Assembly: GCF_019977755.1 (NCBI RefSeq)
Contig: NZ_AP025144.1
Coordinates: forward strand, 2,418,001 to 2,482,000
DNA from: Vibrio penaeicida
GTDB taxonomy: Bacteria; Pseudomonadota; Gammaproteobacteria; Enterobacterales; Vibrionaceae
Reading direction: 5' to 3'
Length of the DNA stretch: 64,000 bases
Shown here one piece after another: positions 1 to 64,000 of the stretch. Position 1 is the stretch's first letter. Each line of letters begins with the position of its first letter. Made by a program: the position numbers and the translations under genes. The notes beneath the pieces are model-generated. The model was not told where the DNA came from. It saw only the letters and a program-made list of their open reading frames with translations, and did not search any database.

Positions 1-67
1 TTTCTTGCTCATCTAAAGGCATATTTGATAGTGTTCATTATCATTTAGAAAGAAGAAACAAGAAGAT

Positions 68-538
68 ATGGAAATCAAAATCGATAAATTAGACGGCAAG
101 GAAATCGTCGCTCTTCTCAATGAGCACTTAGATGATATGTACGCAACGTCTCCTCCAGAAAGTGTCCACGCCTTAGATCTAGTCGCATTAAAAAAACCCG
201 AGATTACGTTTTGGTCGGCATGGGACAACGGCGAACTTCTTGGCTGTGCAGCCTTAAAACAACTTGATTCATCCCATGCGGAATTGAAGTCTATGCGTAC
301 CGCTAAAACAGCTCGAAATCAAGGTGTAGCTTCAAACTTATTACAACATTTGCTTTCTGTGGCAGAAGACCGAAAATACGAAAAGATCAGTTTGGAAACA
401 GGCTCTATGGATTTTTTTAAACCCGCCCGAACCCTGTATGAGAAGAATGGATTTGTCTACTGCGCACCTTTTGCTGATTACCAGCCAGATCCAAACAGCG
501 AATTCATGACGAAAGATTTGCTGCAAAAACCCTCTTGA
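68..538 (+). CDS. GNAT-family N-acetyltransferase
   Basis: A 156-residue single-domain GNAT protein, expected to move an acetyl group from acetyl-CoA to an amine; the substrate cannot be read from sequence. The acetyl-CoA pyrophosphate loop is visible as RNQGVA (residues 83-88), followed by the usual helix and, near the C-terminus, a YEKNGF segment typical of motif B. Overall it resembles the small YsnE/ElaA-like acetyltransferases. The ATG follows an AGAAG-type ribosome site. The gene lies 24 bp before an SDR dehydrogenase on the same strand, so co-transcription is likely. Cytosolic. Family is confident; specificity is not. Confidence 0.85.
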   Translation: MEIKIDKLDGKEIVALLNEHLDDMYATSPPESVHALDLVALKKPEITFWSAWDNGELLGCAALKQLDSSHAELKSMRTAKTARNQGVASNLLQHLLSVAEDRKYEKISLETGSMDFFKPARTLYEKNGFVYCAPFADYQPDPNSEFMTKDLLQKPS

Positions 539-562
539 TAGCTTACCCCCTAAGGAATACTT

Positions 563-1294
563 ATGAACAAGGTTGTGATCGTTACAGGTGGAAGCCGTGG
601 TATCGGAAGAGCTACCTCTCTCCTATTGGCTTCAAAAGGCTATCGGGTATGTGTTAATTATCGAACGCGCCAAGATGAAGCTATCGAAACAGTTAAGCTG
701 ATTGAAAAGGAGGGAGGCAAGGCGATTGCTGTTGCTGCTGATGTCTCCGTTGAAGCCGACGTTATTCGCTTGTTTGATACTGCAGAAAAAGAGTTCGGAA
801 CGCTCACTCACTTAGTCAACAACGCCGGAATCCTATTCACCCAGTCCCGCCTAGTGGATATGGATCTTGAACGCTTTAACAAAGTAATGGCAGCCAACGC
901 CACCAGCTGCTTCTTATGTTGTAGAGAAGCGGTGAAACGCATGATTGGAGGTGGTGCTATTGTTAATGTCTCTTCCGCGGCATCAAGGCTGGGAGCCCCG
1001 TTTGAGTATGTGGATTATGCCGCCTCTAAGGGCGCGGTCGATTCGTTAACCAAAGGGCTTTCTTTAGAGGTTGCGGCTCAGAATATCCGCGTTAACGCCG
1101 TTCGTCCTGGGCTCATTCACACAGAGATTCATGCCGATGGTGGTGAACCCGGTCGCGTTGATCGTCTCGCTTCTTCTTTGCCTTTACAAAGAGGTGGTAC
1201 GCCAGAAGAAGTGGCCAATGCAATTGCATGGTTACTGTCTGATGAGGCTTCTTATGTTACTGGCTCATTTACAGAAATTGCTGGTGGGCGATGA
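563..1294 (+). CDS. ygfF: SDR-family NAD(P)-dependent oxidoreductase, YgfF-like
   Basis: A classical short-chain dehydrogenase of 243 residues, cytosolic. The nucleotide site TGGSRGIG is at residues 8-15, NNAG at 86-89, the catalytic serine in VSS at about 137, and the catalytic pair Tyr152/Lys156 in YAASK. The C-terminal PGRVDR and YVTGSF segments closely match E. coli YgfF, a protein annotated as a glucose-1-dehydrogenase-like oxidoreductase of unproven substrate. AAGGA lies about 8 bases before the ATG. It probably shares a transcript with the acetyltransferase 24 bp upstream. Every catalytic element is intact; only the substrate is unknown. Confidence 0.88.
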   Translation: MNKVVIVTGGSRGIGRATSLLLASKGYRVCVNYRTRQDEAIETVKLIEKEGGKAIAVAADVSVEADVIRLFDTAEKEFGTLTHLVNNAGILFTQSRLVDMDLERFNKVMAANATSCFLCCREAVKRMIGGGAIVNVSSAASRLGAPFEYVDYAASKGAVDSLTKGLSLEVAAQNIRVNAVRPGLIHTEIHADGGEPGRVDRLASSLPLQRGGTPEEVANAIAWLLSDEASYVTGSFTEIAGGR

Positions 1295-1606
1295 CTTAAC
1301 ACGCAGCAGTACGCTCATCCGTTTAGGTTTAATCACAAAAGCCCCTAAATGAATCATCCATTCTGTAAATAAAATGAGTAAGATTTCTGCTGCATTTTGT
1401 AATCTTAACGTGATAGGATTGCACGCTTTTATGATCAACCTCACAGTTATTTTTCGCTGTGAGGGAAACTCACAATCTGATATCAACCACTTATCTGGAC
1501 TCGCCGCATAACATATGTGCGAAGATCTAGAGCATTTACTGGCGATGGAACCTGTCTTCCTAGCGGTAAAAATGCTTGGTTTATCGGTTTCAAAAGCGAA
1601 AATTAT
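1295..1606 (+). promoter_or_regulatory. Possibly structured leader of the BCCT transporter
   Basis: This 312-bp gap holds two inverted repeats. One is a perfect 8-bp stem CCTCACAG/CTGTGAGG at 1439-1446 and 1457-1464, with a 10-base loop and no T-run. The second is a nested hairpin at 1531-1576: outer arms AGCATTT/AAATGCT, a short internal stem, and an inner GGAA/TTCC hairpin at 1547-1560. It ends about 30 bases before the chosen ATG. It could be a 5' untranslated regulatory structure, but I cannot match it to a known riboswitch class. Confidence 0.35.
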
Positions 1607-3202
1607 ATGTCTAAAACTATCCTGAGTCCTGAACAGCCCAGTATTGTAGAGGCTGACAGCTCAGCGATTCAATCTGCTCAACATGCCAGTACAACCCTCC
1701 AAAAACTTGGATTCAACAACCCTGTATTTTGGCTGAGCGGAAGTTTCCTTTTAATGTTTGTATTGCTTGCTCTCGTTAACACTTCACTACTGTCATCTAT
1801 AATCAACTCTGGATTCACCTATGCCACCCAGTGGTTTGGCGCATTCTGGCAAATCTTATTGCTGGTAAATTTTGTAATTGGAATAGTGCTGGCGCTCGGT
1901 CAAACGGGTTATGTGCGCTTAGGTGGTCTCGCTCTGCCTGAAATCGACACATTCAAGTGGCTTTCTATTGTACTTTGTACGCTACTGGCTGGCGGTGGAG
2001 TATTCTGGGCTGCTGCTGAACCCATCGCACACTTCGTTTCTTCGCCACCTATTTTTGATGAATCTTCGGCAAGAGATATGGCGATAAACGCCCTTTCCCA
2101 GTCTTTCATGCATTGGGGATTTCTTGCTTGGGCAATATTGGGCTGCTTATCGTCAGTTGTGTTGATGTACCTTCACTACGAGAAAGGATTGCCACTTAAA
2201 CCACGTACGCTGCTCTACCCTATTTTTGGCAACAAAGCGATTCACGGTAAGCTAGGCAACGCTATTGATGCGGTATGTATTATCGCAGTAGCCGCTGGTA
2301 CAATTGGGCCAATTGGGTTCCTTGGCTTACAAGTAAGCTACGCGCTGAACGCGTTGTTTGGCATTCCAGACAGCTTTGCTACGCAAACTATGGTTATTCT
2401 ATTTGCCATGGCTATGTATACCCTTTCAGCATTGAGTGGGCTCAGCCGAGGTATTCAATTAGTTAGCCGTTACAACATTATTCTTTCCGTTGCGTTAGTC
2501 TTCTTTATTCTTATTGCGGGTCCAACAAGCTTTATCATCGATGGGTACATGCAAGGTATGGCAACCATGATCGATAATTTTGTGCCTATGGCTTTATTCC
2601 GAGGCGACACTGGCTGGTTGAGTTGGTGGACCGTTTTCTTCTGGGGATGGTTTATTGGTTATGGACCAATGATGGCGATCTTTATTGCTCGTATTTCCAG
2701 AGGTCGTACCATTCGACAGCTGATCCTTGCGGTAAGTGTCGCTGCCCCCCTAATCACTTGTTTCTGGTTCAGCATTGTTGGTGGCAGCGGATTGGCGTTT
2801 GAGTTAGCTAACCCTGGTGTGATTAAAGCTGGCTTTGAAGGATTCAACTTACCGGGCGCATTACTTGCCATCACTGAGCAGTTACCTTACTCAACATTGA
2901 TCGCTATTTTGTTCTTAGTTTTAACAACAACGTTCATTATCACAACGGGTGATTCAATGACTTACACAATCAGCGTTGTTATTACGGGCGACACAGAACC
3001 AAATGCAATGATGCGTGCATTTTGGGGCGTAGTAATGGGTTCAATGGCAATTGTCTTGATATCTCTTGGTCAAGGGGGAATATCTGCATTGCAGTCTTTC
3101 ATCGTGATCACTGCGGTTCCGGCATCATTCATCTTAGTGCCTTGTTTGTGGCAAGCGCCTAAAATCGCTCATAAGATGGCAAAAGACCAAGGCATTTTGT
3201 AA
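1607..3202 (+). CDS. BCCT-family betaine/choline/carnitine-type transporter
   Basis: An inner-membrane transporter of 531 residues with about twelve hydrophobic segments, the usual BCCT size. The family signature lies near residues 338-372: a tryptophan-rich run (WWTVFFWGWFIGYGP) followed by ARISRGRTIR. BCCT proteins take up trimethylammonium solutes such as glycine betaine with Na+ or H+, usually for osmotic protection in marine bacteria. The frame stays open upstream to a GTG at 1517, but the peptide from there is not conserved-looking and overlaps a possible structured leader, so I chose the ATG at 1607 (MSKTIL). A strong terminator follows. The exact substrate is not deducible. Confidence 0.87.
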   Translation: MSKTILSPEQPSIVEADSSAIQSAQHASTTLQKLGFNNPVFWLSGSFLLMFVLLALVNTSLLSSIINSGFTYATQWFGAFWQILLLVNFVIGIVLALGQTGYVRLGGLALPEIDTFKWLSIVLCTLLAGGGVFWAAAEPIAHFVSSPPIFDESSARDMAINALSQSFMHWGFLAWAILGCLSSVVLMYLHYEKGLPLKPRTLLYPIFGNKAIHGKLGNAIDAVCIIAVAAGTIGPIGFLGLQVSYALNALFGIPDSFATQTMVILFAMAMYTLSALSGLSRGIQLVSRYNIILSVALVFFILIAGPTSFIIDGYMQGMATMIDNFVPMALFRGDTGWLSWWTVFFWGWFIGYGPMMAIFIARISRGRTIRQLILAVSVAAPLITCFWFSIVGGSGLAFELANPGVIKAGFEGFNLPGALLAITEQLPYSTLIAILFLVLTTTFIITTGDSMTYTISVVITGDTEPNAMMRAFWGVVMGSMAIVLISLGQGGISALQSFIVITAVPASFILVPCLWQAPKIAHKMAKDQGIL

Positions 3203-3243
3203 TGTGCTGGTCCAACACACTCTAGAGTCTGTTTAGCCAAATA

Positions 3244-3277
3244 AAAACCCCTGAAATCGATTCAGGGGTTTTCTCTT
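3244..3277. terminator. Bidirectional intrinsic terminator
   Basis: A perfect 12-bp stem AAAACCCCTGAA/TTCAGGGGTTTT (3244-3255 and 3261-3272) with a 5-base loop and T/A tracts on both sides. It ends the BCCT gene on the plus strand and can also serve the minus-strand gene ending at 3315. Confidence 0.9.
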
Positions 3278-3314
3278 TCTAATGCGCTCAAATAAACACT
3301 CAGGTGCCTGAAAT

Positions 3315-3701
3315 TTACTCTTGCTCCAATACGATTAGAAACTCATCTTCATTCAGATCCGTGATCACCGAGTGACTCTTCTTACCTATATTGGCTTTCT
3401 GATCTTGTTCTAGTTCATAAGGCATAATGAGAGTAATTTTCTCGACCCCTTCAGCTCTTGCCAGCTTCACTAGCCTAACAAGGTTTGTTTCATCACTATT
3501 TTGAGCAGACAAAGCTGATAAAGCCTGATCCCAGATTCTATCTTGCGGAGTTTGCATCTGATTCAAGCTGTCTTTCCAAACCACGCCAAAGATCGGTGCG
3601 AAAGACTGAATCGCCTCCAAAAATGTCCATTTCCTGCGGCAAACTACACCTAAAAAAGTGGTGTAATCAAAAACAATGTCCGCCGTTTTCGTTTTATCCA
3701 T
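3315..3701 (-). CDS. Hypothetical protein, 128 residues
   Basis: I do not recognise this protein. It has no signal peptide or membrane segment and looks soluble and cytosolic, with an acidic C-terminus. The frame opens at 3716, but that ATG has no ribosome site. The ATG at 3701 (MDKTKT) sits 4 bases after a run of six G, a plausible Shine-Dalgarno element, so I chose it. It stands alone between convergent BCCT and the phospholipase gene. Coding status rests on a clean frame, a good start and a terminator just past its stop. Confidence 0.6.
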   Translation of the reverse strand: MDKTKTADIVFDYTTFLGVVCRRKWTFLEAIQSFAPIFGVVWKDSLNQMQTPQDRIWDQALSALSAQNSDETNLVRLVKLARAEGVEKITLIMPYELEQDQKANIGKKSHSVITDLNEDEFLIVLEQE

Positions 3702-4081
3702 AATGCCCCCCGACATTGAGAATAGCGAAATATCCGAAGACTATTTCTTAAAACACAACGCCTTTGCATCGTTGTTTGTCACCTTTTGGTATGTATTACA
3801 AAAAGGTTTTGGCTGGGTCAAGCGAACCCTAACGCCATATTAGCAATACCACCTAAACCGTTACGGAATTGCATATAAACTCACTATTAACCACAATTTG
3901 CTATATAGCAATATGATATAAAACAATCGTCTGTTATGACCTTATTTCACAAGAAAAGGCTATAAAAAAGTAGGGTTATTTACACAATATGAACATAGTT
4001 GAAATGAATCAAAGAAAAAGATTTGGAATCCTGTCAGTTACTTGGCTGGTTAATCAACTTAGCCAACCAAATGAAGAAAAC
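3702..4081. other. Intergenic region, no gene seen
   Basis: This stretch lies between the minus-strand unknown gene and the end of pldA. It must hold the promoter of the former. I see a 7-bp inverted repeat ACCTTTT/AAAAGGT (3781-3787, 3801-3807) and a weak TTGGCT/AGCCAA hairpin (4042-4047, 4061-4066) just past the pldA stop without a T-run. Short open frames here lack ribosome sites and look like chance. Confidence 0.5.
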
Positions 4082-4870
4082 TTATTGCCAATTGACCAGT
4101 TTAAGACCAATCCCAACTCGAGTGTGGCTGTGGTTGTATTCAATCAACGTTTCTCCGTAGCCATGGTAAACCTGGGTATATAAGCCGACAAAGTCATTCA
4201 TATAGAACGTATACCCAGCTTCAACACCACTTCGATCTGTATCAAAGTTATAAAATCCGCTTAAATCGAAGACACCAAAGGTCGAGTGAATCTTCATCCA
4301 CGCATTCCATGGCGCGTAGTACTCTGCGATATCTGGATTTTCTCCAGTCCGCCCGAACACAGACCAAGCATGAATGCCGTATTCAAAGGGTCCATCAAGC
4401 AGTTCAAGAGCGAGGTAAGCTCTATCCCAACTGCGAGATAGTGACGCGGTTTGCCCATTAGATTGGTGTTTATAACCCAGCTCAATATTGTTGATGATGA
4501 ATAGATCAGGACGATACATCACAAAAATTTGCGGCTTGTAGTTTGTTTCACGAAAAGGAGAGGAGATTTTATTGTTTGCTACTTGCCATAATGACGTTTG
4601 AGAATAAGCGGCTGCCAAGGATGAATTTGATGTAAATTGCAGCAAAGGAAATGAAAAGGAAAACTTAAACTTCGCCTCAAGTGATTGTAGCTCTCCGGCA
4701 CCTTCAAACCCACCCGCTATGTAGTCTGCTTTATTAATGTCATTGGTATAACTTCCAATAACATACGTATCCTCATAGGAAGAAATGCTACTTAGGCTTT
4801 TAGCCATCAACGGACAAGAAAAAGCGATTGATATTAAAATTCCAACAATGGCGAATAATGGTTTTTGCAC
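4082..4870 (-). CDS. pldA: Outer-membrane phospholipase A (OMPLA)
   Basis: An outer-membrane beta-barrel phospholipase that hydrolyses phospholipids reaching the outer leaflet. The 262-residue product carries the OMPLA active-site block HQSNGQ...SRSWDR, with His135 and Ser137, and the conserved C-terminal LYTQVYHGYGETLIEYN-type strands. Unusually, the third catalytic residue, Asn156 in the E. coli enzyme, is Asp here (Asp149, codon at 4426-4424), giving a Ser-His-Asp arrangement. The frame is open to a TTG at 4918, but the GTG at 4870 gives a clean signal peptide with cleavage after LMA and has AAAGG nine bases upstream. The family call is strong; the start is less so. Confidence 0.88.
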   Translation of the reverse strand: MQKPLFAIVGILISIAFSCPLMAKSLSSISSYEDTYVIGSYTNDINKADYIAGGFEGAGELQSLEAKFKFSFSFPLLQFTSNSSLAAAYSQTSLWQVANNKISSPFRETNYKPQIFVMYRPDLFIINNIELGYKHQSNGQTASLSRSWDRAYLALELLDGPFEYGIHAWSVFGRTGENPDIAEYYAPWNAWMKIHSTFGVFDLSGFYNFDTDRSGVEAGYTFYMNDFVGLYTQVYHGYGETLIEYNHSHTRVGIGLKLVNWQ

Positions 4871-4950
4871 AGGCGGCAACCTTTGTCTTTTTATTAGTAT
4901 TTTCAAATAGACAAGCAAAGATTACGCCAAGACCCTGGATCAATTAGCTC

Positions 4951-7281
4951 TTAGTTTTTAATATCAACTATTCGGCTGGCTTTACGATATTGCACACGCC
5001 ATCCGCTCCAACGCGGCAGCTCCCAGCGTTTCGGGTCACCTTTTCTTAAACCGCGAAGATATAAAACATGGACGAGCTTTTTACTTGGGAAATACTCTAC
5101 AGTCAGTTGCAAATCACCGATATTGAGCAGAGTTGGAAATTTTTCATCAAAATCCTCTCTTTCCCAATATGGAATGCCTTCAAATTGAATATCTTCCGGA
5201 TCAAGTAATTCAAGATCCGCGAGTGTTTCAACGCCGAGGTCTCGCAACTGTTGCTCTAGCCAGCACGCGGCACTTTCAACTCTCTCTTCGGAATTGTTTT
5301 TTTCCAAGGCTTTGTACAAGTTCCAAGCCGCGATATCCGCTTTGAGTTTTTCTGCAAACCCTTTCCACGCTTTGCCTTGAATAAGGGCGTTGGCAACCGA
5401 TTCCACGCCTTGTGGTTCACTCAAACGTTCGGTAATCACCCGACCTGCGTAGAGATATTGAGAGCGTGTAACCCACTCTTCTTCAATTTTTATCATGTCG
5501 CCATTTGCCCACTCTCCGATATCCAGCGCTTCTATTTGCTTCATCGCTATGGGCAACATTATGGTCGCGAGGTTTAGCGTTTGTTTGACCCCTCTTCCCG
5601 GTAAGCTGTGTTGATCCAGTACGACTGCCGCTTCTGCTGTATCGGGAAATCGCGAATCCCTTCCGGCCGTCAACTCACTGTACCCATTGCCCATAGCTTG
5701 CCTACGTTTCTCTCTGCGAACAAAAACAAGCTCGGGATGAAGCCGCGCGATTTCATTTACAAATAGGTTTGAATCGAACCGAGACGCAACCTCTAAATCG
5801 GGTAGTGATAGCGCATCCCGCATTTGTCTCGCTAGTGCTTGTGCTTCGCTCAGTACTTGCGCATCAACAAAAATGGCATCACATGACTCTCCGCGAACAA
5901 GTTTGATCAGGGTGAGTGCATCGCAACCTTTGGGTTCCCATTGGTTGAGTTTTTCTAACTTGTCTTCACTTTCTGGCAGCTTGAAGAGGCGCGCTGGTGT
6001 ACATAAGACAGCACTTAGATCCACCATCGCTTCGCGCAATGGTTTGGTGGGTAAACGAGTCAGTAAGTCTGCGTACAATGCATCAATAGGAAGTGGATAG
6101 AGAATTTCGCCATGAGTGGTAATTACACCTTGATCATCAATAGCGCCCATTTGCGTGAGTCGCTCAATGGCTTGTGCTACCGATTTTTCAGGTAGCGGAT
6201 CAAGAAAGGTTAATGTGTCTAAAGGATACCCACAACTGGCACTGGCTAACATCGCCTCGGTGAGCTCTTCGCGGTGCAATTCTGGTGGTGTTACGGCATC
6301 CAGTGGCGCGTGCTCCCCGAACAACCGGACGCAAATACCATCTTGAACGCGCCCCGCCCGCCCCGCTCGCTGCTTCGCACTTGCCTTTGAAATGTGCTTT
6401 AAGCTCAGAACCGTTCGACCATTTCTTTGCAAAGTACGTCTTTCCAACCCGCTATCTATCACCACCGAAATATTGGGAATGGTCAGTGAGGTTTCCGCTA
6501 CGTTGGTTGCCAGTACTACTTTCTGCTGATCCTGTTGCTTCAAAGCCAGTTCGCGTTGAGTATCCGATACAGAAGCATGAAGAGGGGTAACAAGCACGCC
6601 ATCTATGCTAGACAGGGCTTGTTGGCATTGTGTGATTTCTTTTCTACCCGGCAGAAAAACAAGAATGTCACCTTTGGTTTCCTGTAAACAATGCTCGACC
6701 TCGGTTCGTACTTTTTGCTCCAGCCCCCTGATATCGGGTAAGTGCCTTGTATCCTTTGCGCGATAACCGACACTCACAGAATACACCCGCCCCTCAGCGT
6801 ATATTCGTTTTCCGCCAATGTAATCAACCAACCTTTGGGACTCTAGTGTTGCGGAGGTAACAATCAGGCGGTGCTGCTCTTCACGGCATAATATAGAAAC
6901 AAGAAGATCCGTATCCCAACGCCTTTCGTGAAATTCATCCACCATCACCGTATCAAAATCACTCAGTTTTTTTTCAGAGTACCAGCGCAGCGCCACACCA
7001 GGTGTGACAAACACGACTTGAGTGTTTTCGGAATAGAAGCTTTGCAGTTTGATCGCATAGCCGATCTTGTCGCCAAGCTTTGTTCCGTCTTCCTTCGCCA
7101 AATATTCAGCCAGTGAGGTACACGCTATTCGCCTTGGTTCAACAACCAATACTCGACCAAATTTTGCAGCCCATAACGGCAAGCGAGTCGATTTACCTGA
7201 TCCGGTTTCAGCCTCAACAACTAAATGGTGCTGATCTATCAAAGAATCAAATTCAGATTTTATCGCGTCGATTGGAAGCAT
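4951..7281 (-). CDS. DEAH-type ATP-dependent RNA helicase, HrpB-like
   Basis: A 776-residue superfamily-2 helicase of the HrpA/HrpB group. Visible motifs: Walker A AETGSGKST (24-32), EPRRIA (48-53), a DEFH box (115-118), SAT (143-145), an ATNVAETSLTIP segment (about 258-269) and motif VI QRAGRAGR (304-311). The remaining C-terminal half is helical and fits the ratchet/OB portion of HrpB-type proteins. E. coli HrpB is a little longer (around 810-820 residues) and also has DEFH. This copy is divergent, so it may be a Vibrio HrpB variant or a separate paralogue. Presumed cytosolic RNA-dependent ATPase. It stands alone on the minus strand. Confidence 0.82.
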   Translation of the reverse strand: MLPIDAIKSEFDSLIDQHHLVVEAETGSGKSTRLPLWAAKFGRVLVVEPRRIACTSLAEYLAKEDGTKLGDKIGYAIKLQSFYSENTQVVFVTPGVALRWYSEKKLSDFDTVMVDEFHERRWDTDLLVSILCREEQHRLIVTSATLESQRLVDYIGGKRIYAEGRVYSVSVGYRAKDTRHLPDIRGLEQKVRTEVEHCLQETKGDILVFLPGRKEITQCQQALSSIDGVLVTPLHASVSDTQRELALKQQDQQKVVLATNVAETSLTIPNISVVIDSGLERRTLQRNGRTVLSLKHISKASAKQRAGRAGRVQDGICVRLFGEHAPLDAVTPPELHREELTEAMLASASCGYPLDTLTFLDPLPEKSVAQAIERLTQMGAIDDQGVITTHGEILYPLPIDALYADLLTRLPTKPLREAMVDLSAVLCTPARLFKLPESEDKLEKLNQWEPKGCDALTLIKLVRGESCDAIFVDAQVLSEAQALARQMRDALSLPDLEVASRFDSNLFVNEIARLHPELVFVRREKRRQAMGNGYSELTAGRDSRFPDTAEAAVVLDQHSLPGRGVKQTLNLATIMLPIAMKQIEALDIGEWANGDMIKIEEEWVTRSQYLYAGRVITERLSEPQGVESVANALIQGKAWKGFAEKLKADIAAWNLYKALEKNNSEERVESAACWLEQQLRDLGVETLADLELLDPEDIQFEGIPYWEREDFDEKFPTLLNIGDLQLTVEYFPSKKLVHVLYLRGLRKGDPKRWELPRWSGWRVQYRKASRIVDIKN

Positions 7282-7418
7282 GAGAAAAGGTCATCTAGAG
7301 AAATTTGAAAATGTGGCGCAGAGTATATACCCAAACCTAAGCGATATGCATCGAGAAAGCACGTTGCGCTTTTGTGAGCTCTAAATAGTAGTTTGTGGAA
7401 CATAAACTTCAAACTATT

Positions 7419-7432
7419 GCTAATTAATTAGC
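7419..7432. promoter_or_regulatory. Perfect 14-bp palindrome upstream of maeA
   Basis: GCTAATTAATTAGC lies about 86 bp before the maeA start in the divergent helicase-maeA gap. Its position and symmetry suit a dimeric regulator's operator, but A/T-rich palindromes also arise by chance, and I cannot assign a regulator. Confidence 0.3.
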
Positions 7433-7517
7433 GAATTAGAGAAGTTCGGTTTACAAGAATGTAACCAAACCGCTATCATTTCAATCTACGCCCGATACAT
7501 CTCTTACCGAGTCACTA

Positions 7518-9206
7518 ATGAATAACGATAAACGCCCTTTATATATCCAATACGCGGGTCCAGCTCTTCTGAGTACGCCTCTTTTAAACAAAGGCAGTGC
7601 TTTTTCCGCAGAAGAACGCATTTCTTTTAACCTTGAAGGTTTGCTGCCGGAATCGACCGAAACAATACAAGAACAAGTTGATCGCGCATATCAACAGTAT
7701 AAAAACTTTGAAAGTGATATGGATAAGCACATCTATCTGCGCAATATCCAAGACACGAATGAAACCCTTTTCTATCGCTTAGTTCAAAATCACATCAGCG
7801 AGATGATGCCAATCATTTATACGCCGACAGTTGGTGCGGCTTGTGAGAACTTTTCGAACATTTACCGCCGCGGTCGAGGTATTTTTATCTCCTACCCGAA
7901 CCGTGATCGAATTGATGATTTGATTAACAATGCCACTAACCACAATGTAAAAGTGATTGTTGTAACAGATGGCGAGCGAATCCTTGGTCTGGGTGATCAG
8001 GGGATCGGTGGCATGGGTATCCCTATCGGTAAGCTAGCGCTTTATACGGCATGTGGCGGTATCAGCCCAGCCTATACGTTACCAATCGTATTGGATGTTG
8101 GTACTAACAACCCTCAACGCCTTGCCGATCCAATGTACATGGGCTGGCGTCATCCTCGTATCACTGGTGCTGAATACAACGCATTTGTTGAAGAATTTAT
8201 GCAAGCCGTCCAGCGCCGCTGGCCAGATGCATTGATTCAATTTGAAGATTTTGCACAAAAGAATGCGATGCCTCTTCTAGAGCGCTATAAAGATCGTGTT
8301 TGCTGCTTTAACGACGATATTCAAGGCACGGCTGCCGTTACAGTAGGTTCTTTGATTGCGGCTTGCCATGCGGCTGGAAGCAAACTTTCTGAGCAACGCA
8401 TTACGTTCTTAGGCGCAGGCTCCGCTGGCTGCGGGATTGCTGAAGCCATCATTGCTCAAATGGTCTCTGAAGGGCTGTCCGATGAGCAAGCGAGATCACA
8501 AGTTTACATGGTCGATCGTTGGGGCTTACTCCAAGAAGGCATGCAAAACTTGCTCGACTTCCAAAAGCGTTTGGTTCAGAAAGATGCCAATACTAAAGAT
8601 TGGGAGTCTGATGACGCTGGGTTCTCTCTATTGGAAGTGGTTAAAAATGCCAAGCCAACCGTATTAATTGGTGTTTCTGGTGCGCCGGGCTTGTTCAGCA
8701 AAGAAGTTATTCAAGCCATGCATTCAGGTTGTGAACGCCCAATTGTGTTCCCACTTTCGAACCCAACGAGCCGCGTTGAAGCGACACCAAACGATATTAT
8801 TCGCTGGACAGGCGGCGCAGCACTCGTTGCAACCGGAAGCCCGTTTGATCCTGTAATTCATGATGGCAAAACGTTTGAAATTGCTCAGTGCAACAACAGC
8901 TACATTTTCCCTGGCATTGGCTTAGGCGTTCTTGCGGTTTCTGCGTCACGCGTGACCGATGAAATGCTTATGGAGTCAAGCCGAGCGCTAGCAGAATGTT
9001 CACCTCTAGCCCAACAAGGAACAGGTGCGTTGCTTCCTCCACTGGAAGAAATCCATATGGTTTCCAAAAAAATTGCGTTCGCCGTTGGGAAAAAAGCCAT
9101 TGAGCAAGGTGTTGCACTGGAAATTACTGACGAAGCCTTAGAGAAAGCCATTAATCAACATTTCTGGCAACCGGTGTACCGTAAGTACAAACGCACAGCG
9201 TTCTAA
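7518..9206 (+). CDS. maeA: NAD-dependent malic enzyme (malate dehydrogenase, decarboxylating)
   Basis: Converts malate to pyruvate and CO2 with NAD+, linking the TCA cycle to pyruvate. The 562-residue protein aligns by eye with E. coli MaeA (565) almost throughout: PLLNKGSAF near the start, catalytic Tyr101 in [11 protein letters not shown], catalytic Lys172 in [10 protein letters not shown], metal-binding FEDF, the NAD loop GAGSAG and a C-terminal [14 protein letters not shown] segment. Single-gene unit: a palindrome lies upstream and a strong terminator downstream. Cytosolic. No anomalies seen. Confidence 0.96.
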
Positions 9207-9268
9207 CATAAGCTGATGAGCTTCTAGTCAATTTACACAAATTGTCGGCACAAATGCACGTTTCATTC

Positions 9269-9297
9269 AGAAAAGCCCTTTATGGGCTTTTCTTTTT
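9269..9297 (+). terminator. Intrinsic terminator of maeA
   Basis: A perfect 10-bp stem AGAAAAGCCC/GGGCTTTTCT with a 5-base loop, running into a T-tract (9293-9297). Confidence 0.9.
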
Positions 9298-9323
9298 AGC
9301 ATGAAACCGTAAGATTAGTGGTT

Positions 9324-9647
9324 ATGTTAGAGATACTTACCACTCTAGGAACGAAACTGGTTCCCTACCTATCTGAAATTTCCACAGCCGTTATCGCCTG
9401 CGGATTGGTGGTGTTTGGCTCGGATATTAACCGAGTTATGCGCCGCGTACTTTCTGGTCATCACTTTATCGTACGAACTTTTGCTTTCATTACTATCAAT
9501 GCATTTGGGTTTGGTTTTTTCATTGTGAAAATGTCTCCTCTTCTTTCACAATGGCTAACGAAGCTTGATCGTGATTGGCTAGTGATAGCCTTACTATTAT
9601 GGTTTACTCTTGTGGGTATCTGGGCACAGCGAAATCGGCAGGTTTGA
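9324..9647 (+). CDS. DUF3392 family inner-membrane protein
   Basis: A small membrane protein of 107 residues with about three hydrophobic segments (roughly residues 15-30, 50-70 and 80-100). The GSDINRVMRRVLSG...FIVRTFAF pattern matches the DUF3392 family found in Vibrio and relatives, whose function is unknown. A GTG two codons earlier is also possible, but the ATG at 9324 is the simpler start. It ends 13 bases before the likely sanA start, and the two probably share a transcript. Confidence 0.75.
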   Translation: MLEILTTLGTKLVPYLSEISTAVIACGLVVFGSDINRVMRRVLSGHHFIVRTFAFITINAFGFGFFIVKMSPLLSQWLTKLDRDWLVIALLLWFTLVGIWAQRNRQV

Positions 9648-9660
9648 TATTGGAACTAGC

Positions 9661-10455
9661 ATGCTGAAACTCTCTCTACCATCTTCACTTATCTTATGGC
9701 TTCGCAGAGCAGCGTTGGTAATACTTCTATCTGGAATTACCTTACTCGGCACGCTCATTTTTATTGATCGCTGGATAAGTTGGCAAACCGAATCGCAAGT
9801 GTATTTTGAACCTGAAACGCTACCAGATCACGATGTAGCACTGGTGTTAGGCACTAGCAAATATATCGGTAGGACTCTCAACGACTTTTACACCCACCGC
9901 ATCAACACAGCTATTCAATTATTTTTGGACAAAAAGGTGTCGTCTTATTTGTTGAGTGGCGACAACGCTCACCGCTCTTACAATGAGCCATGGACCATGA
10001 AGCGGGATCTTTTAAAAGCGGGTATTCCTGAAGATGCCATCTACCTCGACTACGCTGGTTTTAGAACTCTAGACTCAGTAGTAAGAGCAAAAGCCATTTT
10101 TGATGCTGATGATTTTATAATTGTGACGCAAGCATTCCATTGCGAGCGAGCTTTGTATATTGCCAATTATCATGGAATAAAAGCGGTTTGTTTGGCCGTA
10201 CCGGGCCCCACTGGATCGGGTGGCTGGTTTGTTCGTGTAAGAGAAGTGCTTGCGAGAGCAAACGCGCTAATCGATCTCTATATAATTGATAAACAACCTA
10301 AATTCATGGGACCTAAAGTTCCAATAGAAAGTATCGAAGGTCCGCATTTACCTATCTCAGTTCTCAATAATGACTCTTCGGAGCAAGTAGGCAACGCACA
10401 AACACCAGAAGAGAATCTAGAAAAAGAGGGCTCGCCTGAGCCCTCTACATTCTAA
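9661..10455 (+). CDS. sanA: SanA-like envelope barrier protein (YdcF/DUF218 family)
   Basis: A 264-residue inner-membrane-anchored protein with one N-terminal transmembrane helix (about residues 14-36) and a DUF218 domain. E. coli SanA supports the envelope barrier: its loss causes vancomycin sensitivity at high temperature. Matching segments include VALVLGTSKY, YLLSGDN, SYNEPWTMKRDL, LDYAGFRTLDS and QAFHCERALYIA. The upstream frame is open, but ATG 9661 gives the typical SanA N-terminus. The last 40 or so residues are an unconserved acidic tail, and its coding DNA also contains a terminator hairpin for the opposite strand. Confidence 0.9.
   Translation: MLKLSLPSSLILWLRRAALVILLSGITLLGTLIFIDRWISWQTESQVYFEPETLPDHDVALVLGTSKYIGRTLNDFYTHRINTAIQLFLDKKVSSYLLSGDNAHRSYNEPWTMKRDLLKAGIPEDAIYLDYAGFRTLDSVVRAKAIFDADDFIIVTQAFHCERALYIANYHGIKAVCLAVPGPTGSGGWFVRVREVLARANALIDLYIIDKQPKFMGPKVPIESIEGPHLPISVLNNDSSEQVGNAQTPEENLEKEGSPEPSTF
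10421..10446 (-). terminator. Minus-strand terminator inside the sanA coding end
   Basis: On the minus strand the arms AGAGGGCTC/GAGCCCTCT form a perfect 9-bp stem with a 4-base loop, followed at once by five U. This is a textbook intrinsic terminator for the cyclase gene that ends at 10500. On the plus strand the same bases are the last codons of sanA and have no T-run after them. Confidence 0.8.
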
Positions 10456-10499
10456 GGTACAATATTTACCAATATGAGTCTGAGATCATTGGGTTTGCA

Positions 10500-11843
10500 C
10501 TAACCGACCTGCTCTGACGCTATCTCACAGCGTCGAAAGTGAACTTCAACTCGATCACGTCCTAGGTGTTTGGCTTGGTATAGCGCTTCATCGGCTCTGG
10601 CCATGGTTTCGGTCATTCTTTCATTTTCCATCTCTGCCACACCCGCACTGCACGTTAACGGTTCGCCGTGAAGCCAAACATGCTCTCTAACATTACTTAG
10701 GATGCGCTCAGAAATTTCTTGAGCCTGTTCCAATCCGCTATCTCGACAGAATACAATGAATTCCTCTCCTCCCCATCTCACTAAGTGATCACTAGGTCGG
10801 ATAACAGCACTGACCACAAGAACGAACTCCTTCAATATGTCGTCTCCAATCTGATGACCAAAGGTATCGTTGATTCTCTTAAAATGGTCTATATCCAAGT
10901 AAATCATCGATAATTTGTCTAAGCCAGCTTCCGTCTGCTTGGCAGCGTTATCCAACCAATTTCGGACTGAATGGCGATTCCTTGCCCCGGTAAGCGCATC
11001 AACCTGAGCCATTTCTGCAAAGCGCGTATTTTGTTGACGTAACCGGTCATTAACCATCTTCAGATGAAGATGTCGCGCATTCGCTTGGCTGATGGCTGTT
11101 AAGTTTCTACTGTGATCGAACCAAAAGAGTGCCACACCAAGTACCGTCCATATCAGTACCAAGGTAAGCATCAGCTTTTCTCCATCAACAAAATGCCCTT
11201 CGAATTCTATGCTATTTATTTTGATGTCATGCTCGCCAAGCTCTGTGTGTGAACCTGTCGCTATCTCAAATAAAACCACGTTGCTGAATTCTGGAGCTGC
11301 GTGCTCGATATCAGTATCAAAATCCGCTAACCACCAAGTCATTACTTGGAAGTTTTCCATCGGAATAACAAGTGCACCTCGATCGATGCCTGGTGCGAAC
11401 TCTAAACCATTATATTTAACGGAATACTCGTTATCTGCCGTTGAATAGGCAGAGTTATAGTTCCGTAAATACACTCTTAATCGGGCTTCTGGGTCGTTAG
11501 TATGGTAGTCGATATTCAGCCTAACTGTATGATAGTTAGATAAATCGATTCCCTTCGTTATATCATTAGAAAGCTGTATAGAAACCGAGCAATATGGCCA
11601 TGCATATTCACTCCGTTTTAACTGACATTGAAGACGCGCTTGATGCCCTTCCATCTGTAACCTAGATTCCGTCGAACCACCCACTTGCCTGTCATCGGTA
11701 GACAAAAAGGTAAAATGTTCTGGCGAAATTACTAGTCGCTGCGTATCTCCAAATTGGTAATAAAGTGTTATTACCGACAATGTACCAAACAACAACACCA
11801 GAAAAACCTTATGTATAAAGCTCAAATGATGTTTTCCATTCAT
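10500..11843 (-). CDS. Membrane-bound diguanylate cyclase (GGDEF)
   Basis: Predicted to make cyclic di-GMP from GTP. The 447-residue protein has a transmembrane helix at about 10-30, a periplasmic beta-rich region of about 190 residues that may bind a ligand, a second helix at about 223-242, and a cytosolic GGDEF domain. The active loop GGEEF is at 358-362, and an RxxD inhibitory site (RPSD, 349-352) sits five residues before it, so product feedback should be intact. ATG 11843 was preferred over 11855 because GAGGTG lies just upstream of it. The gene diverges from a DUF2797 gene; its terminator lies inside sanA. Confidence 0.9.
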   Translation of the reverse strand: MNGKHHLSFIHKVFLVLLFGTLSVITLYYQFGDTQRLVISPEHFTFLSTDDRQVGGSTESRLQMEGHQARLQCQLKRSEYAWPYCSVSIQLSNDITKGIDLSNYHTVRLNIDYHTNDPEARLRVYLRNYNSAYSTADNEYSVKYNGLEFAPGIDRGALVIPMENFQVMTWWLADFDTDIEHAAPEFSNVVLFEIATGSHTELGEHDIKINSIEFEGHFVDGEKLMLTLVLIWTVLGVALFWFDHSRNLTAISQANARHLHLKMVNDRLRQQNTRFAEMAQVDALTGARNRHSVRNWLDNAAKQTEAGLDKLSMIYLDIDHFKRINDTFGHQIGDDILKEFVLVVSAVIRPSDHLVRWGGEEFIVFCRDSGLEQAQEISERILSNVREHVWLHGEPLTCSAGVAEMENERMTETMARADEALYQAKHLGRDRVEVHFRRCEIASEQVG

Positions 11844-12168
11844 GCTACACCTCATTTAAATGTGTAATACCCCATACAAATTGGAACTGGAGTCACACAA
11901 TAATGTATATGTGCAAGATACCATAATTGTGCTTATAAGCACGAAATTTATGACAAAAATGAAGTCATAATTTAGTAAATAAAGATGTACATCAATAAAA
12001 ATCAATGACAAAGATTACCATTCTATATTTAGCTCAAATCACTTGACGTCTTTAATACGTGTAAATCCCATTCGGGGATAATTGATAACTTTGCTAAAAT
12101 CTAGAAACAAAACAAACACACCTAGGGTCAGAGACCTAGTAACGGTGTGAACAAATAAGAGTAATGTC
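11844..12168. other. Divergent promoter region with a leader hairpin
   Basis: This 325-bp A/T-rich gap must hold promoters for the cyclase (leftward) and the DUF2797 gene (rightward). The clearest structure is a nested inverted repeat 20 bp before the DUF2797 start: CACACC/GGTGTG (12117-12122, 12144-12149) enclosing TAGG/CCTA (12123-12126, 12135-12138) with an 8-base loop and a 5-base bulge. In RNA it would form one bulged 10-bp hairpin. Confidence 0.4.
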
Positions 12169-12993
12169 ATGTCAATCAATACAAAAGGCACTCTGAAAAA
12201 GCTGAGTTCTCAGCTTGCAGACGGTGTCGAATATTCCCTACCTGTCGGCGACGATAGGGTTGGGCTAAATGCGTTTATTGGAAAACCCATTAAACTCACT
12301 CACACTGGAAACATTTTTTGTAGTTCTTGCGGTAAGAAAACCAAAAAAAGCTACTCTCAAGGCCACTGTTTTGTTTGCATGCGAAAGCTTGCAAGCTGCG
12401 ATATGTGCATCATGAAACCTGAGACTTGCCATTACGAGGAAGGAACTTGCCGAGAACCTCAGTGGGGCGAAGAGAATTGCATGATTGACCATTACGTCTA
12501 TCTATCAAACACCTCAAGTTTGAAGGTGGGAATTACGCGTCATACGCAAATTCCGACTCGATGGATTGATCAAGGTGCCACGCAAGGGCTGCCTATCTAC
12601 AAAGTAAAGAACCGTCATATATCAGGTTTAATCGAAGTGGAACTCGCCAAACACGTCGCTGACAAAACGAACTGGCGGACGCTTCTGAAAGGCGATGCTG
12701 AACCACTGCCATTAGAAGAACTTGCCAAAGAACTGATGCCTCATGCGAATGAAGTCATCAAGCAAGTTAAAGAGAAATATGGTGAAGACTCCGTAATACC
12801 TCTTGTTGATGCACCCACCGAGATTACTTACCCAGTACTTGAGCACCCAACCAAGATCGTATCTCATAATTTCGACAAGAATCCAGAAGTGACGGGGGTT
12901 CTCAGAGGCATTAAAGGTCAATACCTTATTATGGATACGGGCGTGATAAACGTTCGTAAATTCACATCATACGAAGTAACGTTTGAAGCCTAG
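12169..12993 (+). CDS. DUF2797 family protein with zinc-type cysteine clusters
   Basis: A 274-residue cytosolic protein of the DUF2797 family, function unknown. The N-terminal third carries CxxC-type pairs (CSSC, CFVC, CDMC) and further Cys/His residues that could hold one or two zinc ions. The middle has YVYLSN...LKVGITR, which resembles the start of a GIY-YIG-like fold, though I cannot confirm a nuclease. An AAGAG element precedes the ATG. A potential hairpin lies in the leader. A shared terminator separates it from the convergent oxygenase gene. Confidence 0.8.
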   Translation: MSINTKGTLKKLSSQLADGVEYSLPVGDDRVGLNAFIGKPIKLTHTGNIFCSSCGKKTKKSYSQGHCFVCMRKLASCDMCIMKPETCHYEEGTCREPQWGEENCMIDHYVYLSNTSSLKVGITRHTQIPTRWIDQGATQGLPIYKVKNRHISGLIEVELAKHVADKTNWRTLLKGDAEPLPLEELAKELMPHANEVIKQVKEKYGEDSVIPLVDAPTEITYPVLEHPTKIVSHNFDKNPEVTGVLRGIKGQYLIMDTGVINVRKFTSYEVTFEA

Positions 12994-13000
12994 TTGAACA

Positions 13001-13033
13001 AGAAAGCTGGAGTGTTGCGCACTCCAGCTTTCT
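13001..13033. terminator. Shared terminator between convergent genes
   Basis: A perfect 14-bp stem AGAAAGCTGGAGTG/CACTCCAGCTTTCT (13001-13014, 13020-13033) with a 5-base loop. T-tracts are short, so efficiency is uncertain. It lies between the stops at 12993 and 13037. Confidence 0.7.
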
Positions 13034-13036
13034 CGA

Positions 13037-13684
13037 TTACATAGCCAACTTGCCATCCGTCGCCGTTAGAACAAAGACGTCCATATGACCTTCGTTATCA
13101 CGAATAATTGACCGGATTGGCTGAGCGTTATGCCACAACTTGTGATCATCAAGAATCGCAATTTCTCCATTCTCTAGAACTTTTCTAAAAAATGGGGCTT
13201 CATGGTTATCTTGATAAAGCATGATCTCACCACCGACTATGTTGTGCCTGTCTATACCGACAATCGCAATATGATCAAACCCGTCTTGATGAACGCCTTC
13301 TGGGGCGACTGGCGTTTCGTCAAAGACCGTCGCGATGCGTATTTGGTGAATTTCGATTTCTTGCCCAACAGGCAAGGCATTGGCTTCAACAAACAACTGA
13401 CACATTTCGTGCATGGCATCCCCACTTAAGATATCAGTCTCAATGCCTTCAAACTGACGAATCACATCTCCCTGAAAGTGGTTGATATTTTCTGACTGCA
13501 CAAAGTTATGTCGATTGACTTCTCTTAAGCTATTTGGCTGAAATTCAACAACAGAGTACCGTCGCAGCCGATATTTTCCATCAGCGTGTTTTGTATGAGG
13601 TAAGGAATCAAATGAAGGAGATAACTGAGCGATAGCATTATGGCTAAGTTGAGTGATTTGCAATGTACTTTCATGCGAAAACAT
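13037..13684 (-). CDS. 2-oxoglutarate/Fe(II)-dependent dioxygenase family protein
   Basis: A 215-residue soluble protein of the 2OG-Fe oxygenase family that includes free amino-acid hydroxylases such as isoleucine 4-hydroxylase (PF10014). The iron-binding pair is visible as His132-Gln-Asp134 in GVHQDGFDH; the distal histidine is His181 or His185 in DDHKLWHN, and Arg191 could bind 2-oxoglutarate. AGGAG lies eight bases before the ATG. The substrate is unknown; a free amino acid is the best guess from the family. Stand-alone gene, convergent with the DUF2797 gene. Confidence 0.75.
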   Translation of the reverse strand: MFSHESTLQITQLSHNAIAQLSPSFDSLPHTKHADGKYRLRRYSVVEFQPNSLREVNRHNFVQSENINHFQGDVIRQFEGIETDILSGDAMHEMCQLFVEANALPVGQEIEIHQIRIATVFDETPVAPEGVHQDGFDHIAIVGIDRHNIVGGEIMLYQDNHEAPFFRKVLENGEIAILDDHKLWHNAQPIRSIIRDNEGHMDVFVLTATDGKLAM

Positions 13685-14051
13685 AGTGACGCTCCTAGAA
13701 GCTTTTTAGCTACACATCATTCACAAACTATTTACATCAAGAATCGACCACTTATTCTGCCAGATCAAATTTTTCACATCACATATATCGATTTGTATTT
13801 AAATAAAGAATATAGAACTGCGTATACTGCCATTTCAAGATAGATGAACCAGCAATTCACTAGGTAGTTTATCAATAACAAAACTCTCCACTAGGCATAA
13901 TTGTAACACTATGATTTAAATAGATATTAAGTCATCGCTGAGATTCAGTTCTTATCTATTTGACTTCTCTCTACTTTATTCGCACAACAGATTGTTATTT
14001 AGATCAATAAGTTCTATTCTCGGACGCTATATTTATAAAAGGAGTAGGCTA
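13685..14051. other. Divergent intergenic region
   Basis: This 367-bp A/T-rich gap lies between the oxygenase start (leftward) and the membrane-anchored gene (rightward). It must hold both promoters. I see no gene, no strong inverted repeat and no recognisable operator. Confidence 0.5.
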
Positions 14052-15770
14052 GTGAATAAGTTAGTCATCGCTGCAGGTATTGCTGCAGTGGGAGCTGGTG
14101 GATATCTTTACACCCAGCAGCAGGCATCTCAGTCCGTATCTGTCTTAGATCAAATCCCGTCAGATTCTGCATTTGTTTCAGCACAATTGACACCACTGGA
14201 ACTGGACAAATTTTTAGGTTCTATGGGCAGTGTCCCTTCAATGGATGACATTCTGGAACTCACAGAAACTGATCCACAGCAGATGACGAATCGTGAGACT
14301 TTCTTTATCACGCTTGGCGATACTTACTTTAAAGCTATCCAAAGTGGCGAAGCATACAAAGCAGCTTTTGGTGCACCTGACACGCTAACAAGCTACGTAT
14401 ACCTTGTTGGTTTAGCGCCTGTGTTTAAATTTGATGTTGCTGACGAACAAGCCTTTTGGGCAACATTCGATAAAGTAGAAACAGACAGTAATTTCAAGCA
14501 TGTTGCTAAAAAAGTCGGCGATGTGGCTTATCGCTCGTACAGCTTGGCTGAAGAAAACAATGAAACAAAACTTGAGTTTGTTGTCGCTGTTCATCAAGGC
14601 ATTGCAACCATTACCCTAGACTCTGCAGACTTTGGGGCAACAAGCCCTCTCAAGGTTGCTTTGGGTGTTGAAGCACCAGTACAGTCAGTGGCGCAAGCAG
14701 ACACCATAAACAAGATGCTAGCAGCGCATCCTGAGCTTGGTAAAGACTCTGTTGGTTACCTAGATCATCAACAGTTCGCAACTGGCTTCACCACAACTGA
14801 TGGCAATTTGCTTGCTAAGCACATCGCTAAAATTAGTGAGCTAATAAAAGCAGAGAATCCGTCTTCGGAGAACCCATTGACCGCTGTTCAAACGGAGCAA
14901 TGTAAGACAGAAATCGCTGGTATTGCTGCAAACTGGCCAAGAACGGTATTCGGTGCAACCGTCAATGAAAATATGACGATGGACATGGATATCTTAGTTG
15001 AGAGCAAAAACTCAGTGATCCTAGATGCACTTAAGTCTATCCGTGGCTTTATACCAGCATTGAATGACACTCAAAACAGTGCGCTATCATTTGGGTTGGG
15101 TATTGATGTAAACAAATTGGCACCGGCTCTGAATGCGATATGGCAAGACGGCCTAGCGACTCAATACAGCTGTGCTCCTCTAGCCGAAATGCAAGCTGGT
15201 CTTCGTCAGGCAAACCCTGCGATGGTTGGTATGGCAACAGGCTTTGTCAATGGCCTAAAAGGTGTAAGCTTCAACCTGTTTGATTACGGCTTTGGTGAAA
15301 GCGAATACGGTGAAGAGCTGAACATGCTGGATGCGTCTGTTTCGATTTCAGCAGATAACCCAGTTGCACTGTTCCAAGCGGCTCAAATGATGGAACCTTC
15401 GCTATCTCAAATCCAGATTCCAGCAGATGGAACACCGGTTGAAGTTCCACCACAACTGGCTGAGCAATTTGCAGAGATTGGTACAGTCTATGTCGCGTCG
15501 AAAGGCAACCATCTGTCGTTCTATACTGGCGAATCGGCAACGAAAGCAGCGACGAACCTGTTCGGTCAAGCTCTAGAATCCAATGGCTTGTACAACACTT
15601 ACATCAGCTACAGCAAACTATTTGGTCCGTTTGTTGAGATGATGAAGCGCAGTGGTGAACCAGTTCCTGCGGAACTAGAGCCGTTCATTCAAGATGATAT
15701 CGAAGCGAACATGACGTTTGATGTAACAGACAAAGGCTTAGCTTTTGAAATGAGTAACATTCGCTACTAA
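14052..15770 (+). CDS. Membrane-anchored protein of unknown function
   Basis: A 572-residue protein with one N-terminal hydrophobic segment (residues 2-20) that could be a signal anchor, then a long soluble, probably periplasmic part. I do not recognise the family. It is rich in Ala, Ser and acidic residues and has two Cys in the middle third that could form a disulfide. The GTG at 14052 was chosen because AAGGAG lies about 7 bases upstream and the resulting MNKLVIAAG start is export-like; the frame is open to 13992. Imperfect tandem repeats and a terminator follow. Single-gene unit. Confidence 0.75.
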   Translation: MNKLVIAAGIAAVGAGGYLYTQQQASQSVSVLDQIPSDSAFVSAQLTPLELDKFLGSMGSVPSMDDILELTETDPQQMTNRETFFITLGDTYFKAIQSGEAYKAAFGAPDTLTSYVYLVGLAPVFKFDVADEQAFWATFDKVETDSNFKHVAKKVGDVAYRSYSLAEENNETKLEFVVAVHQGIATITLDSADFGATSPLKVALGVEAPVQSVAQADTINKMLAAHPELGKDSVGYLDHQQFATGFTTTDGNLLAKHIAKISELIKAENPSSENPLTAVQTEQCKTEIAGIAANWPRTVFGATVNENMTMDMDILVESKNSVILDALKSIRGFIPALNDTQNSALSFGLGIDVNKLAPALNAIWQDGLATQYSCAPLAEMQAGLRQANPAMVGMATGFVNGLKGVSFNLFDYGFGESEYGEELNMLDASVSISADNPVALFQAAQMMEPSLSQIQIPADGTPVEVPPQLAEQFAEIGTVYVASKGNHLSFYTGESATKAATNLFGQALESNGLYNTYISYSKLFGPFVEMMKRSGEPVPAELEPFIQDDIEANMTFDVTDKGLAFEMSNIRY

Positions 15771-15785
15771 GCCATTTTCTGAAAA

Positions 15786-15830
15786 GCAGTTCGCTGTAGA
15801 GCAATTCGATATAGAGCAACTCGCTATAAA
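15786..15830 (+). repeat. Three tandem 15-bp repeats after the stop codon
   Basis: GCAGTTCGCTGTAGA, GCAATTCGATATAGA and GCAACTCGCTATAAA follow one another without gaps, starting 15 bp past the stop at 15770 and ending before the terminator. They would lie in the 3' untranslated RNA. Confidence 0.7.
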
Positions 15831-15875
15831 GAAAATGACGCTTTTATGTCTTAGAAGCTTCGTTAATTGAACAAG

Positions 15876-15904
15876 AAACCACCAAGTTTTGGTGGTTTTT
15901 TTTA
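15876..15904 (+). terminator. Intrinsic terminator
   Basis: Stem AACCACCAA/TTGGTGGTT with a 3-base loop, followed by an uninterrupted T-run. It ends the membrane-anchored gene. Confidence 0.85.
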
Positions 15905-15946
15905 GCTCGATAAAAACAACATACCCGACCAGTCAAAAATAAGAGA

Positions 15947-16227
15947 TATACCCAAGTAACCTCAAAATGCATAGTTCAGCGAGAGTTAACTGGCTTTCAG
16001 GCAAGGCACCGATATGAAGATCTAGCCATTCTAAATCAAGAATCGGTAACGCTGTATGAAAGCCAGTTAAACTCGCCCGTGGGAGCCCATATTCTGCCTC
16101 ACTTCCTCGTCAAAGAACTTGGAAAGGACTCGTCATTCCACTGCGTTCCTGATTTTGAAGTAGAAAGGCTTGAATTGAAACAGAATATGAGGCTCTGAAT
16201 CCAGCATCTTGAGGTCACTTGGGTATA
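15947..16227. repeat. Dispersed palindromic repeat, copy A (281 bp)
   Basis: Ends in near-perfect terminal inverted repeats (TATACCCAAGTAACCTCAA with one mismatch on the other side) and contains further nested inverted repeats, the longest around TTAACTGGCTTTCA/TGAAAGCCAGTTAA. A second long copy lies at 31282-31547 and a mini copy at 47286-47368. Differences between the long copies in the stems are mostly paired, while about 30 bases around GAACTTGGAAAGGACTCGTC are identical. It encodes no convincing protein. It could be a non-autonomous mobile element that also folds as RNA. It lies between a terminator and trxB. Confidence 0.85.
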
Positions 16228-16242
16228 CGTTCTAAACTATAA

Positions 16243-17295
<1,053 letters not shown>

Positions 17296-17363
17296 TTCTA
17301 CAATCGACCGATTCTCTGAGTGACTCGTTATCTAACCGAGCTGCGAACCACTTAGATTGATTA

Positions 17364-17392
17364 AAAATCCGGCTTCATTGCCGGATTTTTCG
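17364..17392 (+). terminator. Intrinsic terminator of trxB
   Basis: Stem AAAATCCGGC/GCCGGATTTT with a 6-base loop and a following T-run. Confidence 0.9.
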
Positions 17393-17493
17393 TTTTTATT
17401 TTCGACTCTTACGAAGCTTACCGCTGCATCTTTGGCACACTTAGGTATATAATCCCCCTTTCAAAAATAAATTCTGAATTTAAAGTCTCTTAC

Positions 17494-19275
17494 ATGGACA
17501 AACATAAGCAGCGCGCCTTAAATAAATGGCTCAAGCAACAAAGCAAACTCGCCAAACGCTGGTTAATGATTACCGTCGGTCTGGGCGTCGTATCTAGCCT
17601 CTTCCTTCTTGCCCAAGCAGCCCTGCTGGCCACCATTCTTCATCAGCTCATTATTGAAAATACTGACAAATACGACTTGCTTCCTCATTTTGCAGGTTTG
17701 ATTGGTGCCGTTATCGGAAGAGCCATTTGCAGTTGGGGTCGAGAATTAGCTGGGTATCGTTGTGGAGAACAGATCCGTACATACGTAAGACAACTTATCC
17801 TCGATCGGCTTCGCGAGCTCGGTCCTGCCTACATAAAAGGCAAACCTGCCGGTAGCTGGGCAACCTTGCTGCTTGAACAGGTAGAAAATCTCCAAGACTT
17901 TTTTGCGCGTTATTTACCTCAGGTATCACTGTCTGTACTGGTTCCGTTTGTTATTTTAGTGGTGGTTTTTCCAACAAACTGGGCCGCGGGGCTTATCTTC
18001 TTAGTGACGGCTCCATTAGTCCCCTTATTTATGGCGTTGGTCGGCATGAAAGCCGCCGATGCTAACCGTAAAAACTTTAAAGCACTGCAACGCCTATCAG
18101 GGCACTTCTACGACCGATTGCAAGCAATGACCACAATTCGTTTGTTTGACCGAGCGCAATCGGAAACCGAGGTGATGCGAGGCGCTTCTGAAGTCTTGCG
18201 CTCACGCACTATGGATGTCTTACGCGTCGCGTTTCTTTCTTCAGCCGTTCTAGAATTCTTCACGTCTATCTCTATCGCCATTACCGCGGTTTACTTCGGC
18301 TTTGCCTTTATCGGTGAATTGAACTTTGGCTACTATGGCGCTGCCATCACGCTGTTTTCAGGTTTGTTTATCTTGATTCTGGCTCCTGAGTTTTATCAAC
18401 CTTTACGTGACCTCGGTACCTTCTATCACGCCAAAGCCCAGGCCATCGGTGCAGCGGAAAGCTTAGTCGAGTTTCTCGAAACAGATGTCGACAGCGTTAC
18501 CTCAGGTACATCGGAAATAGCCAAATCCGCACCGATATCTTTAAAAGTGAAAGATTTAAAAGTATTCAGCCCAGAAGGCAGTCAATTACTTGGTCCTGTC
18601 TCGTTTGACTTAGATACCAGCCAAACGACTGCAATTGTTGGCCCAAGTGGTGCAGGGAAAACCAGCCTTATTAACGCCATACTTGGCTTCTTGCCGTATG
18701 AAGGACGCATAGAAATCAACGGCATTGATTTGAAAGAGGTCGATTTGATCAGTTGGCGTAAAAACATAAGCTGGGTGGGTCAAAACCCCCTACTCCTGAA
18801 TGGTTCTATTTTAGAAAATGTTACGTTTGGTCGTGAAACGTCTAAAGAAACTCTAAGTCAAGTTTTGAAAGACAGCTATGCCAATGAATTTGTATCTCAA
18901 CATGGTTTAGATTACATGGTCAGTGATCGCTCGGGTGGTCTTTCTGTCGGTCAGGCACAACGACTCGCACTCGCAAGAGCAATGCTACAAAATGGCGAAT
19001 TTTGGATTCTTGATGAACCCACTGCCAGTCTGGATGCAAGAAGTGAAAAATTGGTACTGGAAGGCTTAGCGAGCCAGATTAAATCCAAAACGACGCTGAT
19101 GATTACCCACCAACTCTCACCATTGAAAGACGTCGACAATATTTTGGTTATGGCAGATGGACAAATCGTGGAACAGGGGCATTTTGACTCTCTCAATCAA
19201 CAAAATGGCTTGTTTGCAGACATGCTGAAGTCGAGTATGGATTCACACAACGATAAGGGGAATCTAGATGCGTGA
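17494..19275 (+). CDS. cydD: Cysteine/glutathione ABC exporter subunit CydD
   Basis: Half of the CydDC heterodimer in the inner membrane that exports cysteine and glutathione to the periplasm and is needed for cytochrome bd assembly. The 593-residue protein is an N-terminal six-helix ABC exporter domain fused to an ATPase: Walker A GPSGAGKTS near residue 382, signature LSVGQAQR and Walker B ILDEPTASLD near 503. The ABC signature is LSVGQ rather than LSGGQ. The stop overlaps the cydC start by 8 bp, indicating translational coupling. The TrxB-CydDC grouping fits periplasmic thiol control. Confidence 0.95.
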   Translation: MDKHKQRALNKWLKQQSKLAKRWLMITVGLGVVSSLFLLAQAALLATILHQLIIENTDKYDLLPHFAGLIGAVIGRAICSWGRELAGYRCGEQIRTYVRQLILDRLRELGPAYIKGKPAGSWATLLLEQVENLQDFFARYLPQVSLSVLVPFVILVVVFPTNWAAGLIFLVTAPLVPLFMALVGMKAADANRKNFKALQRLSGHFYDRLQAMTTIRLFDRAQSETEVMRGASEVLRSRTMDVLRVAFLSSAVLEFFTSISIAITAVYFGFAFIGELNFGYYGAAITLFSGLFILILAPEFYQPLRDLGTFYHAKAQAIGAAESLVEFLETDVDSVTSGTSEIAKSAPISLKVKDLKVFSPEGSQLLGPVSFDLDTSQTTAIVGPSGAGKTSLINAILGFLPYEGRIEINGIDLKEVDLISWRKNISWVGQNPLLLNGSILENVTFGRETSKETLSQVLKDSYANEFVSQHGLDYMVSDRSGGLSVGQAQRLALARAMLQNGEFWILDEPTASLDARSEKLVLEGLASQIKSKTTLMITHQLSPLKDVDNILVMADGQIVEQGHFDSLNQQNGLFADMLKSSMDSHNDKGNLDA

Positions 19276-20986
19276 TTTATTGCCCTATCTGAAACTCTAC
19301 AAGAAGCATTGGTTTGGTTTATCGCTAGGGATGCTACTCGCGTTCGCAACGTTATTCGCTTCTATTGGGTTGCTAACGTTGTCTGGCTGGTTTATCGCAG
19401 CTTCTGCTGTGGTTGGTTTGTCTATTGCTCGTGAAACCTTCAATTACATGCTGCCCGGAGCGTTTGTTCGTGGTTTCGCAATGAGCCGAACGGCTGGTCG
19501 CTGGGGTGAACGCGTTGTGAGCCACAATGCGACATTCAAGCTTCTTACCGATTTACGTATTTTCTTTTTCGAAAAATTAACTCCGCTGATCCCAGGTAAA
19601 GTTGCCAACATTCGCGATGCTGATCTACTCAACAGATTGGTTGCAGACATTGATGCAATGGACCACGTGTACCTGAGGCTTATTAGCCCACTAGTAGTCA
19701 GCACGCTTGGTATTATTTCACTGACGGTTTTTCTTTGCTGGTTTGATCCTGTATTAGGGTTAACCTTGGGTGGCATTTTACTCTCTCTCGTCTTTATCTG
19801 GCCCATCATTTTTTATAAGTTAGGTAAGCTCAACGGTCAGCAACTGACGCTCAATAAGTCGGACCTTCGGGTTGCAACGCTCGATTGGATTCAGGGTCAT
19901 GCCGAACTGGTGCTGTTTGGGGTTGAAGAACGCTACCGCCGTAACATTGCGGATAAGCAATCCGATTTAATGGTAAACCAAGCAAAACATGCGCGAATTA
20001 CAGGGCTTGCTAGTAGCCTTCTTATGCTTGCCAGTGGTTTGACATTAGTGCTCATGATCTGGCTAGCGGCAGATGGCGTCGGAGGACGAGCACCTGATCC
20101 TTATATTGCAATGATTGCATTCGCGACAATGGCGAGCTTCGAAGTGCTGATGCCCATCGCTGGCGCGTTCCAATATTTAGGGCAAACCGTGACATCGGCT
20201 AGACGCCTTAACGAAATTATCCATGCCGATCCAGAAGTCACATTTGTGGAGCAAAGTAACGCTCTTCCAGCTCATTTCTCGATGGAATTGTCTGACGTTA
20301 CTTTTGGCTATGACCCTTCCGTTCCCGTTGTTAAGAACATTAATTTGTCGGTTGAGCAAGGGCAAAAAATAGCGATTGTGGGTCAAACAGGCTCGGGGAA
20401 ATCGACCTTGCTGCAATTGGCAACGCGAATTTGGGATCCACAACTTGGTTCTGTATCCATTGGTGGGAAAGATCTTACTCAATGGAATGAAAGTGCCCTA
20501 AGGCAATCCACTTCGGTGATTAGCCAACGTGTCGATATCTTAAATGGTACTTTACGAGATAACCTTACTATCGCCCTACCGGATGCTGAAGATAAGCAGC
20601 TTATTGATGCGCTAGTACAAGTTGGGTTGTCTAAACTGAATGAAGACAAAGGGTTGGATACTTGGCTTGGCGAAGGCGGTAGGCAGCTTTCTGGCGGCGA
20701 AAAAAGACGAATCGGCATCGCTCGTGCCATTTTACGCCGTTCCCCTATTGTCCTAATGGATGAACCAACCGAAGGTCTAGATAAGCAAACTGAACAGCAA
20801 ATGGTTGCCTTATTTGAGAAACACTTTAGCGACAAGACCATGATATTCATTACCCACCGCTTAGTCGGTTTGGACACGATGGATAAAATTTGTCTCATGG
20901 AGCAAGGGGAGTTTATTGAAACAGGCAGCCACGCAGAACTTATAGAGAAGAAAGAGCGTTATTATCAGCTTTGCCAAACGCTATAA
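19268..20986 (+). CDS. cydC: Cysteine/glutathione ABC exporter subunit CydC
   Basis: The partner half-transporter of CydD, 572 residues, inner membrane. The N-terminal membrane domain shows six hydrophobic helices. The ATPase has Walker A GQTGSGKST near residue 371, signature LSGGEKRR and Walker B VLMDEPTEGLD. The ATG lies inside the end of cydD with AAGGGGAA just upstream, so translation is coupled. A good terminator follows at 21040. Both halves keep complete nucleotide sites. Confidence 0.95.
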   Translation: MRDLLPYLKLYKKHWFGLSLGMLLAFATLFASIGLLTLSGWFIAASAVVGLSIARETFNYMLPGAFVRGFAMSRTAGRWGERVVSHNATFKLLTDLRIFFFEKLTPLIPGKVANIRDADLLNRLVADIDAMDHVYLRLISPLVVSTLGIISLTVFLCWFDPVLGLTLGGILLSLVFIWPIIFYKLGKLNGQQLTLNKSDLRVATLDWIQGHAELVLFGVEERYRRNIADKQSDLMVNQAKHARITGLASSLLMLASGLTLVLMIWLAADGVGGRAPDPYIAMIAFATMASFEVLMPIAGAFQYLGQTVTSARRLNEIIHADPEVTFVEQSNALPAHFSMELSDVTFGYDPSVPVVKNINLSVEQGQKIAIVGQTGSGKSTLLQLATRIWDPQLGSVSIGGKDLTQWNESALRQSTSVISQRVDILNGTLRDNLTIALPDAEDKQLIDALVQVGLSKLNEDKGLDTWLGEGGRQLSGGEKRRIGIARAILRRSPIVLMDEPTEGLDKQTEQQMVALFEKHFSDKTMIFITHRLVGLDTMDKICLMEQGEFIETGSHAELIEKKERYYQLCQTL

Positions 20987-21039
20987 CTCGCCTCCGCACC
21001 ATACCTTAATTGGTGCATGTAAAAATGTGAGATAAATTG

Positions 21040-21068
21040 AAGCCAGAGTCCAAGACTCTGGCTTTTGC
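21040..21068. terminator. Intrinsic terminator of cydDC
   Basis: A perfect 11-bp stem AAGCCAGAGTC/GACTCTGGCTT with a 3-base loop and a short T-run on the plus strand. Confidence 0.85.
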
Positions 21069-21125
21069 TTAAGGCGTTTCAGAGCACTTGAGGATAGGCA
21101 CTTTAACGAAGTTTGAAGACGTCAC

Positions 21126-22043
21126 TTACCAACCGGAAAACGCCCTGTAATTTGATGCATTAATAAATTCAGGCTGAATCAAGACTAGCTCTTTCTCTAC
21201 CTTTCCACCGCCAATCAGTTCCAGTCCTATTTGCACAGCTTTGCTGCTCATTTGCGCAGGGAACTGCGCTGCCGTCCCCAGCCAGTTTTGGCGATTCTCC
21301 TTTAATGCCTCAATGACTAAAGGCGCGCCATCAACGGAAGTAATCCAAACATGGGCGCCAGATTGAAGTAATGCTTGCTCTGCACCTAAAGCCGTTGGAT
21401 CGTTAATCGCAAACACTCCATCTATCTTTTCATAAGCATGAAGTGCATAGGCCATGGCTTCTAAGCCACCATCATAGCTGCCCGTTCCGTTGAGGTTTGC
21501 ATCCAGTAACTCAATGTCGGGGTAGTCATTAAGAACGGATTTACAACCCGCCACACGATCTAAACTGGCAGAAACAGGAGGACCATTGATGATAAGAACT
21601 TTGCCTTTTTCATTGAGTTTATTCACTAGGTTCAAACACGATATTTCGCCTGCTTGAATATTATCCGTTGTAATAGTGACATCCGCACCAGACGCCCTTA
21701 CATCCACTGCTATTACACGAATTCCGGCACGTTGTGCGCGGATCACCGCTGGTGCAATCGCCAATTCATCGGAAGCGACAAGCATGATTAAGTCCACTTT
21801 TTTATCAATAAAAGACTCAATCTGTTGGATTTGCCGATCTAAATCGTAAGCGCTAGAACGAACGATAACATCGATACTTTTGTTCGGTAATTCCGCCACT
21901 TCCGACTTAATGCTTTTGATCATTTTGACAAAATAAGGGTTGGTAAGATCAGCAACTGACACACCAATAGAATAGTCAGAACTTGCGTAAGCTCTGGGAG
22001 CCAAAGCAACACTCACCATCAATAAAAGCAAAAATTCACGCAT
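21126..22043 (-). CDS. Second periplasmic sugar-binding protein (RbsB-like)
   Basis: A 305-residue periplasmic protein of the ribose/galactose-binding (peripla_BP_4) type. The signal peptide (MREFLLLLMVSVALAPRAYA) is clear, followed by the family start YSIGVSVADLTNPYFVKMI and a middle INDPTALGAEQAL segment. The frame is open to 22106, but ATG 22043 has AAGGTG 6 bases upstream and gives the signal peptide. It is the last gene of a leftward sugar ABC locus that already has its own binding protein (24110-25129). It may widen substrate range or present ligand to the nearby sensor kinase. Confidence 0.82.
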   Translation of the reverse strand: MREFLLLLMVSVALAPRAYASSDYSIGVSVADLTNPYFVKMIKSIKSEVAELPNKSIDVIVRSSAYDLDRQIQQIESFIDKKVDLIMLVASDELAIAPAVIRAQRAGIRVIAVDVRASGADVTITTDNIQAGEISCLNLVNKLNEKGKVLIINGPPVSASLDRVAGCKSVLNDYPDIELLDANLNGTGSYDGGLEAMAYALHAYEKIDGVFAINDPTALGAEQALLQSGAHVWITSVDGAPLVIEALKENRQNWLGTAAQFPAQMSSKAVQIGLELIGGGKVEKELVLIQPEFINASNYRAFSGW

Positions 22044-22142
22044 ACATGACACCTTTATTTTCCAACTCCCCCCTTTGGGTAAGGAACCTTTGCGACAGAC
22101 GTTCAAATAATGCCATCAAAGGGGGAAATTGTTGTGTATTAT

Positions 22143-22913
22143 TCAGGCAGCTGTGCCCGGTTCTACCGCTCCTGTCATAATAGCAACCGCGTCCGACATA
22201 GAGTGTGTTTTCGGTGTAATTATATCTGCACGTTTACCCAGTCTGTGAACATGAATGCGATCCGCGACTTCAAAAACGTGGGGCATATTGTGGCTGATCA
22301 ACACCACTGGAAGCCCTCTGTCCCTTACATGACGAATCAAGTTGAGTACTTTTCTGGATTCTTTCACACCCAAAGCGGCTGTAGGCTCATCCATGATGAC
22401 TACTTTACTACCAAACAAAGCTGACCTTGCTACCGCGACGCCTTGTCGCTGACCACCAGACAGCGTTTCTACCGTTTGGGTTATATTCTGAATGGTCATC
22501 AAACCAAGATCCGCTAACTGCTGTTTTGCCCTTTCATTCATGGTTTTCTTATCCAGCATACGAAAAACTGAACCCAGTATTCCGGGGCGGCGAATTTCTC
22601 GCCCTAAAAATAGGTTATCGGAAATATTCAGAGCGGGTGCGACCGCCAAGTTTTGGTACACTGTTTCTATGCCCATTTCTCTTGCGTTCATCGGACTTTT
22701 AAATGAAACCGCCTGCCCATCTAACTTCACTTCACCTGCATCAGGAACGAGCGCTCCCGATAACGCTTTAATCAAGCTGGATTTCCCCGCACCGTTATCA
22801 CCAATCACTGCCAGAATTTCGCCCTTATAGAGATCAAAATCCGCTCCATCTAAGGCCGTGACTCGACCGTAACGCTTCACTAACCCTCTTGCTTGCAATA
22901 CGACATCACTCAT
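22143..22913 (-). CDS. Sugar ABC importer ATP-binding protein, FrcA-like
   Basis: A single-domain ATPase of 256 residues energising sugar import at the inner membrane. Walker A GDNGAGKSS, signature LSGGQRQGVAVAR and Walker B VVIMDEPTAAL are all present. Having one ATPase domain instead of the two of RbsA/MglA matches the FrcA branch. A long frame continues upstream to 23198 but is only the shadow of the permease gene; ATG 22913 has AAAGG upstream and overlaps the permease stop by 4 bp (ATGA). Part of an frcBCA-like operon. Confidence 0.88.
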   Translation of the reverse strand: MSDVVLQARGLVKRYGRVTALDGADFDLYKGEILAVIGDNGAGKSSLIKALSGALVPDAGEVKLDGQAVSFKSPMNAREMGIETVYQNLAVAPALNISDNLFLGREIRRPGILGSVFRMLDKKTMNERAKQQLADLGLMTIQNITQTVETLSGGQRQGVAVARSALFGSKVVIMDEPTAALGVKESRKVLNLIRHVRDRGLPVVLISHNMPHVFEVADRIHVHRLGKRADIITPKTHSMSDAVAIMTGAVEPGTAA

Positions 22914-23983
22914 ACTGATACCTTTCTGATCCAATGGTCCACACCAACCGCGACAATAATCAACGCCCCAACGGTAAACTCTTGCCAAAGCACATCTACA
23001 CCAAGCAGAGCTAAACCGTTTCGAAACACACCTACAATGAGTGCACCAATCAGAGTACCGAATATAGAACCTCGCCCACCAAACAAGCTGGTCCCACCAA
23101 TCACCACCGCGGTAATGGAATCGAGGTTGGCGGTGTAACCCGCTTGAGGGCTTATCGACCCAATGCGACCAATTAATACCCACGCACCAATGGCACAAAC
23201 GAACCCAGCAACCACATAAACCGACATCAATATCTTCTGAGTACGAATACCGGCTAGCCTCGCAGCATCTGGATCATCGCCCGTGGCGTAGACATGTCGC
23301 CCCCACGCCGTCCAATTCAACGCATACCAAATCACGGCAAAGAGCACGATCATAAGCATGGACCCATAGGTTATCCGCGCACCAAACAATTCGACGGTTT
23401 CGCCCATCCATTGCAGCAATGGCGCATTCTTGGCAATAGCTTGAGAACGAATAGTTTGGCTGTTGGAATACCAAAGATTCAGTGCGAAAAAGATGTTCCA
23501 CGTACCAAGTGTTGCAATGAATGGGGGAAGCTTAAAGCGCGAGACCAATAAACCATTAATCATACCCGCCAATGTACCCACCAGCATGCCTATACCAAAC
23601 GCCAAAACAGGGGGTAAACCAAAATCCATTACCATGCGCCCCATTACGACGGAACACAAGACCATAATCGCGCCCACCGACAAATCGATCCCGGCGGTTA
23701 AAATGATGAGCGTTTGGGCAATACCAAGTACACCGATAATCGTAACTTGCTGTAGGATCAGTGACATGTTGAACGGGTGTAAAAATCGGTCACCAATCAG
23801 AAAACTAAAAATGGCAACCGCTAAAATAAGGACTAAAAATGGGGCTGCGGTCGGCTGATTATGTAAAAACCGCTGCACGTTTAAGCCAATCGATGTTGGC
23901 TCTTTAAATTCAGCAAAGCTTTTGTCCGTGTTTTGCTCCGCTGTTTTTTCAAAATTGGGCTCTGATGACGAAGGGTGTGTCAT
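22910..23983 (-). CDS. Sugar ABC importer permease, FrcC/RbsC-like
   Basis: Inner-membrane permease of 357 residues with about ten hydrophobic segments. Characteristic blocks are LTAGIDLSVGAIMVL, FIATLGTWNIFFAL and VIGGTSLFGGRGS, all typical of the RbsC family. The N-terminal 45 residues are polar and cytosolic. ATG 23983 was chosen over 24022 because AAGGA lies 8 bases upstream. It overlaps the ATPase start by 4 bp downstream and follows frcB-like by about 125 bp. Forms the channel of the same importer. Confidence 0.88.
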   Translation of the reverse strand: MTHPSSSEPNFEKTAEQNTDKSFAEFKEPTSIGLNVQRFLHNQPTAAPFLVLILAVAIFSFLIGDRFLHPFNMSLILQQVTIIGVLGIAQTLIILTAGIDLSVGAIMVLCSVVMGRMVMDFGLPPVLAFGIGMLVGTLAGMINGLLVSRFKLPPFIATLGTWNIFFALNLWYSNSQTIRSQAIAKNAPLLQWMGETVELFGARITYGSMLMIVLFAVIWYALNWTAWGRHVYATGDDPDAARLAGIRTQKILMSVYVVAGFVCAIGAWVLIGRIGSISPQAGYTANLDSITAVVIGGTSLFGGRGSIFGTLIGALIVGVFRNGLALLGVDVLWQEFTVGALIIVAVGVDHWIRKVSV

Positions 23984-24109
23984 AGCGTTTTCCTTAACTT
24001 TGTACATCTGACCTGATCGCACTCGACGCGGCGCTCAGGTTTGTTCCTCATTCACCTCAAAAGAATTCAGGTGAACGAGGATTACGCTTTCATTAGTGAA
24101 CTCTGAACA

Positions 24110-25129
24110 CTACCCCCAACACTTGCCTAACCCTTGTGCTGATGTTGAAGATGCAACGCCATCAACGGGTTCATCTGTAATCAGCTCCACACCGGTATCA
24201 AAGAAGCCCTTACCAGGGGTCGCTCCGGGTTTAACACCCGACTTCGCGTATTCCGCAATAGCCTCTACGCCCAGAGAGGCCATTTTCAATGGGAACTGCA
24301 TCGACGTTGCACCGATCACTTTGTCTTTAATGTTTTCTACGCCCGGACAACCACCATCAACCGATACTAGGAGCACGTCTTTCTCTTTTCCAACCGCTTT
24401 TAGTGCCTCATATGCGCCCGCTGCTGCTGGCTCGTTTATGGTGTACACCACGTTAATGCTCGGATCTTTTTGTAGAAGATTTTCCATTGCGCGACGACCG
24501 CCCTCTTCAGAACCTTGGGTCACGTCATTGCCGACAATACGAGAGTCATCTTCATCACGCATTTTGTTTGCGTCTTTGACGTCAACACCAAAACCTTTCA
24601 AAAATCCTTGGTTACGAGCGACATCGACAGTAATACCAGCAGTGCTTAAATCTAATAACGCAATTTTGGCGTCTTTCGCTTTTGCACCCAGTTTGGCTTT
24701 TGCCCATTTACCAATCAGTTCACCTGCAAGGAAGTTGTCGGTAGCAAACGTTGCATCGGCGACATTGGCTGGAGAAAATGGCGTATCCAGTGCAATCACA
24801 ACTATGCCGGCTTTACGAGCCCTCTCGATAGAAGGTGTTAATGCGACAGGGTCACTTGCGACAATTAAAATGCCCTTCGCGCCCGATGAAATAAGATTTT
24901 CTACCGCTTGAATTTGTGAATCGTTATCTCCATCGTATCGCCCAGCGAAAGAACGTAATTCCATTCCCAATTCATTCGCTTTGGCTTCCGCTCCCTCTTT
25001 CATCTTGACGAAAAAAGGATTGGTGTTGGTTTTGGTGATTAAACCCACAATGGTTTTGTCTGCAGAAAATGCATGAGGTGCGCTGAACATGGCTGCCGTT
25101 AATGCGGCGATAGTGACTAGCTTTTTCAT
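24110..25129 (-). CDS. frcB: Sugar ABC importer binding protein, FrcB-like
   Basis: Periplasmic sugar-binding protein of 339 residues with a signal peptide ([23 protein letters not shown]). From memory it matches rhizobial FrcB, the fructose/mannose/ribose-binding protein, over most of its length: [59 protein letters not shown] and a terminal GLGKCWG. GGGAG lies before the ATG. It is first in the transport operon, 163 bp after the sensor kinase gene. Fructose or a related monosaccharide is the most likely ligand, but that is inference. Confidence 0.87.
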
Positions 25130-25292
25130 GGTTTACTCCCTTACAAATTATAAATCCAAGGTCAGTTCCTTCCTTGGTTTTACAAAAGTGACAGGGAAAA
25201 ACTAATGAATGATTTCAAAGCGAAGAAAACTCGTTAACAATTGAAATAATACATCTAGCTTTTTGATTTAATGGCATTATTTATATACACAC

Positions 25293-27764
25293 TTACGATA
25301 TGTTGATCATCGCTTTTAATTGTTCGTACTGAAAAGGTTTGGCGATAAAGCGCCATTCAGGATTGAAATGATGGTGTTCGATTAGAGATTCAATCGGTAG
25401 CCCTGAAGTGAGTATAACGGGCAAACTAGGACTATCAGAAGCAAGAATCTGACGTAGCTGCACACCGTCTTCAGTTGAGCCCAAATTCACATCGGAGATA
25501 ACCAAGTCGCATGTATTTACCGCCAAATGTTCCAGCGCATGCTGCACTGAATGAACCACACTCACTTCAAACTCCATTAGTGCAAGCTGCTCTCGAATAA
25601 CACCGGAAACTTCGATGTCATCTTCGACTAATAGAACCGATGCATTGCGCTTAACAGTAATAGCGGGGTCATTGATTTTTTGTTGTCCATTCTCTAGTTT
25701 AGGCTGCTGACCAATTGGAAGAATGAGCTTAACGCTTGTGCCTTGTGAAAGAGACGATTGAATGTCGATCTCCCCTCCACTTTGTGTAACAAACCCATAA
25801 ACCATACTGAGCCCCAAACCGCTCCCTTCACCAGTTTGCTTAGTCGTAAAAAATGGCTCTAACGCGCGCTGCATAGTTTCTTTACTCATCCCATCACCGG
25901 TATCAATAACTTCAAGAATAATGTGTTCACTTTGGGACGATTTATATGTCGACAGCGTGAGTTCTCCACCATTGGGCATAGCCGAAGAACTATTCAAAAT
26001 TAAGTTTAAGAGTGCATTCTCCAATTGAGAAGGGTCAACATAGATGCACTGCTCCCCCAGTGCCAAATCGGTATTAACAGTGATATTCGGCGTCACACAG
26101 TAGGCAGAGATGTCAAGAACACTCGCAATCAGGTCATCTACGGGCACCCACTCCGGATACAGTTGCTGCTTGCGGCTAAATGCCAATAGCCGCTCCACCA
26201 ACTGGCTGCCTTTTTCTGTCACTAAGAGCGCTCTGGAAAGATATTTTTCTTGGCTTTCACTGAGGTTTGGCAACATTTCAAGCAGTTGTAAATTCCCCAT
26301 GAGTGAGGCCAGTAAGTTATTAAAGTCGTGCGCGACTCCACCTGTAAGCTGCCCCAGCATTTCCATTTTTTGGGCTTGTTGTAGTTGTTGCTCTATCGCC
26401 TTTCTTTCTGAGAGATCACTGTAAAGTGTTACAAAACCACCCTCAGGCATAGGCTGGCTCCGAAATTCAATAATTCTGCCATCATCGAAATAGCGCTCAA
26501 ATACTGCTGAACGGTCTTTCCTTTCTTCATTTAACTCTTGTAGCTCTAGCGTTTCTTGCATTAAGTTGCGCGTGCGAAAAGGTGTTCTTGCCATGAGTGT
26601 TTGTAAGTCATTTAAAGGCATGCCAACCGTCACTTCATTAGGTCTGAGCTTAAATAACGTGAGGTAACGTCTATTCCACGCAACCAAGTTATCTTGATCG
26701 TCAAACACACTGAGCCCATCTTGGATATTGTTGAAGATGGCTTCGAGCAAATTCTTTTGAACTCGCAAATCTTCTGTTACTCGGACTTTTTCTATGGCTT
26801 CTGTTTGGAATGCTTCGAAGGTTCTAGCAAGCTCCCCTATTTCGTCATTACGCTGAATATTCGCCACGGCGATATTGGTCTTACCTTGCGCCAAGCTCGA
26901 CATTTCTTCGGTCACTGTTTTGAGGTCACTCGTCAACACGGAGTTGAAACGGTGGAGATAAATACCGCTCAGCAGCAACAGTAATATGATGATAGATATA
27001 AACACAGTTGCCCGATCTATTGCCCGTTCGGATTGCTTTTGCTGAAACCTCAAATGTTGCTGCAAAGCAATCACAAACTCATGTACCGATGCGGTCATTT
27101 GATCCGATTGCGCCCGAATAGAAGAAAGAACATACGCATTATTACGGCGAACTTCAGACACATTTTTCTGCTGGGCTTTGAGCTCCGATAAAATATTTGA
27201 GATTCCAGAAAGCGCCTGTTGGTTCGCATACGTTTCCATTTGTTCAATGAGAACATGGGGCACAGCCATTGGATTTCCAGTAAAGGCGTTAATGAAAACC
27301 TCTCCTTGGCTGTGAGCCATTAGAGGATGCAAGTCGAATTGAAGTGAAAGAAGGTCTTCACGAGTGAAGAGTTCTTTCGTTACGTTAGCTAGCAAGGCTT
27401 GAATGGATGTATCCAGCGTTTCTACTTTTTTCAACAAGGTATCTTTGGCTTCTGGATTGTTTAGGTGATCCGCAACGGACTTAAGATCTTTAATTTTTTC
27501 TTGCAGCCTTTGGCTTTCATTTTGAACATGAAATGGTCGTGCAAAATCCGCGGCATAAGGTGCCATTGCCGCGACTTGAGCAACGCTTTCTGAAAGGCTG
27601 AGCGCGGTATTGATATCTTCAAGGGTTTCTGAGGCAATATCGTCAATAAGAGCTTGGTTCTGCTGAGTGGTATAGACAAAAACACTGGCAAGAGAAAGGG
27701 TAAGCAGCAACGTACCAACAACCGAAAATAGGAGCTTAGTGCGGATACTTTGCAACCGAATCAT
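25293..27764 (-). CDS. Hybrid sensor histidine kinase, TorS-like layout
   Basis: An 823-residue inner-membrane sensor. Order: transmembrane helix 11-31, a helical periplasmic region of about 220 residues, helix 254-271, HAMP 270-322, a PAS domain about 335-455, kinase core with phospho-acceptor His479 in GGVAHDFNNLL, N box near 587, DTGDGM at 621-626, GSGLGLS near 647, and a C-terminal receiver with Asp758. There is no Hpt domain, unlike TorS itself. It follows the response regulator by 3 bp and precedes the sugar ABC operon, so it probably senses a substrate or binding protein of that importer. Confidence 0.88.
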   Translation of the reverse strand: MIRLQSIRTKLLFSVVGTLLLTLSLASVFVYTTQQNQALIDDIASETLEDINTALSLSESVAQVAAMAPYAADFARPFHVQNESQRLQEKIKDLKSVADHLNNPEAKDTLLKKVETLDTSIQALLANVTKELFTREDLLSLQFDLHPLMAHSQGEVFINAFTGNPMAVPHVLIEQMETYANQQALSGISNILSELKAQQKNVSEVRRNNAYVLSSIRAQSDQMTASVHEFVIALQQHLRFQQKQSERAIDRATVFISIIILLLLLSGIYLHRFNSVLTSDLKTVTEEMSSLAQGKTNIAVANIQRNDEIGELARTFEAFQTEAIEKVRVTEDLRVQKNLLEAIFNNIQDGLSVFDDQDNLVAWNRRYLTLFKLRPNEVTVGMPLNDLQTLMARTPFRTRNLMQETLELQELNEERKDRSAVFERYFDDGRIIEFRSQPMPEGGFVTLYSDLSERKAIEQQLQQAQKMEMLGQLTGGVAHDFNNLLASLMGNLQLLEMLPNLSESQEKYLSRALLVTEKGSQLVERLLAFSRKQQLYPEWVPVDDLIASVLDISAYCVTPNITVNTDLALGEQCIYVDPSQLENALLNLILNSSSAMPNGGELTLSTYKSSQSEHIILEVIDTGDGMSKETMQRALEPFFTTKQTGEGSGLGLSMVYGFVTQSGGEIDIQSSLSQGTSVKLILPIGQQPKLENGQQKINDPAITVKRNASVLLVEDDIEVSGVIREQLALMEFEVSVVHSVQHALEHLAVNTCDLVISDVNLGSTEDGVQLRQILASDSPSLPVILTSGLPIESLIEHHHFNPEWRFIAKPFQYEQLKAMINIS

Positions 27765-27767
27765 AGG

Positions 27768-28502
27768 TTAACCTACCCGAGTTACGTTGCTGCTAAACAC
27801 ATAACCTACACCTCGTTCCGTTTGAATGAACTCGGGCAACCGTGGGTTGTTTTCAATTTTCCTTCGTAATCGGAGAATGAGGACATCAACCGTTCTGTCA
27901 CTCGAATCCGAGGCTAGACCATGGGTTTTGTCCATCAGTTGATCCCGTGACAATACACAATTTGGTGAGGTGATTAACGCTTGAAGCAGTGCAAATTCTC
28001 CGTACGTTAAACTGACTTCCTTACCCGATTCGTGAAGAAGCTGTCTGGTCGACATATTTAGGCTCCAAGGTCCGAAGCGATATTGTTCGTGCTCTACTTG
28101 AATTGCCTTCGTTTGCGTTAAGTCTGACCGTCGAAGCAATGCATTGACACGAGCAATCAGTTCCCGAAGGTTAAACGGCTTCATCATATAATCATCAGCA
28201 GCGATTTCTAAGCCGATGATACGGTCGGTTTCATCGCCTTTGCCGGTAAGCATCATGATTGGGACTGTGCTTTGTTCCCGAATTGCCTTTGCTAGCTGCA
28301 AACCATCCTCTTGTTTCAACCGCAAATCCAACAATATGACATCAGGATTGTCTTGTTTGAACGCAGACATAAGCTGATCGCCATTCTCAGCCAATATGAC
28401 ATTATGTCCTTGCTGAGATAAGGCATCTCCAAGTACATCTCGAATGTCTTGGTCGTCATCCACGACAACAACTGTGCGAATACTCTTTTCCTTGAGTTGC
28501 AA
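27768..28502 (-). CDS. OmpR-family response regulator
   Basis: A 244-residue transcription regulator. The receiver domain has the acidic pair in VVDDD, phospho-acceptor Asp59, Thr86 and Lys108 (MMKPF). The C-terminal winged helix (about 140-240) shows the OmpR pattern ending in RLRRKIE...RGVGYVF. The start is TTG at 28502, supported by GGAG 7 bases upstream; no closer ATG exists before the conserved receiver. It is encoded just before the hybrid kinase in the same operon and is its likely partner. The sugar ABC operon downstream is the natural target. Confidence 0.9.
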   Translation of the reverse strand: MQLKEKSIRTVVVVDDDQDIRDVLGDALSQQGHNVILAENGDQLMSAFKQDNPDVILLDLRLKQEDGLQLAKAIREQSTVPIMMLTGKGDETDRIIGLEIAADDYMMKPFNLRELIARVNALLRRSDLTQTKAIQVEHEQYRFGPWSLNMSTRQLLHESGKEVSLTYGEFALLQALITSPNCVLSRDQLMDKTHGLASDSSDRTVDVLILRLRRKIENNPRLPEFIQTERGVGYVFSSNVTRVG

Positions 28503-28663
28503 ACTTCAGCTCCAAATTGCGAGAAATTTTATTGTGATAACACTCATTTAGTCAGTTTGGCGAACAAATGCTCAAAAATTGTGACTTGTGTAAAGTCTAT
28601 ACCTTATAAGCACCCTTTGCTTTGAGCACATAAGACAATCAAGTAGCGCACGAAAAACGGAGA

Positions 28664-28690
28664 CAAAAAAACCCAGCACATGGCTGGGTT
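28664..28690 (-). terminator. Intrinsic terminator of serC
   Basis: On the minus strand, stem AACCCAGC/GCTGGGTT with a 5-base loop followed by a U-run. Confidence 0.88.
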
Positions 28691-28714
28691 CTTAAAATTA
28701 AACTTTGCTAGCTG

Positions 28715-29797
28715 TTAGGCATATTCGATCTCGAACTGCTTCATAAATTCAACTAAAGCTTGCACACCTTCAAGTGGCATTGCGTTGTAAATAGAAGCAC
28801 GCATACCGCCCACTGCTCGATGACCTTTTAACGCCTGTAAACCAGCTTCTTGAGCTAACTCCAAAAACTTACCGTCTAATTCAGGTTTCGCTAACTGGAA
28901 AGGTACGTTCATGCGCGAGCGGTTGTTTGGGTGAACCTGATTACGATAAAAATCAGAAGCATCAATGTAATTGTACAGTAGATCTGCCTTCTCTTTGTTT
29001 ACCTGCTCGATTGCTTCTACACCACCTTGCTCTTTCAACCATGCAAACACTAGCCCAGACAAATACCATGCATAGGTAGGTGGAGTGTTGAACATGGAAT
29101 CTTTTTCAGCCAGTACCTTGTAATTAAGAACACTTGGAAGTGCGTCTGATGCCAATTCAAGTAAATCTTCACGAACGATTACGATACAAATACCCGCTGG
29201 ACCGATATTTTTCTGAGCACCTGCGTAAATGACACCATATTGAGAGACATCGATTTTACGAGATAGGATAGTGGATGAAAGATCCGCAACAATGGGTTTA
29301 TCTGTAATAGGCAGTTCTGTAATCTCTACGCCATCAATAGTTTCATTCGGGCAAAAGTGTACATAAGCAGCGTTTTCATCAATTTCCCATTCGGAAGGTG
29401 GAATAACCGCAACTTTGCCATCAACTTCCGTTTTCGCGTCGATAACACGAGGTTGACAATATTTCTTTGCTTCCGTTACTGCACTTTGCGCCCAGTAACC
29501 TGCATCAACATAGTCTGCTGTTGTTTTATCGCCGAGCAGATTCATTGGTACTGCCGCGAACTGAGCGCGAGCACCACCATGGCAAAACAACACTTTATAG
29601 TTGTTAGGGATGGACAGAAGATCCCTTAGATCTTGTTCTGCTTTTTCAGCAACAGCAATGAATTCTTTACTGCGATGGCTGATTTCCATTACCGACGTGC
29701 CAATACCATTCCAGTTGATGAATTCAGCTTGCGCTTTTTCCATTACCGCTTTAGGTAAACCTGCTGGGCCTGCACTGAAATTATAAATCGGTTCCAT
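28715..29797 (-). CDS. serC: Phosphoserine aminotransferase
   Basis: PLP enzyme that makes 3-phosphoserine in serine synthesis and also acts in pyridoxal phosphate synthesis. The 360-residue protein has the family start [11 protein letters not shown], the phosphate-binding HGGARAQF (73-80), the PLP lysine Lys196 in [10 protein letters not shown] and the C-terminal [18 protein letters not shown] 29797 gives the usual N-terminus; the frame is open 10 codons further. GGAG lies upstream. Single-gene unit with terminators at both ends. Cytosolic. Confidence 0.96.
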
Positions 29798-29892
29798 GAT
29801 GAAGAATGCTCCTGCGTTAAAATACAAATCGAGATTTACATCAGTAATACCACTTTTTGAGATCGGGAAAAAGAAAAAAACGGAGAAAACAC

Positions 29893-29922
29893 AAAAAAAG
29901 AAGTCTTATGACTTCTTTTTAT
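29893..29922. terminator. Bidirectional-looking terminator after the DUF945 gene
   Basis: Stem AAAAAGAAGTC/GACTTCTTTTT with a 4-base loop. On the minus strand it ends the DUF945 gene, with a U-run. Confidence 0.85.
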
Positions 29923-29951
29923 ATTCAATTCGCTATTTTCGGTAAAGAACT

Positions 29952-31214
29952 CTACTTACCACCAGCCATCAAAGGCATGAATAGTGCAAGAAGTGGTATT
30001 TGCTTCCCACTAGAGAAGGTTACCTGACCGTTAATCAGCTTCGCATTCAAACCAACGCCTTTGGCGTCTTCGCTAGCAAACTCCATAATCAAAAGCTCAT
30101 CTATGTTTTCTCGCACAAATGGATAAGATTGAAGTAGCTCATTAGAAATGAAAGCGTCCAGATTTCCCTCAACGACATTCAATAATACAGATGCATTTTG
30201 AGAAACATTTTTTTGCCCAGAGGGAACGGTTAACTGCCATGCTGATTGGAAGTCCCCTCCATCTAAATTGAGCGCAAACTTGTTAAGCTGAACGCCAAAG
30301 CCGGTTTCGACCAATTGATCCAGCAATGGCATACTTTCGTTCATTCGCTCTTCTGTCAGATTCTCGCCAGTCCCATAAATCGAAATAAGTTGCTCTAGTG
30401 CTTGGCTGTTAATACCGTTAAAAGCAAAATCTAGCTCTAAATCTTTGGCGTGATTCTCACCTGTTGATGCACTTTTAATGGAGAGTGTTTGCACGCTGTC
30501 AAATTTTTCACCTGATTCGTTTTTATTGGTTTTCAGCACATATTGCAGATCTTCAAGTTGAAAATCGTTTTCCCCAGAAGCTGATGAAAGCTGAAAACCT
30601 TTGACGCTGATGTTTTGCTGACCAACCCACAAGCCCCCTTCACGTTGCCCTGCTCCTTCACCAATAAAGCTGTTCAAAACCAAATTGTCGCCGTTAGAAA
30701 AGTTAACCGACGCTTTTGGCACGGTAACTGTCGCTTCTAGCGCACCGGCAACAGAGGCTACACCTTGTGCTGAATACTGACCAACAATGAGTTCGGCACC
30801 TTTAGCATCAGTAAAATTGAATTTTCGTCCCACCAACTCAAAGTTAGTGTCTCCGTTCAATTTAGTTTGGGTCGCCAGCTCGAATTGAATGAGCAGTGAG
30901 TCTTTCACATAAGAATGCGCATCGATCCCAACCAAGCCATGGCTAATGTCATGTACAACTTCGATTGAAGCAGGCAAACCGTCGGCCTCTAGGCTTTTGA
31001 CTAACTGCGGGTCGGTGATTGTGTAGCGAGTGATTGCAGTCGCAGAAAAGTAACCTCTGTCGTATTCGGCTATCTCTGCCTTAACAGAACTGCTATTTAA
31101 ATTTTGTACACCATCTTCGATAACTTTTTGCGCTATCTGACCGACTGCAAGTGGCCAACATGCCACCAGAAGAATAGCACCGCCAATAGCGCCCATTTTT
31201 TTAAGAGAATGCAT
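29952..31214 (-). CDS. DUF945 (YdgA-like) periplasmic protein
   Basis: A 420-residue envelope protein with an N-terminal hydrophobic segment (about residues 7-26) that may be a signal anchor, followed by a long beta-rich periplasmic domain. The pattern near the start (EIAEYDRGYFSATAITRYT) and the repeated strand-like segments match DUF945/YdgA, a family with no agreed function. A Cys at position 19 has no convincing lipobox. It lies between serC and a palindromic repeat; its promoter must overlap the start of the possible broken small gene on the other strand. Confidence 0.78.
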   Translation of the reverse strand: MHSLKKMGAIGGAILLVACWPLAVGQIAQKVIEDGVQNLNSSSVKAEIAEYDRGYFSATAITRYTITDPQLVKSLEADGLPASIEVVHDISHGLVGIDAHSYVKDSLLIQFELATQTKLNGDTNFELVGRKFNFTDAKGAELIVGQYSAQGVASVAGALEATVTVPKASVNFSNGDNLVLNSFIGEGAGQREGGLWVGQQNISVKGFQLSSASGENDFQLEDLQYVLKTNKNESGEKFDSVQTLSIKSASTGENHAKDLELDFAFNGINSQALEQLISIYGTGENLTEERMNESMPLLDQLVETGFGVQLNKFALNLDGGDFQSAWQLTVPSGQKNVSQNASVLLNVVEGNLDAFISNELLQSYPFVRENIDELLIMEFASEDAKGVGLNAKLINGQVTFSSGKQIPLLALFMPLMAGGK

Positions 31215-31226
31215 GCTGTCTTTAAT

Positions 31227-31681
31227 ATGAAGTTAAAAAACGCAGTCTACATCAATTTACGCAAGAAGTGGAAAGCGTATGTATACTCAAACCACCTCAA
31301 GATACTAGGTTCAGCGAGAATTGCTTGGTTTTCAGGCAAGGTACCAATTTGCAGATCTAGTGGCTCTAAATCAAGAATTGGTTACGCAGCATGAAAACCA
31401 AGCAAACTCGCCCTTGGGATCTCATCTTCTGTCCCATTTCATCGTCAAAGAACTTGGAAAGGACTCGTCATTCCACTTCGTTCTTTTCCTTGAACTGACA
31501 CAGAAGATAGAGCTCTGAATCCTGCACCTTGAGGTGGTTTGAGTATATATCTAGAAACACTTCCATTTTAACTGCAAAAATTCGCGAGCAAGACGTAACC
31601 AAACACATTGAATTGCGTGACGAAGAGGGAATTTCCGTCAATATGGTTAGAAAACCTCCACAAAAATGGAAATTCTTTTAA
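31227..31681 (+). pseudogene. Possible small gene split by the palindromic repeat
   Basis: An ATG at 31227 opens a basic peptide (MKLKNAVYINLRKKWKAY) that runs into the repeat at 31282. Straight after the repeat, from 31548, a frame encodes ILTAKIREQDVTKHIELR, then EEGISVNMVRKPPQKWKFF and a stop at 31679-31681. Joining 31281 to 31548 keeps one frame and would give about 62 residues. The 3' piece looks coding by codon use. There is no good ribosome site, and I do not recognise the peptide, so this is a hypothesis. Confidence 0.35.
31282..31547. repeat. Dispersed palindromic repeat, copy B (266 bp)
   Basis: Ends are a perfect 20-bp inverted repeat (TATACTCAAACCACCTCAAG). Inside are nested stems, including TTGCTTGGTTTTCA/TGAAAACCAAGCAA and ACCAATT/AATTGGT, in the same places as copy A at 15947-16227. 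Stem differences between copies are mostly compensated on the opposite arm, and the GAACTTGGAAAGGACTCGTC core is identical. No protein is encoded. It sits between the DUF945 gene and an outer-membrane protein gene, apparently inside a former small gene. Confidence 0.87.
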
Positions 31682-31797
31682 ATTTTTGATGAATCCTAGA
31701 TTGGATGCATTATCATATTCCCTAGTAATTCAAAGAACTTAAAGGCTTTGCTCTATCATGCACTGCCTGTACCAACTACATAAGGTTTGTCTAAATT

Positions 31798-32340
31798 ATG
31801 CGTAAGACACTGTTAGCCATTGGTTTGATGGCAGTATCGGCTTCTTCATTTGCTGCCGACAAGGACGAAGTTACGTCTATGAGCAACTTTAACTACGACT
31901 ATGCTGAAGCTCGAATTGGTGCAAGCCCAATGACGTTTGGTGGTGGTTTTAGCAAATCAGTTCACCCAAATGCACATATGGTTGCCACCATTGATTCTAG
32001 ATTTAAAGGTGACTTCAACCTGGCTGCAGGTTTTGGATTTCATGCTCCAGTAAATAATTGGGCTGACCTTACAGGTGAAATGCTATTCCGCGCGGTTGAC
32101 AACGATAGCCAAGATATCGATACCGGGATGCAAATCAACCTTGGTGTACGCCAGTGGCTTGGTCCACAATTTGAGGTGGGCGGTAAAGTGGGTTACGTAT
32201 CCATTAAGCAAAAAGATGAGTGGACAGGCTCTGTATACGGTCGCTTCCATTCAACCGAATTGTTCTCAATTGGTCTAGAAGGCTTACTAAATGACTTCTA
32301 CGGCGACCAATTTATGATGACAGCAAGATTTAAGTTTTAA
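31798..32340 (+). CDS. Small outer-membrane beta-barrel protein
   Basis: A 180-residue exported protein with a signal peptide (MRKTLLAIGLMAVSASSFA, cut before ADKDE). The mature part alternates polar and hydrophobic residues in about eight strands and ends in phenylalanine (ARFKF), the usual outer-membrane barrel signature. I cannot name the exact family; it resembles uncharacterised Vibrio barrel proteins of OmpA/OmpW size. AAGG lies upstream of the ATG. A perfect terminator follows. Confidence 0.75.
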   Translation: MRKTLLAIGLMAVSASSFAADKDEVTSMSNFNYDYAEARIGASPMTFGGGFSKSVHPNAHMVATIDSRFKGDFNLAAGFGFHAPVNNWADLTGEMLFRAVDNDSQDIDTGMQINLGVRQWLGPQFEVGGKVGYVSIKQKDEWTGSVYGRFHSTELFSIGLEGLLNDFYGDQFMMTARFKF

Positions 32341-32359
32341 TCTTATTTCCTAGTTAAAT

Positions 32360-32395
32360 TTAAAAAGCCAGAGATTTTAGTCTCTGGCTTTTTTA
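32360..32395 (+). terminator. Intrinsic terminator of the small barrel gene
   Basis: A perfect 13-bp stem AAAAAGCCAGAGA/TCTCTGGCTTTTT with a 6-base loop and a T-run. Confidence 0.92.
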
Positions 32396-32434
32396 TACCC
32401 TTTTTTTAATGATTACTAGTTCACCTAGATGCAT

Positions 32435-32463
32435 AAAAAGCCCCAACCTTTAGTTGGGGCTTT
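32435..32463 (-). terminator. Intrinsic terminator of the metalloprotease gene
   Basis: On the minus strand, stem AAAGCCCCAAC/GTTGGGGCTTT with a 5-base loop and a U-run. Confidence 0.9.
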
Positions 32464-32486
32464 GAGCTTCAAAGTTGCTATTTTTG

Positions 32487-35400
32487 TTATTCTACAACAG
32501 GTAACTTACTGATCATCTTCACTTGATCGTGTTTCAATGATTCAAAGTCGTTACCCAAGAATCGTCCAATAATTGTTGGTTCAAATACGAACAGTTCATG
32601 AGCCTTATTGGCTTGCAAGAAGTTTGCTTCAAACAATCTAGCACTTTCCTTAACTTCAGCAAAAAAGTCTGAGATCCAGCCATTTTGATAGTTGACAATG
32701 TCTACATACTCTTTCGTGTATCGGCGTTCTCCAATAACAGCACAAACACCATTTGCAAATTCATACATACAGTTTTCTTTAGTTGATGATATCAGAATAC
32801 CATCAGTCACTAATTGCTGAGTCATTGTCCAAAGAGCAGCAGCAAAGTCTGTAATAGAGCCATCGTCTAAACCTTTACGTATATTCTCTGCTCTAGTCAT
32901 AACTTCATATGCTCCAATCTGCTGAATAATCGTAGAATGCGGAGCGGAGGACATAAACTGACCAAACTGAGGTGCACCTTGCTCTAATGCGTTAGCAAAA
33001 GCTGTGTCAAAGTTAGTCTTATATGTTCTTGCTTCATCCAGCCTATTCGAAAGCACGTAGGACAAGAGAACTTGTTCAACCTTAAATACATTAGACTGTT
33101 GCGCGTTTTGGATCATACTGCGGGCAATCGTATTTGGAATCCCAGCAGAGTAACGTACACCATCTAACTCAAGTTGAACGTGGTTCAATCTGTCGGCTTG
33201 TCCAGTTGTGTCATGAACTGAAATTGAATCAATGAAGCTACGTGCAGCAAATCGCTTCTCTGGATCTTCAGAGCTGGCTTCACTCGCTAGAGTTTTCAAA
33301 GTCGCAGAAACCAAATTGGTATCTGAGTTAATGTTTGTATTAGCAAACCAAGACATAACTACGTTTACAGGGTAAGGCATACGACTCACCTTCTGCTCGC
33401 TATAATCAGGTTTGTACTCTGCCAGTGAAACTACAGGGGCACCTGCAGCATTAACAAACTGGTATCCAGAATAAGCCGTTCCAGAAGTCCAGTGTTTCAC
33501 TAACTCATCAACTTTCTCTCTAACATAAGGAATATCGATCATAGCAGTGTTGCCACCACGAACCATATCTCTGCTAGCAATAAGTTCAGCGGCTATTGGA
33601 CGGAAGAACCAAACACCAAATGCGTCAATTTCATCCAGATTTCTCCAATCACTGATCTCATGATTAACGGTACTGCTTGCTGTCTGGTGGTTCATAAACT
33701 CACCACCTTTTAGCTCTGCCAGAACTTCGTAATCCGCGTCAGTAGATCTGTTTTCTCGGTTGTAAATAGCTAATCCATCTGTCAGATTCTCATCAAAACA
33801 ATTCATTGGATATTCATGAGTAGCATCCACTTTCCAACGCACTTTAGAATACATCTCATGCAAAGGAATATTTTCATAACTAATACGATTACCGGATTTA
33901 GTTGCTTTGACCTGACACGTTTTCTCTGGAGTTGCTAATATCGACACCATATATTCTGCTGACGTTTGCGCAGCATTATAAGCGTGACAGAAAAAGTCAT
34001 TTGCGCTGATTTCACAAGCTCTTTTACCAAGTGCATCAGGTGTGTCATAGCCCCAACGCTCAGAATAAGTTTCAAGTAGCCCCCATGACAACATACCCTG
34101 ACTAGCAACATCCATTAAACGATTTCTAAAGAAGAAGTAGCGACCAATTGTGTTGGCTTCAGTAAACGAATAAGCATCTTCTCGGAAGTTAAATAGCTGA
34201 TGTAAATTTTGCGTGTATTGATAATGATAACGAGTACTTTCTTCTGCGTTTGTACCTTCATCATGCCTATCACATGCCCAGTTACGTCCTACATTACCAT
34301 CCGTACAAAATGCAAATTCTTTAATATCTAACGCTACTGTACCTGACTCCGCAGCTTGCTCTTTTAGATCTAACTCAAGCTGGATTAGCGGTGAATATTC
34401 TGAGCGTTCAGTATTTTCAGGTGTATCGGCTTGAACATATTGATTAGCGTACTTTCTGTCATAATCGCTTAGGCTTTTAAACTTCCCGTCACTGACTTCC
34501 ACCTCACGTTTATAACCAATTCTGAGTGCTGCCAAATCATATGGACCTAAGACTGGCTCAATATCTAGCTCAGATGGGGCATAGTCCATTATAGAGGACA
34601 TCGCAGGTTTTCCACGCAGGTTATAGTCTGTGACCATTTGATCAGTGTGGAAATTTGCACTGTCTGTAGAGCCTTCAAAGTTATGGCGAAGACCTAGATT
34701 ATGACCAATTTCGTGAACTAACGTTGTTTTGTAGTTGTGTACACCAAAGATTCGGTTGACCTTGTCACGTTGAACAGAATTCAGTTCTGACCAGTCTTTC
34801 ATCTTTTGTGTGTTTGTATCAATATAACCTTCCGCAACAAATTCGAAGCCAGGTAGGCTATTCTTACCTGTCGCTGATACCCAGACGTTGTCAGCAGAGA
34901 ACATGGTGTTTCTTGACCAAAACTCCTCGACTTTTTCTTTGTCTAACGTCTCTGATACCACATCAAATGCTTCACCACTTAACTGAGAATATGCCTCATG
35001 ACTTTGAATTTGTTCAGTCAGCGATAAAATTTGTTTCTGCTCAAAGTATTCGTTAACTTCCTCGGCACTTACCTCGTAAGAGTAACCACTGCTGGTACTT
35101 TCAGACTGAACTTCTTCAGATACTGTTGCCACAGCGCCTTGTTGAGCAGAAGCAATTGAGTCTGTTACTTGCTTTTCGACATTTGCTTGGTCAGCCAATC
35201 GTCCATTGTTGTATATGGTTGCGAACTGGTCCCACTGTCTAGGAACACCACGTAAGATAGTACCAGGGTACATGTTGGTATAGGCACTGATGATCTCCCC
35301 CGTAAATGGGTTTGATGTTGAAGGTCCGTATCCTAATAAACTTGTACCTGGTTCGGCAAACATGTTGATAGCATTATGTCTCAAATCACCAGACACTTTA

Positions 35401-36443
35401 CCTGCCGCATTATTTGGATTGATTATGCGAACGGGTGGAACCCCTATCTCTTGCATTTGACGAGCCATAATGCTTACGGTTTCTATTGTAGCTTGGCGCC
35501 AAATTTCGTTACCAGGCTCAAAGAACTCATCATTCAAATAGAAATCTATGGTTTTCAAATTAGGAGAAAAGCGTTTTAGATATTCTCCCTGAGAAAATTC
35601 ACCAGAGGTAGAACCATTAGAGTCGGGCTTCTTAAAGTCGCGCGTGAAAAAGCCAAATTTTTGCTGATCTGCTGGTGCTTGATAGATTGGTGTATAACTC
35701 TTATCTGAAACGGTATCTAGTCTAACCAAAGAGTAGAAGAAACGTCCTTTTCCTATTCCTTCTTTAAAGTGCTTCTCTAGTTCGATATTGATAACACCGT
35801 TAGAAGGGTTAAACTCGTGTTTAGCTACGGATGTTTCTTTACTACCTTCACCGTAGTAATCATTTACATCATCAACATAAGCCGAAAACGATTCATATTC
35901 AGGCAAGAAATGACTTCTCTCGTACCACTTTAACTCTAAATCCGGAACTTTTTCTTCTTTGTTGGTACAGTCACCATAGCTATCTTCTTTGCAGCGATAT
36001 GACTCATATTCACCAGGAATTAAAAAGACACGTGTCTCTTCTTTTTCGTTTGGCCAACGGCTATCTTCAAGTTGACCAGGGTTACTTGAATCATATCGGA
36101 CTTTATCCGGATCAATTTTTACCGCGACTAATCCACTTTCGACCAACTTCAATCGAACAGGGTATCCTTCACCAGACCCTGAATAAAAAGCATACATTCC
36201 TGAATCTCTAGGGGCGGAAGATGTAGAAGGGCGATATAACCAAATACCAGGAATAGGAATTTCTCGGATAGCACTTTCACCACTATCATTTTTATTTGAG
36301 AGGACTGGTTGCAAATTTGTTATTGAAGTAACAGATACTAAGCTTGGATCCTTAAACTTGTATTCATACGCTTGATCATCTGCACCACAACCGGTAATTG
36401 CTAGGCCTATAGCGGCAACTATTGCTAATTTTCTAAAATACAT
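32487..36443 (-). CDS. Large zinc-metalloprotease lipoprotein
   Basis: A 1318-residue lipoprotein: the N-terminus MYFRKLAIVAAIGLAITGC has a lipobox with the modified Cys at 19. Near residue 577 is the extended zinc motif HEIGHNLGLRH (His577, Glu578, His581, His587), and SSIMDY shortly after looks like the Met-turn of metzincin proteases. This resembles the DUF4953/DUF5117-type bacterial metalloproteases. The long remainder has no family I recognise. GGAG precedes the ATG. A barrel protein gene lies 67 bp upstream on the same strand, so they are probably one operon. Envelope location is likely; the substrate is unknown. Confidence 0.85.
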   Translation of the reverse strand: MYFRKLAIVAAIGLAITGCGADDQAYEYKFKDPSLVSVTSITNLQPVLSNKNDSGESAIREIPIPGIWLYRPSTSSAPRDSGMYAFYSGSGEGYPVRLKLVESGLVAVKIDPDKVRYDSSNPGQLEDSRWPNEKEETRVFLIPGEYESYRCKEDSYGDCTNKEEKVPDLELKWYERSHFLPEYESFSAYVDDVNDYYGEGSKETSVAKHEFNPSNGVINIELEKHFKEGIGKGRFFYSLVRLDTVSDKSYTPIYQAPADQQKFGFFTRDFKKPDSNGSTSGEFSQGEYLKRFSPNLKTIDFYLNDEFFEPGNEIWRQATIETVSIMARQMQEIGVPPVRIINPNNAAGKVSGDLRHNAINMFAEPGTSLLGYGPSTSNPFTGEIISAYTNMYPGTILRGVPRQWDQFATIYNNGRLADQANVEKQVTDSIASAQQGAVATVSEEVQSESTSSGYSYEVSAEEVNEYFEQKQILSLTEQIQSHEAYSQLSGEAFDVVSETLDKEKVEEFWSRNTMFSADNVWVSATGKNSLPGFEFVAEGYIDTNTQKMKDWSELNSVQRDKVNRIFGVHNYKTTLVHEIGHNLGLRHNFEGSTDSANFHTDQMVTDYNLRGKPAMSSIMDYAPSELDIEPVLGPYDLAALRIGYKREVEVSDGKFKSLSDYDRKYANQYVQADTPENTERSEYSPLIQLELDLKEQAAESGTVALDIKEFAFCTDGNVGRNWACDRHDEGTNAEESTRYHYQYTQNLHQLFNFREDAYSFTEANTIGRYFFFRNRLMDVASQGMLSWGLLETYSERWGYDTPDALGKRACEISANDFFCHAYNAAQTSAEYMVSILATPEKTCQVKATKSGNRISYENIPLHEMYSKVRWKVDATHEYPMNCFDENLTDGLAIYNRENRSTDADYEVLAELKGGEFMNHQTASSTVNHEISDWRNLDEIDAFGVWFFRPIAAELIASRDMVRGGNTAMIDIPYVREKVDELVKHWTSGTAYSGYQFVNAAGAPVVSLAEYKPDYSEQKVSRMPYPVNVVMSWFANTNINSDTNLVSATLKTLASEASSEDPEKRFAARSFIDSISVHDTTGQADRLNHVQLELDGVRYSAGIPNTIARSMIQNAQQSNVFKVEQVLLSYVLSNRLDEARTYKTNFDTAFANALEQGAPQFGQFMSSAPHSTIIQQIGAYEVMTRAENIRKGLDDGSITDFAAALWTMTQQLVTDGILISSTKENCMYEFANGVCAVIGERRYTKEYVDIVNYQNGWISDFFAEVKESARLFEANFLQANKAHELFVFEPTIIGRFLGNDFESLKHDQVKMISKLPVVE

Positions 36444-36510
36444 GGTAACTCCATTTGTACTTATTACATTTCTTTCAACGAGTTAGATTAACTTTGTTAA
36501 AAGGTTGTCC

Positions 36511-37368
36511 TTAGAAAGAGAATGTTGCTGTCGCAACATAAGTGGCTTTATCGCTGTCAAATAAGTCGATATTGCCTAAAGTGCCTCGCTCTGCATCGGC
36601 ATAAACACCGCTTGAAGATGCACTTAACGAAAGGGAAAGGTAATCCGCTACCTTATAGCTACCGTAAGCACTTCCTCCGTACGTAAAACTATTTCGACGG
36701 GTACCCTGATAGCTGATTGAGTTGCCACCTAAGATGGAGAGCCCAAAAGAAAAATCACCACTAGAGATATTTGCTGAAGTCGAAACGGAGTAAATCCACT
36801 CGCTCAATGACTGACTAGCAATCGTCTTATACTGATGGAAATTTTTTCTCACTCTTGGAGATACTGAGATACCAATATCAGCAACTTTAAAACTAACCGG
36901 TACGGCTATTCGAAGAGCTGTGTTTAACTCTTGCTTTCTGGAATGCTCTGAAGTCGGGATAGTTAACTGCCCACTGATGGAGAGATTCCCTGTTTCGCCA
37001 AATTTAGCCAAACTAGAGTGAGAAAGACCTACTACGGAGTCTGTAAAGAAATCGCCAGTCTTATCTTCTAAGTTGCGATACGCACCTGTAGATAAGTAAG
37101 CGGTATACTTTTCTCTTGTTGCTCGAAAACTAGCGCTCCAGTTCAAAGCTCGTGAAGAACGATAATCATCTGGATGATAAATATTGGTTTGATAACCGAG
37201 CGATAAGCTACCGCCGTATTTGGTTTCAACTACTTCTTCCTGAACGGCACTGTTCGCTACTTCTTCTTGTTTAACTTCCTTTTGCTCATCTGCCAACGCA
37301 TTACACGAGGCTAAAACACCAGTCATTAAAACAAGCTTTGGCAACGCAAATTTATTTGTGTGCTGCAT
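36511..37368 (-). CDS. Outer-membrane beta-barrel protein of unknown family
   Basis: A 285-residue exported protein with a signal peptide of about 26 residues, a charged Glu-rich linker (about 28-47) and then repeated amphipathic strands ending in ATATFSF, the C-terminal phenylalanine pattern of outer-membrane barrels. No porin or autotransporter motif is evident. It is the first gene of a likely two-gene operon with the metalloprotease lipoprotein. GGAAACG precedes the ATG. The acidic linker may be a protein-contact region; that is inference. Confidence 0.72.
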   Translation of the reverse strand: MQHTNKFALPKLVLMTGVLASCNALADEQKEVKQEEVANSAVQEEVVETKYGGSLSLGYQTNIYHPDDYRSSRALNWSASFRATREKYTAYLSTGAYRNLEDKTGDFFTDSVVGLSHSSLAKFGETGNLSISGQLTIPTSEHSRKQELNTALRIAVPVSFKVADIGISVSPRVRKNFHQYKTIASQSLSEWIYSVSTSANISSGDFSFGLSILGGNSISYQGTRRNSFTYGGSAYGSYKVADYLSLSLSASSSGVYADAERGTLGNIDLFDSDKATYVATATFSF

Positions 37369-37926
37369 AAACGTTTCCGTTTTTCCTGTTTAGTTTTCCT
37401 AAATTTGAAGTGCACGCGACCTTCCCTAAAAAATGAAAGGGATAAAAGGTTTACTGAAATTAATTCAGTCGCTACTCTTCAAAATATCAACAGTAATTAA
37501 AAGACATAAAAATATTGCGCTCACTAAATCAGAACGTGTTATAATATAACAATATTAATTACTGAGGTTTTATTCAGATATATAAAATAAATAGTCATAA
37601 TAACTATGAGATTTTCCATAGCTATTATTCATTAAATATAACTAAATAATTCTATAATTAGATTTGATGCTTATTCATATGCTGTCTTTCCTGTAATTCC
37701 TTTTACGATATAAAGTGAGTATTAAATACTCAATCAAGCCCAGCCAAGACTTTGTTATTTTTGATATGATATATAGTTTGTTTATTATCCGTATGAGCAA
37801 ACTATATTTAAATTGATAGGCGATAACCTAGTATTAACTATCTCTTAATTTTATATAAAGTTCATCTTATAGAGTGTATCTAATTATTAATATTCGACTT
37901 ACTTCATCTTTTAAATGTAAATATTT
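37369..37926. other. A/T-rich intergenic region with inverted repeats
   Basis: No gene seen in 558 bp. It carries the promoter of the barrel/protease operon and the 3' end of the peptide ABC operon. Two inverted repeats stand out: TGAGTATT/AATACTCA around one base (37716-37732) and a perfect 10-bp pair ATATAGTTTG/CAAACTATAT (37771-37780, 37798-37807). Neither has a terminator T-run. The base composition is clearly more A/T-rich than the neighbouring genes. Confidence 0.5.
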
Positions 37927-38793
37927 CTAACCATCTATTAATAATCTTTCATTTTCATCTTTCGAAGGTGGTTTTGTATTTTTATGCTCCCGGTATTTAG
38001 GGTGCGTAATCGGTATCGCTGATAAAAGCGTTTTGGTGTAATCCGCTTGGGGATGGTCATATATCTCTTTTACATTCCCTAGCTCAACAATCTTACCAAA
38101 GTACATTACCGCAACTCTATCCGATACATGGCGAACGACGGACAAATCGTGTGAGATAAAAATCATCGCAAGATTCATCTCTTTTTGTAATCGAAGTAAT
38201 AAGTTGAGAATCTGTGCTTGTACTGAAACATCTAATGCAGATACAGATTCATCACATATAAGAAGCTTAGGCTTTAGCGCTATCGCTCTGGCGATGCCTA
38301 TACGTTGACGTTGCCCACCTGAGAATTCATGCGGATAACGTTCAACTGAGTTAGCAGGCAATCCTACTTTTTCTAGTAATTCCAATACCCATTTCTTACG
38401 TTCCTCATTGGTTCCCACACCATGAATTACGTAGGGCTCTTCTAAAATCATTCCGATCGTATGGCGCTGGTTAAGAGATTCCATTGGGTCTTGGAAGACG
38501 ATCTGCATGTCTTTACGTAGGGGGCGCATTTGTCTTGGGCTTAGTTTGGTTATATCTTCGCCTTCGAAAAATATTCTGCCTTCTGTTGGTTCAAATAGCT
38601 TTAATATTGTGCGCCCAAGCGTGCTTTTCCCACATCCCGATTCGCCAACCAACCCCAGTGTTTCACCACGAGCAACAGAAAACGAAACACCGTCTACTGC
38701 TTTTACGGTGTAGCCCTTCTTTAAAATTCCTTTACCAGACACAAAATGCTGTTTAAGGTCAACAATTCTTAGTACTTCATCCATAACAGCCAT
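37927..38793 (-). CDS. Peptide ABC importer ATPase, second subunit (OppF/DppF-type)
   Basis: A 288-residue ATPase of the oligopeptide family: Walker A GESGCGKST, Q-loop VFQDPMESLNQR, signature FSGGQRQRIGIAR, Walker B LLICDESVSALD and the OppF-type C-terminal extension. The Walker B region has DES rather than DEP, common in OppF proteins. Its ATG overlaps the previous stop by one base (TAATG); a second ATG three codons on is possible. It is the last gene of the yej-like operon. In E. coli this ATPase is one half of the fused YejF. Confidence 0.9.
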   Translation of the reverse strand: MAVMDEVLRIVDLKQHFVSGKGILKKGYTVKAVDGVSFSVARGETLGLVGESGCGKSTLGRTILKLFEPTEGRIFFEGEDITKLSPRQMRPLRKDMQIVFQDPMESLNQRHTIGMILEEPYVIHGVGTNEERKKWVLELLEKVGLPANSVERYPHEFSGGQRQRIGIARAIALKPKLLICDESVSALDVSVQAQILNLLLRLQKEMNLAMIFISHDLSVVRHVSDRVAVMYFGKIVELGNVKEIYDHPQADYTKTLLSAIPITHPKYREHKNTKPPSKDENERLLIDG

Positions 38794-39659
38794 TAGCCTC
38801 TAAACTCGGGAAATGCGTTAACATCTATTGGTTTAATTTCAATGGGTTGCTTTGGCTCATCATCTAAGCTTGGCATAAGACCCATCAACCTTTCTGTGTA
38901 AGGATGTTGAGGGTTGTCGAATAAATCGAATACATCAGCATATTCGACAACTTTACCGCCATACATTACTGCTACGTCATCGCATATTTCCGCAACGACA
39001 CCAAGATCATGAGTAATGAATATCATCGCCATTCCCGTCTCTTCTTGAAGCTCACGCATGAGCTCGAGAATTGAAGCTTGAACCGTCACATCAAGTGCAG
39101 TTGTTGGCTCATCGCAGATCAAAATATCAGGCTTACACGCCAATGCCATTGCAATCATGACACGTTGCCTCATTCCACCAGATAGATTATGCGGGTATTC
39201 GTTTAACCTTTTTTCAGGCATTGGAATACGTACTTTTTCAAGCATTTCAAGCGAGTAAGCATTCCTTTCCGTTCTAGAGAGTTCTGGACGATGCAACTCC
39301 AGAACTTCATTCAACTGCCTACCTATCGTATGTACAGGGTTTAGCGCGGTCATTGGATCTTGAAAAATGATCGAAATATTATCACCGCGCATTTTGTACA
39401 TTTCTTCAGGTGGAAGAGTGACAAGATCGGTTCCGCGGTACAATATCTCACCTTTAGTAACCCGACCATAAGGCTTTGGAAGAAGCCCCATGATGGACAT
39501 GGACGTGACGCTCTTTCCACACCCTGATTCGCCAACGATACCTAAGGTTCTACCAGCTTTTACATCAAAGTTGACCCCATGAAGAATTTTCACAACGCCA
39601 TCGTCGGTTGTAAATTCTGTTTCTAGGTCTCTGACACTTAATATTGTTTCCGCAGACAT
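38793..39659 (-). CDS. Peptide ABC importer ATPase, first subunit (OppD/DppD-type)
   Basis: A 288-residue ATPase with Walker A GESGCGKSV, Q-loop FQDPMTALNPVHT, signature LSGGMRQRVMIAM and Walker B ILICDEPTTALD, plus the OppD-type C-terminus HPYTERLMGLMPSL. It pairs with the next gene to power import. It starts 18 bp after the binding-protein gene and overlaps the next gene by one base, so the operon is tightly coupled. Inner-membrane associated. Confidence 0.9.
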   Translation of the reverse strand: MSAETILSVRDLETEFTTDDGVVKILHGVNFDVKAGRTLGIVGESGCGKSVTSMSIMGLLPKPYGRVTKGEILYRGTDLVTLPPEEMYKMRGDNISIIFQDPMTALNPVHTIGRQLNEVLELHRPELSRTERNAYSLEMLEKVRIPMPEKRLNEYPHNLSGGMRQRVMIAMALACKPDILICDEPTTALDVTVQASILELMRELQEETGMAMIFITHDLGVVAEICDDVAVMYGGKVVEYADVFDLFDNPQHPYTERLMGLMPSLDDEPKQPIEIKPIDVNAFPEFRG

Positions 39660-39677
39660 ACCACTACTCCTGACTGA

Positions 39678-41504
39678 CTAAAGCTTGTAACGCGTATCCA
39701 TAACCGTTACTGGTTCGAATGTTTTTCCGCTTTTTACCGCTTTCTTCGTTGCTTTCTTTTCTTCTTCATCGATCCAGAACGTGTGAAGACCAATTCTACT
39801 AGATATGGTAAACAAACTTTCAGTACGTTTGGTCATAGGTTGCTCAGGGTATTTCATGTAACGCCAATACGCTTCACGTGTGTAAGGGACCATATAACCT
39901 GGGACCACAACATCGGCATCAGCAATAGCCTGTTGAATATTTTGGGAAAGATCTTGCTTAGCAACAACATCAAATTCATTTCTATATTGCTCAATCAGTG
40001 AGTCTAGCTCTGGCGTACTGTAGTTCGTATGGTTATTCGTTTGAGCTTTGTTTGCGTTGGCGGAATGAAAGTAGCCCCAATATTGAGGTACATCATTGGT
40101 TCCCATAGTCAACCAAGCGATTTGATGCTTCTTCTCACGAATATATTTAAATGCGGAAGAACCATCTACAAGATTGAGTGAGAAGTCAATTCCAGCTTTC
40201 TTGGCTTGCTCTTTAAGATAAGCAATACGGGGAGTGTGAGTGTTCCAGCCATAAGTAATGGCAAAACTTAATCGCTCACCTTTTTCATTAATCCTAATAC
40301 CATCAGGACCAAAGCGATCATATCCGGCTTTTGCAAAATACTCACCGGCTAACACAGGATCAAATTTTGGCGGTACTGGATTTGGAAGACTGTATTTACC
40401 ATGACCAAAGCCCGCCGCGGTAGGCATTCTAGAATAGTCCCCGCGAATAAGTTTTTTGATCATCCCATCGTAATCAGAGGCATGCATTATACCTTTACGA
40501 ATATTCTGATCTGAAAGGTTCGGCTTGGATGTATTTAGCCATAAGCCCGACATTCCTTGGGGAACTTCATTGAACCCCCAAAATCGATGAATATATCCTT
40601 TCTGGTATGGTTCAGTGTCAGTCTTTTCATGCCAGACTTCAGGAAGAACCGTAAAGAAGGCATCCAGTGAACCTTTTTCGAAATGCTTGCGAGCGATATC
40701 ATTATCTCTGATGACTTTCATGCGTATTTTGTCGACATTAAATCGATTTTGGTAGTAACGATTACTATAGCCCCACCAATCATCTCCGACATGCTTGAAA
40801 GTGACGCTCTTACCCTTTTTTACTTTATCCAAGTAGTATGCATTCGTAGTTGGTTCAGGTTTAAAGTTATATTTACGTACAAAGTTGTCATCTACCCCAT
40901 CACCATTTTCGTCTTTTGATGGCTTATAGAAATGTTCGGGGCGTGGTGCAAAACCACCTAAAGCATAAAGAAGATCTTCTTTGTTTTTCTTTACACCTGA
41001 AACGATAGCGAGAGTTTGTTCATCAATCTTAATGATTTCGGAAATTTGCTCTGTGTAATATGTATTATACCAAGGAGCAACGATGTCCTTTGAGCGATAG
41101 AACTTAAGCGAGAATAAAAAATCGTCTGCCGTTACTTTTTCACCGTCAGACCACTCAGCTTTTGGATTTAATTTAAAGTAGATTGTCTTATCGTCACCCG
41201 CAAAGGCCCACTCATTGGCAAGTTCAGGAATATAGGCCAGAGTATCTGGGTGCTTGCCAACCAAAGCTGGGACATCATCAACAAAAAATGCTCTTAAGCC
41301 TGAATTTGAATCAGGTCCTACTACCCTTAAGGTTTGCGGAAAACTATTAATAAAAGTGCGATACGTTCCACCGCGCTTGGCTTCTTCTGAACCAATCAAA
41401 GGTTCATCCCAATTTGTTTCCCAGTTCAACCCTTCCGGTAACGAAGCTGCTTGAGCTGCAAATCCTGTTGCAGAAAGCAACGCAGCTATGACTATCTTTT
41501 TCAT
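39678..41504 (-). CDS. yejA: Peptide ABC importer binding protein, YejA-like
   Basis: A 608-residue periplasmic solute-binding protein of family 5. The signal peptide (MKKIVIAALLSATGFAAQAA) is followed by the YejA-like start LPEGLNWETNW, and typical blocks such as PELANEWAF, WSDGEKVTADDF and TNAYYLDKVKKGKSV. ATG 41504 was preferred over 41510 because AGGGA is 6 bases from it. Yej systems import peptides and are linked in enterics to microcin C uptake and peptide resistance. It lies between the permeases and the ATPases in one operon. Confidence 0.88.
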   Translation of the reverse strand: MKKIVIAALLSATGFAAQAASLPEGLNWETNWDEPLIGSEEAKRGGTYRTFINSFPQTLRVVGPDSNSGLRAFFVDDVPALVGKHPDTLAYIPELANEWAFAGDDKTIYFKLNPKAEWSDGEKVTADDFLFSLKFYRSKDIVAPWYNTYYTEQISEIIKIDEQTLAIVSGVKKNKEDLLYALGGFAPRPEHFYKPSKDENGDGVDDNFVRKYNFKPEPTTNAYYLDKVKKGKSVTFKHVGDDWWGYSNRYYQNRFNVDKIRMKVIRDNDIARKHFEKGSLDAFFTVLPEVWHEKTDTEPYQKGYIHRFWGFNEVPQGMSGLWLNTSKPNLSDQNIRKGIMHASDYDGMIKKLIRGDYSRMPTAAGFGHGKYSLPNPVPPKFDPVLAGEYFAKAGYDRFGPDGIRINEKGERLSFAITYGWNTHTPRIAYLKEQAKKAGIDFSLNLVDGSSAFKYIREKKHQIAWLTMGTNDVPQYWGYFHSANANKAQTNNHTNYSTPELDSLIEQYRNEFDVVAKQDLSQNIQQAIADADVVVPGYMVPYTREAYWRYMKYPEQPMTKRTESLFTISSRIGLHTFWIDEEEKKATKKAVKSGKTFEPVTVMDTRYKL

Positions 41505-41530
41505 AAACATTCCCTATTTAATTATTCTAG

Positions 41531-42577
41531 TTATACGTAACGAGTAAATTTCTTTGGATCAAAGGCTGCACGAATCGCTTCGCCAATGAACGTAACCATA
41601 ATAAGTACAAATACGATTGCGGCAACTACCGAAGACACAATCCATGGTGAGTCCAAATTAGATTTGCCTTGTTGTAACAACTCGCCCCAGCTTGGCGTTG
41701 GTGGACGTAGACCCAATCCTAAATAATCCAATGCAGTAAGAGCGGTAATGTTGGCTGCAATGGTAAACGGAGCAAGTGTCACGATCATAACCATTGTATT
41801 GGGCAATATGTGCTTGAACAGAATTCTTGAAGTACTGGCACCTAAAGCTCTTGCAGCCATTACGTATTCGCGTGCCGACTCTTTGTATGTCATGGTTCGC
41901 ATATACCAAGTCAAACCCATCCAACTAAAGAGAACATTTATGGCGACAAACAGCGTGAAAGTGGGCTGAGTGATCGAGACCAAAATCATAATGACATAAA
42001 GGAATGGAACCATTGACCAAACTTCGATAAGACGCTGAACAAAAAGGTCAAACTTTCCGCCAAAGAAGCCCATCGCACAGCCAACAGCGGTACCAATCGC
42101 GTACGAGATGGCCATGGTGAGTAATGCAAAACCCATCGCAATTCTAAAGCCATAAACAAGTCGAGCTAGAATATCGCGTCCAATAACATCTGTTCCCAAG
42201 TAGTGCTGAGTTTCTGCGTTAGGAGACGTTGGAGGAAAATCGCCACTAAAGTCTTGTTCATACGGGTTCCAAGGAACAATTGGCATTAAAATAAAATCAT
42301 CAGTATCGGACGTTGCAAAAGACTTAGCTAACTCACGGTAATTGGCTTCACCTGAATGTGTCTGCCCAAAGGTTTCTGCAAGGTGAACATCACTCACTAC
42401 TGGGAAAAACCATTGGCCCTGATACTTAACAACCAGTGCTTTGCTGTTTACAAAAACTTCTGCAAATAGAGACGCAACAAGCAGTACAGATAAGATTAGG
42501 AAAGACCAGTAGCCACGTTTAATCTCTTTAAAACGCTTGATTTTCTTTCTTGTTAAAGGCGTTAAATTCAACATCAT
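41531..42577 (-). CDS. yejE: Peptide ABC importer permease, YejE-like
   Basis: A 348-residue permease. The first helix is followed by a long periplasmic loop with SKALVVKYQGQWFFPVV and LGTDVIGRDILARLVYG, which match E. coli YejE closely, then about five further helices with the EAA-type loop (ARALGASTSRILFKHILPN). ATG 42577 overlaps the YejB-like stop by one base; the longer frame to 42619 is shadow. The ending IGEAIRAAFDPKKF also matches YejE. Inner membrane. Confidence 0.9.
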   Translation of the reverse strand: MMLNLTPLTRKKIKRFKEIKRGYWSFLILSVLLVASLFAEVFVNSKALVVKYQGQWFFPVVSDVHLAETFGQTHSGEANYRELAKSFATSDTDDFILMPIVPWNPYEQDFSGDFPPTSPNAETQHYLGTDVIGRDILARLVYGFRIAMGFALLTMAISYAIGTAVGCAMGFFGGKFDLFVQRLIEVWSMVPFLYVIMILVSITQPTFTLFVAINVLFSWMGLTWYMRTMTYKESAREYVMAARALGASTSRILFKHILPNTMVMIVTLAPFTIAANITALTALDYLGLGLRPPTPSWGELLQQGKSNLDSPWIVSSVVAAIVFVLIMVTFIGEAIRAAFDPKKFTRYV

Positions 42578-43599
42578 CACGCTCCAAACTTCACACGTGG
42601 ATCGACCAACGCAACACAAATATCAGACACAATATTGCCGACCAAAAGCATTAAGGCATTAATGGCGACTATCCCCATAACAACTGGGTAATCTCGCTCC
42701 ATGATGGATTCATATCCAAGTAAACCAATGCCGTCAATATTGAAAATTACTTCTATTAAGAAAGACCCAGACATAAAGAACAATAAGGAGTTACCAAAGT
42801 GACTAGCAATTGGAATCAAACTATTGCGTAACGCGTGCTTTCTTACTGCTTTTTTAAACGGTAAGCCTTTGGCTATAGCTGTACGAATGTAGTCTGAGGA
42901 AAGGTTTTCCATGAGGTTATTTTTCATGGTCATAGTGAGGGTTGCGAAGTCACCAATTAGATAACAAATTAGAGGTAAAATTGCATGCCACATAATGTCT
43001 TTGACGCGTTCGTAGACCGTTTCATAATCGTCAAAATCATCCCCTACAAAGCCTCCCATAGGGAACCACTCTAAGTTATAGCTAAACCACGTAATAAGCA
43101 GTACGCCCACGACGTATCCTGGTAATGCATACCCTAGAAAAATAAGAATCGAAGAAGATGAATCAAACACACTGCCGTGCTTGAGGGCTTTGTAATAACC
43201 CAATGGGATGGATATGAAATAACTAATGAAGAAAGTCATACCGCCGTAAAACAGAGAAACTGGTAATCTCTCAGCGATCATGTCAGTGACAGGTTCGTAG
43301 TAACGAGTTGATTCTCCAAAATCTAGAACAACAAGTTTACTTAGCCAGTCAACGTAAGCTTCAAGTACAGGTTTGTCTAATCCATAGAATGCGTTTAATT
43401 CTGCCATTTGGTCTTCTGATAAGGCAGAGCTGTCACCCGCTACCGATGTTGACGCGCTGTCTCCTTGTGGCTGCATGTTTGCGAGCATCCGCTCAACTGG
43501 TCCACCAGGAACAAATCGTGTAATGGCGAAAATTAAAATGGTTATTCCTAAAAATGTTGGAATAACAAGCCCTAAGCGGCGTAAGAAATAAGATAACAC
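42577..43599 (-). CDS. yejB: Peptide ABC importer permease, YejB-like
   Basis: A 340-residue inner-membrane permease. It begins LSYFLRRLGLVIPTFLGI, as YejB does, and has FVPGGPVERML, the EAA loop AIAKGLPFKKAVRKHALRN, and the terminal GLLGYESIMERDYPVVMG...VDPRVKF. I chose GTG 43599 because GGAGAAGG lies 7 bases upstream and the protein then aligns with YejB; an ATG at 43647 would add 16 residues with no support. First gene of the five-gene operon; the long region upstream holds its promoter. Confidence 0.88.
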   Translation of the reverse strand: MLSYFLRRLGLVIPTFLGITILIFAITRFVPGGPVERMLANMQPQGDSASTSVAGDSSALSEDQMAELNAFYGLDKPVLEAYVDWLSKLVVLDFGESTRYYEPVTDMIAERLPVSLFYGGMTFFISYFISIPLGYYKALKHGSVFDSSSSILIFLGYALPGYVVGVLLITWFSYNLEWFPMGGFVGDDFDDYETVYERVKDIMWHAILPLICYLIGDFATLTMTMKNNLMENLSSDYIRTAIAKGLPFKKAVRKHALRNSLIPIASHFGNSLLFFMSGSFLIEVIFNIDGIGLLGYESIMERDYPVVMGIVAINALMLLVGNIVSDICVALVDPRVKFGA

Positions 43600-44380
43600 G
43601 TACCGACCTTCTCCGAGTCTTTTGCTTCTCCGCCATAAAAATGTCATTCACGCACTGTAGTATTCATAGTGCCGTGAAGTTAGGCGGAGCTGGATTGAAC
43701 ATCATTGTCCCAGTACCGCTTCAAATTTAATGAGACTGAACTATCGTAGACGGTTCTTGTCAGACTAGATCTGAAACTACCTTATTCCATTATATTTATG
43801 TGTTCCTTATATGATACGCGGTATCAAATTCCTAATTACAGCAAACGTTTCCCTAAGCTAAAGGGAAATTAAAGACATATAGTCTGAAAAATAGTAAGAA
43901 ATCAGATTTAACAATCGAACAATTAGTTATAATCAACCTTTAACACCAAATTAACAAAGAAAAACAGTTAACAACTTCAATACACGCACCATGCTTCATT
44001 CGTGTCATTTCATTTGTAAATATGTCTATTTGTAAATATGAAGAATTAAAACCCAATATAGATCTCAAAACTGAAACTTCACCCCATCAAAGCTTGGTTT
44101 ATTAGAGTCAGACATCAAAGCTCAAAATCCGGCTCACTTATTAAGACCCTATTGACATAATAAACAGAAATAAGTATACGTAGATTTGTTCAAATAATAT
44201 TCTCTTATATAAAGCGATGAACAATCACATAGAGTTAATGGATTGATATTAACTAGTGACCCGACATCACTATTAACAGATCTCCCAATTATTACTTTTC
44301 TTGATGTACTCTTTTTAATCCTCGCACTTTCAATACCTACACAACTATCAATTAGACACCTGGCAGTTACACAAATATTA
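43600..44380. other. Long intergenic region upstream of the yej operon
   Basis: About 800 bp with no convincing gene. It should hold the yej promoter. A palindrome TGATACGCGGTATCA (43812-43826) lies about 215 bp before yejB and could be an operator. A 13-bp direct repeat ATTTGTAAATATG occurs at 44012-44024 and 44028-44040. The rest is A/T-rich and featureless to me. Confidence 0.45.
43812..43826. promoter_or_regulatory. Candidate operator palindrome upstream of yejB
   Basis: TGATAC/GTATCA arms around a GCG centre form a perfect two-fold site in otherwise A/T-rich DNA. Its GC centre and position before the yej operon suggest a dimeric regulator site. The regulator is unknown. Confidence 0.35.
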
Positions 44381-44408
44381 AAAAAGGCTCGCTAGTGCGA
44401 GCCTTTTT
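44381..44408. terminator. Intrinsic terminator of tfoX
   Basis: A perfect 12-bp stem AAAAAGGCTCGC/GCGAGCCTTTTT with a 4-base loop; on the minus strand a U-run follows. Confidence 0.9.
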
Positions 44409-44421
44409 GCTAATTCAATTT

Positions 44422-45009
44422 TTACGCTTCCTGACACAATGCAAGCAATTCATCCTTTTGCTGCTCTTGAATCAGTTTCCAGTGACAACCTTTTACTGCA
44501 CCAGCAAATTTCCATAACAAACGAATATCCACTTCGCCGCCATATGTTTGCTTAACACGTCTAAATACATCAACAGGACCTAACCGCATAAAAGTACTGA
44601 CATCTTCTACACCGGATTTTTTCACCATTCTTTCTAAGGTTAATTGCATATTTGGGAGATCACGCAATCTTCTACTGTCTTTAGACTTTTGAAAAGCTCT
44701 TTGCTGTTTAGAGAAATTTATAGATGCCCGAACGATGCTTTCTAGCTCCTCGTGCATGGCGTCAAACAAATCAGTAATGTCGTAATAGTTAACAATAGCT
44801 GTTGTTTGCTTTTTAACATGCTTATATTTTTCACATCCAAGCTCTACCAATTTCTTATCTAGGTTTCCACCGCCTCGAATAAAAATTGTTTCATTAGTAA
44901 TTAGTGCGTACATCGCTCCTTCGTTGAATAAGCCAATTCCACCGAACATTGATCGTTTTTGATAACTACCAAATTGATCAACAAAATCATAGAACATTGA
45001 TTCCTTCAT
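44422..45009 (-). CDS. tfoX: TfoX/Sxy-family competence regulator
   Basis: A 195-residue regulator of the TfoX/Sxy family, which in Vibrio activates natural competence and type VI secretion genes with CRP. The N-terminal domain has YQKRSMFGGIGLF, and the C-terminal domain has LRDLPNMQLTLERMVKKSG and WKFAGAVKG, as in V. cholerae TfoX. The strong ribosome site GGAGGT lies 8 bases before the ATG. No cyclic di-GMP riboswitch like the one before tfoY is visible upstream, which favours tfoX over tfoY. In V. cholerae tfoX translation depends on the TfoR small RNA; I cannot see that partner here. Confidence 0.85.
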   Translation of the reverse strand: MKESMFYDFVDQFGSYQKRSMFGGIGLFNEGAMYALITNETIFIRGGGNLDKKLVELGCEKYKHVKKQTTAIVNYYDITDLFDAMHEELESIVRASINFSKQQRAFQKSKDSRRLRDLPNMQLTLERMVKKSGVEDVSTFMRLGPVDVFRRVKQTYGGEVDIRLLWKFAGAVKGCHWKLIQEQQKDELLALCQEA

Positions 45010-45426
45010 GCTCTGTAACCTCCAAACTTATGTGTTAACCCCCCGATCAATACACAAGCGCCGAATATTAAATAAATATCGACTTTAGAGATGCAACCAA
45101 ATATACGGTTACAAAAAACACTTCAAAATTAGAAATGTGACTCGAAGTTTATGATGAAATTTACCTTTATGAAACCGCATACTTAACTGAATGAAATAAG
45201 TTAAGATATTGCTCACAGTAACTTTGTATCAATAAGCAAAAAAGTGAATATGTGTCACATCTTTATGTGACAGAGGTAATTAATCACAGTTAAAATGTCG
45301 TAAACGCTCGGTTTATTGAGCCTTTATGTACTGAAATGCTGGACTTTTTTTCTTGTGCGTTTTGTTGCGCGACCTATAGATAGCGCGCTAAAATGGAGCC
45401 CATATTAGACTGTTCTAAGTATCCAA
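45010..45426. promoter_or_regulatory. Divergent region between tfoX and the HDOD gene
   Basis: This 417-bp gap should hold the tfoX leader and promoter (leftward) and the HDOD promoter (rightward). Its clearest element is a perfect palindrome TGTCACAT/ATGTGACA with a 4-base spacer (45253-45272). It contains TCACA...TGTGA, the reverse order of a CRP site, so I do not call CRP. A run of six G lies in the tfoX leader (minus strand, about 45047-45042) and might take part in RNA pairing. Confidence 0.4.
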
Positions 45427-46350
45427 ATGAATCATTTATCATTTTACTGGTTACCTCATAACAACCAGTTACTGCTCCAAGGGCTTGAGTCCGAATTTGC
45501 TCAATTAGTGGAGCAATCCATAAATACTGGCAAGATCAGTCTTCCGCCAATTCCAGACGCTGTCTTGAAGATCCAACAACTTTGTACAATGGATACCACG
45601 GGTATTCCAGATATTGCAGAGTGTCTAATGGAAGATCCCAGCCTTACCGCCGTGGTTATCCGAGTCGCTAATTCAGTGGTTTTTAATCGCAGAAATATTA
45701 CCTGTACCGATTTGCAAACTGCGGTGTCTCGATTAGGCATCCTTCGCGTTCGAGATATAGTGACAGCGCAGGCAATCGAACAGTTAAAGAATTCGGTTAA
45801 CCTGAATAAAGAATGCAATCATGTATTAACAAATAGCGCATCTGTATCTCGCAGGTTAGCGGCAACGATGGTTCTTGTTGTTCGTTCATTCCAAGCTACA
45901 GAAGACGGTGAAAAGTACGAATACATGGAAATAGAGAAAGCGCTTCTCAGCGGTCTACTGGCCGACATTGGTGTTTTCTGTCTTGTTAACGAATACCACC
46001 TATACCTCGATCGAGGAAATTACCTTGATTACGACATAGCACTTCAAATTTTCCAGTCTCGCTGTGCTGTTACCAGTCAACTTGTACTAAAAAGTTGGGG
46101 ATTTGATCGAGACTTTATTGAAGTCGCGACGAATAAATCGGTAGAAGAACAGGCGCATCCAGTCACCTACTTGGATGTTGCCCGAATAGCGAACCATCTC
46201 CTAATGTTCCGTGATGAAGATGATGAGATTGACGAACACGAAGTTGAATTCGATGTTGATGGCGCGGAAGTGCTCTATGAATTGAGTAATCTTTCGGATT
46301 CTGACTTCGAAAATGAAATTAAAAAGATAATGAATTCAACTGGGTTCTGA
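45427..46350 (+). CDS. HDOD-domain protein
   Basis: A 307-residue cytosolic protein of the HDOD type, an HD-related output domain without the metal-binding HD pair. Typical blocks are LPPIPDAVLKIQQLC, DPSLTAVVIRVANSVVF and TAVSRLGILRVRDIV. HDOD proteins act in signalling and regulation, often near cyclic di-GMP or stress circuits; a specific role here is unknown. The C-terminus is very acidic. It lies 24 bp before the broken lysO and probably shares its transcript. Divergent from tfoX. Confidence 0.85.
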   Translation: MNHLSFYWLPHNNQLLLQGLESEFAQLVEQSINTGKISLPPIPDAVLKIQQLCTMDTTGIPDIAECLMEDPSLTAVVIRVANSVVFNRRNITCTDLQTAVSRLGILRVRDIVTAQAIEQLKNSVNLNKECNHVLTNSASVSRRLAATMVLVVRSFQATEDGEKYEYMEIEKALLSGLLADIGVFCLVNEYHLYLDRGNYLDYDIALQIFQSRCAVTSQLVLKSWGFDRDFIEVATNKSVEEQAHPVTYLDVARIANHLLMFRDEDDEIDEHEVEFDVDGAEVLYELSNLSDSDFENEIKKIMNSTGF

Positions 46351-46374
46351 TCTCTCTGATATTTTGAGGATTTT

Positions 46375-47283
46375 ATGTATTCAGGGATGATTCTGATATT
46401 CACGCCTTTGGTGATTGGTTACCTCCTTCCTTTCACCAATAAATCTTATTTGGATTACGTCAACCGAATCACGCATTACTTAATCTATTTTATTCTATTT
46501 TTGATGGGCTTGAGTCTCGCGGCACTGGATAATCTTTCTAGTAACCTCCAGCTCATTCTTAAAATAGCAATGACCTTTTACTTTGTTATTGGGCTTGCTA
46601 ACCTGCTAGTCCTGCCCATTCTAGATAAGTATTTCCCTGTGCAAACCGAAAGCACAGCTACTAAGTTGCCTTTCCACAAAATGATGATGGAGTCAGTCAA
46701 ATTAGTACTCGTCGTATCTTTAGGCTTGGCGATTGGCTTATTATCCCTTTTCTCTCTTCAATGGGTTGATCAAACGAGCGAAGCCGTTCTTCTATTTCTT
46801 TTACTCTTCATTGGAATTCAACTTAGAAATAGTGGATTAACCCTAAAATAAATCTTGATTAATAAGCACGGCATGCTGATCGCATCAGCTATAATCTCAA
46901 CATCTCTATTTGGTGGCTACATCGCATCACTATTGCTAGAAATCGACCCTTTCCAAGGCATGGCGATGGCTTCAGGATTTGGCTGGTATTCATTAGCCGG
47001 TATTTTAATGGGCGATGCCTACGGTCCCGTCTATGGTGGTGCATCATTCATATTGGAACTTGCTCGCGAGCTAGTAGCGCTAGCCTTAATACCAATGCTA
47101 GTTCAAAGATTTCCATGCACCTCAATTGGCTACGCAGGAGCAACCGCAATGGATTTTACTCTTCCGGTAATACAATCGACTGGCGGAATACGGTGTGTAC
47201 CCATTGCGATTGTTAGTGGATTTATTTTGAGTTTATTGGTTCCGGTCTTAATGTTGTTTTTTGTATCTTTAAGCGGAACATAA
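46375..47283 (+). pseudogene. lysO: Lysine exporter LysO (YbjE), broken by an in-frame stop
   Basis: Together the two halves match E. coli LysO (299 residues), an inner-membrane lysine exporter, nearly end to end: YSGMILIFTPLVIGYLLPF at the start, FIGIQLRNSGLTLK mid-way, then ILINKHGML and, in the second half, MASGFGWYSLAGIL and ATAMDFTLPV. A TAA at 46849-46851 sits exactly where E. coli has Gln (LTLK-Q-I), a one-base CAA to TAA change; the frame is unbroken on both sides. GAGGA precedes the first ATG. Restart at TTG 46855 or ATG 46873 lacks a ribosome site. Real nonsense mutation, readthrough or sequencing error are all possible. Confidence 0.85.
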
Positions 47284-47285
47284 GC

Positions 47286-47368
47286 TATACCCAAGTAACC
47301 TCAAAGAGTTAGAGGTGAAACGTTTACCTTCACCAAATCAACGATTAAAATAAGGTTATTCGGGCATA
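47286..47368. repeat. Mini copy of the palindromic repeat (83 bp)
   Basis: The left end TATACCCAAGTAACCTCAAA is identical to copy A (15947). The right end AGGTTATTCGGGCATA matches its complement at 13 of 16 positions. The interior differs and holds a small GGTGAA/TTCACC hairpin. It looks like an internally deleted or minimal derivative, three bases after the lysO stop. Confidence 0.65.
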
Positions 47369-47420
47369 AATAATTCAACAAACCCAAATAGCCTGAAGTC
47401 TGACTCTAAAGGAACTCGCA

Positions 47421-47933
47421 ATGAAACGTTTTGCCTTCGCCCTACTTTTAGCTAGCTCATCAACATTTGTATATGCGGATCAAGCATTGTGCTTAGAAAA
47501 GAAGTACGACAATTATGTTGATGCGTCTTTGACTTGGTATGAAGACCTCGTCTCTTTTACTATTCAAGATAACCCAGCACTCACCGATGTTGGTCAATGG
47601 TTTTTGAACGGAAGAAAAAATCACTTCGAGCTCAATAGGGAAGCTGTGCATTACTATTTGAGCAACGACCCTAGCAAAGTTGCCACAGAACGGTCAGTGG
47701 AGGCATGGTTAAAGCTTGAGCAAAAGGAAATCAAAGTTCTTGCATCCCGAAGCGATAAGCTTGGTCAACTTGCTAAAGTCACCTTCAATGATCGTCAATC
47801 TCAACCGCATACCCAAAACTACGAATTAAGAACGGCCTTTGCTGAACTCCTAAGTCATCCCAAAAAGATCGACAGTGCGTTGAATAAGTACAACCAAAGC
47901 ATCAGTAAACTAGAACAGGAACGCTGCCAATAA
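47421..47933 (+). CDS. Exported protein of unknown function, 170 residues
   Basis: A small exported protein: signal peptide MKRFAFALLLASSSTFVYA, then a mainly helical mature part of about 150 residues. It has a Cys shortly after the cleavage site (in ALCLEKKY) and another at the second-last position (RCQ), which could form a disulfide joining the ends in the periplasm. I do not recognise the family. AAGGAAC precedes the ATG by about 8 bases. It stands alone between the mini repeat and panP. Confidence 0.72.
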   Translation: MKRFAFALLLASSSTFVYADQALCLEKKYDNYVDASLTWYEDLVSFTIQDNPALTDVGQWFLNGRKNHFELNREAVHYYLSNDPSKVATERSVEAWLKLEQKEIKVLASRSDKLGQLAKVTFNDRQSQPHTQNYELRTAFAELLSHPKKIDSALNKYNQSISKLEQERCQ

Positions 47934-47987
47934 CTCACTGGCACGTCAGGTTAAAGTTTCGGCAAACATACAAAATGGTAATAATTA

Positions 47988-48014
47988 AGACGGGACTTTG
48001 TGCCCGTTTTCGTT
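47988..48014 (+). terminator. Weak intrinsic terminator
   Basis: Stem ACGGG/CCCGT with an 8-base loop followed by an interrupted T-run; shorter than other terminators here. Confidence 0.5.
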
Positions 48015-48059
48015 TAGATTGACCCGCTTGCAAACGTAGAAATATAAGTAAATAAGGTT

Positions 48060-49706
48060 ATGGTATCTGAGAATAAGACAGCAGATGTAAGCTTTGAAAG
48101 TTTGCTGAAAATATTTACTGTGCCGGAAGCACCAGACTCAACACTTGGTCATATCGAGAATAAGTTATCGCAAAACTTAAACCAGTTTTTGCGAGAACAT
48201 ATCGTTGCTGAAGAAAAGCCTTTGGCCGACATTGAAAAGCAATTCTCTAATCCCTATTTGCCCGAACAGCCTCAGTTTGTATCTGAACACACACAAAGCT
48301 TACTGGACAACTTAGTTTCTCAATCTGTTCATACCTCGGCACCAAGCTTTATTGGTCACATGACCTCGGCACTCCCTTACTTTCTAATGCCACTTTCAAA
48401 AATCATGATTGCGTTGAATCAGAACTTGGTAAAGATAGAAACATCGAAAGCCTTTACCCCGCTTGAACGCCAAGTGCTCGGAATGCTTCACGGGTTAATT
48501 TACCAAGAAACGCCCGATTTCTATCAGAAATGGATGCACAGCGCGAACCATTCGCTTGGTGCTTTTTGCTCTGGTGGAACCATCGCAAATATCACGGCAC
48601 TATGGGTTGCGAGAAATAACGCTCTTAAAGCAGACGGCGAGTTTACAGGTGTAGAAAAAGAAGGTCTTTTCAAAGCCATGAAGCATTATGGCTATGACGG
48701 TTTAGCTATTTTAGTATCCGAACGTGGTCATTACTCCCTAAATAAAGCTGCAGATGTGCTTGGCTTAGGAAGAGATTGTTTGGTTTCGGTTAAAACCGAC
48801 AACCAAAACAAACTTTGTTCGAATGATCTCGAACTAAAAATTTCCGACCTAAAACAACGCAACATAAAGCCATTTGCTATTGTTGGTGTGGCAGGGACTA
48901 CGGAAACAGGCAACATTGATCCATTAGAAGACATCGCTCGAATCAGCCAAGCGCACGGTTGCCACTTCCATGTCGATGCAGCTTGGGGTGGCGCAACATT
49001 AATGTCTAATAACCACCGTCATTTACTCAAAGGCATCGAACTTGCAGATTCCGTAACAATTGACGCTCACAAACAGCTATACATCCCTATGGGGGCTGGA
49101 ATGGTGCTCTTCAAAGATCCGAGTGCCATGACTGCTATTGAACATCATGCCCAGTATATTTTGCGTAAGGGTTCGAAGGATTTAGGCAGCCATACATTAG
49201 AAGGCTCGCGTTCAGGAATGGCTATGCTGGTTTATTCAAGCATGCATATTATCAGCCGACCTGGTTATGAATTACTTATCGATCAGAGTATCGATAAAGC
49301 AAGATATTTTGCTTCTCTCGTTTCCAAACAACCCGACTTTGAGCTGGTGACTGAACCTGAACTTTGCTTACTCACGTACCGATATATTCCGGAAGTGACA
49401 AAACAAGCCCTTGAAATTGCGAGCGATAAACAATTAGACGAATTGCATGAAGCATTAAATGCGTTAACGAAACAGATTCAGAAAAAGCAACGGGAAACAG
49501 GTAAAACATTCGTTTCTCGAACCCGATTGAACCCTGAAAAATGGGCCTTTAGGCATACCATCGTATTTCGCGTTGTACTCGCCAACCCTCTGACGACTGA
49601 AGACATACTCCAATCCGTTCTTCAAGAACAACGAGAAATTGCGGCTGAGTTGCCGAAACTTATGACTCGAGTTATTGAGCTTTCTAAAAAAATATTGGGA
49701 AAATAG
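48060..49706 (+). CDS. panP: PLP-dependent aspartate 1-decarboxylase PanP
   Basis: A 548-residue PLP decarboxylase that makes beta-alanine from aspartate for coenzyme A synthesis in bacteria lacking PanD, such as Vibrio. The PLP lysine is Lys338 in DAHKQLYIP; the cofactor aspartate is in HVDAAWGG, and the SGGTIANITALW segment is typical of the glutamate-decarboxylase fold. Length fits the PanP family. The ribosome site AAGG is unusually close to the ATG. Cytosolic. A related decarboxylase activity on glutamate cannot be ruled out. Confidence 0.88.
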   Translation: MVSENKTADVSFESLLKIFTVPEAPDSTLGHIENKLSQNLNQFLREHIVAEEKPLADIEKQFSNPYLPEQPQFVSEHTQSLLDNLVSQSVHTSAPSFIGHMTSALPYFLMPLSKIMIALNQNLVKIETSKAFTPLERQVLGMLHGLIYQETPDFYQKWMHSANHSLGAFCSGGTIANITALWVARNNALKADGEFTGVEKEGLFKAMKHYGYDGLAILVSERGHYSLNKAADVLGLGRDCLVSVKTDNQNKLCSNDLELKISDLKQRNIKPFAIVGVAGTTETGNIDPLEDIARISQAHGCHFHVDAAWGGATLMSNNHRHLLKGIELADSVTIDAHKQLYIPMGAGMVLFKDPSAMTAIEHHAQYILRKGSKDLGSHTLEGSRSGMAMLVYSSMHIISRPGYELLIDQSIDKARYFASLVSKQPDFELVTEPELCLLTYRYIPEVTKQALEIASDKQLDELHEALNALTKQIQKKQRETGKTFVSRTRLNPEKWAFRHTIVFRVVLANPLTTEDILQSVLQEQREIAAELPKLMTRVIELSKKILGK

Positions 49707-50067
49707 CTCAGCACTGAAAAGTACGCAACTCTACACACATGTTTTTTGAAATTTACAAAAGTGAAATTTTCTTTCCGCCATTGAAAATTGATCACAGTAA
49801 AATAGGCGCAAATAGTGCTATTTGAGCGATTTCTCCAACAATTGGATTTCGGAACTGAAATTAAGTTTGAGGCTTGTCATATTATAGACATTTAATTCCC
49901 AAATTGCGGGTCTTTTAGTCAACCAACAGACCACCTTAGTTTATACTCGTCTGTATAAGCCATTGACCATCATCGATCATTCTGACTCGCTCCTTGTGGG
50001 TCCCATTTTGCAGAATAAATGGAAAGATCGGGTCAATGAAGATGTTCTCTATACCTTTGTGAACGCG
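49707..50067. other. Region upstream of hexR
   Basis: This 361-bp gap holds the hexR promoter. It contains A/T-rich imperfect repeats GAAATTTAC/GTGAAATTTTC (49748-49771) and AAATAGTGCTATTT (about 49809-49822), a near-palindrome. HexR proteins bind A/T-rich palindromes of the TGTAATTAAATTACA kind; none here matches well enough to call. The frame of hexR is open back to 49963, but that part is not conserved. Confidence 0.4.
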
Positions 50068-50922
50068 ATGAATACATTAGAAAAAATACAGAAAAACTTG
50101 GAGAACTTCAGCAAGTCTGAACGTAAAGTTGCCGAAGTGATCATGGCATCTCCTCAAACCGCCATACACTCTAGTATTGCCACGCTTGCGAAAATGGCAG
50201 ACGTTAGTGAACCAACCGTTAACCGATTCTGTCGTCGTCTGGATACCAAAGGTTTCCCAGATTTTAAACTTCATTTAGCTCAAAGTTTGGCGAATGGTAC
50301 GCCCTATGTAAACAGAAATGTCGAAGAAGACGACGGTCCTGATGCTTACACGCATAAGATTTTTGAATCGACTATGGCGTGCTTAGATGTTGCCAAAAAT
50401 AGCATCGACTCAATGCAAGTTAACCGAGCCGTAGACCTTCTTACTCAAGCAAAACGTATCTCGTTCTTTGGTTTGGGGGCATCTTCTGCCGTTGCCAAAG
50501 ATGCACAAAACAAATTCATCCGCTTTAACATCCCAATCAGTTGCTTTGAAGACATTGTGATGCAACGTATGAGCTGTATCAACTGCACAGACAACGACGT
50601 TATCGTTCTGATTTCTCATACTGGTCGAACAAAGAGTTTGGTTGAAATTGCCAACCTCGCCCGAGAAAATGGCGCAACCGTTATAGCGGTTACAGCAAAA
50701 GATTCGCCACTTGATCGCGCTTCATCACTGTCTATTTCATTGGACGTGCCAGAAGATACGGATGTTTATATGCCGATGGCAAGCCGTGTTGTCCAAATGA
50801 CTGTTATCGATGTTCTTGCCACTGGTTTTACATTGCGCCGCGGATCTGGGTTTAGAGAAAACTTAAAACGTGTTAAAGATGCACTGAAAGATTCACGTTA
50901 CGACAAAATAGCGCAATACTGA
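50068..50922 (+). CDS. hexR: RpiR-family central-carbon regulator HexR
   Basis: A 284-residue transcription factor: an N-terminal RpiR helix-turn-helix (about 1-77, SEPTVNRFCRRLDTKGFPDFK) and a C-terminal SIS sugar-phosphate domain (about 125-260, SHTGRTKSLVEIA). It matches E. coli HexR closely. HexR senses 2-keto-3-deoxy-6-phosphogluconate and controls glycolytic, Entner-Doudoroff and gluconeogenic genes. I chose ATG 50068 (MNTLEKIQ), where HexR homologues begin, over TTG 49963. A terminator follows directly. Confidence 0.92.
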   Translation: MNTLEKIQKNLENFSKSERKVAEVIMASPQTAIHSSIATLAKMADVSEPTVNRFCRRLDTKGFPDFKLHLAQSLANGTPYVNRNVEEDDGPDAYTHKIFESTMACLDVAKNSIDSMQVNRAVDLLTQAKRISFFGLGASSAVAKDAQNKFIRFNIPISCFEDIVMQRMSCINCTDNDVIVLISHTGRTKSLVEIANLARENGATVIAVTAKDSPLDRASSLSISLDVPEDTDVYMPMASRVVQMTVIDVLATGFTLRRGSGFRENLKRVKDALKDSRYDKIAQY

Positions 50923-51000
50923 GTCTATACAGAGCTGCTGAGCCAAACACAATGGCAGTTATCTATTTTTGGTGACAACTATATATCGATCTATTCAATG

Positions 51001-51024
51001 CGGAGCCTTACGGCTCCGTTTTTT
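51001..51024 (+). terminator. Intrinsic terminator of hexR
   Basis: Stem CGGAGCC/GGCTCCG with a 4-base loop and six T; it touches the stop codon of the convergent alcohol dehydrogenase gene. Confidence 0.9.
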
Positions 51025-52327
51025 ATTCTTTCCTTTCAAAGTCATTATCTAAGGTTCGTTGACCAACAGCTGCCATGCTGTCTGTTTGTGAAGCCCGATC
51101 TGTTTGTGAAACCTGATCTGTTTTTGAAACCCTATATTGCTCAAAGGTACGAGTAATAGGGTGAGGAATCGCGCCCGTACATGGGCATACTTTTGATAAT
51201 ATATAGATCAACCGATCGTAATTAAGGGGTATTGGATTCCCTTTGATTGCAACGGTACGCAGCGCATCTTCCGCCACTTGCTCAAATGAGGTGTTACAAA
51301 CGCCAAAAGTAGAAAGCTTAGGCAGTTTGAGTTTGTCGAGCATCGCTCGAACCCAAATCACGCTATCTTCTACATGCGCATCGTTTTGTGAAGTTACGAT
51401 CTGAGCAATTTTCTTGTAACGGGATAAAATGTCTTCTCGCCCAAGCTGTTCCGCGGCATGAATGTTCTCCAACATAACGTATGGTGCTAGTTGCGCAGCA
51501 ATTACGCTATGAGGCGCTTTTAGTTTTCCACCTAAAGCAAATGCCAACCCATGAGCAGCACCCAACTTGGCATTGGTGGTAGCCATACCACCCAACATTG
51601 CTGCAAAAGAAATGTCGGATCGCGCTTCAGGATGGTCATCTAAGCATGCAGGTAAAATCGCACCTGAAAGTCTGAGTAGCCCCTCTTCACAAATCATATC
51701 CGTGAGCGGATTCGGATCACCACACACGTATGCTTCCATCAAATGGGTAAAAGCATCCATAGCGCCTCTTCCTGAGGTTTGTGGCTCGGTCCCATACGTG
51801 AGTTCAGGATCTACAATGGCAAGATCCGGCAGCATATCGGGGCTTCGTAAACTCACTTTTACTCTATCTTGCCCAGAGCGTAGCACCGCATTTTTGGTCA
51901 CTTCTGCACCTGTGCTAGCAGTTGTAGGAATGGCAATAAAAGGAATCGGCTTTGATTTCAAGGGTACATCTCGGCCTACCACTTCAACGTAATCGTAAAG
52001 ATTACCTTGGTTTGGAATAATGGCTGCTAGCGCTTTCCCAGTATCAATCACGCTGCCGCCACCAATCGCCACCACCATTTCTGGGCGAAATTTTCTACCT
52101 TGCACAGCTATCTCTTCAATCATCGCAATAAAAGGCTCACTTGATATGGCGACATGATGAAAACGGATCGATTGCGAATTAAAATATTCAATGATAAGTA
52201 AAGCACGATTTCGGTCTTCACCAGTAACAAGCAGAGCACTGTAGCCGTATTGAGAAATGGCTGATAGAGACGATGCGAGTGCACCTTCACCAAATACGAT
52301 TTTTGTCGAAGTCATAAATTGAAACAT
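51023..52327 (-). CDS. Iron-containing alcohol dehydrogenase with a repeat tail
   Basis: A 434-residue Fe-ADH family enzyme, reducing aldehydes or oxidising alcohols with NAD(P)H; the substrate is unknown. The nucleotide site GGGSVIDTGK is near residues 89-98, the TTASTGAEVT block near 136-145, and the metal ligands fall in DAFTHLMEA and AAHGLAFALGG. Family members are usually around 380-400 residues; the extra C-terminus holds three copies of a six-residue repeat (VSKTDQ, VSQTDR, ASQTDS), coded by tandem 18-bp DNA repeats. It converges with hexR and diverges from grxA. Cytosolic. Confidence 0.88.
   Translation of the reverse strand: MFQFMTSTKIVFGEGALASSLSAISQYGYSALLVTGEDRNRALLIIEYFNSQSIRFHHVAISSEPFIAMIEEIAVQGRKFRPEMVVAIGGGSVIDTGKALAAIIPNQGNLYDYVEVVGRDVPLKSKPIPFIAIPTTASTGAEVTKNAVLRSGQDRVKVSLRSPDMLPDLAIVDPELTYGTEPQTSGRGAMDAFTHLMEAYVCGDPNPLTDMICEEGLLRLSGAILPACLDDHPEARSDISFAAMLGGMATTNAKLGAAHGLAFALGGKLKAPHSVIAAQLAPYVMLENIHAAEQLGREDILSRYKKIAQIVTSQNDAHVEDSVIWVRAMLDKLKLPKLSTFGVCNTSFEQVAEDALRTVAIKGNPIPLNYDRLIYILSKVCPCTGAIPHPITRTFEQYRVSKTDQVSQTDRASQTDSMAAVGQRTLDNDFERKE
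51082..51135. repeat. Three tandem 18-bp repeats in the alcohol dehydrogenase tail
   Basis: CTGTTTGTGAAGCCCGAT, CTGTTTGTGAAACCTGAT and CTGTTTTTGAAACCCTAT run head to tail on the plus strand. Because 18 is a multiple of three, gain or loss of a unit would lengthen or shorten the protein tail without a frameshift. Confidence 0.85.
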
Positions 52328-52520
52328 GCAACCACCTTGAAAAATGCATAGTTTGATCAGAGTGCCCTAGCGCACTGACTTGAACATTGATTTGCTTCAA
52401 CTCCCCCCATGAATATTAGCCTTAGACCCTATTTTGACACCCCGTCCAATCAATCCATATTAGCTCGATGGCATAAATTGGTCTTTGCCGAAAATCACAA
52501 CTGTACTCCATAAAAAATTG

Positions 52521-52535
52521 ATAGGTATTACCTAT
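52521..52535. promoter_or_regulatory. OxyR-type half-site upstream of grxA
   Basis: ATAGGTATTACCTAT fits the OxyR element ATAGnTnnnAnCTAT at every fixed position, about 80 bp before the grxA start. The companion element 7 bp away is poorly matched. grxA is an OxyR target in E. coli, which supports the call. Confidence 0.6.
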
Positions 52536-52613
52536 TAAAGTAAATGGTTTTCCAAGCTTTATTTCCCTAGCCTATTCAGGCATAGTGGCACCATTAGAAC
52601 AAAGGAGAAGAAT

Positions 52614-52877
52614 ATGTTTGTAGTAATTTTTGGTCGTCCTGGTTGCCCTTTCTGTGTGCGTGCAAAAGATCTTGCTGATAAATTGAAAGAAGAACGTGAC
52701 GACTTTAACTACCGTTACGTTGATATCCATGCAGAAGGCATCAGCAAAGCAGACCTAGAAAAAACGGTAGGTAAGCCAGTTGAAACTGTGCCTCAAATTT
52801 TCGTTGACCAAGACCATGTTGGTGGGTTTACCGAATTTGAAGCATACGCAAAAGAAAACTTGGGTCTATACGATTAA
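52614..52877 (+). CDS. grxA: Glutaredoxin 1
   Basis: A small thiol-disulfide oxidoreductase of 87 residues that uses glutathione to reduce proteins such as ribonucleotide reductase. The redox pair is Cys11/Cys14 in CPFC, with the conserved TVPQIF (cis-proline) and GGFTEFEAY segments. Length and sequence match E. coli GrxA. AAAGGAG sits 6 bases before the ATG, a strong site. An OxyR-like box lies upstream, a terminator downstream, and ybjL follows, as near grxA in E. coli. Cytosolic. Confidence 0.96.
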   Translation: MFVVIFGRPGCPFCVRAKDLADKLKEERDDFNYRYVDIHAEGISKADLEKTVGKPVETVPQIFVDQDHVGGFTEFEAYAKENLGLYD

Positions 52878-52904
52878 TCCCAAGCCTCTGATTTTATTAA
52901 ATTG

Positions 52905-52929
52905 CAGTTCGTTTCGACGAGCTGTTTTT
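52905..52929 (+). terminator. Intrinsic terminator of grxA
   Basis: Stem CAGTTCG/CGAGCTG (one G-T pair) with a 6-base loop and five T. Confidence 0.75.
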
Positions 52930-53054
52930 GTAAGTTTGAATAACTAATAAAAAAATAAAGAAAAAGCCAACAAATCCCTTATTCCCTTTGATACTTTCAG
53001 TTACACTTCACATTCCTTTTCCATTCTGTCACAGCGATTCCGAGTTAAAGAGCA

Positions 53055-54737
53055 GTGAACATCGATATCGTCACGTTATTAGAGCAAAACCCTATTTTGC
53101 TTATCTTCGTCGTGCTTGCCATTGGGTTAGGCATTGGCAAAATTCAATTTGGTCGTATGCAATTAGGCAGTGCCATTGGGGTATTGATTAGCGCCATACT
53201 CATGGGTAATCTTGGCTTTTCCTTTAATGCCGATGCATTAACCATTGGTTTCATGCTGTTTATATTTTGTGTAGGTATAGAAGCAGGACCAAACTTCTTT
53301 GGTATTTTCTTTCGCGACGGCAAGCATTATTTTATTTTGAGCCTTACCGTTCTCAGCTCCGCACTTGCTATAACGTACTTTGTGAGTAGTTATCTCGAGC
53401 TTGATTTTGGATTCTCTGCCGGAATGATGGCGGGCTCTTTAACGTCTACACCTATTTTGGTGGGTGCTCAAGATGCATTGAAAACGGGCTTAGCCACTGT
53501 ACCGTCTGATATCACAATGGATAAAGTCCGTGAAAACCTCTCTGTTGGATACGCTATTGCCTATCTGGTTGGATTAACCAGTATGATTTTAATGGCTAAA
53601 TTACTCCCCAAATTTCAGAGGCAAAACCTTCACGATTCAGCCACACAAATTGCTCAAGAAAGAGGGCTAGATACCTCCGCCCAGCGAAAAGTATATTTGC
53701 CTATTATTCGAGCCTATCGCGTAGGTACAGAATTGGTGGATTGGACAGATGGAAAAAACCTGAGGGAGCTGGGTATTTATCGCCAAACGGGGTGTTACAT
53801 TGAACGTATTCGACGAAATGGGATCCTAGCTCATCCAGATGGCGACGCTATCTTGCAGCAAGGAGACGAAATCGCTTTAGTTGGCTACCCAGACAGCCAC
53901 GCTCGACTGGATCCAAGCTTTAGAAACGGGAAAGAAGTGTTTGACCGAAATCTATTGGATTTGCGTATTGTTGAAGAAGAAATCGTTGTAAAAAGCGACA
54001 GCATTGCCGGTAAAAAGCTTTCGGATTTGAATCTTTCCGAATATGGATGTTTCTTAAACCGAGTAGTGCGCGCGCAAATTGAAATGCCAATGGATTTGAA
54101 TATCGTACTTGCTAAGGGAGACATCCTTCAAGTAAGCGGAGAAAAAAGTCGTGTTATGGGTTTAGCTGAGCGAATCGGTTTCATCTCTATCCACAGCCAA
54201 ATGGCCGACTTATTAGCATTCTGTAGCTTTTTTATTCTAGGTATTTTATTTGGTTTAATCACCATGACATTTGGGCAGGTGACTTTCGGGCTAGGAAATG
54301 CTGTCGGGCTTCTGCTCTCTGGGATTACTCTGGGATTCCTGCGTGCTAACCACCCTACTTTTGGCTACGTTCCTCAAGGTGCCTTGAACATGGTCAAAGA
54401 CTTGGGCTTAATGTTCTTTATGGTAGGCATTGGTTTAAGTGCTGGTGACAGTATTGTTTCTTATATGTCTAGAGTGGGTCCTCAGATATTAGGCGTGAGT
54501 TTACTTATAAGCGTAATCCCCGTCATGATTGCTTATCTAGTGGGCGCCTATGTGCTGAAGATGAACAGAGCACTATTAATTGGTGCTATTGTTGGCGCAA
54601 GAACGTGTGGCCCCGCAATGGACGTCGTCAATGAACAAGCTAAATCTACGATTCCGGCTTTGGGCTATGCAGGCACTTATGCGATCGCCAACATCTTGAT
54701 GACTCTGGCTGGTACGTTCTTGATCATCATTACCTAG
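53055..54737 (+). CDS. ybjL: YbjL-type putative transporter (AspT/YidE family)
   Basis: A 560-residue inner-membrane protein: five or six N-terminal helices, a central cytosolic part with two TrkA-C (RCK_C) domains (about 200-370), then five or six more helices. Long stretches match E. coli YbjL (561 residues), such as [19 protein letters not shown] and [12 protein letters not shown]. Members exchange small anions or amino acids; for YbjL the substrate is not firmly established. The start is GTG 53055. It lies about 180 bp after grxA, an arrangement seen near E. coli grxA. Confidence 0.93.
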
Positions 54738-54761
54738 GGTCTGTGACTTTTACTCAAGCAT

Positions 54762-54789
54762 AAAAAAGGCGCTCACTCAGCGCCTTTTC
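54762..54789. terminator. Shared terminator between ybjL and fabV
   Basis: A perfect 10-bp stem AAAAGGCGCT/AGCGCCTTTT with a 5-base loop and A/T tracts on both sides, between convergent stops. Confidence 0.9.
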
Positions 54790-54808
54790 ATTAATACATT
54801 ACAACTGG

Positions 54809-56011
54809 TTAGATATCTTGAACGTCGAACTCTACCAGTGGATTCACATCGGCTTCGTAGTCAACACCTTCACAACCAAATCCGAATAACTTCAAGAACT
54901 CTTCTTTGTACTCAGCGTAGTCAGTTAGCTCTTTTAGGTTATCTGATGTGATTTGTGGCCAAAGTTCACGGCAGTACTTTTGAATGTCATCACGCAGTTC
55001 CCAGTCATCCAAACGCAAGCGGTTTTTGTCATCGACTTCTGCTACAGAACCATCTTCTTTGTATAAACGCTCGCTGAACATACGGAAGATTTGTTCCATA
55101 CAGCCTTCGTGAACGCCTTCTTCGCGCATCTTCTTAAACACCATAGCAATGTAAAGAGGCATAACAGGAATAGCGGAGCTAGCCTGAGTAACAACCGACT
55201 TAAGCACAGCAACGTTTGCGCTGCCACCTGTGGTACTAAGTTTATCATTTAACGCTGTCGCTGCACGGTCAAGGTCCATTTTCGCTTTACCTAGCGCGCC
55301 ATCCCAGTAGATAGGCCACGTTAGCTCAGTACCAATGTAGCTGTATGCTACTGTCTTACAACCTTCTGCCAAAACGCCCGCTTCTGATAGTGCTTGGATC
55401 CATAATTCCCAGTCTTCACCACCCATGACCGTCACGGTATCTTTAATTTCCTGCTCAGTAGCAGGTTCAACACTCGCTTCAATGATTAGGTCTTTGTTTG
55501 TATCGACCGCTGTAGACGTGTAAGTATCACCGATAGGCTTTAGAGATGAGCGGATCACTTCACCTGTATCAGGAAGCTTACGTACTGGAGAAGCCAGTGA
55601 GTAAACCACCATATCGATCTGACCTAAGTCTTCCTTGATCAGATCAATTGTCTTTTGTTTTGCTTCATTTGAGAATGCGTCGCCATTTAAGCTTTTTGAG
55701 TACAAGCCCTCTTCTTTCGCTAGCTTGTCAAATGCAGCAGAATTATACCAACCGGCTGTTCCTGGTTTTTTCTCTGTGCCTGCTTTTTCGAAAAACACAC
55801 CAATGGTTGATGCACCACCACCGAAAGCAGCGGCAATGCGTGAAGATAGGCCGTAACCGCTTGAAGAACCAACAACGAGCACGCGCTTAGGGGCATTTTT
55901 GATAGGACCTTGTACTTTCGTATATTCGATTTGTTCTTTTACGTTTGCTTCACAGCCAACTGGATGTGTAGTGGTACAAATGAAGCCACGAATTCTTGGT
56001 TTGATGATCAT
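54809..56011 (-). CDS. fabV: Trans-2-enoyl-ACP reductase FabV
   Basis: NADH-dependent enoyl-acyl carrier protein reductase that completes each round of fatty-acid elongation; FabV was first described in V. cholerae and is naturally triclosan-tolerant. The 400-residue protein begins [20 protein letters not shown], has the NADH loop [10 protein letters not shown] (about 47-56) and the active pair Tyr235/Lys244 in the Y-x8-K pattern. I chose ATG 56011 over 56017 because AAAGGGAA spaces well to it and homologues begin there. Cytosolic, single-gene unit. Confidence 0.97.
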
Positions 56012-56110
56012 ATTCATTTCCCTTTAAAAAACGTTGCTAGGATAAAAGTTTACACACCGTTTCGCACCTAATTTCTTACAAAATGAGAAAGTGGTTGGAG
56101 CTGTTTGATC

Positions 56111-56140
56111 AAAAAAACGCTGCATTTCTGCAGCGCTTTT
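56111..56140 (-). terminator. Intrinsic terminator of fadE
   Basis: On the minus strand, stem CGCTGCA/TGCAGCG with a 4-base loop, then seven U. Confidence 0.88.
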
Positions 56141-56162
56141 CTAATACAGGATAAATCTACGC

Positions 56163-58454
56163 TTACGCGACGCTATTTAGCGAAACCTCATTCGTTTTGT
56201 GAGTACGCGTTTCGACCAAATCATAGCTAAAGTGATCCACTTGGATTGCCATGTAGCGAAGTTTGTCTGCACTTAAGATTTCGTCCACTTCGACTTTGTT
56301 CAAAATCTTATGCTCGAGTGCTTGCTCCAGTCGAACATTGAGTGGGGCTTTCTTGTCGATTTTGCCTTCTCTTATGCCTTGGATGACCTTGCGCTCATGA
56401 CCTCTTACTTTGTACATAGCCATGAATGCATTTTCCATTAAGCCAACAGGATCGTCGTTATCTTTACCGACATAACAAAGATGAGTTAGGCGATCTCGGT
56501 GGGCTCCAGGGGTCATTAGGCTGTTCGCAATCGCAACAGCATTATCATCCGATGCTTTCTTGAATCGGTTCCCCAGAGGGAAAACCAAGAAGTTAAGGAA
56601 CTTACCCGCAACTTTAGACGGGAAGTTTGAATACGCTTCTTGCAACGACTGAGCAGCATGGTGAAGACAATGATTCATGGCGTAATGAACGTAATCCAAA
56701 TCGGACTGCTGTCTACCGTCGTCCTCGTATTTCTTCAGCACGGCTGAACCCATAAATAAATAGCTAAGACCGTCCCCCAACCGGGCGGAAATCATCTCTT
56801 TTCTCTTGAGTTCCCCACCAAGTGTCAACATGGCAACATCAGCACTGATAGCCAAGGCACGGCTTAGACGAGTCATGTGCTGGTAGTACTCTTTTGTTTC
56901 GCCACTCATAGAAGCGGAAACAAACTTGGAACCCGTTAGGGCAGCACCAAAAGCGCCAAAGGCATTCTTAGTTGCATGACCTATATGCTTGAAAAGCAAG
57001 TCATCAAACTCTTTCGCTCCTTCTTTGGAGTCGGGATTCGCTGCCGCTTCCATTTCCTTCAATACATAAGGGTGACATCGCGTTGCACCTTGACCAAATA
57101 TCATCAGGTTGCGGGTCAAAATATTCGCCCCTTCCACCGTAATCGCGACTGGAATTCCTGAATAATGGTGCGCTAGGTAATTCATCGGTCCTGTTTGAAT
57201 CGCACGACCTGCGTGAATGTCCATTGAATCGTTCAGAATATCCCGCGCAATTTCTGTCATGTGATATTTGGCGATAGCAGTAACAATCCCTGGCTTTTCC
57301 TTCATGTCCAGTGAAGTTGTCGTTAGCGTGCGGGTGGCTTCAAGAAGGTACGTAAGTCCCCCAATGCGCCCCATGGCTTCCGCCACACCTTCGAACTTAC
57401 CAATTGACATACCAAATTGTTTACGGACGTATGCATATGCACCCGTCGTACGCGCAGATAAGTGTCCTATCGATGTGCCAAGGGCTGGTAATGAAATACC
57501 ACGACCTGCAGAAAGGCATTCCACCAGCATCCGCCAGCCCTTTCCGGCATATTCAGAACCACCGATCAACCATTCCATAGGAATAAAAACATCGTTTCCG
57601 CGAGTTGGTCCATTCATAAACGCCAGACCAAGTGGATCGTGACGCTCACCCAGTTCAACGCCTTGATGATCAGCTGGAATTAGCGCACACGTAATGCCCA
57701 AGTCGGGATTATCCCCAAGTAGACCATCTGGGTCTTTAAGCTTAAACGCCAAACCCAATACCGTCGCGACCGGTGCGAGAGTAATGTAACGCTTGTTCCA
57801 GCTAAGCCGAATACCAAGCACTTCTTTACCATCGTGTTCGCCCATACAGACGGTTCCCTGATCAGGTATACCACCTGCATCAGAGCCCGCTTCAGGACCG
57901 GTTAAAGCGAAACAAGGAATATCACGACCGTCAGCCAGACGCGGCAACCAGTAGTCTTTTTGTTCCTGTGTTCCGTAGTGCGAGAGCAATTCACCAGGAC
58001 CAAGTGAGTTTGGCACCATTACGCACACCGCGGCGCTGATGCTCTTTGTAGCAATCTTGGTCACAATGGTGGAATTGGCTAAAGAAGAAAATTCCCGCCC
58101 ACCGTACTCTTTGGAAATAATCAATGAAAAGAAGCGCTCTTTCTTCAAATAGTCCCAAACTTCGTCAGGAAGATCTCGATCGTGCCTAACAATTTGGTCA
58201 TCATTCAGCATCGAGAGCAACGTTTCTAATTCATTATCAACGAAGCTTTGCTCTTCATCCGTCAGTTCAGGTTTAGGATATTGATGCAACATATGCCAAT
58301 TTGGGGAGCCGCCAAACAGTTCGCCATCCCACCATACGCTGCCTGCTTCCATTGCCTCTTTCTCGGTGTCAGAGAGTGGTGGAAGCACTTTTTTGAAGAA
58401 TTTGAACGCTGGGTCACTGACCCATTTTCTTCTTAGTTGTTTTAGAGAGCTCAT
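56163..58454 (-). CDS. fadE: Acyl-CoA dehydrogenase FadE
   Basis: Catalyses the first step of fatty-acid beta-oxidation with FAD. The 763-residue protein has the acyl-CoA dehydrogenase core (about 70-460): FALTGPEAGSDAGG, WNKRYITLAPVA, and the VEGANILTRNL block holding the presumed catalytic glutamate, then the FadE-type C-terminal domain. It lacks the N-terminal hydrophobic segments of the 814-residue E. coli FadE. AAGGA precedes the ATG. It lies 70 bp after psrA, its likely regulator, on the same strand. Confidence 0.92.
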   Translation of the reverse strand: MSSLKQLRRKWVSDPAFKFFKKVLPPLSDTEKEAMEAGSVWWDGELFGGSPNWHMLHQYPKPELTDEEQSFVDNELETLLSMLNDDQIVRHDRDLPDEVWDYLKKERFFSLIISKEYGGREFSSLANSTIVTKIATKSISAAVCVMVPNSLGPGELLSHYGTQEQKDYWLPRLADGRDIPCFALTGPEAGSDAGGIPDQGTVCMGEHDGKEVLGIRLSWNKRYITLAPVATVLGLAFKLKDPDGLLGDNPDLGITCALIPADHQGVELGERHDPLGLAFMNGPTRGNDVFIPMEWLIGGSEYAGKGWRMLVECLSAGRGISLPALGTSIGHLSARTTGAYAYVRKQFGMSIGKFEGVAEAMGRIGGLTYLLEATRTLTTTSLDMKEKPGIVTAIAKYHMTEIARDILNDSMDIHAGRAIQTGPMNYLAHHYSGIPVAITVEGANILTRNLMIFGQGATRCHPYVLKEMEAAANPDSKEGAKEFDDLLFKHIGHATKNAFGAFGAALTGSKFVSASMSGETKEYYQHMTRLSRALAISADVAMLTLGGELKRKEMISARLGDGLSYLFMGSAVLKKYEDDGRQQSDLDYVHYAMNHCLHHAAQSLQEAYSNFPSKVAGKFLNFLVFPLGNRFKKASDDNAVAIANSLMTPGAHRDRLTHLCYVGKDNDDPVGLMENAFMAMYKVRGHERKVIQGIREGKIDKKAPLNVRLEQALEHKILNKVEVDEILSADKLRYMAIQVDHFSYDLVETRTHKTNEVSLNSVA

Positions 58455-58524
58455 GTTTCAGTCCTTTTGTTTCTTTATATAACTGATATTTATTTTTATT
58501 GGTTAGGTTCTGTTGACCTGTTTT

Positions 58525-59151
58525 TTAGTTTACGGCAACGCCTGCCGCTAAATAGGGTATGAGTTGATCAATGATGGCTTCTGAGTCCACCTGTTTATCA
58601 AAATCATTAAAGGCAATTTCGGCTAACGCTTGGCTTGAAGCCATGGTGAATACACACGTTCCTAGAGTGAAGTGTAGCCGCCAGAAAAGTGTTTCAGGAG
58701 TCAGAGAGGGGTTCGCTTTGCTAACCGAAGAGGTAAACTGAGTTAATACCTCGTCATAACGCGTGGTAATGAACCAACGCAGGTGCCCTTGTACATCGGT
58801 ATATCCTCGCCCAATCAATGACATGAAACGGCTCGCACCGTTAGGACGAAGTGTGTTTAAAGAAAGAAGCGGTTGTTTTAACGTTTGGAAGACCTCTTCC
58901 ATTGAATAGTCCGTTGCTTGATTTAACTCGGAAAGCGCCTTCCCCAGTGCAGGCATGAAAGCCTCTAGATATCTATTGAGCACTGCTCGTACTAAGGTTT
59001 TTTTGTCTCCGAAATGATAATTAACAGAAGCTAAGTTCACGTTCGCTTTACTTGTTATGGTTCTTAACGAAGTATCATTAAAGCCATGTTCAGCGAAGAG
59101 CGCTTCTGCAACATCTAAGATTTTGTCTTTGGTTTTATTCTTTGCACTCAT
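58525..59151 (-). CDS. psrA: TetR-family fatty-acid regulator, PsrA-like
   Basis: A 208-residue TetR-type repressor: N-terminal helix-turn-helix about residues 8-55 (TSLRTITSKANVNLASVNYHF) and a helical ligand domain. PsrA proteins release DNA on binding long-chain acyl-CoA or fatty acid. Adjacency to fadE and a PsrA-type box just upstream support the name; the sequence alone does not settle PsrA against other TetR fatty-acid regulators. The start could be ATG 59151 or 59160; homologues favour the MSAKNKT start. Confidence 0.8.
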   Translation of the reverse strand: MSAKNKTKDKILDVAEALFAEHGFNDTSLRTITSKANVNLASVNYHFGDKKTLVRAVLNRYLEAFMPALGKALSELNQATDYSMEEVFQTLKQPLLSLNTLRPNGASRFMSLIGRGYTDVQGHLRWFITTRYDEVLTQFTSSVSKANPSLTPETLFWRLHFTLGTCVFTMASSQALAEIAFNDFDKQVDSEAIIDQLIPYLAAGVAVN

Positions 59152-59166
59152 TTCAATCACTCGTAT

Positions 59167-59180
59167 TAAACGCTTGTTTG
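59167..59180. promoter_or_regulatory. PsrA-type box upstream of psrA
   Basis: TAAACGCTTGTTTG matches the Pseudomonas PsrA pattern (AAAC, a short spacer, GTTT, flanked by G or C on one side), about 16 bp before the psrA start. A site there would let PsrA repress itself and fadE. Confidence 0.55.
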
Positions 59181-59329
59181 AAAATATACTCCTCTACAAC
59201 TTATTTAACAAGGCGATAACATCACAAATCCATCACCTCACCGGTAACCGCTTTTAGAAACTGGAAAAATTTTTAAAATAATTTTGAACTAAACGAATTT
59301 TGGTCAGTCCTAATTTATGTAACAAGCAG

Positions 59330-59451
59330 AGCATTTTGAGTTTAGGGCCGTATTAGACTGATTTAATCACTGTAACTTGTTACAAACGCTGCTTTTTTCT
59401 TATTAACTCCTATTTGTATCAGCCCAAACCCTCGTGGTTTGGGCTTTTTTT
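59330..59451 (+). ncRNA. Candidate small RNA between psrA and the lipoprotein gene
   Basis: A strong plus-strand intrinsic terminator (stem AGCCCAAACC/GGTTTGGGCT, 59421-59445, then seven T) has no gene before it: psrA runs the other way and no frame with a ribosome site lies between. A transcript starting within the preceding 100-200 bases would be a short RNA. TGTAACTTGTTACA at about 59371-59384 could form a small hairpin. I see no convincing -35/-10 pair and cannot name a known RNA. Confidence 0.35.
59421..59451 (+). terminator. Orphan intrinsic terminator
   Basis: A perfect 10-bp stem with a 5-base loop and a T-run, on the plus strand in a gap with no upstream plus-strand gene. Confidence 0.9.
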
Positions 59452-59665
59452 ATCATTCAAGCTCGCTATCACCTCACACATTAATTTATTTCACAATTAG
59501 CTCGATTTTTTTATTCCAAATTCAATCCAATAATCACACCAAAGCTAATTATTCAATCACAACATTTTGTTTATTAAGTAGAAATAAATAACATTATTTT
59601 TTGTAATGATTTCTTGCGACAGTCTTCTATATTTTATTTTGAGGCTTACATTAGGGAGACATTAC

Positions 59666-59824
59666 ATGAACAAAGTCATCGTTGGCGGCTTACTTACCTT
59701 AGTTATGGTTTTAGGACTAAGTGGCTGTGACAGTAGTAGTTCTGCTGCTCAATCCCAAGCAACACCAACTTCTCAGTTGGTTCTTCCAGAACAGTTGGAG
59801 GTTGTGACTAATGAAAACAATTAA
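59666..59824 (+). CDS. Small lipoprotein, 52 residues
   Basis: A tiny lipoprotein: signal MNKVIVGGLLTLVMVLGLSG with the lipidated Cys at 21, then about 31 residues rich in Ser, Gln, Thr and Pro and ending acidic. AGGGAGA sits before the ATG; the frame is open to 59606 but has no support there. The last 14 bases overlap the start of a large exported protein, and GGAGG for that gene lies within this one, so the two are translationally coupled. Probable accessory subunit of the larger protein. Confidence 0.78.
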   Translation: MNKVIVGGLLTLVMVLGLSGCDSSSSAAQSQATPTSQLVLPEQLEVVTNENN

Positions 59825-62027
59825 AATATTACTCGCCAGTAGCGTTCTTTTCTCTGGAGCAGGATTGGCGGCTTTCGACGATACTGGAACCGATTACTCA
59901 AATGCTAACCAGAGGTCACATGTGTGGATTGAGGCGTTAGAGCCTATTGAGCTCGTAAACAGTATTTTGTGTTTTACTGCCCAGTTCAAAGCGACCAATT
60001 TTGCTAATCAAGGTCCCTATCTTGTTTTAGCTGATGAAGCTGCATGTTTTGATAACGAAGACGACGGCTCAACAGGTCAATCTTCCGGCGCCGCCAATTC
60101 CCCCGCTTATCTAAAAGCAGTAGCAAACGTTACTCGTGCGTCAGACAGTGACCCTCTAGTGATTAATGTCTGGATTCCGGAAATGTCCGGTGGGGATGGC
60201 GACCAAGCCATCAAATTTAAGGCCGAAGTGACATCTGGTGCGAGCGAAAGCAATCCATTTGGTGCATTTACATTTAATTTCGAACTTTTCGACCAATTGG
60301 AAGGCACACAAAATGGTGCTGGTGAAATTGTTGCCTCGGACTCCGTCGAAAACTCCATTGGGTTTACTTTATATGAGTCCAGTACACGAGGAGCTGACAC
60401 ATATGTCCAAAGCGCAAGTGTGGTAATGAGCGCCGATAGATCAACAGGTAGCGCAATTACTTCAGCCGATCGTGGCAGTAATACTGGCAGTGCCTACGCT
60501 TTAGCGTTCAATTCCAACAATGTATTGATCCAAAACGCCACAGACATAGACAGCCTCCCCTTTAAAACGGGCAGTAATACCGGGCAATGTCTAGACAGAA
60601 CCCAGTTCAATGATTCCGTACATAGATACGATTTGTTTAACGCATCGACAGGCGCCAGTATCTCGCTAAACAGTGGATTCTCTTTCCGCTATGACAGCAA
60701 CAACGATACACAAGTGGATGCCTACGGACATGTTGGGTACTGGGGAGTATGGACAGAAGGTGATACTACACTACCAAACGGGACAACTTTAGTAGCCGAA
60801 GATGAAAATACAGGGACAAGTCAAAACTACACGTTGGTTACAGCACCAGGTCGCTTAATTAAGAATGAAGTGAAAACGCTTGCTTTAAGTAATGCTCGTG
60901 GCGTTATTTTTTCATATTGGGATTCAAGTGTTTATAGCGCTGGTTACAATCAATGGGTTGTGAAATATCTCACGGTCAATGACGACTCTGTTGGTACTGA
61001 TGGATTCTATATTACTGACGGACTTAACTGGGGAGATAACGGGCAACAAATCACAGATGTTACTGATCAGCTGATATCGATATCCGCAGGTGAGTCTATC
61101 TACATGTGGTCGGAGCAACTAGGGGGAGAAGTAAAATACTTATATGGCAGTACAAGCTTAACTTTCTACGAACAAACCTTCATCAATGGCAGCGAAGTAG
61201 GAACAGGAGATCTACTGGAATCAGGTTCTGTTGCCCTCAAGTGTTTTGACCGATGCCCTGTCGGTACGCTTGATTTGAGCGATTTAGCGAACTTTGATGG
61301 TTCAGGTAGCCCGTATTCGGCACAAGTCGCCAACGTTGCTTCTGCTATTGATTTCTCATTCTCTGACTCAGGCAGTAACGCACTAACACTGATGCGAACA
61401 AGTAATAGCGAGCCAGTTCAATACAACTCCTCCATTACCAAGCAACAGCTAAATAACTCACCTTACAACTGGGGTGTGAGATCAGGACCCATGGTAACCA
61501 GTGACGTAGCAGCAACCATGACTAACATTTGGGATATTTACGACCCTAGTGTTGTGACCACCTACTATGTGTGGGAAACAGGGATCAGCCAATGGAACCA
61601 GCTTTCCACGGTTCGTAATAGCCAAAACAATATTGTCACCTTTGATAAACCAATTCAGTTCAGTTATACGCACAGTAATGGTAATGACCGCTCCGGTAGC
61701 GCAGGAAGCTATGCTGGGCAAACGTTCATGCTGAACTATGGCGGTAATGGTGATTTGTGGGGAATTCCCTATGAGAAGCAAGGTAATCAATATCGACCTA
61801 AGTTCTCATTGGCGGATGGCACGCTTGTTGGCCCTAGCGACATCTACGTGGTAAAAGCAATTGAAATCGAGCAGCAAATGCAAGACGCAACTGGGCAATG
61901 TACCGCACTAACCCTCGAGGAGCCCGCTGTGTCTGTGCCCACCTCCATCTCTGGTAATGCTAATATTGGGGTGATGCCAACGGTATCGGGCGAGCCATCT
62001 GTCATTGCAGGAGAAATCGTAGAATAA
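59811..62027 (+). CDS. Large exported protein of unknown function, 738 residues
   Basis: A 738-residue protein with a signal peptide (MKTIKILLASSVLFSGAGLA). The mature part is rich in Ser, Thr, Asn, Gly and aromatic residues, acidic, and looks mainly beta. Cysteines are few and scattered (near residues 54, 79, 260, 477/481 and 698), possibly paired in the periplasm or outside. No catalytic motif, lipobox or C-terminal barrel ending is seen. GGAGG lies 9 bases before the ATG. It overlaps the preceding small lipoprotein gene by 14 bp. I do not recognise the family; a surface or secreted role is inference. Confidence 0.75.
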   Translation: MKTIKILLASSVLFSGAGLAAFDDTGTDYSNANQRSHVWIEALEPIELVNSILCFTAQFKATNFANQGPYLVLADEAACFDNEDDGSTGQSSGAANSPAYLKAVANVTRASDSDPLVINVWIPEMSGGDGDQAIKFKAEVTSGASESNPFGAFTFNFELFDQLEGTQNGAGEIVASDSVENSIGFTLYESSTRGADTYVQSASVVMSADRSTGSAITSADRGSNTGSAYALAFNSNNVLIQNATDIDSLPFKTGSNTGQCLDRTQFNDSVHRYDLFNASTGASISLNSGFSFRYDSNNDTQVDAYGHVGYWGVWTEGDTTLPNGTTLVAEDENTGTSQNYTLVTAPGRLIKNEVKTLALSNARGVIFSYWDSSVYSAGYNQWVVKYLTVNDDSVGTDGFYITDGLNWGDNGQQITDVTDQLISISAGESIYMWSEQLGGEVKYLYGSTSLTFYEQTFINGSEVGTGDLLESGSVALKCFDRCPVGTLDLSDLANFDGSGSPYSAQVANVASAIDFSFSDSGSNALTLMRTSNSEPVQYNSSITKQQLNNSPYNWGVRSGPMVTSDVAATMTNIWDIYDPSVVTTYYVWETGISQWNQLSTVRNSQNNIVTFDKPIQFSYTHSNGNDRSGSAGSYAGQTFMLNYGGNGDLWGIPYEKQGNQYRPKFSLADGTLVGPSDIYVVKAIEIEQQMQDATGQCTALTLEEPAVSVPTSISGNANIGVMPTVSGEPSVIAGEIVE

Positions 62028-62045
62028 ACGAATGTGCCCAAACTC

Positions 62046-62092
62046 AAAAAGCTCAATGCATCGGTTTTCATCCTCTGCATTGAGCTTTTTTT
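62046..62092. terminator. Bidirectional intrinsic terminator
   Basis: A perfect 15-bp stem AAAAAGCTCAATGCA/TGCATTGAGCTTTTT with a 15-base loop, between the exported-protein gene and the convergent ABC importer operon. Confidence 0.9.
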
Positions 62093-62138
62093 AATGCTTC
62101 TGTTTTATACCCAGATACTTTTTGTTCGATAAGACCAG

Positions 62139-62816
62139 TTAAGAAAGCGGGCGTAAGTATGCCAGAAATCTTTTCTCTGCGACTTTGAAGCAACCCAAAA
62201 TGATAAAGGTTAGTCCCATATAGAACAGCCCAGCCGTTAAAAATGATTCGAAGGGAGCGTAATAACGAGAGTTCACCAACCTAGCCGCTCCCGTCAAATC
62301 CATGATGGTAACGATGCCTGCTACTGCCGAGCCATGAAGCATAAATATCACTTCATTACTGTATGCTGGCAGTGCTCTTCTTAAGGCACTTGGTAAAATA
62401 ATTCTCCGATATGTCTTCCAAGTACTCATTCCGTATGCTTTTGCGGCTTCAATTTCCCCTTTAGGGAGCCCATTTATCGCGCCACGTATAATTTCAGCAG
62501 TATAAGCCGAAGTGTTCAAAACAAACGCAACAAGCGCACAGAACCAAGCGTGTTCCCACAGCGTATCTTTCACCGGAAAGAACTGGTCCATTCCATAATA
62601 AATTAGATAGAGCTGAACCAAGAGCGGAGTTCCACGAAAGAAATAAATGACCCCCCAAGAAGGCGTACTGATCAGATAGTTCGTACTATTGCGTGCTACC
62701 GCCAAAGGTATCGCAACCATCAACCCAATGATCAGTGCCAAACCGACTAACCATACCGTGGTCCACAAACCTTCTAAGTAAACCGGGAAACTTTCTATTA
62801 TCAATGAAAAGTCCAT
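62139..62816 (-). CDS. Amino-acid ABC importer permease, HisM/AotM-like
   Basis: A 225-residue inner-membrane permease of the polar amino-acid family with about five helices. It has the family loop EIEAAKAYGMSTWKTYRRIILPSALRRALPAYSNE and an FFRGTPLLVQLYLIYYG segment. It matches the HisM/AotM side of lysine/arginine/ornithine/histidine importers. GAGGTAA precedes the ATG. It follows the HisQ-like gene by 4 bp. The ATPase gene is not in this window, so it must lie beyond the right edge or elsewhere. Confidence 0.88.
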   Translation of the reverse strand: MDFSLIIESFPVYLEGLWTTVWLVGLALIIGLMVAIPLAVARNSTNYLISTPSWGVIYFFRGTPLLVQLYLIYYGMDQFFPVKDTLWEHAWFCALVAFVLNTSAYTAEIIRGAINGLPKGEIEAAKAYGMSTWKTYRRIILPSALRRALPAYSNEVIFMLHGSAVAGIVTIMDLTGAARLVNSRYYAPFESFLTAGLFYMGLTFIILGCFKVAEKRFLAYLRPLS

Positions 62817-62820
62817 GGGA

Positions 62821-63561
62821 TTACCTCGCGTGAATACTGAACTTACGCTCTACAAGCTTTAGGAAGCCAGTAGAAACGCTAGTAAAAATGAGGAAGATAA
62901 CAGCAACAGTCATGTAAAAAGTGAAAGGCATTTTAGTTGAGCCCGCAGCCAAAGAGCTTACACGAACCATATCTTCTAAACCGATAATAGATACCAGAGC
63001 CGTCGTTTTGAGCAATACCAGCCAGTTATTACCGAAACCAGGCAATGCATGACGAATCATTTGAGGCAACAAGATACGTCGAAAGGCGAGAACACTACTC
63101 ATACCATACGCTTTACCGGCTTCGAGCTCACCTTTGTCCACTGCCATGATAGCGCCACGAAATGTCTCCGCCATGTAGGCCCCAAATATAAATCCTATCG
63201 TCAACACGCCAGCAACAAACGGGCTCACATCAATGTAATCCGGTAGGTAAGACACCCACTCATGGTCTGGGTTGCTAGACGTCATCCACTCGTTCAACCA
63301 TTCGTTGATCGAATACAAACTATTATTAAGAAGAATCTGACCACCGAAGAAAATCAACATCATCAGAACAAGATCAGGAATGCCTCGAATGACGGTTGTG
63401 TATAACGTAGCGATGGCGCGTGCCCAGCGATAAGGTGCGAGTTTGGCGAGTGCGCCTAGCATTCCTAATGCCATTGCAAGAATCAGTGACAGGATCGCAA
63501 CTTCAATTGTAAGTAACGCGCCCTTTAATATCGAGACTTCGTATCCTTGAAGATCCAGCAT
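62821..63561 (-). CDS. Amino-acid ABC importer permease, HisQ/AotQ-like
   Basis: A 246-residue permease partner with about five helices: YTTVIRGIPDLVLMMLIFFG, then ETFRGAIMAVDKGELEAGKAYGMS and RRILLPQMIRHALPGFGNNW, all typical of the HisQ side of basic amino-acid importers. It lies 4 bp before the HisM-like gene, forming a heterodimeric channel. A hairpin separates it from the binding-protein gene upstream. The ATG at 63561 is preceded by GGATG. Confidence 0.88.
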   Translation of the reverse strand: MLDLQGYEVSILKGALLTIEVAILSLILAMALGMLGALAKLAPYRWARAIATLYTTVIRGIPDLVLMMLIFFGGQILLNNSLYSINEWLNEWMTSSNPDHEWVSYLPDYIDVSPFVAGVLTIGFIFGAYMAETFRGAIMAVDKGELEAGKAYGMSSVLAFRRILLPQMIRHALPGFGNNWLVLLKTTALVSIIGLEDMVRVSSLAAGSTKMPFTFYMTVAVIFLIFTSVSTGFLKLVERKFSIHAR

Positions 63562-63621
63562 ATTTACATCCAGTAATACAACGAGCTGAGAAGAAAAAAT
63601 AAGACCGTATTTTTTTGAAGT

Positions 63622-63645
63622 AGCAGAGGCTAAAAAGCCCCTGCT
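63622..63645 (-). terminator. Intercistronic hairpin after the binding-protein gene
   Basis: Arms AGCAGAGGC and GCCCCTGCT pair with one mismatch around a 6-base loop. On the minus strand no U-run follows, so it may stabilise the binding-protein mRNA or partly attenuate transcription rather than end it. Confidence 0.5.
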
Positions 63646-63685
63646 TTTGTCGTCTAATTTTCTTTATTGAAGAGAAAAGCGGAAA

Positions 63686-64000
63686 TTAATCGCCGTATAC
63701 GTCGTAATTGAAGTATTTAGCAGCAATATCTTGATAAATGCCTTTCTCGCGTAGAGACTTGATTGCTTTATCAAGTTTAGCCGTAAGATCTTTATCTTGT
63801 TTACGGACTGCGATACCAAAGCCTTCACCAAACCATTTTGGATCAGTTAGCGAAGGACCCACAAACTCATAAGCTTCCCCGCCGTCTTTGTTAAGCACGC
63901 CTTCTTCAAGTGCAGAGGCATCACCCAAAACCGATGCGATTCGACCATTTGCTAAATCTAAGTAAGCCTCATCAAAAGAACCGTAACGTACAATCTCAAC
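63686..64000 (-). CDS. Amino-acid ABC importer binding protein (partial, cut by window end)
   Basis: The C-terminal 104 residues of a periplasmic binding protein of the HisJ/ArgT/AotJ type; the start lies beyond position 64000. Visible family features are DEAYLDLANGRIASVLGD, FGEGFGIAVRKQDKDLTAKLDKA and the ending AAKYFNYDVYGD. The reading frame is continuous to the window edge. It is the first visible gene of the operon with the HisQ/HisM-like permeases, pointing to import of a basic amino acid; the exact ligand is inference. Confidence 0.85.
   Translation of the reverse strand, partial: VEIVRYGSFDEAYLDLANGRIASVLGDASALEEGVLNKDGGEAYEFVGPSLTDPKWFGEGFGIAVRKQDKDLTAKLDKAIKSLREKGIYQDIAAKYFNYDVYGD

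Follow-up and report, generated by a model that had tools for sequence, protein, structure and literature searches.

The window analysed here, a 64,000-nucleotide stretch of the Vibrio penaeicida genome (GCF_019977755.1, NZ_AP025144.1, positions 2,418,001 to 2,482,000 of the forward strand), contains two copies of a dispersed palindrome whose stems differ in sequence while keeping their pairing, which raises the question of whether the conserved shape is one of RNA or of DNA and what maintains it. A first-pass annotation had placed the copies at 15947-16227 and 31282-31547, with nested inverted repeats in common, and had counted nine positions at which both arms change together. Both copies were located at these positions, and all nine paired changes were seen on side-by-side alignment: the terminal repeats hold three and the inner stem four, with one each in ACCGAT versus ACCAAT and in ATATTCTG versus ATCTTCTG. 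The identical loop-side core that it described is also present, as GAACTTGGAAAGGACTCGTCATTCC at 16115-16139 (plus strand) in copy 1 and at 31450-31474 in copy 2, with an expectation of zero for such an identity in 100 shuffles. Two features lie beyond this pairwise view: copy 1 carries about 15 extra bases in its third arm, and the two copies are members of a set of several dozen in the genome.

Copy 1 (281 bp, 15947-16227, plus strand) is located between a 592-aa open reading frame (ORF) and trxB, upstream of this thioredoxin reductase gene. Its left terminal inverted repeat (15947-15979, plus) forms the basal stem with the right one (16195-16227, plus), and we read the outermost TA of the left repeat as a target duplication; duplication of TA was observed at two other copies. 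The second arm is a long hairpin, GCGAG...TTAACTGGC / GCCAGTTAA...CTCGC (15979-16076, plus), found in both RNA and DNA folds and by covariation (helices 3-6). It is separated from the third arm by CCCGTGGG (16076-16083, plus), in the place of helix 7, where a small CCC...GGG hairpin is predicted (by eye) in many other subfamilies but is absent from the best fold of copy 1 and from the subfamily of the window copies. The third arm, a hairpin CATATTCTG / CAGAATATG with the common core near its tip (16084-16194, plus), is likewise found by folding and covariation (helices 8-12). The extra 15 nt lie at approximately 16149-16168 (plus) and are missing from the counterpart site in V. penaeicida 6E01, which is also occupied, by a 266-bp form. 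Copy 2 (266 bp, 31282-31547, plus) lies between two divergent ORFs, its neighbours being a DUF945 gene and a small ORF weakly resembling outer membrane proteins. It consists of a left terminal repeat (31282-31314, plus), a second arm (31314-31411, plus), a third arm (31419-31514, plus) containing the core, and a right terminal repeat (31515-31547, plus), both arms being found in the folds. The terminal inverted repeats of the window copies are 33 and 36 nt long and 82-83% complementary. Copies 1 and 2 fold strongly both as RNA (z of -8.1 and -11.9, respectively) and as DNA (z of -9.6 and -10.0), and in no case did any of 200 shuffles fold as well.

The absence of covariation among many copies had been named beforehand as a possible refutation of a conserved fold. 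Instead, in 29 representatives chosen to be at most 84% alike, two-sided changes occur at 68 of the 96 pairs, and 90.9% of cells hold a standard pair. Doubly changed cells numbered 519, compared with 149.9 +/- 10.2 over 500 shuffles and 92-158 for slid structures, and none of the shuffled or slid controls came close to this level; the structure was derived from the same sequences, which favours the result somewhat but hardly to the extent seen. By eye, a common plan recurs in the consensus or single sequences of the subfamilies, comprising a basal stem from the paired ends, a long second arm and a third arm. The exception is L052, a rearranged 329-bp copy, and insertions disturb a few others.

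The first-pass annotation had attributed the pattern to selection on a folded RNA or cruciform. In RNA, G.U is tolerated on the functional strand, whereas the mirror change, A.C, breaks the pair. The control consisted of RNase P RNAs encoded by genomes in the same order, 28 in number after two of 30 loci truncated at contig ends had been dropped. With pairs taken from folding both strands, the element gave 2434 Watson-Crick, 87 G.T, 99 A.C and 152 other cells, compared with 1531, 44, 6 and 32 for RNase P under the same treatment. Folding the plus strand alone gave 100 G.T and 104 A.C for the element and 444 and 19 for RNase P. The minus fold gave 93 and 173 for the element, a hint of a mild tilt to the minus strand, and 86 and 238 for RNase P, the latter indicating that a single-strand fold draws in its own wobbles. 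Within six subfamilies, comprising 187 of the 216 copies collected, there were 131 G.T and 118 A.C. The plus strand was the better folded as RNA in 55 of 216 copies, and subfamily folds contained 121 G.U pairs on the plus and 150 on the minus strand; strand preference is thus weak at most, unlike in an RNA gene. Any signal may be diluted by copies, perhaps many, that are dead and drifting, a concern answered only in part by the low wobble in subfamily consensuses. Because G.T and A.C mismatches are about equally frequent, DNA folding, as cruciform or hairpin, is favoured over RNA folding, so that only the cruciform half of the original claim finds support. Pairing would then be kept at the DNA level, either through selection acting on a hairpin or cruciform or through copying from arm to arm.

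Comparison with close V. penaeicida genomes, in which common loci are 88-98% alike, revealed differences in which sites are occupied. Neither of the V. penaeicida strains 6E01 and TUMSAT-NU1 has copy 2; the 6E01 sequence runs uninterrupted through the empty site with a single TA, whereas the filled site has TA at both sides. A second clean TA empty site was found for locus L011 compared with TUMSAT-NU1 (L178). Among six filled/unfilled comparisons, these two were clean, two had altered junction letters, one retained 15 bp of one end and one was a larger replacement. Clean loss could alternatively account for the absence of copy 2 from V. penaeicida. The element is mobile and, as the two clean cases show, inserts at a TA that becomes duplicated. 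Ten copies are shared with the sister strains (nine with 6E01, one with TUMSAT-NU1), of which nine have the same orientation and one is inverted in place (L139:7945-8227 versus L173:530-812), with collinear flanks and three differences in 283 bases (98.9% identity). In four of these ten, the two strains' versions differ by about 15-16 bases, as a single piece or as two. Divergence across the shared copies was 1.81%, compared with 4.15% in the adjacent 100 bp on each side, and was lower in the element in 10 of 10, in copy sets that were both picked by likeness to one query and so under-represent decayed copies. For most of the remaining 6E01 copies, the loci compared contained no counterpart, which does not imply absence from the genome.

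The element is located between genes. Same-strand open runs of at least 60 codons on both sides flanked 2 of 55 copies in the same genome (one of the 56 being omitted for short flanks), compared with 44 of 83 control positions 650-850 bp away; for runs of at least 80 codons, the corresponding counts were 0 of 55 and 37 of 83. None of the 56 copies was spanned by an ORF of at least 90 aa, a weak test because any ORF would be interrupted by stops internal to the element. On a simple ORF call, the genes neighbouring these 56 copies were codirectional in 22 cases, divergent in 17, convergent in 16 and undetermined in one. Judged by eye and from the core matches alone, there seemed to be no clear replication-strand bias.

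To describe the family, we searched with the core, the ends and whole copies. The 22-base core, with up to three mismatches, occurs at 56 places in the same genome (31 forward, 25 reverse), and the 24-base end has 192 matches (91 and 101), the reversed controls giving 0 in both cases. BLAST of copy 1 against this genome, with 40 of 148 candidates scored, yielded at least 40 long matches that span 236 or more of the 281 query positions and, among the matches listed, 33 additional short matches to ends. A match was present in 12 of 41 genomes searched nearby (the same genome included), several to an end only. A pattern of two facing ends detected at least 120 stretches in the genome collection, in records titled Vibrio penaeicida, V. 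sinus, V. hangzhouensis, V. litoralis, V. hannami, V. mexicanus, V. variabilis and Vibrio sp. 99-8-1, and in others titled Photobacterium, Enterovibrio, Pseudoalteromonas, Shewanella, Psychromonas, Alkalimonas and Endozoicomonas. The family extends beyond Vibrio to several other marine genera. Its distribution across genomes is patchy: the exact end pattern matched 6 of 394 genomes sampled from the order (the same genome included), a lower bound because it missed one carrier, G036. In G036 we also observed a second end type, TATACCCAATCAACTTGAAG, on elements that are again 266 bp long (for example, C2:32230-32495 and C11:100722-100987). Three plasmid queries returned six records each, among which were several replicons of 0.8-2.1 Mb; phages had no match to copy 1, and viral contigs none to the exact end pattern.

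From all loci collected, we assembled 216 distinct copies in which both ends could be recognised at a spacing of 240-340 bp. Their lengths fall into classes, with 178 copies at 262-268 bp, 29 at 281-284 bp, three at 296-297 bp and six elsewhere. As the pattern used on the genome collection was itself limited to 253-283 bp, we also counted copies from sources with no length-limited search, which gave 71, 15, 3 and 3 of 92 in the same classes. The 216 copies form 22 subfamilies at an 82% link, and the lowest whole-copy identity to copy 1 among the matches listed was 52%. Mean column conservation was 0.91 over the outer 24+24 columns (the ends) and 0.68 in the interior, where conservation in unpaired columns did not exceed that in paired columns (10 of 54 and 27 of 152, respectively, at 90% or above; mean 0.68 each). 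The idea that conserved loop letters serve as recognition marks is therefore only partially supported.

The family also shows minor variation in form. Mini-elements of approximately 49-65 bp consist of the two ends alone (G000:C1:1496071-1496126, G000:C2:110045-110097, L066:1501-1561 and G036:C69:166632-166688). Extra segments, mostly of 13-17 nt, occur at about eight different places in the element, depending on subfamily (for example, in L006, L113, L168, L230, L247 and L264); by eye, they have no evident sequence likeness to one another, and several could fold into a small hairpin. Four of the ten copies shared with V. penaeicida are distinguished by a segment of this kind. About 29-31 extra nt are present in a few copies. 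At L022:2446-2482 and on the right side of L106:1188-1452, an extra terminal-repeat piece directly adjoins a complete copy, as if one copy had been inserted at, or had slipped next to, another.

No reading frame stood out as coding in the copies, the longest stop-free runs averaging 33-44 codons per frame and reaching 84 in single copies, and no element with these ends long enough for a gene was present in the sequence examined. Unbroken end-to-end spans of 300-6000 bp in the collected loci were limited to two, of 328 and 329 bp; seven longer spans either exceeded 6 kb or contained another end. The complete list of 59 places in G030 included no neighbouring facing ends 335 bp to several kb apart; a parent may exist in the own genome and G021, where the places listed are a subset, and in G001, G013 and G014. 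Two transposase families were considered as parents and rejected. For IS630, the DDE_3 domain was above cut-off in two of eight carriers, gave only sub-threshold matches in G001 and G021, and had no match in four (G030, G036, G041 and G042). For Y1/RAYT, the presence of gene and element disagree, as Y1_Tnp had no match in three of nine carriers (G021, G036 and G042, at least two of which are drafts). Two IS630-type copies in the own genome (C1:227394-227810 and C1:535029-535445) are 99.3% alike over 1045 bp.

Our tentative explanation, to which we give a little under even odds (about 0.47), is a non-autonomous, MITE-like, TA-inserting element of approximately 266 bp that is moved in trans by an enzyme needing folded DNA. 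The mobile nature of the element is shown by its strongly conserved 24-bp ends, TA duplication in two clean cases, presence or absence in sister genomes and intergenic sites, and a part for folding is suggested by a multi-armed shape kept across genera through Watson-Crick changes on both sides with no RNA-type wobble. The enzyme, supplied in trans, would recognise the DNA either as a cruciform after extrusion or as a single strand that replication exposes; pairing of the ends would form the basal stem, and the two arms would provide the recognised shape. If only well-folding copies move, lineages that spawn copies would come to compensate changes in their stems. We infer this step from fold to mobility, as neither an enzyme nor a transposition intermediate was found.

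Three other accounts have to be weighed against this explanation. The element might be a structured non-coding RNA, or an mRNA element regulating neighbouring genes, that was spread by insertion, as its position between genes, the strong RNA folding of both window copies, a UUCG-like small hairpin in several subfamilies and the fact that most copies fold better as RNA from the minus strand would allow; a similar RNA role has been proposed for NEMIS and ERIC in the accessible text of PMC2229807. We consider this improbable, given that the wobble signature evident in RNase P is missing, that no gene orientation is favoured and that, at gathering score, no Rfam model matched the element, either in the window or in 16 related loci (the best sub-threshold matches having E of 0.6 and above). 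Hardly more probable is an ordinary MITE, that is, a decayed TA-duplicating insertion sequence of the IS630 type whose palindromic inside was inherited and has no role. Terminal repeats, TA duplication and the short derivatives made of the two ends fit such an origin, and RUP, a TA-type MITE thought to be mobilised by IS630-Spn1, offers a precedent in the same source (PMC2229807). However, DDE_3 was unmatched or sub-threshold in the six carriers named above, no end-like inverted repeats were seen around the two IS630 copies of the own genome, G030 had no longer facing-end span, and an inert inside would hardly hold its length and pairing at about half the letters in common.

The remaining account is copying between arms, in which a change in one arm is transferred to the other in a single event and the fold is a by-product. 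A large palindrome permits a template switch between its arms (quasi-palindrome correction), or end recombination that inverts the element. Across 153 nearest-neighbour pairs there were 876 single-arm changes and 85 compensated ones, compared with about 10 expected from independent change, although 19 of the 85 came from two distant pairs. L074 and L063 differ at five bases, four of which form two compensated pairs, with no single-arm change. The copy inverted in place, the mismatch spectrum that is even between strands, as for unselected change, and the lack of better conservation in unpaired columns also agree with copying. Single changes occurred at 3.9% per stem base, compared with about 4.8% outside stems, so that individual copies look weakly constrained for pairing, a point against the folded-DNA explanation. 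Yet repeated copying should give perfect palindromes, whereas internal loops and bulges hold the same places in subfamilies with little common sequence (by eye), and at column 12 of the ends 8 of 29 representatives have an A.C mismatch, whereas 15 of 29 are paired there. Further arguments against copying are the length of 262-268 bp in most copies across genera and the 14 single changes to one double change in the ten sister-shared copies. We regard arm-to-arm copying as possible but rather unlikely, and selection in lineages that are still moving, followed by decay of their copies, as the more likely source of the pairing. The covariation claimed earlier is thus upheld against shuffled and slid controls; selection is likely but short of proven, because arm-to-arm copying could produce such paired changes too.

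A bolder version of the folded-DNA explanation, which we hold to be doubtful, is that the element is a free-standing form of mobile DNA with no autonomous relative, whose whole body (about 266 nt, at times with about 16 or 31 more) is a substrate recognised by shape and inserted at TA. The enzyme would perhaps be host-encoded, and the element, spread over several marine genera and capable of inversion in place, would be a DNA counterpart of a structured RNA.

Several known systems resemble the element in part. Integron attC sites, which act as substrates in the form of folded single-stranded DNA, likewise keep their structure as their sequence varies; copies of the element differ in being scattered singly between genes and in duplicating TA. 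REPINs, which are associated with RAYT transposases, are described in the accessible text of PMC3116915 as short repeats between genes whose ends are strongly conserved and flank a hairpin spacer, in which length and hairpin capacity outweigh letters, compensatory changes are common and folding of single-stranded DNA has been proposed. The element shares the hairpin-forming interior, compensatory changes and set length, but is approximately 266 bp long with several arms, has other end sequences, duplicates TA and occurs also in the three carriers noted above that have no match to the RAYT (Y1) family. REPINs are the nearest known system in manner, and TA-type MITEs the nearest by insertion. 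Of the general MITE traits, the element has terminal inverted repeats, of 24-33 bp, and target duplication. As far as the available descriptions go, it resembles TA-type MITEs in being (nearly) non-coding, mostly intergenic and foldable, with terminal inverted repeats, TA ends and target duplication, but is longer, multi-armed, present in several genera and devoid of an RNA signature. Correia/NEMIS, ERIC/RU-1 and RUP, in the accessible part of PMC2229807, are approximately 100-200 bp, mostly have one long stem and have folds discussed as RNA. The V. cholerae stem-loop families ERIC and Vic-1, with model lengths of 103 and 184 bp in the corresponding part of PMC2267715, are likewise intergenic, foldable Vibrio repeats and are set apart from the element, by these descriptions, through its length of about 266 bp. 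ERIC is the sole repeat named for Vibrionaceae in the accessible text of PMC10969869, and that of PMC4383904 held nothing relevant to the element.

The suggestion that these repeats may already be described in part was not borne out: we found no description of the element among the papers listed from the open-licence literature, where those listed for pieces of the end sequence included none on bacterial repeats by title, and none in Rfam. We regard the element as MITE-like, with a conserved DNA fold as its body. Compensatory changes in stems are commonly taken as proof of a functional RNA. A large and clean covariation with no RNA wobble, in a mobile element, makes the ratio of G.T to A.C a simple test of DNA versus RNA folds when genomes are scanned. 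If the fold is needed for movement, each genome would hold dozens of natural variants from which a DNA shape code could be worked out, and the family would give the search for the missing enzyme a target. Separately, the window contains VrrA, a known Vibrio regulatory RNA, at 59319-59452 (65.3 bits against a gathering score of 50).
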